NCBI GenBank assembly: GCA_012837685.1
Contig: DUQS01000007.1
Span: 1 to 34,170 of the forward strand
Length of the DNA: 34,170 bases
From: Bacteroidales bacterium
GTDB lineage: Bacteria; Bacteroidota; Bacteroidia; Bacteroidales; Paludibacteraceae
Direction: 5' to 3'
Positions within the stretch are counted from its first letter, which is position 1. The number at the start of each line of letters is the position of its first letter. This document shows positions 1-34,170 of this stretch, piece after piece. The notes under the pieces are model-generated. The model was given only the letters and a program-made list of their open reading frames with translations. It was not told the DNA's origin and did no database searches. Position numbers and translations under genes: made by a program.

Positions 1-563
1 GAAAACACAGTCAAATCGGAATATACGCCGTTACCTGCCATCTGTTTATTACCTTTGGAATCAATGAAATAAGCTCCAGGAGCATGACAAGCATCTTCTA
101 TCATCCACATACCATAATCATTACATATAGACCTTATTGCTTCCGAATCGACGGGGTATCCGGCAAAATCGACAAAAATGACACCTTTATAATAACCTTT
201 AGGTTTTGATGTAATCATTTGTCTCAATTTATTAATATCAATCAAAAAAGTATCTGGATCAATATCGCAAAAACAAACATTACCGCCACAGTATCTCACA
301 CAGTTAGCAGAAGCAACAAAAGTCATAGGAGTAACTATAACATTGTCACCGCTTTTTACCCCTAACGACAAAGCCGAGATATGTAGTGCCGATGTACCAT
401 TTGAGACAGCTATTGCATGTTTTGCACCTACTTTCTTTGCAAAAGCCTCTTCAAATTCCGGTATTTTAGGACCCTGTGTCAAATAGTCTGAGTTAAGGAC
501 TTTAACAACAGCCTCTATATCTTCGTCTGTAATATATTGACGTCCGTATGAAATTTTTTTCAT
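1..563 (-). CDS. pseC: PseC-type sugar-nucleotide aminotransferase, N-terminal part (cut by window edge)
   Basis: About 187 N-terminal residues of a PLP-dependent DegT/DnrJ/EryC1/StrS-family aminotransferase are present; the 3' end lies beyond the window. My reading begins MKKISYGRQYITDEDIEAVV and contains SDYLTQGPKIPEFEEAF, AVSNGTSALHISAL, TPMTFVASANCVRYCGG and IEDACHAPGA, ending in GNGVYSDLTVFS just before the expected HPVK lysine region. The YGRQYIT and LTQGP openings and the VYSDLTVFS block are typical of PseC, which transaminates UDP-4-keto-6-deoxy-AltNAc in pseudaminic acid synthesis. That is family knowledge; other aminotransferases for 4-keto-6-deoxy sugars are possible. An in-frame ATG six bases upstream (569) could equally be the start. 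It is the last visible gene of the polysaccharide operon, 22 nt after the glycosyltransferase stop. Confidence 0.8.
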   Translation of the reverse strand, partial: MKKISYGRQYITDEDIEAVVKVLNSDYLTQGPKIPEFEEAFAKKVGAKHAIAVSNGTSALHISALSLGVKSGDNVIVTPMTFVASANCVRYCGGNVCFCDIDPDTFLIDINKLRQMITSKPKGYYKGVIFVDFAGYPVDSEAIRSICNDYGMWMIEDACHAPGAYFIDSKGNKQMAGNGVYSDLTVF

Positions 564-585
564 ATACATTTGTTTGTTTCTAAAA

Positions 586-1443
586 TTAGTTATGTTTAGT
601 TTTGTTTAATTTATTTATATAATATCTGCATATTTTATATGGTTTTGTCAAAAATTTTCCTAATTTATAGTCAAAAGAATTATACACATGTAAATAATTA
701 ATAAATAATTGTCTAGCCGTCATATAATTAGAACACGAGGCTTTAATTAATGATAAATATTTCTCTTCCATATTTATCCCTTTTAATAAAGGAAAATATT
801 GTTGCCATTTTTTATAAAATACAGTTATGTTTTTCATAAGCATTTTTGGATTATTAACACCTTTAAAGAAATGTTGCAATATAATTTGTTTTGTTATTTT
901 TACATCATATCCACTTTGCAAGACTTGCATACAAATATCCATATCATATAAATGAAATCCGGAAAATGATTCATCAAAATGAATTCTGTTAAATAAATCT
1001 TTTCGAACACAAAACCACACACCATCAACGACAACAACATCACAAATAGCATCCGAATTATATAATTCCATTAAATGTTCTTTGTTATTATTGTCAATGA
1101 TTCTACCAGACAAAACTTGAGTGTCTCCATAATAGCAAGGCGTATCCGGCAACACATGCCCACCAACAACACCCAATAATCCCATTTTTTTATGCTCAGC
1201 AAATAAATTTTCAACAACAACACCCCAATCCTTTGAAATAAACATTACATCTTCATGCACAAAACATAATAAATTTCCTTTCGCTTGTTTTTCTCCTTCA
1301 TTATAAGCAGAAAAGATAGAATACTTGTTAGTTGAATTATCAATTAATATAATTTCATAATTACACCCAACAGTCTCTTTAACGTTGGCCTTCCAATTTT
1401 CTAATTGATTAATATTTTTTGAGCAACATATTATTGAAAGCAT
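586..1443 (-). CDS. Family 2-type glycosyltransferase
   Basis: A 285-residue protein with the GT-A/family 2 pattern. It opens with a short beta strand, MLSIICCSKN. NYEIILIDNST follows near residues 28-38, then a long insertion-free stretch to GNLLCFVHEDVMF near 56-68, where the HED triplet stands in for the usual DxD metal and nucleotide site. A second conserved block, WFCVRKDLFNRIHFDESFSGFHLYDMDICMQ, resembles the acceptor and metal-binding region of related enzymes. It probably adds one sugar to the repeat unit on the cytoplasmic face; donor and linkage cannot be read from sequence. It starts one base after the wzt stop, so the two are co-translated. The gene is very AT-rich (10 G+C in bases 601-660), far below the gmd/fcl end of the operon. 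Confidence 0.8.
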   Translation of the reverse strand: MLSIICCSKNINQLENWKANVKETVGCNYEIILIDNSTNKYSIFSAYNEGEKQAKGNLLCFVHEDVMFISKDWGVVVENLFAEHKKMGLLGVVGGHVLPDTPCYYGDTQVLSGRIIDNNNKEHLMELYNSDAICDVVVVDGVWFCVRKDLFNRIHFDESFSGFHLYDMDICMQVLQSGYDVKITKQIILQHFFKGVNNPKMLMKNITVFYKKWQQYFPLLKGINMEEKYLSLIKASCSNYMTARQLFINYLHVYNSFDYKLGKFLTKPYKICRYYINKLNKTKHN

Positions 1444-1444
1444 A

Positions 1445-2722
1445 TCAATCTATTTTCAAACATTCAACTTGCCAACGTGATTTAATAATAGAAGTTTTTA
1501 GCGAACTATTTTCATTAAAAACATTTCCAAACCTATTTTTACCATCAATTTTAACGCGAAATTTTAAAAATGAATTTTCAGTTGCGTAATTTTTAACATT
1601 TCGTTCTGCAACATCAAATTTAATATAATAGTCACCATCAGCTAAGGTATATGGAGGAATATGAAATGAAAAATGATATTTTCCAATTGGTAATGTAGTT
1701 TGCTGACTTATATCATTGTAATCAGACCTTGCAATTGGATATTGCGAAGAGCTATAAATATTAAAACCAATAACCAAATTTCCAATATAAGAACCAATTT
1801 CCACATCTAAATTAACATAAATATCAGACGAAACATAAATATCATCATTTCCGACATTATTACAAACTGAAGCCTTTTCTATAAATAATTTATTTCTGTC
1901 ACCTTCTCCTGAATCAAAATAAAATGAATTACAACCTGATTGGAGATATCTATTAACCGTATCTATTATTGTACCAGAATAAACAACACTGCCCTTGTCA
2001 AGTAGTATACCATTATTACATAGTTGTAACATACTTGCCATATTATGGCTCACAAACAACACAGTCCGACCTTCGCCTCTACTTACGTCCTGCATTTTGC
2101 CAATAGCTTTTTTTTGAAACGCAGCATCGCCCACAGCAAGAACTTCGTCCACTACCAGAATTTCCGGATCGAGATGAGCTGCCACGGCAAAGCCCAACCG
2201 CACCATCATGCCTGAACTATAACGCTTTACAGGCGTATCTATATAACGCTCCACACCGGCAAAGTCAACAATTTCGTCTAACTTACGGGTTATTTCAGCT
2301 TTAGTCATGCCCATTATAGCACCGTTCATGTAGATGTTTTCACGTCCCGTCATCTCCGGATGAAAACCTGTACCAACTTCCAACAACGATGCAATGCGTC
2401 CACGTGCTTTGATAGTACCCGTAGTAGGCGTAGTAACGCGCGAAAGTAATTTAAGCAAAGTACTTTTTCCGGCTCCGTTTTTTCCAATGATACCAACTAC
2501 ATCACCCTGTTCTACTTTGAAATTAATATCTTTCAATGCCCATACGTAATCGCTGTCGGCTGCAGAGGCACGGTCGTTTACCGAGCCAATTTTCAAGTAA
2601 GGATCTTCCTTACGAAGAATTTTCGTTACCCACCAACGATTGAGGTCGTGCGAAAGCGTTCGGGTACTCACAAGCCCTAAACGGTATTGTTTACTGATAT
2701 TGTTAAATTCTATAGCTGTCAT
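1445..2722 (-). CDS. wzt: Polysaccharide ABC exporter ATPase with C-terminal O-antigen-binding domain (Wzt)
   Basis: A 425-residue ATPase of the Wzt/KpsT/TagH group, partner of the Wzm permease encoded upstream. Walker A GKNGAGKST lies at about 80-88, the ABC signature YSSGM at 168-172, Walker B plus D-loop ILVVDEVLAVGD at 188-199, and the switch histidine SHN at 225-227. The ATPase domain is followed from about residue 270 by a beta-rich C-terminal domain, as in Wzt proteins that recognise the non-reducing end of the O chain before export. Composition changes inside the gene: bases 2401-2460 have 27 of 60 G+C, bases 1501-1560 have 17 of 60. The ATPase half therefore matches the rest of the genome and the binding half matches the AT-rich glycosyltransferase. 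The start is ATG at 2722, 61 nt after the four-helix-bundle stop. Confidence 0.92.
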   Translation of the reverse strand: MTAIEFNNISKQYRLGLVSTRTLSHDLNRWWVTKILRKEDPYLKIGSVNDRASAADSDYVWALKDINFKVEQGDVVGIIGKNGAGKSTLLKLLSRVTTPTTGTIKARGRIASLLEVGTGFHPEMTGRENIYMNGAIMGMTKAEITRKLDEIVDFAGVERYIDTPVKRYSSGMMVRLGFAVAAHLDPEILVVDEVLAVGDAAFQKKAIGKMQDVSRGEGRTVLFVSHNMASMLQLCNNGILLDKGSVVYSGTIIDTVNRYLQSGCNSFYFDSGEGDRNKLFIEKASVCNNVGNDDIYVSSDIYVNLDVEIGSYIGNLVIGFNIYSSSQYPIARSDYNDISQQTTLPIGKYHFSFHIPPYTLADGDYYIKFDVAERNVKNYATENSFLKFRVKIDGKNRFGNVFNENSSLKTSIIKSRWQVECLKID

Positions 2723-2783
2723 TGAGTTGAAAGTTAAAAAGTTAAAAGTGAGGCTATGTTGAACTTAATATTTTATAAATTGA
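2723..2783. repeat. Short A-rich direct repeats downstream of the four-helix-bundle gene
   Basis: The spacer between wzt and the four-helix-bundle gene holds repeated short units on the plus strand: GTTGAAA, GTTAAAAA, GTTAAAA, GTGAG, starting near 2726. Similar degenerate GTTTATAAAGTGTAA-like units flank the other side of the small gene. They resemble the low-complexity flanks often seen around this family in Bacteroidota. Any role in mobility is inference. Confidence 0.4.
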
Positions 2784-3128
2784 TTACAGCGTCTTTATAA
2801 AGCCAGAAAGCATTTTAGAGATTTCTTCTGAAAGTAAACTCATCTCTTCAAAATCTGTCTGATTGATTTTATGTAATTCATAAGCCAACAATAACATTGA
2901 CCGTACTTCGCCACACGATCCTTTGGATATATAAAGAAAATATTTAAATTCATTATTCGATTTTCTTTCAAAGCCTTCAGCTATATTATTCATTATTGAT
3001 ACAGATGCCCGCTGAATTTGATCTCTAAACGAAAAATCTTTGCTTTCTGCAAACTTACTGTATATTAATTTGGTTAATTCTTTGGACTTTTGCCATGCAA
3101 TGATATCTTCAAACCTATCTATTTTCAT
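2784..3128 (-). CDS. Four-helix-bundle protein (S23 / 23S rRNA intervening-sequence protein family)
   Basis: A 114-residue, almost wholly helical protein. The opening KIDRFEDIIAWQKSKEL, the central FRDQIQRASVSIMNNIAEGFER near residues 34-55 and FKYFLYISKGSCGEVRSML near 61-79 are the defining blocks of the four-helix-bundle family, first noted as ORFs inside 23S rRNA intervening sequences. The biochemical function is unknown; proteins of this family form pentamers and have a basic surface. It is not a ribosomal protein despite the old name. Here it sits between the permease and ATPase genes of one exporter, in the same orientation, with AT-rich repeat-like spacers on both sides (61 and 62 nt). 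The other operon members are packed more closely, so it looks like a later insertion. It has no catalytic motif. Confidence 0.88.
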   Translation of the reverse strand: MKIDRFEDIIAWQKSKELTKLIYSKFAESKDFSFRDQIQRASVSIMNNIAEGFERKSNNEFKYFLYISKGSCGEVRSMLLLAYELHKINQTDFEEMSLLSEEISKMLSGFIKTL

Positions 3129-3190
3129 ATGCTTACACTTTATAAACTTTACACTTTACAAACTTTTAATTTCCTGCCTCGAGCAGAAAA
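3129..3190. repeat. Degenerate ACTTTAYAAACTTTAC repeats upstream of the four-helix-bundle gene
   Basis: Reading the plus strand from about 3136, ACACTTTATAAACTTT is followed directly by ACACTTTACAAACTTT, two near-identical 16-base units differing at one base. They lie in the spacer between wzm and the four-helix-bundle gene. With the A-rich repeats on the other side they bracket the small gene. They could be insertion remnants or simple slippage products. Confidence 0.5.
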
Positions 3191-4039
3191 TTAAACGGTA
3201 TCCATAAAACTGCGCTGAACTTTATTGAACATCATAATGCCAATAGCTAACAAAATAACCATAAATCCGAAACTATAGCCCAACATTCCCCAACTGAATT
3301 CACCTACTCCAAGAAAACCGTATTTAAAAGTTTCCACTATAGAAGTGATGGGATTAATCATCATACACAGTTTGATTTTTTCATTGGTGATAGTACTTAG
3401 TGGGTAAATAATCGGCGTTGCGTACATCCACAACTGTACTACAAAAGTAAACAAAATTGTCAAGTCGCGGTATTTTGTCGTTAGTGAAGATATGATAATG
3501 CCGAAACCAAGTGCCAGTCCTGCTAACATAATCACTAACAGAGGAAATAAGAGTATTGCCCAATTGGGTGCAACATTGACACCAATAATGATGTAATAAA
3601 GATATATTATGAGAAATAGTAATAATTGTATGCCCAATTTCACCAAATTGGCAGTAATTGTAGATAAAGGTGCTACCAAGCGTGGAAAATAGACTTTACC
3701 AAAAATATTTTGATTTTGGATAAATGTGGATGAGGTTTTATTGAGGCAATCGGCAAAATATTGCCACATGCAAATGCCCGCCAAATAGAATAACGGTTGC
3801 GGCAGTCCGTCGGTACTAATGCCCGCTATGCCACCGAAAACGACCATATACATAATGGTGGTAAGCGCAGGCTGTATAAGAAACCACAACGGTCCAAGTA
3901 CGGTTTGTTTGTATTGAGTTATAATGTCACGTTTAACGTACATCGCCCAAAGATCGCGATAACGCCAAAGTTCCTTAAAATCCACTTCCCACAATTTGGT
4001 TTGTGGTTTTATAACAGTTGTCCAATTTCCTTCTGACAT
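3191..4039 (-). CDS. wzm: Polysaccharide ABC-2 type permease (Wzm)
   Basis: A 282-residue inner-membrane permease of the ABC-2 family. A cytoplasmic N-terminal amphipathic stretch (WRYRDLWAMYVKRDIITQYKQTVLGPLWFLIQP, about 25-57) is typical of Wzm/KpsM/TagG proteins. It is followed by about six hydrophobic segments: around 58-78, 110-ish, 130-150, 160-185, 195-215 and 250-272. With Wzt it would form the channel that moves lipid-linked polysaccharide across the inner membrane. It lies 30 nt after fcl, so it is probably in the same transcript. Its partner ATPase gene is not adjacent, because the four-helix-bundle gene intervenes. Which glycan (O antigen or another polymer) is exported cannot be decided from the permease. 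Confidence 0.93.
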   Translation of the reverse strand: MSEGNWTTVIKPQTKLWEVDFKELWRYRDLWAMYVKRDIITQYKQTVLGPLWFLIQPALTTIMYMVVFGGIAGISTDGLPQPLFYLAGICMWQYFADCLNKTSSTFIQNQNIFGKVYFPRLVAPLSTITANLVKLGIQLLLFLIIYLYYIIIGVNVAPNWAILLFPLLVIMLAGLALGFGIIISSLTTKYRDLTILFTFVVQLWMYATPIIYPLSTITNEKIKLCMMINPITSIVETFKYGFLGVGEFSWGMLGYSFGFMVILLAIGIMMFNKVQRSFMDTV

Positions 4040-4069
4040 ATAGTTAGATATTACATTTAATGCTATTCA

Positions 4070-5014
4070 CTATCTTTCCGCACGCATCGGATTGTTCAAA
4101 AAATCTTGATACGCCAATTTAATACCATCTTCAAGTTCGGTTTTGTAAGTCCAGCCCAAAGCCGTAGCTTGGGATACATCAAGCAACTTGCGCGGCGTAC
4201 CGTTTGGACGAGTAGTGTCCCATTTTATGGCTCCTTTATAACCGATAATTTTGGCAACTAATTCTGTTAATGCTTTTATAGTTAATTCTTTACCTGTTCC
4301 GGCATTCACTATTTCATTACCGCTATAATGATTCATCAAGAAAACACAAAGATTTGCCAAATCATCAACATAAAGAAACTCGCGCAACGGAGTACCGTCG
4401 CCCCAACAAGTAACAGACGGTGCATTGGCAAGTTTAGCTTCATGAAAACGCCGTATCAAAGCGGGCAGCACGTGCGAGTGTTCCGGATGGTAATTGTCGT
4501 TGGGACCATAAAGGTTTGTAGGCATCACACTGATATAGTCAGTACCGTATTGACGATTAAGATATTCGCAATATTTAAGGCCGGATATTTTTGCCAGCGC
4601 ATACGCTTCATTTGTTTTTTCCAATTCGGAAGTAAGCAGATAACTTTCTTTTATAGGTTGTGGTGCCATACGCGGATAAATACACGATGAACCGAGAAAT
4701 TCCAATTTTTTGCAACCATTTTTCCATGCAGAATTTATCACGTTCATTTCCAGAATTATATTGTCGTACATGAAATCGGCTAATGCACTCTCGTTAGCGG
4801 CTATGCCACCCACTTTAGCTGCTGCCAAAAAGACATACTCAGGTTTTTCTTCTGCAAAAAACTGCTCCACTTCCGTTTGACGGCATAAATCTAATTCCTT
4901 GTGTGTGCGGGTTATAATATTGGTATAGCCTTGGCGTTCTAACTCTCGCATAATTGCCGAACCCACCATGCCTCGATGCCCTGCGACATATATTTTTGCG
5001 TGTTTTTCCATCAT
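4070..5014 (-). CDS. fcl: GDP-L-fucose synthase
   Basis: A 314-residue short-chain dehydrogenase/reductase of the extended type. It performs the epimerisation and NADPH-dependent reduction of GDP-4-keto-6-deoxy-D-mannose to GDP-L-fucose. The Rossmann loop is [10 protein letters not shown] (11-20), the catalytic serine/cysteine block is LGSSCIYP (107-114), and the active-site YxxxK is Y138 and K142 in [37 protein letters not shown] is the conserved GDP-sugar-binding stretch. It overlaps the end of gmd by four bases (ATGA), so translational coupling is likely, and it acts directly on the Gmd product. The start is the first of two adjacent ATG codons. Also known as wcaG. Confidence 0.96.
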
Positions 5015-6099
5015 TTTACGATACCTTTTTCCAAATATTCTTCCAAATTGAGTTTTATTCGATCGCTTGCTTTTTCAACCGCTACTTTCGCCATATCTGC
5101 ATCTACCATTATTTTTACTAATTCTTCAAACGACGTTTTAGTGGGATCCCAGCCCAATTCGCGTTTTGCTTTGGAAGGATCGCCCCACAAATTAACCACA
5201 TCAGTAGGACGAAAGAAATCAGGTGAAACTTCGACTAATACTTTCCCCGTCGCCTTATCAATACCTTTTTCATCAATTCCTTCACCCTTAAATTCTAGCT
5301 CAATCCCGACATTTTTGAAAGCTAAATAACAAAATTCGCGTACTGAATGTTGCTCACCGGTAGCAATGACAAAATCATCGGGCTTCTTATTTTGCAATAT
5401 CAACCACATACATTCCACGTAATCTTTAGCATAGCCCCAATCGCGCATGGACGAGAGATTGCCTAAATAGAGTTTTTCCTGTTTGCCTTGTTTGATACGT
5501 GCGGCTGCTAAAGTTATTTTGCGCGTAACAAACGTTTCGCCTCTGCGTTCGGATTCATGATTGAACAATATGCCTGAACAGCAAAACATGTTGTAAGCTT
5601 CACGGTATTCTTTTACAATCCAAAAGCCATACAATTTAGCAACAGCATACGGGCTATAGGGATGGAAAGGTGTTTTTTCGTTTTGTGGCACCTCTTCCAC
5701 TTTTCCATACAATTCCGAGGTAGATGCCTGATAGATGCGACAAGTAGCTGCTAAACCACACAGACGAACAGCTTCCAAAACACGCAAAGTGCCGACAGCA
5801 TCAATATCAGCGGTATATTCGGGAGAATCGAAACTCACTTGTACATGGCTTTGAGCAGCTAAATTATAGATTTCGTCGGGGCGCACTTTGCTGATTATTT
5901 GAAGTAAACTCATGGAATCGCCCATATCGCCATAATGAAGATGGAAATGTTCGTGCCCCTCAAGATGAGCTATTCGTTCGCGAAAATCAACAGAAGAACG
6001 ACGTATAATACCATGAACATCATACCCTTTATCGAGCAGAAACTCAGACAAATAAGACCCATCCTGTCCGGTAACTCCGGTGATTAATGCAACTTTCAT
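5011..6099 (-). CDS. gmd: GDP-mannose 4,6-dehydratase
   Basis: A 362-residue NADP-dependent dehydratase that makes GDP-4-keto-6-deoxy-D-mannose, the substrate of the next gene. The dinucleotide loop is [11 protein letters not shown] (7-17). The active site is T127 and E129 in STSELYG plus Y151 and K155 in [27 protein letters not shown] and [12 protein letters not shown] are strongly conserved Gmd blocks. It is the first gene of the polysaccharide operon, with a TATCTTTG box 28 nt upstream of its ATG. The composition is higher in G+C than at the distal end of the operon, consistent with a conserved sugar-precursor module feeding a variable locus. The length matches the family. Confidence 0.97.
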
Positions 6100-6127
6100 A
6101 CTTTACGTGTTTTAAATTTATATTTTG

Positions 6128-6135
6128 CAAAGATA
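6128..6135 (-). promoter_or_regulatory. -7 promoter box of the gmd operon
   Basis: TATCTTTG on the minus strand matches the Bacteroidota TAnnTTTG -7 element and lies 28 nt before the gmd ATG. I see no good TTTG at the usual -33 spacing. The remainder of the spacer 6100-6256 is AT-rich and holds a short ACTTATAA tandem duplication near 6220. Confidence 0.55.
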
Positions 6136-6256
6136 CGAAAAATAACGAATAATAATTGATAATTACGAATTTATTATTTACAATAATAACACTCTGTTGA
6201 CATGACTATTTAGAATAAACTTATAAACTTATAAATCTCTATGAATGATTTGTCTT

Positions 6257-7072
6257 TTAGTGCTTTACGTTCTTAACTTTGATATCTTGTTGAAGACGCC
6301 ACTTTTGCGGTCGACGAATGTAAGCATCAAAGGACATATCAGAACCAAAAGTGGCTTCATCGAGATAGACATCGGTTTTCATGGGCGAAAGATGGTCGAA
6401 TACAATACGGTTTTTGCGAGCATCATAAAAGAGGTTCATAATGGTTTGTGCATCATAGCGAAACACACGCCGATAAGCATAAGTACCGTCGTTCATTTCA
6501 AAAAAAGGTGCACCGAAATGCGGATTTTCATCGTCTAAAACAAGCGCATCAATTATTTTTGTTTGATAACGACTGTTTGTTTGTGCCCATCCCAATAGCA
6601 CATAAACGGTTTGATGTTTCCATTTGTAAGCAATAGCCTCATAATAAAGCGCTCCATACCAATGATTTAAATCAATCGTGCCCGTTTCGGTCGGTTCTGT
6701 AGTTGCTGCAGAATGTAGCGACCATGAGCGTCCCGTATTCGAAAGCACTAATCCATTAAATCGGTAACCGTTGTGCGTGGGATAATTCCATGTAAACAAG
6801 CGCAATTTGCCGTCAGTAGCATAAATTTTACCAAGATAATGCAAACTATCAAATGGATAGCCAAAAGTTTCAGGATACACGGAAATATCTTTTAATTTGT
6901 TGTATATAAGCGTGTTTAAACTGTCTTTAAAAGTGTCATCATTGGACTCTTTTAAACCCTTAAAAAGCGTTGCCAAATTTTTTTCCTCTTGCAGTAAATC
7001 AACTTGCTGAGCTTGACAAACCACAACTATTGCACAAAAAATAAGGGTAAAAAAACGATTTTTATTCCACAT
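6257..7072 (-). CDS. Secreted protein of unknown function, downstream of malQ
   Basis: A 271-residue protein I do not recognise. I start it at the ATG at 7072: the sequence from there, MWNKNRFFTLIFCAIVVVCQAQ, is a good Sec signal peptide with cleavage after about residue 22, whereas a longer reading into malQ adds a non-hydrophobic extension. The mature part has a helical N-terminal region (EEKNLATLFKGLKES) and then a beta-rich, aromatic-rich stretch (SLHYLGKIYATDGKLRLFTWNYP, WYGALYYEAIAYKW, VYVLLGW, RRVFRYDAQTIMNLFYD). No cysteine or catalytic motif stands out. It begins eight bases after the malQ stop and is probably in the same operon, but a role in glucan use is only a guess from position. 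Confidence 0.75.
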   Translation of the reverse strand: MWNKNRFFTLIFCAIVVVCQAQQVDLLQEEKNLATLFKGLKESNDDTFKDSLNTLIYNKLKDISVYPETFGYPFDSLHYLGKIYATDGKLRLFTWNYPTHNGYRFNGLVLSNTGRSWSLHSAATTEPTETGTIDLNHWYGALYYEAIAYKWKHQTVYVLLGWAQTNSRYQTKIIDALVLDDENPHFGAPFFEMNDGTYAYRRVFRYDAQTIMNLFYDARKNRIVFDHLSPMKTDVYLDEATFGSDMSFDAYIRRPQKWRLQQDIKVKNVKH

Positions 7073-7079
7073 AATCCTT

Positions 7080-9710
7080 TTAGTTTCGATGTTCAACAAT
7101 GATAGTGCGTAATTTTTCATTTAGCGCATCGGCTTTAATTAAATCTTCCAAACAGAGGTGCATACGGTAACACCAAAAATGGTTAGGGTCAGACGGATTA
7201 TTGATGCGTTCACCTTCCACATCGGGCGATTTTAGCTCATCGCTAATTGCCAAATAATCCTGCAAAGGTAAAATAGTCCACATACTGTTCGCTTCCATCT
7301 GTTGAGTAATAATTTGCAAAGCCAAATCGGACGTGCAATCATCGGGGGCAACACCTTCGCGATGAAGCATTTGGTTAAAATAACGTTGTATCTTTTCTTT
7401 GTCTTCCTTCCACCAGCCACGAAGCGTGGACATATCGTGCGAACCTGTACTATTAACCGACAAATAAGGCGTAGCGTGCGGGTCAATAAATTCTACACCA
7501 AACTCTTTAGGCATTCGTTGAATTTCCAAACTCAAAATTTGCAACTGAGCCATCACTTCGGGCACTGAATTGGGTACCATACCTAAATCTTCGCCACAAA
7601 CCAACATTTTAGTCGCTTCCAACAGTGCCGGCAATTTGTTTAACGCTTGTTGTTTCCAAAAATCGTTGTGCCGACGGTAGAAAAAATCTTCATAAAGGCG
7701 ATTTAAAGCTGCTTGCGTGTTTTTATCGAGTGTTTTAAACAATAACGTTTTTTGTAAACTTATGCGAGAATGAAAACACTCCTTCTGTTTTGTATCACGA
7801 ATGAAAAGTACTTCGGTATGAAGACGCATTAAAATGTCGTAGCGTTCATGATAACGTTCCAACCGGCGATGCGTAGCAAAAAAATTGTGGATTTTTTGCT
7901 GAGTATTGAATTCGGGTTTAAATTGATAAATACCATACTGGCGGACATTCAAAAACTTCATAATCCATCCTTTATCGTTGCCGCAAAGTTCCGTCAGCAC
8001 ATCATCTGTGATATAAGGGTGCAAATACCGTTCATTGTCAAAAGCTATCCCATAACTCTCTATTTCTGAGCGAGATAATGGCAAAGCCGGTGAAAAAGTG
8101 CCCAACAATCCCCACACGGCACCGGTAGGTATCTGCCAAATTCTGAAAAAACCAAGAATATGGTCAATTCGATAGGCATCGAAATAATTAGCCATGTTGC
8201 GAAAGCGATTTTTCCACCATTGAAAACCGTCTTTTGCCATTTTTTCCCAATTGTAAGTCGGAAATCCCCAATTTTGTCCTTTTGCCGAAAAATCATCGGG
8301 CGGTGCACCTGCCTGCATATCCAAGTGGAACAAGTGCGGTTTCATCCACGCATCTACACTGTGTCTACTGATGCCGATAGGCAAATCGCCTTTGAGCGCA
8401 ACACCTTTGGAATGAGCATATTCGCGCGCTTCTTTCAACTGCATTGCCAAATGGTACTGAACAAAATAGTAGAAACCGACTGTTTTTGAATTATCGTCAG
8501 CAAATTGTGCCACTTTTTTTGCATCATATACAGCAAACTCGTTCCATGTGTGAAAATCGGCAGTTTTAAACTTATCGCGCAAAACGGAAAAAACCGCATA
8601 AGGAAGCAACCAGTCACTATTTTGATATACAAATTGTTGATAACTTTGTTTAGCGAACGTAACTTTCCATTCTTGATTATAAAGTTTTTTCAAATAATCG
8701 TCTTTTAGTTTTACTACCGACTGATAATCAACATATTGAGATTTATTTAATTCTTTTTTACGTTGTTGATAACTTTGAAGAAAAACTTTGTCTTTGAGCG
8801 ATGGCAACGCTTCCAAACGCATATATATCGGATGAATTGCACACACCGAAATACTGCTGTAAGGATAGGAATCGGCGTTCGTTTTGGTGCGAGTTGTATC
8901 GTTGATAGGCAAAAGTTGTATGAGTTGCTGACCTGTAACTACCGCCCAATCGACCATAAACTTCAAATCGTAGAAGTCGCCAACACCACAACTCTGCTTA
9001 CTGCGCAATGAAAACACGGGAATAGCCACCCCCGCTCCACGAAATAAATAATTGTCATGAAAATTACTTTTTACAATATGCGAATCCGTGTATTTTTTAT
9101 TCAAATTCACATCCATTCGCCTATTGTCGCCCTGCTCCCATTTTCTAATTTTCTTTGTGATTGAATCAATTATAACAAACTTATATTCAAAGTATTCAGG
9201 TAATTTTTCTTTGGAAAACCGAATCGTCCAAATGCCATCGCCAATGTATTTGAGCGGCAATGTTCGTTCCCAATTACCTAACACATCTACACTACCCGTA
9301 ATAGCCACCTGTTGTGTAGGTAAAACTGTGGGCGCAAGTACTTCAAACACCCATTGCCCTGATTTTATTTTGTCAGCAAGTTCTATAGGATGTGCAAAAA
9401 TGGCTTCCGTAAACGGTGTTGTCTGAAAAATTGTAGTCAAGTTCGACTTATCAAGTTCGTCAGTTATCAGCAAATCCGTCACATCAGTCGAAACAGCAAC
9501 AACACGTCGTTGTCTATCTTCAAAAATAGTCGTTCCCGCTTCGTTTATTAACTTATAATGGTAGCTCAAAAGTGTTTTTTTGAACGTAATATCGCCCTTC
9601 CACACAAAATCGGCATCATAAGTCATTTGCAACGGAGGTTCGCCATCAACCAAAAGATAGAGCATTTCACCGAATAGGGTACGACAAGTAGTTTGAAAAG
9701 AGATTAACAT
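7080..9710 (-). CDS. malQ: 4-alpha-glucanotransferase (GH77) with N-terminal starch-binding domains
   Basis: An 876-residue DPE2-like disproportionating enzyme that transfers alpha-1,4-glucan segments between malto-oligosaccharides. The N-terminal 230 residues hold two CBM20-like starch-binding modules; the second shows ITGSVDVLGNWERTLPLKYIGDGIWTIRF around 135-165. The GH77 barrel follows. Catalytic residues fit Asp516 in FDAYRIDHILGFFR (nucleophile) and Glu707 in CGEDLGMVP (acid/base), with NSTGSHDMSTLRGWW carrying the third acidic residue. The insert between the barrel's conserved regions is usual for the long Bacteroidota/DPE2 form. No signal peptide is seen, so it is cytoplasmic. It is followed closely by a secreted unknown protein. 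No clear promoter was found in the 50 nt before its ATG. Confidence 0.95.
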   Translation of the reverse strand: MLISFQTTCRTLFGEMLYLLVDGEPPLQMTYDADFVWKGDITFKKTLLSYHYKLINEAGTTIFEDRQRRVVAVSTDVTDLLITDELDKSNLTTIFQTTPFTEAIFAHPIELADKIKSGQWVFEVLAPTVLPTQQVAITGSVDVLGNWERTLPLKYIGDGIWTIRFSKEKLPEYFEYKFVIIDSITKKIRKWEQGDNRRMDVNLNKKYTDSHIVKSNFHDNYLFRGAGVAIPVFSLRSKQSCGVGDFYDLKFMVDWAVVTGQQLIQLLPINDTTRTKTNADSYPYSSISVCAIHPIYMRLEALPSLKDKVFLQSYQQRKKELNKSQYVDYQSVVKLKDDYLKKLYNQEWKVTFAKQSYQQFVYQNSDWLLPYAVFSVLRDKFKTADFHTWNEFAVYDAKKVAQFADDNSKTVGFYYFVQYHLAMQLKEAREYAHSKGVALKGDLPIGISRHSVDAWMKPHLFHLDMQAGAPPDDFSAKGQNWGFPTYNWEKMAKDGFQWWKNRFRNMANYFDAYRIDHILGFFRIWQIPTGAVWGLLGTFSPALPLSRSEIESYGIAFDNERYLHPYITDDVLTELCGNDKGWIMKFLNVRQYGIYQFKPEFNTQQKIHNFFATHRRLERYHERYDILMRLHTEVLFIRDTKQKECFHSRISLQKTLLFKTLDKNTQAALNRLYEDFFYRRHNDFWKQQALNKLPALLEATKMLVCGEDLGMVPNSVPEVMAQLQILSLEIQRMPKEFGVEFIDPHATPYLSVNSTGSHDMSTLRGWWKEDKEKIQRYFNQMLHREGVAPDDCTSDLALQIITQQMEANSMWTILPLQDYLAISDELKSPDVEGERINNPSDPNHFWCYRMHLCLEDLIKADALNEKLRTIIVEHRN

Positions 9711-9760
9711 ATTATAAATCAGAAAATTAAATTCAATAAAAACAACTTAAATTATTCCAT

Positions 9761-10630
9761 TCATTTAACTTTGGATACTCTGTAACCTTTTTGACGCAGC
9801 AGATTGATAAGACCATTTTCGCCCACTAAATGAAGTGCTCCGACAGCTACAAAACAACTGTTTTTATGGAGCAAATCAGGCAACTTTTTTGTCCATTCCA
9901 AATTGCGTGCATCCAACATCAGAAATTTTTCTTGAGCCGTAGGAGCAAATTCCGATGAATCGTTGAGATAAGTTTGCAATAACGGTACCAAATTCCCCTT
10001 TTTGTAATAAGCATTAAGTTCGTGCAATTCTTCAGTTATTCGGTCTTTTCCTCTCAATGTGCCAACCAACAGGAATGCCTGACGTTCAATGGATTGCGAC
10101 TCATAAATCAATTTTATCTGGTCTTCGATGGTTTCCAATCCAACCACTTTTTTACCCTGTCTATCAGCCACTTGTTGAAAAAAGGAATCCAACTGCCAAT
10201 CATCGTCGTTCGGGAATAATTGCTGATAGTAAGCTACAATGTAAATATTGGCTATCATGGACGGTTTGAGGCGCGCTACATCGTTGAGCGAAAGCTTGGT
10301 AACCGCTTTGAGTTCGCTATCTACAAAATGGTAGTCCGAATCAGACAAAAGTTCCGTATAGACGTAATTTGGCGGCAACATGGCAGCTTCTTTAACTTTA
10401 TCTTCCATATTGGCAGCACTCATTACAAATTCGCTTACAACCACTTCCGAGCGATTGAAACATTTATAAACTTTAGGTATGGAATCCAAAAAACTGATGG
10501 GCACTAAATGGTGAGTTCCAAACAAATAAGAACTCTTTTTGAGACCGTTACCCGAAATTTTCCAAAGTAGTTGAGCATTGGCAGGCAACAGTAACAAAAA
10601 TAAAATAACAAAAGAGAGCAGTTTTTTCAT
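9761..10630 (-). CDS. TraB/GumN family secreted protein
   Basis: A 289-residue protein beginning at the ATG at 10630. The signal peptide MKKLLSFVILFLLLLPANAQ then directly precedes the mature protein, and a TATCTTTG box lies 38 nt upstream. A longer in-frame reading to 10738 would start inside the promoter and was discarded. The mature part opens LLWKISGNGLKKSSYLFGTHH, the hallmark GTHH motif of the TraB/GumN family, and ends with CFVAVGALHLVGENGLINLLRQKGYRV, holding the second conserved GALHLVGE motif. The fold is erythromycin-esterase/Tiki-like and metal-dependent proteolysis has been proposed for Tiki relatives; the substrate in bacteria is unknown. It appears to be a single-gene unit ahead of malQ, with a 50-nt gap. 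Confidence 0.88.
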   Translation of the reverse strand: MKKLLSFVILFLLLLPANAQLLWKISGNGLKKSSYLFGTHHLVPISFLDSIPKVYKCFNRSEVVVSEFVMSAANMEDKVKEAAMLPPNYVYTELLSDSDYHFVDSELKAVTKLSLNDVARLKPSMIANIYIVAYYQQLFPNDDDWQLDSFFQQVADRQGKKVVGLETIEDQIKLIYESQSIERQAFLLVGTLRGKDRITEELHELNAYYKKGNLVPLLQTYLNDSSEFAPTAQEKFLMLDARNLEWTKKLPDLLHKNSCFVAVGALHLVGENGLINLLRQKGYRVSKVK

Positions 10631-10667
10631 ATAATATTTTGTAACCCCCGTTTTATTATGTATCTTG

Positions 10668-10699
10668 CAAAGATACAAAAGTTTGACAAAAAAGCAACA
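10668..10699 (-). promoter_or_regulatory. Promoter of the TraB/GumN gene
   Basis: TATCTTTG at 10675-10668 on the minus strand, with GTTG 20 nt upstream (10699-10696) as a one-mismatch -33 element. The ATG follows 38 nt later, supporting the internal start chosen for this gene. Confidence 0.55.
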
Positions 10700-10830
10700 A
10701 CATTTTTCTAAGTCGATTATTCTTTTTTGACGAAACAAATTTTATTGTAGAAAAGATAGTTGCAAAAACACCACTTTTTTCTCATTCAAAAAACTTTAAT
10801 CTATTTTTTTTGAAATTATTTGTGAAAATA

Positions 10831-10863
10831 TTTGGTAATATAAAAAAGATATTTATAAATTTG
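10831..10863 (+). promoter_or_regulatory. recQ promoter
   Basis: TTTG (10831-10834), 21 nt, then TAAATTTG (10856-10863), a full match to the Bacteroidota -33/-7 pattern. It lies 94 nt before the recQ ATG, giving a leader of roughly 85 nt. AAGGA at 10950-10954 could serve as a weak ribosome-binding site. Confidence 0.55.
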
Positions 10864-10957
10864 TTTTATTAATAAATAAACAAGCGAAATACAACTAACA
10901 AAAAGCTAAATCGCTGTATATCAAACATTTCACTTACATAAAGAAATATAAGGAATT

Positions 10958-13144
10958 ATGGCACAAACAATAGATTTATCCGGCGAATTACAAAAAAGAT
11001 TTGGATTTAACACTTTTAAAGGCAATCAAGAGGCAATTATCCGCAATGTTTTGGACGGAAAAGACACTTTTGTACTCATGCCCACAGGAGGTGGAAAATC
11101 ACTTTGCTATCAATTACCTTCACTTTTGATGGAGGGAACAGCCATCGTTATTTCGCCGCTTATTTCTTTAATGAAAAACCAAGTCGATGCTATGCGCAGT
11201 TTCAGCGAAGAGAACGGCGTTGCCCATTTTTTGAACTCATCGCTCAACAAAGCTGCTATCGAAATGGTAAAAGAAGATATTTTGCGTAATCATACCAAAC
11301 TATTATACGTAGCACCTGAATCGCTTACAAAAAAAGAGAATATTGATTTTCTAAAACAAGTCAAAATTTCGTTTTACGCTATTGACGAAGCGCACTGTAT
11401 TTCCGAATGGGGACACGATTTTCGCCCCGAATACCGCAAAATACGCTCTATTATCAACGAAATAGGCGTAGCTCCGGTTATAGCACTAACAGCTACCGCC
11501 ACGCCAAAAGTACAGCACGACATACAAAAAACACTGTGCATGAACGATGCTACCATATTCAAATCATCGTTCAACCGCCCCAACCTCTACTACGAGGTAC
11601 GCTCGAAAACGAAAGACGTTGATAAAGAAGTTATTAAGTTTATCAAATCGCAAAGCGGTAAATCGGGCATTATCTATTGCCTTAGTCGTAAAAAAGTAGA
11701 AGACTTAACAGAAGCCTTACAACTGAACGGCATTCCCGCACTGCCCTACCATGCAGGTATCGATTCGGTTGTTCGCACCGAAAATCAAGACAAATTTTTG
11801 ATGGAAGAGGTGGACGTGATTGTCGCCACGATTGCCTTTGGTATGGGCATTGACAAACCGGACGTAAGGTACGTTATCCACTACGATATTCCCAAAAGTC
11901 TCGAAGGTTACTACCAAGAGACAGGACGTGCCGGACGCGATGGCAGCGAAGGTCAATGTATCACTTTTTACAGTTATAAGGATATACAAAAATTAGAAAA
12001 ATTTATGCAAGGCAAGCCTATCGCCGAACAAGAGATAGGCAAACAGCTTCTTGTTGAAACCGCCGCCTATGCGGAATCGTCTATTTGTCGACGAAAACTT
12101 TTATTACACTATTTCGGTGAAGAATATACCGAAGAAAATTGTGGCAATTGTGACAATTGCCTTAATCCTAAAAAAGAAATGGAAGCTCAAAATTTACTGT
12201 GTGCCGTTTTGGAAACCATTATAGCCGTCAAAGAGAAATTTAAGACGGAAGTCATCGTTGACATTTTGAACGGTAAAGAAACCGCCGAAATAAAATCGTA
12301 CGAATTGAACGAATTGGAAATGTTTGGTACAATTAGTGACGATGATGCGCAACTACTGCAAGCCGTTATTCGCCAAGCGATGATAAAAGATTATATTGCT
12401 AAAGAGATAGAAAATTACGGGGTTTTGAAGATAACCAAAGCCGGCAAAGCCTATTTGGACAATCCCAAATCGTTCAAAATAACGAAAGATAACGAATTTA
12501 ATGAAGAAGAGAACGAAATTCCTCAACGCATCGGAGGCTCTTGTGCTGTCGACCCCGTACTGTTTTCGATGTTGAAAGATTTACGAAAAAAAATGTCGAA
12601 ACACCTTGAACTGCCACCATTTGTCATATTCCAAGACCCGTCTTTGGAAGCAATGGCAACCACCTACCCCATTTCCATTGAAGAACTGCAAAACATTCCG
12701 GGTGTAGGTCAAGGCAAAGCAAAACGCTACGGTGACGATTTTATTAAATTAATAAAAACACATGTAGAAGAAAACGATATTGAGCGTCCCGAAGATTTAC
12801 GCGTACGTACGGTGGCTAACAAATCGAAACTGAAAATTTCCATTATACAAGCAATCGACCGCAAAGTGGCATTGGACGACTTGGCAGAATCGAGAGGTCT
12901 GGAAATAGAGGAACTTTTAGATGAAATTGATGCTATCGTTTATTCAGGAACAAAAATTAACATCGATTACTTTTTGGAAGAGATAATAGACAGCGACCGT
13001 TTGGAAGAAGCGTTTGATTACTTTAAAAACACGGCTAAAACAGATAATATACAAGATGCTCTGGTAGCTTTGGGCGAGGACGACTACACAGAAAGTGAAA
13101 TGCGTTTGATACGCATCAAATTCCTTTCGGAAATGGGTAACTAA
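10958..13144 (+). CDS. recQ: ATP-dependent DNA helicase RecQ
   Basis: A 728-residue 3'-5' helicase of the RecQ family. Walker A TGGGKS lies at 43-48 and DEAH at 143-146 inside AIDEAHCISEWGHDFRP, which is also the RecQ aromatic-rich loop. ALTATATP follows, with GRAGRDG in the second RecA lobe. A zinc-binding RQC region carries CRRKLLLHYFGE and CGNCDNC near 375-405. A winged-helix part follows, then an HRDC-like region around FVIFQDPSLEAMATTYPISIEELQNIPGVG. About 100 further residues (from RTVANKSKLKISIIQAID) form a helical tail found in the longer Bacteroidota RecQ. It acts in recombination and replication-fork repair. It has its own promoter and ends at a bidirectional terminator shared with hisIE. 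Confidence 0.97.
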   Translation: MAQTIDLSGELQKRFGFNTFKGNQEAIIRNVLDGKDTFVLMPTGGGKSLCYQLPSLLMEGTAIVISPLISLMKNQVDAMRSFSEENGVAHFLNSSLNKAAIEMVKEDILRNHTKLLYVAPESLTKKENIDFLKQVKISFYAIDEAHCISEWGHDFRPEYRKIRSIINEIGVAPVIALTATATPKVQHDIQKTLCMNDATIFKSSFNRPNLYYEVRSKTKDVDKEVIKFIKSQSGKSGIIYCLSRKKVEDLTEALQLNGIPALPYHAGIDSVVRTENQDKFLMEEVDVIVATIAFGMGIDKPDVRYVIHYDIPKSLEGYYQETGRAGRDGSEGQCITFYSYKDIQKLEKFMQGKPIAEQEIGKQLLVETAAYAESSICRRKLLLHYFGEEYTEENCGNCDNCLNPKKEMEAQNLLCAVLETIIAVKEKFKTEVIVDILNGKETAEIKSYELNELEMFGTISDDDAQLLQAVIRQAMIKDYIAKEIENYGVLKITKAGKAYLDNPKSFKITKDNEFNEEENEIPQRIGGSCAVDPVLFSMLKDLRKKMSKHLELPPFVIFQDPSLEAMATTYPISIEELQNIPGVGQGKAKRYGDDFIKLIKTHVEENDIERPEDLRVRTVANKSKLKISIIQAIDRKVALDDLAESRGLEIEELLDEIDAIVYSGTKINIDYFLEEIIDSDRLEEAFDYFKNTAKTDNIQDALVALGEDDYTESEMRLIRIKFLSEMGN

Positions 13145-13170
13145 ATTGTTTGTACTAAAATATTTATTAA

Positions 13171-13200
13171 AAAAGCAGGAGTTGTACTCCTGCTTTTTTA
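13171..13200. terminator. Bidirectional intrinsic terminator between recQ and hisIE
   Basis: A perfect 8-bp stem, GCAGGAGT (13175-13182) and ACTCCTGC (13186-13193), with a TGT loop. An A-tract precedes it and a T-tract follows, so it gives a U-tail in both directions. It lies between the convergent recQ and hisIE ends. Confidence 0.9.
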
Positions 13201-13201
13201 G

Positions 13202-13807
13202 TTATTCTTTGTGGCGACTTTTAAGCTCACGCGCCAAATCTTCTATGCGGTAACCTTTTGATGTCAGTAGCACAATCAAGTGGTAAATCAAATCCGATGC
13301 TTCATATATCAATCTATCATCGGTGCCGTTAGTTGCCTCTATTACGGTTTCCACAGCTTCCTCGCCCACTTTCTGCGCCATACGATTAACACCTTTTTTG
13401 AACAATGATGTCGTATAAGAACCTTCCGGCATCTCTTTGTAGCGAGTGCAAATAAAATCCTGCAAATATTTTAGGAACATAATATCTTCCTCGTTTTTTT
13501 CATCCCAACAGGTGTCGCTGCCGGTGTGGCAAACAGGTCCTACCGGTTTAGCTTTGATAAGCAGCGTGTCTTTATCACAATCTACCAAAATGTCCACCAC
13601 ATGGAGAAAATTGCCACTTTCTTCGCCTTTTGTCCACAACCGTTTTTTTGTTCGGCTATAAAACGTTACTTTACCTGTTTTATTGGTCATTTCCAATGCT
13701 TCACGGTTCATATACCCCAACATCAGCACTTTGTTGGTGTTAGCATCCTGAACAATAGCGGGTATTAAACCACCCATTTTGTCAAAATCTAAATCCATTA
13801 TTTTCAT
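13202..13807 (-). CDS. hisIE: Bifunctional phosphoribosyl-AMP cyclohydrolase / phosphoribosyl-ATP pyrophosphohydrolase (HisIE)
   Basis: A 201-residue fusion enzyme for histidine steps two and three, acting on PR-ATP made by HisG. The N-terminal HisI part contains LMLGYMNREAL, the zinc/substrate block GNFLHVVDILVDCDKDTLLIKA and PVCHTGSDTCW, with the conserved cysteines. The C-terminal HisE part contains PEGSYTTSLFKKGVNRMAQKVGEEAVETVIEA, the four-helix all-alpha pyrophosphohydrolase motif. I start at ATG 13807, five nt after the hisA stop; a TTG at 13816 would overlap hisA by four bases and cannot be ruled out, nor can ATG 13798. It follows hisA and ends at the terminator shared with recQ. hisH and hisF are not next to this pair. 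Confidence 0.95.
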   Translation of the reverse strand: MKIMDLDFDKMGGLIPAIVQDANTNKVLMLGYMNREALEMTNKTGKVTFYSRTKKRLWTKGEESGNFLHVVDILVDCDKDTLLIKAKPVGPVCHTGSDTCWDEKNEEDIMFLKYLQDFICTRYKEMPEGSYTTSLFKKGVNRMAQKVGEEAVETVIEATNGTDDRLIYEASDLIYHLIVLLTSKGYRIEDLARELKSRHKE

Positions 13808-13812
13808 GTTAA

Positions 13813-14544
13813 TCAAATATGTTTTAAATTGTAATTTTCTATCTCTTTAAGCGTTATTTTCCCTTCATAAAAGGCTTTCCCGAAAATTACTGCCGGTACA
13901 TTGGCAGCCTCCAGCGCTTCAATGTCTTTCCACGAAGCCACGCCACCGCTGGCAATAAGTTTCAAATCGGGAAAATGATGCAGCACTTTTTTGTACAACT
14001 CCACTGCGGCACCTTGCAACATTCCGTCTCTGCTAATATCGGTGCAAATGGTTTGCGTAATACCTTTTTCCTTATAGTGGCTGAGAAACGGCAACAATTC
14101 TATATCGGTAGATTCACGCCAGCCCGAAACGCTGATTTTTTCATCCTTTACATCGGCACCTAAAATGATTTTTTGCGAACCATATTTTTTTATCCAATCA
14201 CAAAAACGCTCCTCATCCTTTACGGCAATGCTGCCACCCGTTACCATAGCTGCTCCCGACTCAAAGGCAATGCGCAAATCGTCATCGGATTTGAGACCGC
14301 CACCGAAATCTATCACCAACTGCGTTTGTGTTGCAATTTGCTCAAGTACCTTATAATTAACAATATGCTGCGCTTTTGCACCATCTAAATCAACTAAATG
14401 AAGTCGCTTTACGCCATGCGCTTCAAATCGTTTAGCCATTTCTAAAGGTTCTTTGCAGTAAACGGTTTTTTGATTATAATCGCCTTGCGACAACCTTACG
14501 CATTGTCCGTTGATGATGTCTATTGCGGGAATAAGCTCTATCAT
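13813..14544 (-). CDS. hisA: 1-(5-phosphoribosyl)-5-[(5-phosphoribosylamino)methylideneamino]imidazole-4-carboxamide isomerase (HisA)
   Basis: A 243-residue TIM-barrel enzyme catalysing the Amadori isomerisation ProFAR to PRFAR in histidine biosynthesis. The start is taken at ATG 14544, giving the standard HisA opening MIELIPAIDIINGQCVRLSQGDY with the catalytic Asp8; an upstream in-frame ATG adds only six residues that would lie beside the promoter box. The first phosphate-binding block is FGGGLKSDDDLRIAFESGAAMVTGGS. The second catalytic aspartate lies in CTDISRDGMLQGA, and the C-terminal phosphate loop is IASGGVASWKDI. The TACCTTTG box ends 15 nt before the ATG. It is followed by hisIE, forming a two-gene unit. 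Confidence 0.96.
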   Translation of the reverse strand: MIELIPAIDIINGQCVRLSQGDYNQKTVYCKEPLEMAKRFEAHGVKRLHLVDLDGAKAQHIVNYKVLEQIATQTQLVIDFGGGLKSDDDLRIAFESGAAMVTGGSIAVKDEERFCDWIKKYGSQKIILGADVKDEKISVSGWRESTDIELLPFLSHYKEKGITQTICTDISRDGMLQGAAVELYKKVLHHFPDLKLIASGGVASWKDIEALEAANVPAVIFGKAFYEGKITLKEIENYNLKHI

Positions 14545-14559
14545 TTTTGTAATTTTTGG

Positions 14560-14567
14560 CAAAGGTA
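14560..14567 (-). promoter_or_regulatory. -7 promoter box of hisA-hisIE
   Basis: TACCTTTG on the minus strand, 15 nt before the hisA ATG, matching TAnnTTTG. The region upstream is occupied by the ispG terminator hairpin, and no good -33 element is visible. The leader would be very short, leaving no room for a histidine attenuator. Confidence 0.5.
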
Positions 14568-14570
14568 AAC

Positions 14571-14597
14571 AAAAAAACCGCTTTTTTAGCGGTTTTT
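14571..14597 (-). terminator. Intrinsic terminator after ispG
   Basis: A 10-bp stem made of AAAAACCGCT (14573-14582) and AGCGGTTTTT (14588-14597), with a five-T loop. Seven T residues follow on the minus strand. It ends the long yicC-to-ispG run and lies immediately before the hisA promoter. Confidence 0.85.
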
Positions 14598-14657
14598 AGT
14601 TTTGTTTTCAAGCAAAAAAAGTTTTTGCATCTTTTTTCAACCGATTTCGCCCAAAAT

Positions 14658-16337
14658 TTAAAGGTCTTTTTGAATAATCTCCATCAATTTTTCAATGGCT
14701 TCCTCTTCGGGAATATTCTTTTCCAAACAGACATTTTTACGATAGAGACTTACTTTGCCTTTGCCCGCTCCCACATAACCGTAGTCGGCATCCGCCATTT
14801 CGCCGGGTCCATTAACAATGCAACCCATAATGGCAATTTTAAGATTTTTCAAGTGTGCAGTGGCTGCTTTTACTTTGGCTACTGTCGCCTGTAAATCAAA
14901 CAACGTGCGTCCGCAGCCCGGACACGAAATATATTCTGTTCGGCTCATTCGTACACGTGCGGCTTGTAAAATGGCATAAGCGACAAAAGTCAGTTGTTCT
15001 GCTGAAATAGCACTGCCTCTGTTAGTTAGCAAAATAGCATCGCCAAAACCATCTAACAATAACGCACCAAAATCGGCTGCCGCCTTTATCTGCAAATCTT
15101 CCAATTGATTTTCCGCATAATCAAAAGCAATAATAACAGGATTAGTGATACCAACAGCCATAAGACGATGGAACACCGCACGCATTTCCCCTATCGGATT
15201 TTGATGTTCGGAACGCAATAACAGCAATTTGTCGGGATTTTGGTGTAATTCCTCCAAAAAACTATCCGACAATAAGTTGTAATTTATTTTGCAAACGTTC
15301 AATTCATTCAAAAGGCAATCCGGCTGCAAGTTACCCAATGAAGTCTGCATACCGATAACGGCAACAGGATTGCTGCCTCCAATTTTATTCACGGCGTGCG
15401 TAACGCGACGATGATAAACGAACGGATTAAAATCTGCATAAGGTGTTGCGGAAATTAACGGATGTTGCGCCCGCAAGCTAATATAGTCAACCAATTTTTG
15501 CGCCACGGGAATTTCACATTCGGGTTCTTCGCTCAACGACACACGAATAGTGTTTCCTATTCCGTCAGCCAACAAAGCACCTATGCCCATTGCCGATTTT
15601 ATGCGACCATCTTCACCTTCACCGGCTTCGGTTACTCCCAAATGAATGGGATAATCCATTTCTTCGTCTTGCATGGTTGCCACGAGCAAACGCACGGCTT
15701 TTACCATTACAAAAACATTCGACGATTTTATGGAAAGAACTATATCATTGAAATTTTGAGCTTTACATATACGCAAAAATTCCATGCACGAAACAACCAA
15801 TCCTTCCGGCGTATCGCCATAACGATTGAGTATGCGCGGCGACAACGAACCGTGATTGACACCAATGCGTATGACTGTTTTGTTCTTTTTGCAAATATCC
15901 AGCAACACCGTCAACTTTTCGTTGATTTTATCCAATTCTTCGTTCCACTCTTTTTCCATGTAGTCAGTTGACTTGCTCGCCACGTAGTTGCCCGGATTGA
16001 TGCGCACTTTTTCTACATAACGAGCAGCCTCTTCAGCCACTTTCGGATTAAAATGAACATCGGCAACTAACGGAATATTTACGTGGCGTTGGCGCAAAGT
16101 ATGATGTATGGCTGCCAAACTTTCTACTTCACGTAAGCCTTGTGTGGTATAACGAAGCACTTCACCACCGACATCGGCAATACGTATAGCCTGCGCCACC
16201 GAAGCATCAATATCGTTGGTATTCGTGTTTGCCATGGTTTGAATGCGTACAGGTACATTGCCACCAAGAGTAACATTACCAACCCTCACAAGAGTAGCTT
16301 TACGTCGCTTATAGTTGAACAAAGATTTTACATACAT
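14658..16337 (-). CDS. ispG: 4-hydroxy-3-methylbut-2-en-1-yl diphosphate synthase (IspG/GcpE), long insert-bearing form
   Basis: A 559-residue [4Fe-4S] enzyme of the MEP isoprenoid pathway that converts MEcPP to HMBPP. The N-terminal barrel shows VRVGNVTLGGNVPVRIQTM and PLVADVHFNPKVAEEAA. The C-terminal cluster ligands are C472 and C475 (ISCPGCGRTLFD), C506 and E513 (MGCIVNGPGEMADADYG). The protein is about 190 residues longer than the E. coli enzyme (around 370). The extra middle domain, roughly residues 270-450, is the additional barrel known from plant, chlamydial and Bacteroidota enzymes. It is the last gene of a closely spaced minus-strand run (50 nt after the esterase) and is followed by a strong terminator. 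It indicates use of the MEP rather than the mevalonate route. Confidence 0.96.
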   Translation of the reverse strand: MYVKSLFNYKRRKATLVRVGNVTLGGNVPVRIQTMANTNTNDIDASVAQAIRIADVGGEVLRYTTQGLREVESLAAIHHTLRQRHVNIPLVADVHFNPKVAEEAARYVEKVRINPGNYVASKSTDYMEKEWNEELDKINEKLTVLLDICKKNKTVIRIGVNHGSLSPRILNRYGDTPEGLVVSCMEFLRICKAQNFNDIVLSIKSSNVFVMVKAVRLLVATMQDEEMDYPIHLGVTEAGEGEDGRIKSAMGIGALLADGIGNTIRVSLSEEPECEIPVAQKLVDYISLRAQHPLISATPYADFNPFVYHRRVTHAVNKIGGSNPVAVIGMQTSLGNLQPDCLLNELNVCKINYNLLSDSFLEELHQNPDKLLLLRSEHQNPIGEMRAVFHRLMAVGITNPVIIAFDYAENQLEDLQIKAAADFGALLLDGFGDAILLTNRGSAISAEQLTFVAYAILQAARVRMSRTEYISCPGCGRTLFDLQATVAKVKAATAHLKNLKIAIMGCIVNGPGEMADADYGYVGAGKGKVSLYRKNVCLEKNIPEEEAIEKLMEIIQKDL

Positions 16338-16387
16338 CTGTTGCTTTGTCTTTAAAATTCAGTACTTACAATCAAATATTTAAATGT

Positions 16388-17608
16388 TTATTGCACCGAA
16401 AATTTGTGTACGTAATTTTTGCCGTCCGTTTGCAAGTTTAGAATGTAAATACCTTGAATTAATCCGTTCAGCGAAATTTTTGCATCAGCAGTTGTTTGTC
16501 CGTTTGCCACAACTTCGCCCAAAAGATTGAAAATTTGATAACGTCCGCCCTCAGAAGTTACTAAATAATCGGTAGCCGGATTTGGATAAATTTTCAAATT
16601 ATTCGTTTTTGAAAAATTCAAACCTGTAGCCATTTTCTCCATTCCGAAGAAGTTTAGCATTTTTTCGGTAATATCGATGTCGTTAGTAGCACCGGATAAT
16701 ATATTATCATGTGTAGCATGGTCTATTTCGTAAAAATAAATCTTTGGCAATCCGCTTGTTTCATATTTGTTGAGTACCACGCTTATACCATCGTCTGCAA
16801 TATTCGGACAATTTTCAACAACTGCGTCAGAATGTCCTGTGTTTTCTGCTAAATCTGCTATCAATTTACTTATAGAATCATTAAAAACAGAGCCATTGAA
16901 AAGAACAACATCATCGTCGTGGCTATGAAAATGACACACAGGAACAGGAGTGCTTGTCAGCTCTACCTCGTGACCTTTATAACCATAAATGGCGGAAACG
17001 GCATTTGCTTTTTGTCTTGGGTCGCTGATATATTTGTAGCACATACTGCCACCCATAGAATAGCCGCCAATAAAGACATTGTTGTCGGCAATCGAAAAAT
17101 TCTGTTTTGTAGAATTAATAATATCGTTAATGAATTTTACATCATCGACAGAGCTATTTATTGTAATTTTACCTGCGGCTGCAATAGTCGGAAAAAAATA
17201 GATGAACATGGGATTGTTAGTAATTTGCGTATCCAAAGGCACACTTGTTCCCGAATTCCAAACGCTATTTAAATTATATTTAGGATAGCCAAACATGGGC
17301 AAAGAGCTATTAAGTGCATTGACGATAGAATCTTGTTCCGGTAAAGCTTGGGGACATACCACTACCAAATTATAACTCTTTGGCATGTCGTGTGCCGTTA
17401 TAATTGAATCAAATTGGTTCATAGTGCCACCCATACCATGCAGTAACACTAATAGACTAATAGGTTTTGACGTATCGTAATTGGAGACGGAATACCTTAG
17501 ATACGACCGTTCGTTTTCGGTGATGGTTTCTTTTTGAAAATTGGCAGCAAAACAGCTAACGCCGAATGCCAACAGCAAAGTAAAAAACAGAGTAAAAGAT
17601 TTTTTCAT
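16388..17608 (-). CDS. Secreted alpha/beta-hydrolase (PHB depolymerase/feruloyl esterase-like) with T9SS C-terminal sorting domain
   Basis: A 406-residue exported hydrolase. The signal peptide MKKSFTLFFTLLLAFGVSCFAA covers about 1-22. The alpha/beta-hydrolase core has the oxyanion-hole strand LLVLLHGMGGTMNQFD and the nucleophile elbow GGYSMGGSM with Ser184. CHFHSHDDDVVLFNG is a likely Asp site and EIDHATHDN a likely His site. The architecture resembles the LpqC/PHB-depolymerase-like esterase group; the true substrate is unknown. Residues 337-406, starting NLKIYPNPATDYLV and ending in a beta-strand KNYVHKFSVQ, match the type A sorting domain that directs proteins through the type IX secretion system to the cell surface or medium. 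The gene lies between an antiporter gene (27 nt) and ispG (50 nt), an unusual place for a secreted enzyme. Confidence 0.87.
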   Translation of the reverse strand: MKKSFTLFFTLLLAFGVSCFAANFQKETITENERSYLRYSVSNYDTSKPISLLVLLHGMGGTMNQFDSIITAHDMPKSYNLVVVCPQALPEQDSIVNALNSSLPMFGYPKYNLNSVWNSGTSVPLDTQITNNPMFIYFFPTIAAAGKITINSSVDDVKFINDIINSTKQNFSIADNNVFIGGYSMGGSMCYKYISDPRQKANAVSAIYGYKGHEVELTSTPVPVCHFHSHDDDVVLFNGSVFNDSISKLIADLAENTGHSDAVVENCPNIADDGISVVLNKYETSGLPKIYFYEIDHATHDNILSGATNDIDITEKMLNFFGMEKMATGLNFSKTNNLKIYPNPATDYLVTSEGGRYQIFNLLGEVVANGQTTADAKISLNGLIQGIYILNLQTDGKNYVHKFSVQ

Positions 17609-17635
17609 AATTTTTTGTTTTTAAAATGTAAATAA

Positions 17636-19657
17636 TTATTTGAAATATAATGGATTAAAAAGTTTTCCCGTAGTCTCAAAAGAATTGCTTTGTTTTGGAA
17701 AAATCAGCATAAAGTTGTTGTTTGCAAAATATTTATTGATATAGTATGGCACTTTTCCCATCAACGGTTGATACGACAATGTTGCCCGTCGTGCCAACAC
17801 TATGGCTAAAGCATCGTTTTTCTTCACTTCTTTTGTGAGAATGAGAAAATCCTCCCAATGTTCCAATTCTGAAAATTTGACATTCAACGTTTTATAAGAT
17901 GCACAGAGCGTTTTTAAAGCTTCCGTTGTCGATTTATCGGCAAAAAACAAAAGCTTACCACCCAATTGAGTTGTGAAATTTTTGACACGCTCGAACCACA
18001 ATTCAAAACCCTCCTCTAATTCGGCGCTACTTGGAACAACGACCACCAAACGTTTCACTTTGTTCAATGGCTGCGGCGTACCACATAGTATAATATTCTC
18101 ATTCGATTTAGCTATAATGTGTTCTATAGTCGGGCTATAAACATTATTGATAGCATGAACACCCATTACCAAATCGGAAATATTCTGCTCGGACATGGTT
18201 TCCAATATACTGTTTGCCACATTCATATCATTTTTCTGTATAGCTACCATTTCGTTGTCAGTAGCAGCTGCCAATTTACAAGCATTTTCCAAAAGTTTTC
18301 CGCCAACAACATTTTCATCGTTCATGGCTTCTATGTTTAAAGCAAACAACGCTTTCACATTGTTGGGACGTTTAATCAAATTGCCTATTTCTACCAACTG
18401 TGGCATAGTTTCGGGATTGGATATGGGAATCAATATGCGTTCGGGAAGGTCGCTACGGAAACTTTTTTCCGTCTTCGCCTCTTCCACTGCCAACTTGCGC
18501 GCCGCCCTTTCGGTAACAATGGAACTGATAGCACACGTTACCAAAATCATTACGATAGTACCATTGAGTACTGCATCATTGAACAAACCGATATTGTAGC
18601 CAATCGTTACCGCTGCCAATGTCGCTGCTGCCTGCCCGTTGCTTAACCCAAAAATAAGGTTGCCTTCGGTAGACGACAAATGACATTGTTTTTGAGTAAC
18701 GAATGCTGCCAACCATTTCGCTACTGTGGCTACCACCGACATAACCACCGCCACCAAAAGTGTTTCAAAACCAACGAAAAAACTCCTTATATCCACCATC
18801 ATACCAATACTGATAAGAAAAAATGGAATAAAAATGGCATTGCCGATAAACTCTATACGGTTCATCAGCGGCGAAACATTTGGAATAAGACGGTTCAGAA
18901 TAAGTCCGGCGAAAAATGCTCCCAAAACACCTTCTATGCCCAACACTTGAGCCAACAAAGAAGCCGCAAACACCAACGCCAGAACAAAAATGTACTGAAG
19001 AATGCTATCGCTGTAGCGCGTAAGAAAGAAACGGGCTATTTTGGGAAACAGGAAAAACAGCACGAATACAAAAATACAATACGATACGCCCAACCGAATC
19101 CAAAACGCCGTATTTATCTGGCTGGATTCCAATGCTACTATGATAGCCAAAATAAGCAATGCCAAGGTTACGGTAATGATGGTGCCCGAAACCGTGATGC
19201 TTATTGAGCGACTTCTCGATATACCCATGCGGCTGACTATCGGATAGGCTATTAGCGTATGCGAAGCGTACATGCTGGCAAGCAAAATCGATGTAGTCCA
19301 ATTAAAATGAAGCAAATAGAAACTCGTAAGCGTACCCAGCACCATAGGAATAAGAAAAGTGTAAGCTCCGAATATTATGCCTTTAGTGCTGTTCTTTTTA
19401 AGCGTATTAAGGTCAATTTCCAATCCCGCCAAAAACATAATATAAAGGATGCCCACTTTGCCGAACAATTCGAAACTTTTGTCGTTTTCCAATACATGCA
19501 AACCGAAAGGTCCCAACAGCACACCTGCTAAAATAAGACCGACAATATGCGGAATTTTCAGTTTGTTTAAAAATGGAGCACCCAAAATAACAAGCAACAC
19601 CAATAAAAATATAGCGATGGGGTTAGTCAGCGGTAATGTTTGCCAGTCAGCAATCAT
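17636..19657 (-). CDS. CPA2-family cation:proton antiporter with C-terminal Usp-like domain
   Basis: A 673-residue membrane protein. About twelve hydrophobic segments between residues 12 and 390 form a Na+(K+)/H+ exchanger domain of the KefB/NapA type. Typical blocks are PHIVGLILAGVLLGPFGL, LYIMFLAGLEIDLNTLKK, GVLGAFFAGLILNRL and FIPFFLISIGMMVDI. The charged residues in LAGLEID and SIGMMVD are usual for the unwound TM4/TM11 region. From about 405 the protein is soluble (LPERILIPISNPETM; later VKRLVVVVPSSAE), resembling one or two universal-stress-protein domains rather than the NAD-binding RCK domain of KefB. The transported ion cannot be told. It begins 12 nt after nadD and is probably part of the yicC-gmk-nadD transcript. 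Confidence 0.9.
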   Translation of the reverse strand: MIADWQTLPLTNPIAIFLLVLLVILGAPFLNKLKIPHIVGLILAGVLLGPFGLHVLENDKSFELFGKVGILYIMFLAGLEIDLNTLKKNSTKGIIFGAYTFLIPMVLGTLTSFYLLHFNWTTSILLASMYASHTLIAYPIVSRMGISRSRSISITVSGTIITVTLALLILAIIVALESSQINTAFWIRLGVSYCIFVFVLFFLFPKIARFFLTRYSDSILQYIFVLALVFAASLLAQVLGIEGVLGAFFAGLILNRLIPNVSPLMNRIEFIGNAIFIPFFLISIGMMVDIRSFFVGFETLLVAVVMSVVATVAKWLAAFVTQKQCHLSSTEGNLIFGLSNGQAAATLAAVTIGYNIGLFNDAVLNGTIVMILVTCAISSIVTERAARKLAVEEAKTEKSFRSDLPERILIPISNPETMPQLVEIGNLIKRPNNVKALFALNIEAMNDENVVGGKLLENACKLAAATDNEMVAIQKNDMNVANSILETMSEQNISDLVMGVHAINNVYSPTIEHIIAKSNENIILCGTPQPLNKVKRLVVVVPSSAELEEGFELWFERVKNFTTQLGGKLLFFADKSTTEALKTLCASYKTLNVKFSELEHWEDFLILTKEVKKNDALAIVLARRATLSYQPLMGKVPYYINKYFANNNFMLIFPKQSNSFETTGKLFNPLYFK

Positions 19658-19669
19658 AGTGTTAGGTTT

Positions 19670-20260
19670 TTACTTGTTGTTATTTCGATAAAGTTCTATA
19701 CACTTTTCGCGTATTGCAGGCGGTACTTCAGCCGAAATGTCTTCGCCACGTGCAATTTTTCGGCGTATCTCCGTCGATGAAAAAGGATACAACGGAACAT
19801 CAGCCAATAACCGCATTGACGGCGACAACACAATAGACTCGTAACCCTCACGCGGATAGATTAATAGGCGATAATTCCGCTCTATTTCGTCGCTACATTT
19901 CCAACGGCTAAAACCCTCCACATTGTCGGCTCCCATCACCAACGTAAAGCGATAATCGGGATGCTTTTGCGACAAATAACGTAACGTGTCAATGGTATAA
20001 CTCGGTTTTGGCAATGTCATCTCTGCATCGCATATTTTTATGTTACGGTACTCTTTTACAGCTGTTTGCGCCAATGCCAATCGGTCAGTTTCGGGTAACA
20101 AAACCATTTCCCGTTTAAAAGGACTTTGTGGCGACACCACCAACCACAATTCGTTCATATAACCATTGTCTATCAAATAGTTAGACAAAAGAATATGCCC
20201 GTTATGTATGGGATTGAACGTTCCAAAATAAAGCCCGACATGTAATTCGGTGGTGCCCAT
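19670..20260 (-). CDS. nadD: Nicotinate-nucleotide adenylyltransferase (NadD)
   Basis: A 196-residue nucleotidyltransferase that adenylates nicotinate mononucleotide to deamido-NAD in NAD synthesis. The nucleotide-binding motif FGTFNPIHNGH lies at 12-22. FTLVMGADNVEGFSRWKCSDEI is the central NadD signature, and PFSSTEIRRKIARGEDI carries the C-terminal SSTxIR motif for ATP. The length is normal. It follows gmk by 12 nt in the conserved Bacteroidota order yicC-gmk-nadD. No RNA element or separate promoter is visible in front of it. Confidence 0.96.
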   Translation of the reverse strand: MGTTELHVGLYFGTFNPIHNGHILLSNYLIDNGYMNELWLVVSPQSPFKREMVLLPETDRLALAQTAVKEYRNIKICDAEMTLPKPSYTIDTLRYLSQKHPDYRFTLVMGADNVEGFSRWKCSDEIERNYRLLIYPREGYESIVLSPSMRLLADVPLYPFSSTEIRRKIARGEDISAEVPPAIREKCIELYRNNNK

Positions 20261-20272
20261 TATTTTTTTAAG

Positions 20273-20839
20273 TTATTTCAAAAAATCCATAACAATCTTG
20301 GTGGCTTCAGTTTTTGCCTTTTCAAGATTATCGTTCACAATAATAACGTCAAACTGTGACGCAAACTGCATTTCCCATTCAGCTTTATTCACGCGCTGTT
20401 CCACCATTTCCGACGAATCGGTAGCACGCGCCACCAAACGGCGGCGCAATTCGTCCACCGATGGCGGTTGTATGAATATAGCCAACGCACGATTGCCATA
20501 TTGCCGTTTGATGTTTAAGCCGCCTTTCACATCCACATCGAACAGCAGCGTTTTGCCTTCTGCCAATGCTTTATCAACTTCACTTTTGAGCGTTCCGTAG
20601 AAACAATCAGGATAAACCTCTTCGTATTCCACAAAAGCGTTTTCTTCAATTTTCTTGCGAAACTCGTCTGTCGAGATAAAATAATATGCCACACCATGTT
20701 GCTCTGTTCCTCGAGGCGCACGACTTGTAGCTGACACCGAAAAAGTGAAATTTACATTGCAGTGAGCAATTAAATATTGCACAATGGTACTTTTGCCCGA
20801 ACCCGAAGGTGCTGAAAAAATAATCAGTTTACCTGCCAT
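20273..20839 (-). CDS. gmk: Guanylate kinase
   Basis: A 188-residue enzyme that phosphorylates GMP to GDP with ATP. The P-loop APSGSGKST is at 10-18. TSRAPRGTEQHGVAYYFIS carries the conserved GMP-binding arginines and tyrosine. FVEYEEVYPDCFYGTLKSEV and LFDVDVKGGLNIKRQYG are the other family blocks, and the lid region is RRRLVARATDSSEMVEQRV. The start at ATG 20839 follows the yicC stop by 11 nt. It is the middle gene of the yicC-gmk-nadD set. Confidence 0.97.
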   Translation of the reverse strand: MAGKLIIFSAPSGSGKSTIVQYLIAHCNVNFTFSVSATSRAPRGTEQHGVAYYFISTDEFRKKIEENAFVEYEEVYPDCFYGTLKSEVDKALAEGKTLLFDVDVKGGLNIKRQYGNRALAIFIQPPSVDELRRRLVARATDSSEMVEQRVNKAEWEMQFASQFDVIIVNDNLEKAKTEATKIVMDFLK

Positions 20840-20850
20840 AAAATTTTGTT

Positions 20851-21729
20851 TTACAGCACATTAAGCACTTGTTCCTTAATTTGCTCCAACTCGTCTTTCA
20901 TTTCCACAACTACTTTCTGCATTTCGCTATGGTTCGATTTTGAGCCAAGCGTATTGATTTCGCGCCCCATTTCTTGCGCTATAAAGCCCAATTTTTTACC
21001 GGGAGCATGTTCTTTCGCCATCGTCTCCATAAAGTAGTTTAAATGGTTGCGCAAACGCACTTTTTCTTCGTTCACATCTAATTTTTCAATATAGAAAATC
21101 ATTTCCTGCTCCAAGCGGTTGCGGTCGATAGCAATTTTATTTTCTATCTGTTGAAGATTTTCTTCCAAACGTTGACGTATTTTCGTCAGGCGTTCGCCTT
21201 CATATTGGTCAATTTGAGTAAGCAATTCGCCAATCCTATCTATTTTTTGCTTAAAAATCTTTTCCAATGCACAACCTTCCTGTGTGCGGAATGCTATAAG
21301 TTGGTCTAACGCCTGATTTACTGTCGTTTGTATGTACTCCCACTCTTCCTCATCGAGCGTGGCGGTTTCCGTTTTAACGGTATCGGGCAGACGCAATAAC
21401 ACTTCCATCCAATTAGTAGTAGGCTCAGAAATTCCTAATTCAGCCGCTATTTCGGTAATTTGCCGATAATAATCGGCTACCACCGTTCGATTGATGGTTG
21501 TTGTCGTTTGTCCACCTGCATCTTCGATATAAAGCGAAAAATCAACTTTTCCACGTTCCAATTTTTGCGTAATAAGGTTTCGCAATTCAATATCTTTCTC
21601 GCGATATACATTGGCAATGCGCATTGAAATATCTATCTGTTTACTGTTGAGTGATTTAACTTCAACGGTAATTTTTTTGTTGCTGTATTCACAAGAGGCT
21701 TTTCCGTAGCCCGTCATCGATAATAACAC
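20851..21729 (-). CDS. yicC: YicC family endoribonuclease-like protein
   Basis: A 292-residue YicC family protein. It opens with the usual MLLSMTGYGKA and VEVKSLNSKQIDISMRI. The C-terminal DUF1732 part has KLDVNEEKVRLRNHLNYF, KKLGFIAQEMGREINTLGSKS and a final VEMKDELEQIKEQVLNVL. The central part is helical coiled coil. In E. coli, YicC has endoribonuclease activity and affects small-RNA turnover; that function is transferred here by family membership only. It is the first gene of the run reaching ispG. A well-spaced promoter (TTTG, 21 nt, TATTTTTG) ends 29 nt before the ATG, and the gene is divergent from tsaB. Confidence 0.93.
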   Translation of the reverse strand: MLLSMTGYGKASCEYSNKKITVEVKSLNSKQIDISMRIANVYREKDIELRNLITQKLERGKVDFSLYIEDAGGQTTTTINRTVVADYYRQITEIAAELGISEPTTNWMEVLLRLPDTVKTETATLDEEEWEYIQTTVNQALDQLIAFRTQEGCALEKIFKQKIDRIGELLTQIDQYEGERLTKIRQRLEENLQQIENKIAIDRNRLEQEMIFYIEKLDVNEEKVRLRNHLNYFMETMAKEHAPGKKLGFIAQEMGREINTLGSKSNHSEMQKVVVEMKDELEQIKEQVLNVL

Positions 21730-21758
21730 AATACTAATAGTTTAATTTTAAAGTTATG

Positions 21759-21791
21759 CAAAAATACAATTTCTTTTCTAAAAAACCCAAA
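21759..21791 (-). promoter_or_regulatory. Promoter of the yicC-gmk-nadD run
   Basis: TTTG at 21791-21788, 21 nt, then TATTTTTG at 21766-21759 on the minus strand. This is a full match to the -33/-7 pattern, 29 nt before the yicC ATG. Confidence 0.65.
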
Positions 21792-21797
21792 CAAACA

Positions 21798-21820
21798 AGG
21801 AGATTTATGTAAAATCTCTT
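21798..21820. repeat. Small inverted repeat in the yicC/tsaB divergent region
   Basis: Nine base pairs (one G-T) between AGGAGATTT (21798-21806) and AAATCTCTT (21812-21820), with an ATGTA loop. It lies just outside the yicC -33 element and upstream of the tsaB box. There is no U-tail, so it is not a convincing terminator; an operator is possible. Confidence 0.35.
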
Positions 21821-21855
21821 GAAAATTAATATTAGAATGTTTTCATTCTTTTTAT

Positions 21856-21863
21856 TATCTTTG
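21856..21863 (+). promoter_or_regulatory. -7 promoter box of tsaB
   Basis: TATCTTTG on the plus strand, 23 nt before the tsaB ATG; AAGGAA directly before the start may assist ribosome binding. No clear -33 TTTG was found. Confidence 0.55.
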
Positions 21864-21886
21864 CAAGTTAGAAACTTTTTAAGGAA

Positions 21887-22573
21887 ATGGCTGTCATTCT
21901 ACACATCGAAACTTCTACGGACATTTGCTCCATTGCACTTTCGAAAAATGGGATTGTTCGATTTTCAAAACTTTGCCCCGAAGGTCCTTCGCATGCCGTT
22001 AAATTGCCTTTGTTCATAGAAGAGACGCTCAATTTCGCACATAAAAACGGTTTAAAACCGCAAGCGGTAGCAGTCAGTGCAGGTCCCGGTTCGTACACGG
22101 GTTTACGCATAGGCGTTTCGAGCGCAAAAGGGCTTTGTTTTGGATGGAACGCCAAACTGTTGGCTATTGACACACTGAAACTGATAGCACAAGGCGCACT
22201 AAAACAGTTAACGAAATCCGATGCACTAATTTGCCCGATGATAGACGCACGGCGCATGGAAGTTTATTCTGCTGTTTACGATGCTCAATTAAATATTGTG
22301 CAATCTATTGAGGCAAAAATTATTGACGAAAACGCTTTCGCAGACTTGCTTGACCAACGGACTATCTTTTTTTGTGGTAACGGCGCTGCTAAATGTCAAA
22401 ACATTATCACCCATGCTAACGCTCGTTTTTTGACCGATATACAGCCTTTAGCCGAAAATATGCCGGCTTTGGCAGAGAAAGCGTTTGCCAACCAAGAATT
22501 TCAGGATGTTGCCTATTTTGAGCCGTTTTACTTGAAAGAATTTATCACTACTGTACCGAAATCAAAATTTTAA
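21887..22573 (+). CDS. tsaB: tRNA threonylcarbamoyladenosine biosynthesis protein TsaB
   Basis: A 228-residue ASKHA-fold protein, the non-catalytic partner of TsaD in adding t6A37 to ANN-decoding tRNAs. It opens AVILHIETSTDICSIALSKNG, the actin-like phosphate-1 strand pair. The family signature VAVSAGPGSYTGLRIGVSSAKGLCFGW follows, then CPMIDARRMEVYSAVYD. It lacks the metal-binding histidines of TsaD, as expected. The length is normal. It leads a two-gene unit with the DUF4290 gene 12 nt downstream and is divergent from yicC. Confidence 0.95.
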   Translation: MAVILHIETSTDICSIALSKNGIVRFSKLCPEGPSHAVKLPLFIEETLNFAHKNGLKPQAVAVSAGPGSYTGLRIGVSSAKGLCFGWNAKLLAIDTLKLIAQGALKQLTKSDALICPMIDARRMEVYSAVYDAQLNIVQSIEAKIIDENAFADLLDQRTIFFCGNGAAKCQNIITHANARFLTDIQPLAENMPALAEKAFANQEFQDVAYFEPFYLKEFITTVPKSKF

Positions 22574-22585
22574 CACCTATAAATT

Positions 22586-23182
22586 ATGTCTGAATTCATT
22601 AAATACGCTCCCAAAGAGAGCCTAAAACTACCGGAATACGGGCGTAACATCCAACAAATGGTCGATTACGCCGTTACCATAGAAGACCGCGAAGAACGCA
22701 CGCGTTGCGCCAAAACCATCATCGACATTATGGGCAATTTTTTCCCTCATTTGCGCGATGTGCAAGATTTTAAACACAAACTTTGGGACCACTTGGCGCT
22801 CATGTCCGATTTTAAGTTGGACATAGACTATCCTTACGAAATAATGAAACCGGATACCTTGCAGATGAAACCGGAAAAAATTAAAGCACCAACCGGAAAA
22901 ATTAACTATCTGCAATACGGACGCATAGTACAAAATTTAATTGCCAAAGCGGTAGAAATGCCCGATGGCGACGAAAAAGATGCACTCATACGCATTATTG
23001 CTAACCAAATGAAGAAAAATCTGTTAACTTGGAACAAAGAGGGCGTAACCGATGCACGCGTTTTTAAAGACTTAAAAGAACTGTCGAACGGAAAAATCGA
23101 TATTGACGAAAACTCCATGCAACTGACAATTCACAAAGATTTGAATAAAAATAGAAAAGCGAACAACACTAAAAAGAAATAA
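22586..23182 (+). CDS. DUF4290 domain protein
   Basis: A 198-residue cytoplasmic protein that matches the Bacteroidota-restricted DUF4290 family as I know it: EYGRNIQQMVDYAVTIEDREERTRCAKTII, NFFPHLRDVQDFKHKLWDHLALMSDF and YLQYGRIVQNLIAKAVEMPDGDEKDALIRIIANQMK. Two similar helical halves are visible, each carrying YGRxxQxx(V/I) near its start, around 18-30 and 111-123, suggesting an internal duplication. The C terminus is lysine-rich (LNKNRKANNTKKK), consistent with RNA or nucleic-acid contact, but the function is unknown. It is co-transcribed with tsaB and lies 11 bases from the stop of the convergent nuclease-fold gene. No hairpin separates them. Confidence 0.87.
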   Translation: MSEFIKYAPKESLKLPEYGRNIQQMVDYAVTIEDREERTRCAKTIIDIMGNFFPHLRDVQDFKHKLWDHLALMSDFKLDIDYPYEIMKPDTLQMKPEKIKAPTGKINYLQYGRIVQNLIAKAVEMPDGDEKDALIRIIANQMKKNLLTWNKEGVTDARVFKDLKELSNGKIDIDENSMQLTIHKDLNKNRKANNTKKK

Positions 23183-23193
23183 GCAAACAACGA

Positions 23194-23643
23194 TTACAAT
23201 TCCGAATAATCGGGTACTTCGGGAATAAATTTAAAACGTTTGGCAGCAGCATCTACTTTGCAGAAAATGTGCTGCATACCGTTGCTCAATAAAAAATATT
23301 TGACATCCAACTTTAAGTTATAAACAGCCACTTGGTCGAACGTGGCTTGCGACAATGGAATTGTGGGAGCCTTGTACTCTACAATGATTAATGGAGCGAA
23401 ATTTTTATCGTACACAATCGTATCGCAACGCTTGGACAACCCATTAAACGTAATGGACGTTTCGTTACTGATGCGCGTTTGCGGAACATTTTTTTCGGTA
23501 ATTAAGTACTGTACAACGTTTTGTCTTACCCATTCTTCGGGAGTTAAAGCTACATAACGTTTACGAATACAGTCAAAAATAGTGTATTTATTATCTATTC
23601 GCTTAATTTTAAAAGTATATTTCGGTAAATTAAGGCTTTCCAT
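23194..23643 (-). CDS. Standalone type I restriction HsdR N-terminal-like (PD-(D/E)XK fold) protein
   Basis: A 149-residue protein resembling the HSDR_N nuclease domain without any helicase motor. The predicted active site is Asp74 in SKRCDTIVYDK and the ExK pair Glu89-Lys91 in LIIVEYKAPTIPLS, with Gln103 further on in ATFDQVAVYN matching the QxxxY motif of this fold. The start is ATG 23643, with a TAATTTTG box 24 nt upstream. No HsdM, HsdS or helicase genes are nearby, so it is not a working type I system. Neighbours are tsaB, DUF4290, amn and holA. Short HsdR-N-like proteins beside core genes occur in other Bacteroidota genomes, so a housekeeping nuclease is more likely than defence. Activity is inferred from residues only. 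Confidence 0.85.
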   Translation of the reverse strand: MESLNLPKYTFKIKRIDNKYTIFDCIRKRYVALTPEEWVRQNVVQYLITEKNVPQTRISNETSITFNGLSKRCDTIVYDKNFAPLIIVEYKAPTIPLSQATFDQVAVYNLKLDVKYFLLSNGMQHIFCKVDAAAKRFKFIPEVPDYSEL

Positions 23644-23667
23644 AATGACCGGCTGTTAATGATAAAA

Positions 23668-23675
23668 CAAAATTA
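23668..23675 (-). promoter_or_regulatory. -7 promoter box of the HsdR-N-like gene
   Basis: TAATTTTG on the minus strand, 24 nt before the ATG at 23643. The -33 element is not at the expected spacing, so support is partial. Confidence 0.4.
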
Positions 23676-23703
23676 CTACATTTTTTCCAAATAATCCTAA
23701 CAC

Positions 23704-24477
23704 ATGAAAACAAAAAAAGAAATTGTCAAAAATTGGCTGGTGCGCTACACCGGAAGGGAGTTGTCCGATTTTGGTAACTTCATATTACTCACCAATTTTA
23801 ATAAATACGTGGAGATGTTTGCTGACATCTTCAATGTTCCAGTAGTCGGACGCGACAAAAACATGATTAACGCTTCGGCGAACAACATTACCATTATCAA
23901 TTTTGGAATGGGAAGCCCCAACGCCGCCCTAATTATGGATTTACTTTCAGCCATTACACCGAAAGCGGTTCTGTTTCTCGGAAAATGTGGCGGATTAAAA
24001 GATAGAAACCAAGTGGGCGACTATATTTTGCCCATAGCAGCCATACGTGGCGAAGGTACTTCGGGCGATTACTTTCCTCCTGAAGTTCCCGCCCTGCCCG
24101 CTTTTAGTCTGCAACGTTCTGTTTCGTCGAATGTACGCGACTTTGGCAAGGACTATTGGACAGGAACAGTTTACACCACCAACCGACGTGTATGGGAACA
24201 CGATGAAAGATTTAAAGAAATGCTTGTTACAATGCGGGCTTCGGCTATCGATATGGAAACAGCTACTCTATTTAGCGCAGGATTTTTCAATTCAATTCCG
24301 ATAGGTGCGTTACTACTCATTTCCGATATGCCGATGCATCCCAAAGGAGTAAAAACCGAAAAAAGCGACAAAAATGTTACCGCAAATTTTGTGGAAGAAC
24401 ATCTGAGAATCGGTATCAAATCGTTGGAGTCAATAAAAAATAAGAGTAAAACAATCAAGCACTTACGTTTTGAATAA
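23704..24477 (+). CDS. amn: AMP nucleosidase, short AMN-like form
   Basis: A 257-residue enzyme of the PNP/UDP phosphorylase superfamily. AMP nucleosidase hydrolyses AMP to adenine and ribose 5-phosphate. Family blocks are ITIINFGMGSPNAALIMDLLSAI, KAVLFLGKCGGLKDRNQVGDYILPIAAIRGEGTS and the substrate region ASAIDMETATLFSAGFFNSIPIGALLLISDMPM, with the ME pair and the catalytic aspartate in SDMP. It lacks the extra N-terminal domain of the 480-residue E. coli Amn, as usual in this phylum. It is followed two bases later by holA. A weak TACATTTT lies shortly before the ATG; no firm promoter. Confidence 0.88.
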   Translation: MKTKKEIVKNWLVRYTGRELSDFGNFILLTNFNKYVEMFADIFNVPVVGRDKNMINASANNITIINFGMGSPNAALIMDLLSAITPKAVLFLGKCGGLKDRNQVGDYILPIAAIRGEGTSGDYFPPEVPALPAFSLQRSVSSNVRDFGKDYWTGTVYTTNRRVWEHDERFKEMLVTMRASAIDMETATLFSAGFFNSIPIGALLLISDMPMHPKGVKTEKSDKNVTANFVEEHLRIGIKSLESIKNKSKTIKHLRFE

Positions 24478-24479
24478 AC

Positions 24480-25499
24480 ATGGCTAAGCAAGCAGTAACT
24501 TACGAATCGATAATGGCGTCGCTGCTCAAAAAAGAGTATGCACCCGTCTATATGCTAATGGGCGAAGAACCCTATTATATTGACAAAATTTCGGATTACA
24601 TAGAAAACAACGTGTTATCGGAAGACGAAAAGGCATTCAACCAAATGATTATCTACGGTAAAGATGTGGAAAATATGGCAAGCATCGTTGCCGCCGCCAA
24701 ACGCTATCCGATGATGGCTGAATACCAAGTTATTATTGTGAAAGAAGCCCAACAGATAAGTAATTACGACGATTTAATATTCTACCTGCAAAAACCGCAA
24801 CCATCTACCATTCTGGTATTCTGTCACAAATACAAATCGCTCGATAAACGCAAAAAAGTATGCCTCGAATTGGCTAAAAATGGCATCGTATTTGAATCGA
24901 AAAAGCTGTACGACAATCAAATACCTAATTTTATAACTTCGCTACTGAAAGAAAAACAGTTGCAAATAGAAGTTAAAGCCATTGGTATGCTGACAGAGTT
25001 TTTGGGAAACGATTTAGAGCGCATTACCAACGAAGTGGACAAATTGATAGCGTCGGGAAAGATAAAAAACAACATGATAACTGCCGATTTGGTTGAAAAA
25101 AACATCGGCATCAGCAAGGAATACAACAATTTTGAGTTGGTAAATGCACTAGCTTATCGCCAAATATTAAAGTCGAACCGCATTGTGGAATACTTCGGAC
25201 AAAACAAAAAAAACAATCCTTTAGTGCTGACTATTAGTATATTATTCAACTTTTTTACAAATTTACTTCACTACCACCGTTTGGCAGACAAAAGCCAATT
25301 CAACGTTGCTTCAGAACTTGGCATCAATCCGTTTTTTGTAAAAGATTATGTGGCTGCCGCCAAAAACTATTCGTTTGCAAAAGTGGTAACCATTATCGGT
25401 GACATTCGCGAAACAGACGCTAAAAGCAAAGGCTTCCGTAATGCTTCAACCGAAGACAAAGATTTGTTGAAAGAACTGATATTCAAAATTTTGCATTAA
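24480..25499 (+). CDS. holA: DNA polymerase III subunit delta (HolA)
   Basis: A 339-residue clamp-loader subunit that opens the beta sliding clamp. The N-terminal AAA+-like domain begins ITYESIMASLLKKEYAPVYMLMGEEPYYIDKI-like (here AVTYESIMA), with the typical GEEPYYID loop around 27-34 and no functional Walker A, as expected for delta. The middle carries ALTEFLGNDLERITNEVDKL-like sequence (MLTEFLGNDLERITNEVDKL), the usual DLxxIxNExxKL motif. The C-terminal helical collar contains LVNALAYRQILKSNRI and ILFNFFTNLLHYHRL. The start is two bases after the amn stop, and its stop overlaps the next ATG by one base (TAATG). Confidence 0.95.
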   Translation: MAKQAVTYESIMASLLKKEYAPVYMLMGEEPYYIDKISDYIENNVLSEDEKAFNQMIIYGKDVENMASIVAAAKRYPMMAEYQVIIVKEAQQISNYDDLIFYLQKPQPSTILVFCHKYKSLDKRKKVCLELAKNGIVFESKKLYDNQIPNFITSLLKEKQLQIEVKAIGMLTEFLGNDLERITNEVDKLIASGKIKNNMITADLVEKNIGISKEYNNFELVNALAYRQILKSNRIVEYFGQNKKNNPLVLTISILFNFFTNLLHYHRLADKSQFNVASELGINPFFVKDYVAAAKNYSFAKVVTIIGDIRETDAKSKGFRNASTEDKDLLKELIFKILH

Positions 25500-26452
25500 T
25501 GAAAAACGTCATCGTTACCACAAATTTGCCAAAAGAAGGCTTTGCGCAATTAGGGGCTGATTATCACGTAATTTTCCAAAAAAAAGAAACGTTCAGTCGC
25601 AACGAACTATTGCAGTTGCTACCAACTGCCGATGTGCTTGTATCGGCATTTAACTATAAGATTGACAGCGAATTGATTGCAGCTTCTAACCAACTGAAAC
25701 TCATAGCCAATTTCGGAGTCGGTTTCAACAACATCGACCTGCAAGCGGCTTCGAAACGCGGCATTGTGGTAACCAATACTCCTGCTCCGGTAATTGAACC
25801 CACCGCCGAACAAGCTATGAACCTGATGTTAGCCGTCTCCCGCAGAACTGCCGAATTAGACCGAAAACTACGCCAAACCGACACTGTACGCTTCGGAGTA
25901 ATGACAAATTTAGGAAAATCGCTCTACGGGAAAACGTTAGGAATAATCGGTATGGGCAATATAGGGCAAGCCATTGCTACACGAGCATCGGCTTTCGGTA
26001 TGAAAATAGTTTACAACAAACGAACTCCTTTGGATAAAGCAACCGAAATGCGCTACAAAGCTGTTTATTTGCCTTTTGACGAACTTTTAAGGAAATCTGA
26101 CATTATTTCCCTTAACGTACCCTATTCTGCCGCCACGCATCACCTTATTGGCGAAAAGGAATTTGCCATGATGAAGGACGATTGCATACTTATCAACACT
26201 GCGCGCGGTGCTATCATTGACGAAGCTGAATTAATAAACAATCTTAAAAACGGAAAATTATGGGGTGCAGGCTTGGATGTGTTTGAATTCGAGCCGATTA
26301 TCTCGAAAGAACTACTCCAATTGGACAATGTTGTGCTTGCTCCTCACATCGGCACAGCCACTATTGAATGCCGTATTGAGATGGCACAAGCAGTAGCGCA
26401 AAATATCAACTATTTTTACAGTAACGATGCGAGAATTAATCGCGTGAATTAA
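25499..26452 (+). CDS. D-isomer-specific 2-hydroxyacid dehydrogenase (glyoxylate/hydroxypyruvate reductase-like)
   Basis: A 317-residue NAD(P)-dependent dehydrogenase. The substrate domain has LKLIANFGVGFNNIDLQAASKRGIVVTNTP. The Rossmann loop is LGIIGMGNIGQAIATRA, followed by KIVYNKRTP, where the residue after the second strand is Asn-Lys-Arg rather than an acidic residue, favouring NADPH. Catalytic residues are the Arg in NTARGAIIDE, the Glu in LDVFEFEP and the His in APHIGTATIE. The exact substrate (glyoxylate, hydroxypyruvate or another 2-keto acid) is uncertain. It is translationally coupled to holA by a TAATG overlap. Its 3' end overlaps the convergent RNA methyltransferase gene by 17 bases. 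Confidence 0.93.
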   Translation: MKNVIVTTNLPKEGFAQLGADYHVIFQKKETFSRNELLQLLPTADVLVSAFNYKIDSELIAASNQLKLIANFGVGFNNIDLQAASKRGIVVTNTPAPVIEPTAEQAMNLMLAVSRRTAELDRKLRQTDTVRFGVMTNLGKSLYGKTLGIIGMGNIGQAIATRASAFGMKIVYNKRTPLDKATEMRYKAVYLPFDELLRKSDIISLNVPYSAATHHLIGEKEFAMMKDDCILINTARGAIIDEAELINNLKNGKLWGAGLDVFEFEPIISKELLQLDNVVLAPHIGTATIECRIEMAQAVAQNINYFYSNDARINRVN

Positions 26453-27809
26453 TTTCCGACAACATAAACGGCTGCGGCAAATTGTCGGTCGGTATTTCCA
26501 TTCGTATGCGCCAATTGTTGGGATACAGATTGTTGCAGCGATTACCAATATTTTTAACCCAACCCAACGGCAAACCACAATAGGTTACCACGCAAAAACC
26601 CTTAGGGGCATCAATAGTAATAGTTTCAGAACGCAAATAACGCAACGCCTCTTCCAACGACAAATCAACAGACACGACCGCCTCTTTGTTCAAATGCTTG
26701 GATAATGCCAAAGATTCCTGCGGAATAAAATCATTTCCTTTTTGTTCATATATCTCTATTCCTAAATAAATTACATTCAAATTTTGAAGTAATTGTTTAA
26801 TTTTAAATTCATGCTTTTTAGGAAGTGCATACCATAGATTACGGTGGAATAACAGTTGATAATCGCACGGATTTTGTAAACATTCCAACGATGGTTTACG
26901 CCCACTGTTTTGTTGCGTGGAAGTCTTTTTGAATTTAGCTTCCGAAGTTGCCGACAATTTACGCACGGCAGCCATAAAAAGTCCTTCACCTTTGGTTTTA
27001 TGCGGATAAAAATGGTAACCGAACGGTGTTTCACTAACGCCCCACTCCGCATCAATAGCTACAGGCAGTATTTCAGCATCGTAGCTTTCCAATAACCATT
27101 TCACATTATCCTCGTTTTCATAAGCATTGTAAGTGCAAGTGCTGTAAATCAACACGCCGCCTTCTTTTAACGCCACCCATGCCGATTTTAAAATCTCTTT
27201 TTGTCTGGCAGCGCAAAGCTGCACATTTTGCAGCGACCATTCTGTTATTGCCGTATCATCTTTGCGAAACATTCCTTCACCGGAACAGGGCGCATCTACC
27301 AAAATAGCATCGAAAAAACCTTCGTACTGCTCAAAAGCCGAAGGAGCATTGTTCGTTATCAAGCAATTATCGTTGCCCCACTTAATACTATTCTCCGTCA
27401 AAACAGCTGCACGGTTACGGACAATTTCATTACTTATCAACAAACCGCCATTAAGCAAATATTGGCTCATCAAAGAAGACTTTCCACCGGGAGCAGCACA
27501 CATATCCAATGCCACAGCATCCGCCGAAACGTACTTTTTTAAGAATTGCTCTAAAAACATCGACGAAGCCTCCTGTACATAGTAAGCTCCGGCATGCAAA
27601 AAAGGGTCTAACGTAAAATAGGGACGCTCCGAAAGATAGTAGCCCGTATCGCACCACTTAACTTTTTCAAAATCAAGGTTTAGTGTCAATTTATCATTAA
27701 TGCGAATACTGTTTACAACTTCAGAATTTATAGCATTCGTATATGCCTCGTAAGAGTTGCCAAAAAGCTCTTTAGCCTGTTTTACAAAGTCTTCCGGAAG
27801 TTTTTTCAT
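26436..27809 (-). CDS. RsmB/RsmF-type RNA (cytosine-5) methyltransferase
   Basis: A 457-residue SAM-dependent m5C RNA methyltransferase. SAM motif I is LDMCAAPGGKSS (101-112). The two catalytic cysteines are Cys175 in DAPCSGEGMFRKD and Cys225 in YSTCTYNAYENED. The N-terminal 80 residues and the C-terminal part (about 300-457, with FCVVTYCGLPLGWVKNIGNR and NLYPNNWRIR) resemble the RsmF/YebU layout with a C-terminal PUA-like RNA-binding region. The 16S rRNA C1407 target of E. coli RsmF is the nearest precedent, but the target here is not certain, so I give no symbol. It lies 60 nt downstream of the ABC-F gene on the same strand and its stop is inside the convergent dehydrogenase gene. Confidence 0.92.
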   Translation of the reverse strand: MKKLPEDFVKQAKELFGNSYEAYTNAINSEVVNSIRINDKLTLNLDFEKVKWCDTGYYLSERPYFTLDPFLHAGAYYVQEASSMFLEQFLKKYVSADAVALDMCAAPGGKSSLMSQYLLNGGLLISNEIVRNRAAVLTENSIKWGNDNCLITNNAPSAFEQYEGFFDAILVDAPCSGEGMFRKDDTAITEWSLQNVQLCAARQKEILKSAWVALKEGGVLIYSTCTYNAYENEDNVKWLLESYDAEILPVAIDAEWGVSETPFGYHFYPHKTKGEGLFMAAVRKLSATSEAKFKKTSTQQNSGRKPSLECLQNPCDYQLLFHRNLWYALPKKHEFKIKQLLQNLNVIYLGIEIYEQKGNDFIPQESLALSKHLNKEAVVSVDLSLEEALRYLRSETITIDAPKGFCVVTYCGLPLGWVKNIGNRCNNLYPNNWRIRMEIPTDNLPQPFMLSEINSRD

Positions 27810-27864
27810 TTATACGAATGGTTGTTATTTGTTTATATATTTTATTCTTCGCAATTGATTTTAT

Positions 27865-27872
27865 CAAATTTA
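27865..27872 (-). promoter_or_regulatory. Possible -7 box of the RNA methyltransferase gene
   Basis: TAAATTTG on the minus strand, overlapping the ABC-F stop codon and 55 nt before the methyltransferase ATG. There is no properly spaced -33 element, so read-through from the ABC-F gene is an alternative. Confidence 0.3.
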
Positions 27873-29792
27873 CAAAGGATTTTGAGCCTTAATTTCCTCC
27901 AAACTTTCTGAGAGCAACTGCCACTCGTACATCTTTTGTTCCAATGTGTGAGTCGTTTTTTTATAACTATCAAATAGCTCTTGTGAGCTGTTGCCGTCAG
28001 CCATTTTAGCTTCCATTTCAGTAATTTCAGTTTCCAATTCGGTTATTTCGTTTTCAGCATCGGCTACCAACTTTTCCGCTTTGCGCAATTTGCGATTAAA
28101 CTCTTTGCGCATTTCATAGTTCTGCTTATTTTCGGAAACTTCCGTTACAACAACAGGTTCTTTGGCAACGACAAAACCTTCTTCTTCACTCCGCTTCATC
28201 TCCAAAAATTGGTGAATGTCGCCTATAAATTCACGCAAATTGCGATTTTTAAACTCGTAGATTTTTTCCACTAAGCCATCTAAAAAATTGCGGTCGTGTG
28301 ATACTATAATAACAGTGCCGTTAAACGCCTTTATCGCCTCTTTGAGAACATTTTTAGACTGTATGTCCAAATGGTTGGTCGGTTCGTCCAATATTAGCAA
28401 ATTGACAGGCTCCAACAGCAAACGAATCATCGCCAAACGGCTTTTTTCGCCGCCTGAAAGCACTTTTACCTTTTTGTCGGATGCTTCACCGCCAAACATA
28501 AATGCGCCGAGAATATCGCGTATTTTTGTACGCACGTCGCCCACCGCCACACGGTCGACAGTTTCGAAAACCGTCAGTTCGCCATCCAGTAAATCAGCCT
28601 GATTTTGAGCAAAATAACCGATTTTCACCTGATGTCCTAATTTCAAAAAACCATCATAAGCCACTTCGCCCATAATACACTTTATCAAAGTCGATTTTCC
28701 TTCGCCATTTCTGCCAACAAAAGCCACTTTTTCACCTCGTCGAATAGAAAAATTCACATTTTCGAGCACAACTTTATCGCCATACCATTTAGAAAGACTT
28801 TCTATTTTAACAGGTTGAATACCGGAATGAGGCGCAGGCGGAAATTTAAGGTTCAAACGACTTGTGTCTTCCATATCCACTTCAAGACGTTCCAATTTTT
28901 CCAACTGCTTAATGCGGCTTTGTACCTGCACGGCTTTGGTCGCCTTGTAACGAAAACGTTCGATAAATTCCTCAGTATCAGCAATCATTTTCTGCTGATT
29001 TTCGTAAGCACGAATTTGCTGTTCGCGACGTTCTTTGCGCAATTCCAAATAATTGCTATAGTTTACCTTGTAATCGTAAATTTTTCCCAATGAAATCTCT
29101 ATGGTTCTTGTAGTTACGGCATCAATAAAAGCTTTGTCGTGGCTCACCAACACCAGCGCACTGCTAGTAGACGACAGAAAATTTTCGAGCCACACAATGG
29201 ATTCAATATCCAAATGGTTAGTCGGTTCGTCAAGCAACAACAAATCAGGACGACGAAGCAAAATTTTTGCCAATTCGATGCGCATACGCCAACCGCCGCT
29301 AAATTCGCTTGTTTGACGGTCAAAATCACTGCGAAGAAAACCCAAACCCAGTAGCGTTTTTTCCAAATCCGCTTGGTAATTATCGCCACCAAAAAAATTC
29401 AAACGTTCGTTCTGGTAGGAAACATCTTCCAACAGTTGATGATACGCCTCGCTTTCGTAATCGGTTCGCACAGCTATTTCGCGATTTAATTCATCTATTT
29501 TGCACTCTATCGACTTAATTTCCTGAAACGCCAATTCAGCCTCTTCCAACACCGTACGTCCGCTGTTCAACGCCATGTGTTGCGGCAAATAGCCGATAGT
29601 CATCTCTTTCGGTAGCACTATCCTACCCGACGATGGCTGTAGCTGTCCCGACAAAAGTTTCAACAAAGTTGTTTTTCCTGCGCCATTGCGACCAATCAGC
29701 ACAATTTTCTCTTTGTCGTTGATTAAAAATGAGATGTTTTCAAACAACGGCTCTTTACCGAACGTCATCGAAACCTGCTCTATTGATACCAT
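27870..29792 (-). CDS. ABC-F family ATPase
   Basis: A 640-residue protein with two ABC ATPase domains and no membrane segments. I start at ATG 29792 (MVSIEQVSMTFGKEPLF), because a longer reading to 29876 would begin upstream of the TATCTTTG box at 29833-29840. Domain 1 has Walker A GRNGAGKTT (about 35-43), signature EFSGGWRMR and LLLLDEPTNHLD. The interdomain linker is strongly basic and helical (YLELRKERREQQIRAYENQQK, then IERFRYKATKAVQVQSRIKQLEKLE), the P-site tRNA interaction motif. Domain 2 has GRNGEGKST, LSGGEKSR and LLILDEPTNHLD. A C-terminal coiled coil follows from about residue 565. Such proteins act on the ribosome; this resembles the Uup/YheS-like housekeeping types, with no sign that it is a resistance determinant. 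Confidence 0.93.
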   Translation of the reverse strand: MVSIEQVSMTFGKEPLFENISFLINDKEKIVLIGRNGAGKTTLLKLLSGQLQPSSGRIVLPKEMTIGYLPQHMALNSGRTVLEEAELAFQEIKSIECKIDELNREIAVRTDYESEAYHQLLEDVSYQNERLNFFGGDNYQADLEKTLLGLGFLRSDFDRQTSEFSGGWRMRIELAKILLRRPDLLLLDEPTNHLDIESIVWLENFLSSTSSALVLVSHDKAFIDAVTTRTIEISLGKIYDYKVNYSNYLELRKERREQQIRAYENQQKMIADTEEFIERFRYKATKAVQVQSRIKQLEKLERLEVDMEDTSRLNLKFPPAPHSGIQPVKIESLSKWYGDKVVLENVNFSIRRGEKVAFVGRNGEGKSTLIKCIMGEVAYDGFLKLGHQVKIGYFAQNQADLLDGELTVFETVDRVAVGDVRTKIRDILGAFMFGGEASDKKVKVLSGGEKSRLAMIRLLLEPVNLLILDEPTNHLDIQSKNVLKEAIKAFNGTVIIVSHDRNFLDGLVEKIYEFKNRNLREFIGDIHQFLEMKRSEEEGFVVAKEPVVVTEVSENKQNYEMRKEFNRKLRKAEKLVADAENEITELETEITEMEAKMADGNSSQELFDSYKKTTHTLEQKMYEWQLLSESLEEIKAQNPL

Positions 29793-29832
29793 AAGTCGCT
29801 TGTTAAAATTTAATCGCTTATCGAAAACGTTG

Positions 29833-29840
29833 CAAAGATA
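29833..29840 (-). promoter_or_regulatory. -7 promoter box of the ABC-F gene
   Basis: TATCTTTG on the minus strand, 40 nt before the chosen ATG at 29792. It helps decide that start over the upstream in-frame ATG. Confidence 0.5.
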
Positions 29841-29882
29841 CTCAAAAAAGGCTTTTATATTCGCATTAAAACACATTTAACT

Positions 29883-29942
29883 TTGCCAAATCATATTCTG
29901 ACATTCCGTCAGAATGTCAAAATCAATGTGACGTTTTGGCAA
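29883..29942. promoter_or_regulatory. Operator-like inverted repeats upstream of degP
   Basis: Site 1 is TGACATTCCGTCA (29899-29911) and site 2 is TGACGTTTTGGCA (29929-29941). Both have a TGAC-N5-G(T/G)CA layout, and their starts are exactly 30 bp apart. Site 1 also overlaps a second inverted repeat, TGACATTC (29899-29906) with GAATGTCA (29912-29919). An outer pair, TTGCCAAA (29883-29890) and TTTGGCAA (29935-29942), brackets the set. This looks like a stress-regulator binding region for the protease gene; the factor is unknown. Confidence 0.5.
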
Positions 29943-30004
29943 TTTTTGTCCATTTGGAAAGAATTTGAATGGTTGAAAATAATAAAACAAGCTCAACTAC
30001 CGTT

Positions 30005-30034
30005 TTTGGAATATAATTTGATAGAATATTTTCG
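30005..30034 (+). promoter_or_regulatory. Possible degP promoter
   Basis: TTTG at 30005-30008, 18 nt, then TATTTTCG at 30027-30034, one mismatch from TAnnTTTG, 32 nt before the degP ATG. It lies about 60 nt downstream of the operator-like repeats. Confidence 0.35.
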
Positions 30035-30066
30035 TTTTACACTTAAAAATTAAAAATTACATAATC

Positions 30067-31548
30067 ATGAACAAACAAAGTATTTTAAAAACAACTTCTT
30101 TAATTGTTGGCATAATTGCCATCAGTGTTGCAACTACTGCCGTTACTAACCGTTTATTGTCCGAAAAATCCATTCCTGAAGGAACTACGGTATCAACCCC
30201 TACTCGATTTGCATCGGAAACGTTCGGAACTGCCACACCGACAGACTTTACCGTGGCTGCCGAACACACAGTCAACAGCGTGGTACACGTAAAAACCACG
30301 TTTCAAACAAACACACGCAATTATAGCACCGACCCGTTTTTTGACTTTTTCTTTGGACGACCTGAAAGGTCATATCCGCAACAACCCCAAGAAAGAGTTG
30401 GTACAGGTTCGGGAGTGATTATTTCCGAAGACGGCTACATTATTACCAACAACCATGTTGTACAAAAATCAACCAACGTAGAAGTTACGCTAAACGACAA
30501 ACGTTCGTTTCCGGCAACTGTCATCGGCACAGACCCTTCTACCGACATCGCATTGCTGAAAATCGATGCTAAAAATCTACCGGTTATTCCGTTTGGCAAT
30601 TCCGATGCGCTAAAAATCGGCGAATGGGTGTTGGCTGTCGGCAATCCGTTTAATCTCACTTCCACCGTAACGGCGGGAATTGTGAGTGCCAAAGCGCGTA
30701 ACATCAATATTTTAGATGCCGATATGAAAATTGAGTCGTTCATACAAACCGATGCTGCCGTAAACCCCGGTAACAGCGGTGGCGCATTGGTGAATACACG
30801 TGGCGAATTGGTGGGCATTAACACCGCCATTGCATCGCAAACAGGCTCATACACAGGCTATTCGTTTGCTGTTCCCATAAGCATTGCCAGCAAAGTAGTT
30901 GCCGACCTGAAAGAGTTCGGTGTTGTACAACGTGCCGTGCTTGGCGTTGAAATTCGCGACATCAATGACGAATTTGCCAAAGAAAAGAAACTGACTTTAT
31001 TGAATGGTGCTTACGTGGTAAATGTAGTCGAAAATAGTTCTGCTCAAGATGCCGGCATTGAACCGGGCGACATTATCACGAACATTAACGGCACGAAAGT
31101 GAAATCGGTAGCACAACTTCAAGAACAAATCGGACGTTACCGCCCGGGGGATAAAATTACCGTAACATTTGTACGTAAAGAAAAAACTGAAACACGCACA
31201 GTGGAATTGAAAAACAGAGCCGGTGGAACAAGTATTGTCAAAGCTGTGGATATGAGCATATTAGGTGCTAAATTTGCACCTATTTCCGACCAATTGAAAT
31301 ACAAATTCCAAATTGCTTACGGTGTACAGGTTACTTCCGTTACCAAATCGGGACTATTTGCTAAAAACGGAATTCAAAAAGATTTTGTGATTTTGAAAAT
31401 CAACAACACGCCAGTACGTTCGGAAAGCGATATTGAAAATCTGTTCAGTTCGGTAATGAACAGCAGCGACAAAGGAAAAGCATTGTTCGTGTCGGGATTT
31501 AATCCTGCCAACGGTCGCATAGCGCACTACGCCATCAATCTAGAATAA
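30067..31548 (+). CDS. degP: DegP/HtrA (Do-like) periplasmic serine protease
   Basis: A 493-residue envelope protease and chaperone that degrades misfolded exported proteins. One N-terminal hydrophobic segment (TSLIVGIIAISVATTAV, about 10-26) serves as a signal or anchor. The trypsin-like domain has the triad His130 (IITNNHVVQ), Asp160 (STDIALLKI) and Ser237 (NPGNSGGAL). Two PDZ domains follow: the first around 300-390 with GAYVVNVVENSSAQDAGIEPGDIITNING, the second around 400-490 with GVQVTSVTKSGLFAKNGIQKDFVILKIN. An LA-loop-like segment rich in Pro/Gln (FFFGRPERSYPQQPQERVG) lies before the catalytic His. It is a single-gene unit with operator-like repeats upstream and a strong terminator after it. 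Confidence 0.95.
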   Translation: MNKQSILKTTSLIVGIIAISVATTAVTNRLLSEKSIPEGTTVSTPTRFASETFGTATPTDFTVAAEHTVNSVVHVKTTFQTNTRNYSTDPFFDFFFGRPERSYPQQPQERVGTGSGVIISEDGYIITNNHVVQKSTNVEVTLNDKRSFPATVIGTDPSTDIALLKIDAKNLPVIPFGNSDALKIGEWVLAVGNPFNLTSTVTAGIVSAKARNINILDADMKIESFIQTDAAVNPGNSGGALVNTRGELVGINTAIASQTGSYTGYSFAVPISIASKVVADLKEFGVVQRAVLGVEIRDINDEFAKEKKLTLLNGAYVVNVVENSSAQDAGIEPGDIITNINGTKVKSVAQLQEQIGRYRPGDKITVTFVRKEKTETRTVELKNRAGGTSIVKAVDMSILGAKFAPISDQLKYKFQIAYGVQVTSVTKSGLFAKNGIQKDFVILKINNTPVRSESDIENLFSSVMNSSDKGKALFVSGFNPANGRIAHYAINLE

Positions 31549-31571
31549 AGATTAGTGTTAATTTTAAAAGG

Positions 31572-31607
31572 AAAAGCCGATTCGCTGTTTAGCTGAATCG
31601 GCTTTTT
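31572..31607. terminator. Bidirectional terminator between degP and rarA
   Basis: A perfect 12-bp stem: AAAAGCCGATTC (31572-31583) and GAATCGGCTTTT (31595-31606), with an 11-nt loop. It ends in T's on the plus strand and has an A-tract on the other side. It lies between the convergent degP and rarA ends. Confidence 0.9.
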
Positions 31608-31612
31608 GATTT

Positions 31613-32878
31613 CTATAGATTTTTGTCTTTCAGGCGTTTAAGGTATTCATCCAATTTCTTTTCGGCAGGATTGTCCTGAGGTTTCCAAAATTTTTCATGT
31701 TTCAATTCGGAAGGTAAATACTGTTGCTCCACAAAATGGTTTTCAAAATCGTGTGCGTATTTATACTCCTTGCCATAGTTGAGTTCTTTCATCAATTTAG
31801 TGGGCGCATTGCGCAAATGCAACGGCACCGGCAAATTGCCCGTCTCTTTCACTTTGGCAATAGCTTCATCAATAGAAAGATAAGCAGAGTTGCTTTTAGG
31901 ACTTGTAGCTAAATAAATAGTCGTTTCCGCCAAAATGATGCGCCCTTCGGGCCAACCGATTTTTTGCAAAGCATCAAAACAAGCATTTGCCAACAACAGC
32001 GCATTAGGATTTGCCAATCCGATGTCTTCCGAAGCTAAAATGACCAAACGGCGGGCAATAAATTTGGGGTCTTCTCCGCCCACTACCATACGCGCCAGCC
32101 AATAGATGGCAGCATCGGGGTCGCTGCCGCGCACCGACTTAATAAATGCGGAAATAATATCGTAGTGCATCTCGCCGTTTTTGTCGTAAGCCATTGGATT
32201 TTGCTGCAAACCTTCCACTACCGATTCATTGGTGATTACCACCTTTTCGGAAGCATCTGTTTGACACATCAAATCAATGATATTGAGCAACTTACGAGCA
32301 TCTCCGCCTGCAAAACGCAACAAAGCTTCGTCTTCGGCTATGGTAATGTCGCGTTGTTTCAATTCATAATCAGTAGTAATGGCACGGTGCGCCAATTCCA
32401 ACAAATCATTTTTTCCAAGAGGTTGCAGTACATAGACTTGGCAGCGCGAAAGCAATGGCGTAATAATTTCAAAAGAGGGATTTTCAGTAGTTGCACCAAT
32501 AAGCGTAACTATGCCTTGTTCCACTGCGCCCAACAGCGAATCTTGTTGCGATTTACTGAAACGATGAATTTCGTCGATGAACAATATCGGATTAGCTTGC
32601 GAAAAAAACTTACTTGATTTGGCTTTTTCGATAACTTCGCGCACATCTTTTACGCCCGAATTTACTGCGCTAAGCGTGTAGAACGGTCTTTTGAGTTGAT
32701 TGGCAATGATATGCGCCAATGTGGTTTTTCCCACCCCGGGAGGTCCCCACAAAATGAACGACGAAAGATTTCCCGATTCTATCATTTTGCGCAAAACAGC
32801 ATTTTCACCCACCAAATGTTTTTGGCCGATGTAGTCGTCAAGTGTTTGCGGTCTAAGCCGTTCTGCCAATGGTTGCAT
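31613..32878 (-). CDS. rarA: Replication-associated recombination protein RarA (MgsA)
   Basis: A 421-residue AAA+ ATPase related to clamp loaders and RuvB, acting at stalled replication forks. It opens PLAERLRPQTLDDYIGQKHLVG. Walker A GPPGVGKT is at 45-52, Walker B with DEIH at 97-105 (ILFIDEIHRFSKS), sensor 1 in LIGATTENPSFE, the arginine-finger region in PLLSRCQVYVL and sensor 2 in RFAGGDARKLLN. The C-terminal half carries the MgsA tetramerisation region (DPDAAIYWLARMVVGGEDPKFIARRLVILASEDIG) and ends YLPSELKHEKFWKP. It has its own promoter (TTTG-N20-TACCTTTG), which is divergent from that of deoD, and ends at a terminator shared with degP. Confidence 0.96.
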   Translation of the reverse strand: MQPLAERLRPQTLDDYIGQKHLVGENAVLRKMIESGNLSSFILWGPPGVGKTTLAHIIANQLKRPFYTLSAVNSGVKDVREVIEKAKSSKFFSQANPILFIDEIHRFSKSQQDSLLGAVEQGIVTLIGATTENPSFEIITPLLSRCQVYVLQPLGKNDLLELAHRAITTDYELKQRDITIAEDEALLRFAGGDARKLLNIIDLMCQTDASEKVVITNESVVEGLQQNPMAYDKNGEMHYDIISAFIKSVRGSDPDAAIYWLARMVVGGEDPKFIARRLVILASEDIGLANPNALLLANACFDALQKIGWPEGRIILAETTIYLATSPKSNSAYLSIDEAIAKVKETGNLPVPLHLRNAPTKLMKELNYGKEYKYAHDFENHFVEQQYLPSELKHEKFWKPQDNPAEKKLDEYLKRLKDKNL

Positions 32879-32905
32879 TCCCGTTAAATATTAATTTATA
32901 ATGAA

Positions 32906-32937
32906 CAAAGGTAGATAAAAAAACAATAATTTTCAAA
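32906..32937 (-). promoter_or_regulatory. rarA promoter
   Basis: TTTG at 32937-32934, 20 nt, then TACCTTTG at 32913-32906 on the minus strand. This is a full match to the -33/-7 pattern; the ATG is 27 nt downstream. Confidence 0.65.
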
Positions 32938-32953
32938 AAAAATAAGTGTACTC

Positions 32954-32985
32954 TTTGCAAAATAGGAAAAATGGCTGTATCTTTG
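32954..32985 (+). promoter_or_regulatory. deoD promoter
   Basis: TTTG (32954-32957), 20 nt, then TATCTTTG (32978-32985). A full -33/-7 match, 59 nt before the deoD ATG and back to back with the rarA promoter. Confidence 0.65.
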
Positions 32986-33044
32986 TTTTAATGTTCGTTG
33001 TAAAAAACAATTAAACCAAATAGTAACCTTAAAACAGATGAATT

Positions 33045-33752
33045 ATGAACAATCAAACACCCACTCCGCACATTGGAGCAAAATACGGTGAAATTGCAAA
33101 AATCGTTATGATGGCGGGCGACCCTTTACGCGCTAAATTTATGGCAGAACGTTATTTGGAAAACCCTGTACTATTTAACAGCGTACGCGGAATGCTCGGC
33201 TATACGGGAACATACCAAGGAAAACGCGTATCAATAATGGGACATGGTATGGGCATTCCTTCCATCGGAATTTACACCTACGAATTATACCATTTCTACG
33301 ACGTAGAAACCATTATCCGCGTTGGTTCGGCAGGTTCGTTGGACAAAGATTTGAAATTGGGCGATATTGTTATTGCGCAAGGTGCTTGCACCAACTCCAA
33401 CTACGCCGCACAATACAATTTACCCGGAACATACGCTCCGATAGCAAGTTTTGACCTTTGTTGCGCCGCTGCCGAAAAAGCCAAACAACTTGGATTGAAC
33501 TACAAAGTAGGCAATGTCTATTCGAGCGACACGTTTTACGACGAAGGCGGTTCTATAGTATGGGCAAAAATGGGCGTTTTGGCTGTAGAAATGGAAGCTC
33601 CGGCTTTGTATATGAATGCCGCACGTGCCGGCAAAAAGGCGTTGGTTATATGCACCATATCCGATTCCATTATTACAGGCGAAAAAACTACTGCCGAAGA
33701 ACGTCAGACAAGTTTTACCAGTATGATGGACATTGCTTTCGGAATTATTTGA
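33045..33752 (+). CDS. deoD: Purine-nucleoside phosphorylase (DeoD type)
   Basis: A 235-residue hexameric-type purine nucleoside phosphorylase that cleaves purine (deoxy)nucleosides with phosphate to free base and (deoxy)ribose 1-phosphate. It opens [32 protein letters not shown], with the phosphate-binding GDPLRA. The family signature is [34 protein letters not shown]. The substrate site has [12 protein letters not shown] and [10 protein letters not shown], with the catalytic aspartate in SDS. The length matches E. coli DeoD. It has its own promoter and a terminator, so it is a single-gene unit. It belongs to the same superfamily as the AMP nucleosidase in this window but is not closely similar to it. 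Confidence 0.97.
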
Positions 33753-33770
33753 TTGTAAAACACTTCACAC

Positions 33771-33805
33771 AAACAGCCGCAGCATTTGCTACGGCTGTTT
33801 TTTAT
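33771..33805 (+). terminator. Intrinsic terminator after deoD
   Basis: A hairpin of AAACAGCCG (33771-33779) with CGGCTGTTT (33792-33800), extended after one mismatch by AGC/GCT with an ATTT loop. T residues follow. It starts 18 nt after the deoD stop. Confidence 0.9.
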
Positions 33806-33846
33806 ATTTTTTTTGCCAGTTGGAAAACTTACGCCAATAAAAGGAC

Positions 33847-33885
33847 AATAGATTAACCCCGCAAAATTTGCAGGGTTAATCTATT
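33847..33885 (-). terminator. Long hairpin at the end of the last minus-strand gene
   Basis: A 13-bp stem, AATAGATTAACCC (33847-33859) and GGGTTAATCTATT (33873-33885), plus an inner GCAAA/TTTGC stem. It reaches the last base of the neighbouring stop codon. On the minus strand a short TTTTATT run follows, so it can act as terminator for the gene entering from the right edge. Confidence 0.55.
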
Positions 33886-34169
33886 CAGGGTCCTGGTGCT
33901 CTGAATTTATTATTTTTCTTTATCCGATAAATATAAACTTTATCAGTTATCACACTATCCCAACTTGGTATTAAAGGTGTTCGTTTATCAAAATATAAGC
34001 CATCTGCCGTTTTAGTCAAGTAAGGCGAGTGTTGCAAATCCTTTATTTTTTTTTGATACACTATAATATAATCATAAAACTCATAATCAAGATTTTTTAC
34101 TATATTATAAGCATAAGTAGAATCGTAACCTTGTTGCGGAGGGTATCTTTGCTTGTAGTAATCTGTTAA
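33885..34169 (-). CDS. Unrecognised protein, C-terminal part (cut by window edge)
   Basis: The last 94 residues of an open frame that enters from beyond the right edge and stops with TGA at 33887-33885. It contains LTDYYKQRYPPQQGYDSTYA, NLDYEFYDYIIVYQKK and LYFDKRTPLIPSWDSVITDK, and ends KKNNKFRAPGP. The composition is rich in Tyr, Asp and Lys, with no hydrophobic segment in the visible part. I do not recognise the family. The frame stays open to the window edge, which is expected for a gene but does not prove one. It is AT-rich compared with deoD and ends at a long hairpin. The 5' end, any signal peptide and its operon partners are outside the window. Confidence 0.55.
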   Translation of the reverse strand, partial: LTDYYKQRYPPQQGYDSTYAYNIVKNLDYEFYDYIIVYQKKIKDLQHSPYLTKTADGLYFDKRTPLIPSWDSVITDKVYIYRIKKNNKFRAPGP

Positions 34170-34170
34170 A

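Follow-up and report, generated by a model that had tools for sequence, protein, structure and literature searches.

The window (the whole stretch of DNA that was analysed, 34,170 nucleotides from a Bacteroidales bacterium of the Paludibacteraceae) carries a degP/htrA gene on the forward strand at 30067–31548, which encodes a 493-aa Do-family periplasmic serine protease with PDZ domains (TIGR02037, above its cut-off) and is the gene presumed to be regulated. A 190-bp region separates it from a divergent ABC-F type ATPase gene on the reverse strand (27870–29876), and nothing in this analysis spoke in favour of control of the ABC-F gene by the palindromes described here. The original prediction was that two TGAC-N5-GTCA-like sites lie 30 bp apart before degP within a larger inverted repeat, and both features are present. 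Site 1 of the putative enhancer, TGACATTCCGTCA (29899–29911), is exact to TGAC-N5-GTCA and lies 95 bp before the T of a predicted -24 element; site 2, TGACGTTTTGGCA (29929–29941), has one mismatch, lies 65 bp before the same element, and is 30 bp from site 1, start to start. The outer repeat has its arms at 29883–29890 (TTGCCAAA) and 29935–29942 (TTTGGCAA), and these may be further TGCCA/TGGCA half-sites, the left one a lone TGCCA and the right one part of site 2. An overlapping alternative palindrome, CGTCAGAATGTCA (29907–29919), has a half-site in common with site 1 and lies 87 bp before the -24 element. Between these sites and the gene is the predicted sigma-54 promoter of degP, TGGAATATAATTTGAT (30007–30022, forward strand), of the form GG-N10-GA and with GGAAT for the usual GGCAC; a transcript made from it would begin at about 30032–30034. 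Rfam families gave zero matches in the window at gathering scores.

As a motif, TGAC-N5-GTCA stood only in part. It is not enriched in the window as a whole (11 places with at most one mismatch, 9.27 expected), and in the whole genome its exact form is rarer than the reversed control (10 vs. 18 places). It is, however, the same palindrome as TGNCA-N3-TGNCA, seen through two degenerate copies: site 1 has one mismatch to this refined form, and none of the sites in the degP region of the window is exact to it, each carrying one mismatch. Of 5000 dinucleotide shuffles of the 190 bp, 5 produced two or more TGAC-N5-GTCA-like sites with at most one mismatch, and none of 5000 produced the three TGNCA-N3-TGNCA sites seen at that tolerance (29899, 29907, and 29929), the latter motif having been refined using data from relatives and with the degP region of the window in view. 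The clustering of sites in this region is not due to chance.

Relatives provide a broader view of the refined palindrome. In 70 degP upstream regions from the same family (81 genomes matched; those left out had short or weak matches or were not fetched), it occurs exactly in 14, against 0 of 70 in the reversed control, and with at most one mismatch in 39, against 2 of 70, which is partial conservation of the kind predicted for degP orthologues. A scan of spacers from 0 to 19 at degP shows a sharp peak at spacer 3 (14 regions, with at most 6 at any other). For the other genes, 30 loci each were taken, with 26 used for htpG, where four had no start found. Enrichment near other stress genes had been named as the second check, and it is borne out by the refined motif: exact sites precede htpG in 24/26 regions (reversed 0/26), groES in 19/30 (0/30), hsp20 in 15/30 (0/30), and dnaK in 12/30 (1/30), and with at most one mismatch the counts become 26/26 (5/26), 27/30 (1/30), 26/30 (5/30), and 28/30 (3/30), respectively; the upstream sequences are related and the counts are not independent. 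Gene starts in many relatives were guessed as the first in-frame ATG or the start of the match, and "upstream" is shifted or partly coding at L115 (hsp20), at L200 and L220 (htpG), and in some degP rows. The exact-site share is lowest at degP among the five genes, and the consensus over all 90 exact sites in these sets is cTGaCAwwwTGtCAg. It could still be argued that the palindromes arose by chance and have no function, given that, taken as bare patterns, both TGAC-N5-GTCA and TGNCA-N3-TGNCA lack genome-wide enrichment; the ortholog counts already contradict this, and together with the gene association, the reversed controls, and the phasing described below they leave that explanation with next to no probability. 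A separate element was also observed upstream of degP in relatives. A tandem GTTAA-N5-GTTAA, at about -130 to -225, is found in 18 of 70 regions (L039 and 17 others; 0/70 reversed), GTTAA-N16-GTTAA likewise in 18/70 (1/70 reversed), and the tandem sometimes co-occurs with the palindrome. It is missing from the window and from the congener G011, where the best matches have 3 and 4 mismatches.

In the genome from which the window comes, the bare palindrome is not enriched (27 exact places vs. 37 reversed). Twenty-three of the 27 lie inside open frames of at least 70 codons and the remaining four are intergenic, before lon, htpG, hsp20, and dnaK; for TGNCA-N3-TGNCA only location matters, not bare frequency. 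The same genome has one site before groES and two before clpB, each with one mismatch. As an aside, an exact palindrome was also seen within the gene that precedes clpC (L088:1501-1513), 158 bp ahead of a sigma-54-like TGGCACGTTTTTTGTC in that same gene, and this case was not counted as shown.

A GG-N10-G element lies between palindrome and start codon. When GGYAY-Nk-TTTG was scanned over spacings, a single peak appeared at k=4, with 0–4 regions at each other spacing, and GGYAY-N4-TTTG is present before degP in 22/70 regions, hsp20 in 19/30, dnaK in 22/30, htpG in 22/26, and groES in 8/30, where the -12 box is often TATGC. The GGAAT of the window falls outside the GGYAY form and has the same GG-N10-G spacing as in the orthologues; the element, GG-AATATAATTT-GA, has a sigma-54 score of 13.25, its departures being GGAAT for GGCAY and GA for GC. 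In the congener G011, degP has the promoter TGGTATGTTTCTTGAT, also GG-N10-GA, with an exact palindrome 97 bp away. The gene for sigma-54 itself, rpoN, has a match in 94 of the 101 family genomes, with 93 scoring above the cut-off, and is encoded in this one too (G000:C23:17667-18140, E 1.9e-54).

Palindrome and promoter stand in a regular spatial relation. This was examined in regions reaching at least 12.5 on a hand-made sigma-54 score, which were 25/70 for degP, 26/30 for hsp20, 30/30 for dnaK, 22/26 for htpG, and 26/30 for groES. All 74 exact sites in these regions are upstream of the -24 element and none is downstream, where about 18% of the examined bases lie. The gap from the palindrome to the T of TGG clusters at 12, 22, 34, 43–45, 53–56, 63–66, 74–76, 86–88, and 95–97 bp, with nearly empty valleys between, and phasing is blurred beyond about 97 bp. 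Among gaps of at most 140 bp, a period of 10.5 bp, or one helical turn, fits best (nR2 26.6; 49 exact sites, without htpG), and the 118 sites with at most one mismatch give an nR2 of 48.9 at a period of 10.55 bp, compared with 1.8 for the reversed control (76 sites with at most two mismatches). When promoters were permuted among regions of the same gene, 0 of 1000 trials reached the observed values, the maximum nR2 being 8.4 for exact sites (26.6 observed) and 9.3 for one-mismatch sites (48.5 observed). The tallest distance class has its site at about -45; textbook bEBP enhancers are more distant than this. In this genome, the gaps are 12 bp at lon, htpG, and groES, 12 and 42 bp at clpB, and 74 bp at dnaK, with the groES and clpB promoters scoring 12.25, just below the 12.5 threshold; hsp20, with gaps of 113, 121, and 152 bp, does not keep the phase. 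Taken alone, degP gives a weak phase signal (12 sites with at most one mismatch, nR2 4.9), and several more distant degP sites fall outside the phase.

HrcA with CIRCE (consensus TTAGCACTC-N9-GAGTGCTAA) and HspR with HAIR (CTTGAGT-N7-ACTCAAG) typically work through palindromes ahead of heat-shock genes, and the sites could be read as operators of such a heat-shock repressor, released on stress. In 186 upstream regions, however, CIRCE was found within 4 mismatches in none (across the five gene sets, the best matches have 6–7 mismatches of 18), and HAIR within 3 mismatches in two, both of degP. Further, none of the 74 exact sites examined sits over or behind a promoter, and whole-turn spacing at nine successive positions fits an activator better than a repressor, all of which makes a repressor very improbable.

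It is also conceivable that the code is real for htpG, groES, dnaK, lon, and clpB while the degP copies in the window are a relic, degP being under a primary-sigma promoter or another regulator. Each window site has its mismatch, the GGAAT of the degP promoter is weaker than GGCAC, and the GTTAA-N5-GTTAA of the 18 relatives indicates that degP can have another regulator. Against this, three near-sites in 190 bp were never reproduced by shuffling, the window gaps of 65, 87, and 95 bp each fall on a phase peak, the congener keeps an exact site at 97 bp from its own GG-N10-GA, and both window and congener are without the GTTAA element. We regard a relic as improbable, clearly less so than a repressor, and favour degP as a member of the same phased set with predicted sigma-54 promoters.

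The composite element was also sought without choosing by gene, by scanning GTDB species genomes for the palindrome followed after 9–39 bp by TGGCAY-N4-TTTG, which returned at least 118 stretches. Among the 118 matches listed, some of them from close relatives (e.g., L260 and L376), 84 had a first downstream frame named by BLAST as HtpG (37), DnaK (30), GroES (5), Hsp20 (4), ClpB (3), Lon (3), ClpC-like (1), or DegP (1); 16 lacked a downstream frame of at least 50 codons, and for 18 BLAST gave no match. Ten of these last frames were put to Pfam, giving three GroEL, two GrpE, two SecA, and one each of LemA, a TonB plug domain, and DUF2188. Chaperone, protease, or secA genes thus lie downstream in 91 of the 118 matches listed (at L296, the frame named GroEL begins 338 bp downstream). 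Going by record titles, Bacteroidota account for 102 of the 118, and for 88 of the 91 heat-shock-type stretches; the other 16 listed include lon in a Neomarinimicrobiota (L362) and a Latescibacterota (L369) genome and groEL in a Planctomycetota genome (L377), which suggests an older origin of the composite element. The gaps among the matches listed are again near 12, 23, and 32–35 bp. The non-heat-shock stretches among them, meant as an inner phasing control, show weaker clustering of their own (R 0.59 at 11 bp), probably because genuine sites are among them. We also observed the composite element before secA at L297 and L338, which would link secretion to the heat-shock set. The sister classes were viewed through 29 dnaK loci from 28 genomes (one of 30 loci was dropped, having no start), in which exact palindromes occur in 8/29 (0/29 reversed), palindromes with at most one mismatch in 16 (3 reversed), and GGCAY-N5-TTG in 11/29, compared with 0–2 at other spacings. 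Since dnaK of the sister classes carries both palindrome and promoter, the code extends past class Bacteroidia.

A sigma-54 promoter with phased upstream sites points to a bEBP. This genome has six PF00158 matches, two of them strong, which we call EBP-A and EBP-B. EBP-A (L138:1087-2238) consists of a receiver and an AAA+ domain and ends after the AAA+ lid, and a domain search gave no HTH match in it. Strong PF00158 matches are present in three relatives as well, each in an open frame 389–393 aa long, similar in length to EBP-A. EBP-B (G000:C52:7480-8727) has an AAA+ domain (PF00158, 224 bits) and a Fis HTH (HTH_8, 45.7 bits), without a receiver. Its loop reads GAFTSA, GSFTGA, GAFTGA, or GSYTDA in an alignment of 12 rows, and its best solved-structure matches are NtrC-family AAA+ domains. 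Between the AAA lid and the HTH, at residues ~286–304 (in P0002), is a stretch near-invariant in the 12 aligned proteins, REILYQVLFDMKKDM, which could serve for control, for instance as the docking site of a chaperone or repressor. A single EBP-B match per genome was found in 94 of 101 family genomes (E up to 1e-80). The next gene on the same strand is lptE at 22 of 30 loci, and in four genomes (G002, G007, G035, and G040) groES lies 1.5–1.7 kb behind EBP-B, also on the same strand. Since only EBP-B, of the two strong bEBPs in this genome, has an HTH, it is by elimination the most likely activator and the presumed binder of the palindromes.

Phylum-wide, the EBP-B search matched 296 of 296 genomes at 1e-70, because the AAA+ domain is shared, and genomes without EBP-B were not told apart by it. 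In addition, sister classes with only distant bEBPs show the motif, so that the motif does not track close EBP-B orthologues. The cis-code may be right and its binder another protein, either a DNA-binding partner from outside the bEBP class, with EBP-A recruited by it, or a bEBP that escaped recognition. The presence of EBP-A as a second strong bEBP, the three strong PF00158 proteins of G018, the weaker best bEBP matches in the sister classes that carry the motif, and an assembly in 99 contigs, from which genes may be missing, all speak for this, while the missing HTH of EBP-A and the HTH and single-match distribution of EBP-B speak against it. We consider another binder unlikely, if a little less so than a relic at degP, and retain EBP-B as the best candidate for activating the phased sites.

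The upstream region of EBP-B, included as a control gene, has no exact palindrome in 30 loci. With one mismatch, 23/30 have a site (3/30 reversed), mostly as a single sequence that recurs across loci and overlies the EBP-B promoter. Among the 21 loci whose start was located (L378-L407; the other 9 of 30 gave no row in this comparison), 9 have the promoter TAATTTTGTCAGT, where a primary-sigma -7 box (TAnnTTTG) runs into a TGTCAG half-site, an arrangement that would possibly suit autorepression by EBP-B. Autoregulation through an exact site, considered as a candidate, was rejected on the count of 0/30, the one-mismatch TGTAATTTTGTCA overlapping the primary-sigma -7 box instead.

Our preferred reading, to which we give a probability of roughly 0.8, is that the degP palindrome pair are enhancers in phase with a sigma-54 promoter and part of a heat-shock code, with EBP-B as the most likely activator. 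The pair, about three helical turns apart, would serve as upstream activating sites phased with the promoter at 30007–30022; a dimeric bEBP would bind both, assemble its AAA+ ring, bend or loop the intervening 65–95 bp so as to contact sigma-54 RNA polymerase in its closed form, and drive open complex formation upon protein misfolding. The proposed code runs from cTGNCA-N3-TGNCAg, through a gap of about 12 bp lengthened by whole 10.5-bp turns, to TGGCAY-N5-TTG, and would also control lon, htpG, groESL, clpB, dnaK, and probably hsp20, both here and in Bacteroidota at large. The idea of a dimeric regulator of heat or envelope stress was thus right in kind, once the motif is taken as TGNCA-N3-TGNCA; the sigma-54 promoter, the 10.5-bp phasing, the need for a bEBP as activator, and the mainly cytoplasmic heat-shock gene set had not been foreseen.

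How heat-shock genes are switched in Bacteroidota, a dominant phylum of gut and environment, is poorly understood, and we know of no sigma-32 in this phylum. The wider system is likely a sigma-54 heat-shock enhancer code with a single activator. We also lean, at slightly better than even odds, toward a wider role for EBP-B, in Bacteroidota and in related phyla, as the missing master regulator of heat shock: it would activate sigma-54 promoters in place of sigma-32, read cTGNCA-N3-TGNCAg in phase and often from a proximal position near -45, join cytoplasmic and envelope quality control (groESL, dnaK, lon, clpB, htpG, degP, and secA), and perhaps limit itself at its own promoter. A phased sigma-54 enhancer that commonly lies at about -45 is of interest for how bEBPs reach polymerase. 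What further work gains is an enhancer exact enough to be searched for, a rule of helical phase, a set of target genes, and a single candidate for the activator.

Sigma-54 heat-shock promoters in Bacteroidota have already been published. Transcript mapping in Flavobacterium psychrophilum placed -24/-12 (SM4) promoters before groESL, lon, dnaK, grpE-dnaJ, htpG, and clpB, and tied genes with SM4 promoters both to the quality control of proteins and to envelope stress, leaving open that distinct activators might be involved (PMC9723704, in the parts considered here). Scoring with a sigma-54 PSSM, a survey from 2025 saw enrichment of hits ahead of the heat-shock genes of Bacteroidota and Planctomycetota; it also cites grpE and groES of B. 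thetaiotaomicron as sigma-54-dependent (PMC12316311, likewise in part). The systems in these two papers have the same heat-shock genes and -24/-12 promoters as described here, but the portions considered give no upstream activating sequence, phasing, degP case, or named activator. For degP specifically, RprY was considered as a regulator and set aside, as the terms htrA, degP, consensus, motif, and binding site are absent from the main text of PMC3646045 and PMC6032018 in a term search. An enhancer or activator for the sigma-54 heat-shock genes of Bacteroidota was not found in the open-access literature, as judged from titles and the starts of abstracts, most subscription papers lying outside this scope. 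Within the scope of that search, neither this enhancer with its phasing nor the proposed activator had been described.

In enteric bacteria, the NtrC enhancer of glnAp2 pairs two dimer sites at a distance of three turns, ahead of a sigma-54 promoter, with weaker NtrC sites near -45 and -66 and TGCACC-like half-sites. The degP region resembles it in having paired dimer sites three turns apart before a sigma-54-type promoter, but differs from it in its half-sites, in that EBP-B has no receiver, and in the commonest distance across the gene sets, which puts one site at about -45. PspF is closer in architecture, with an AAA+ domain and HTH but no N-terminal regulatory domain, an envelope theme, and possible binding at its own promoter. 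EBP-B differs from PspF in the conserved insert between AAA lid and HTH and in its proposed targets, which are general heat-shock genes; as a candidate PspF it was rejected, scoring 259 bits in TIGR02974, where the cut-off is 443.55. In E. coli, degP is controlled by CpxR, which binds tandem GTAAA-N5-GTAAA. The likeness here is an envelope protease under a dedicated stress regulator, whereas the window has palindromes and a sigma-54-type promoter, and it is the GTTAA tandems of its relatives that are more like the CpxR box.
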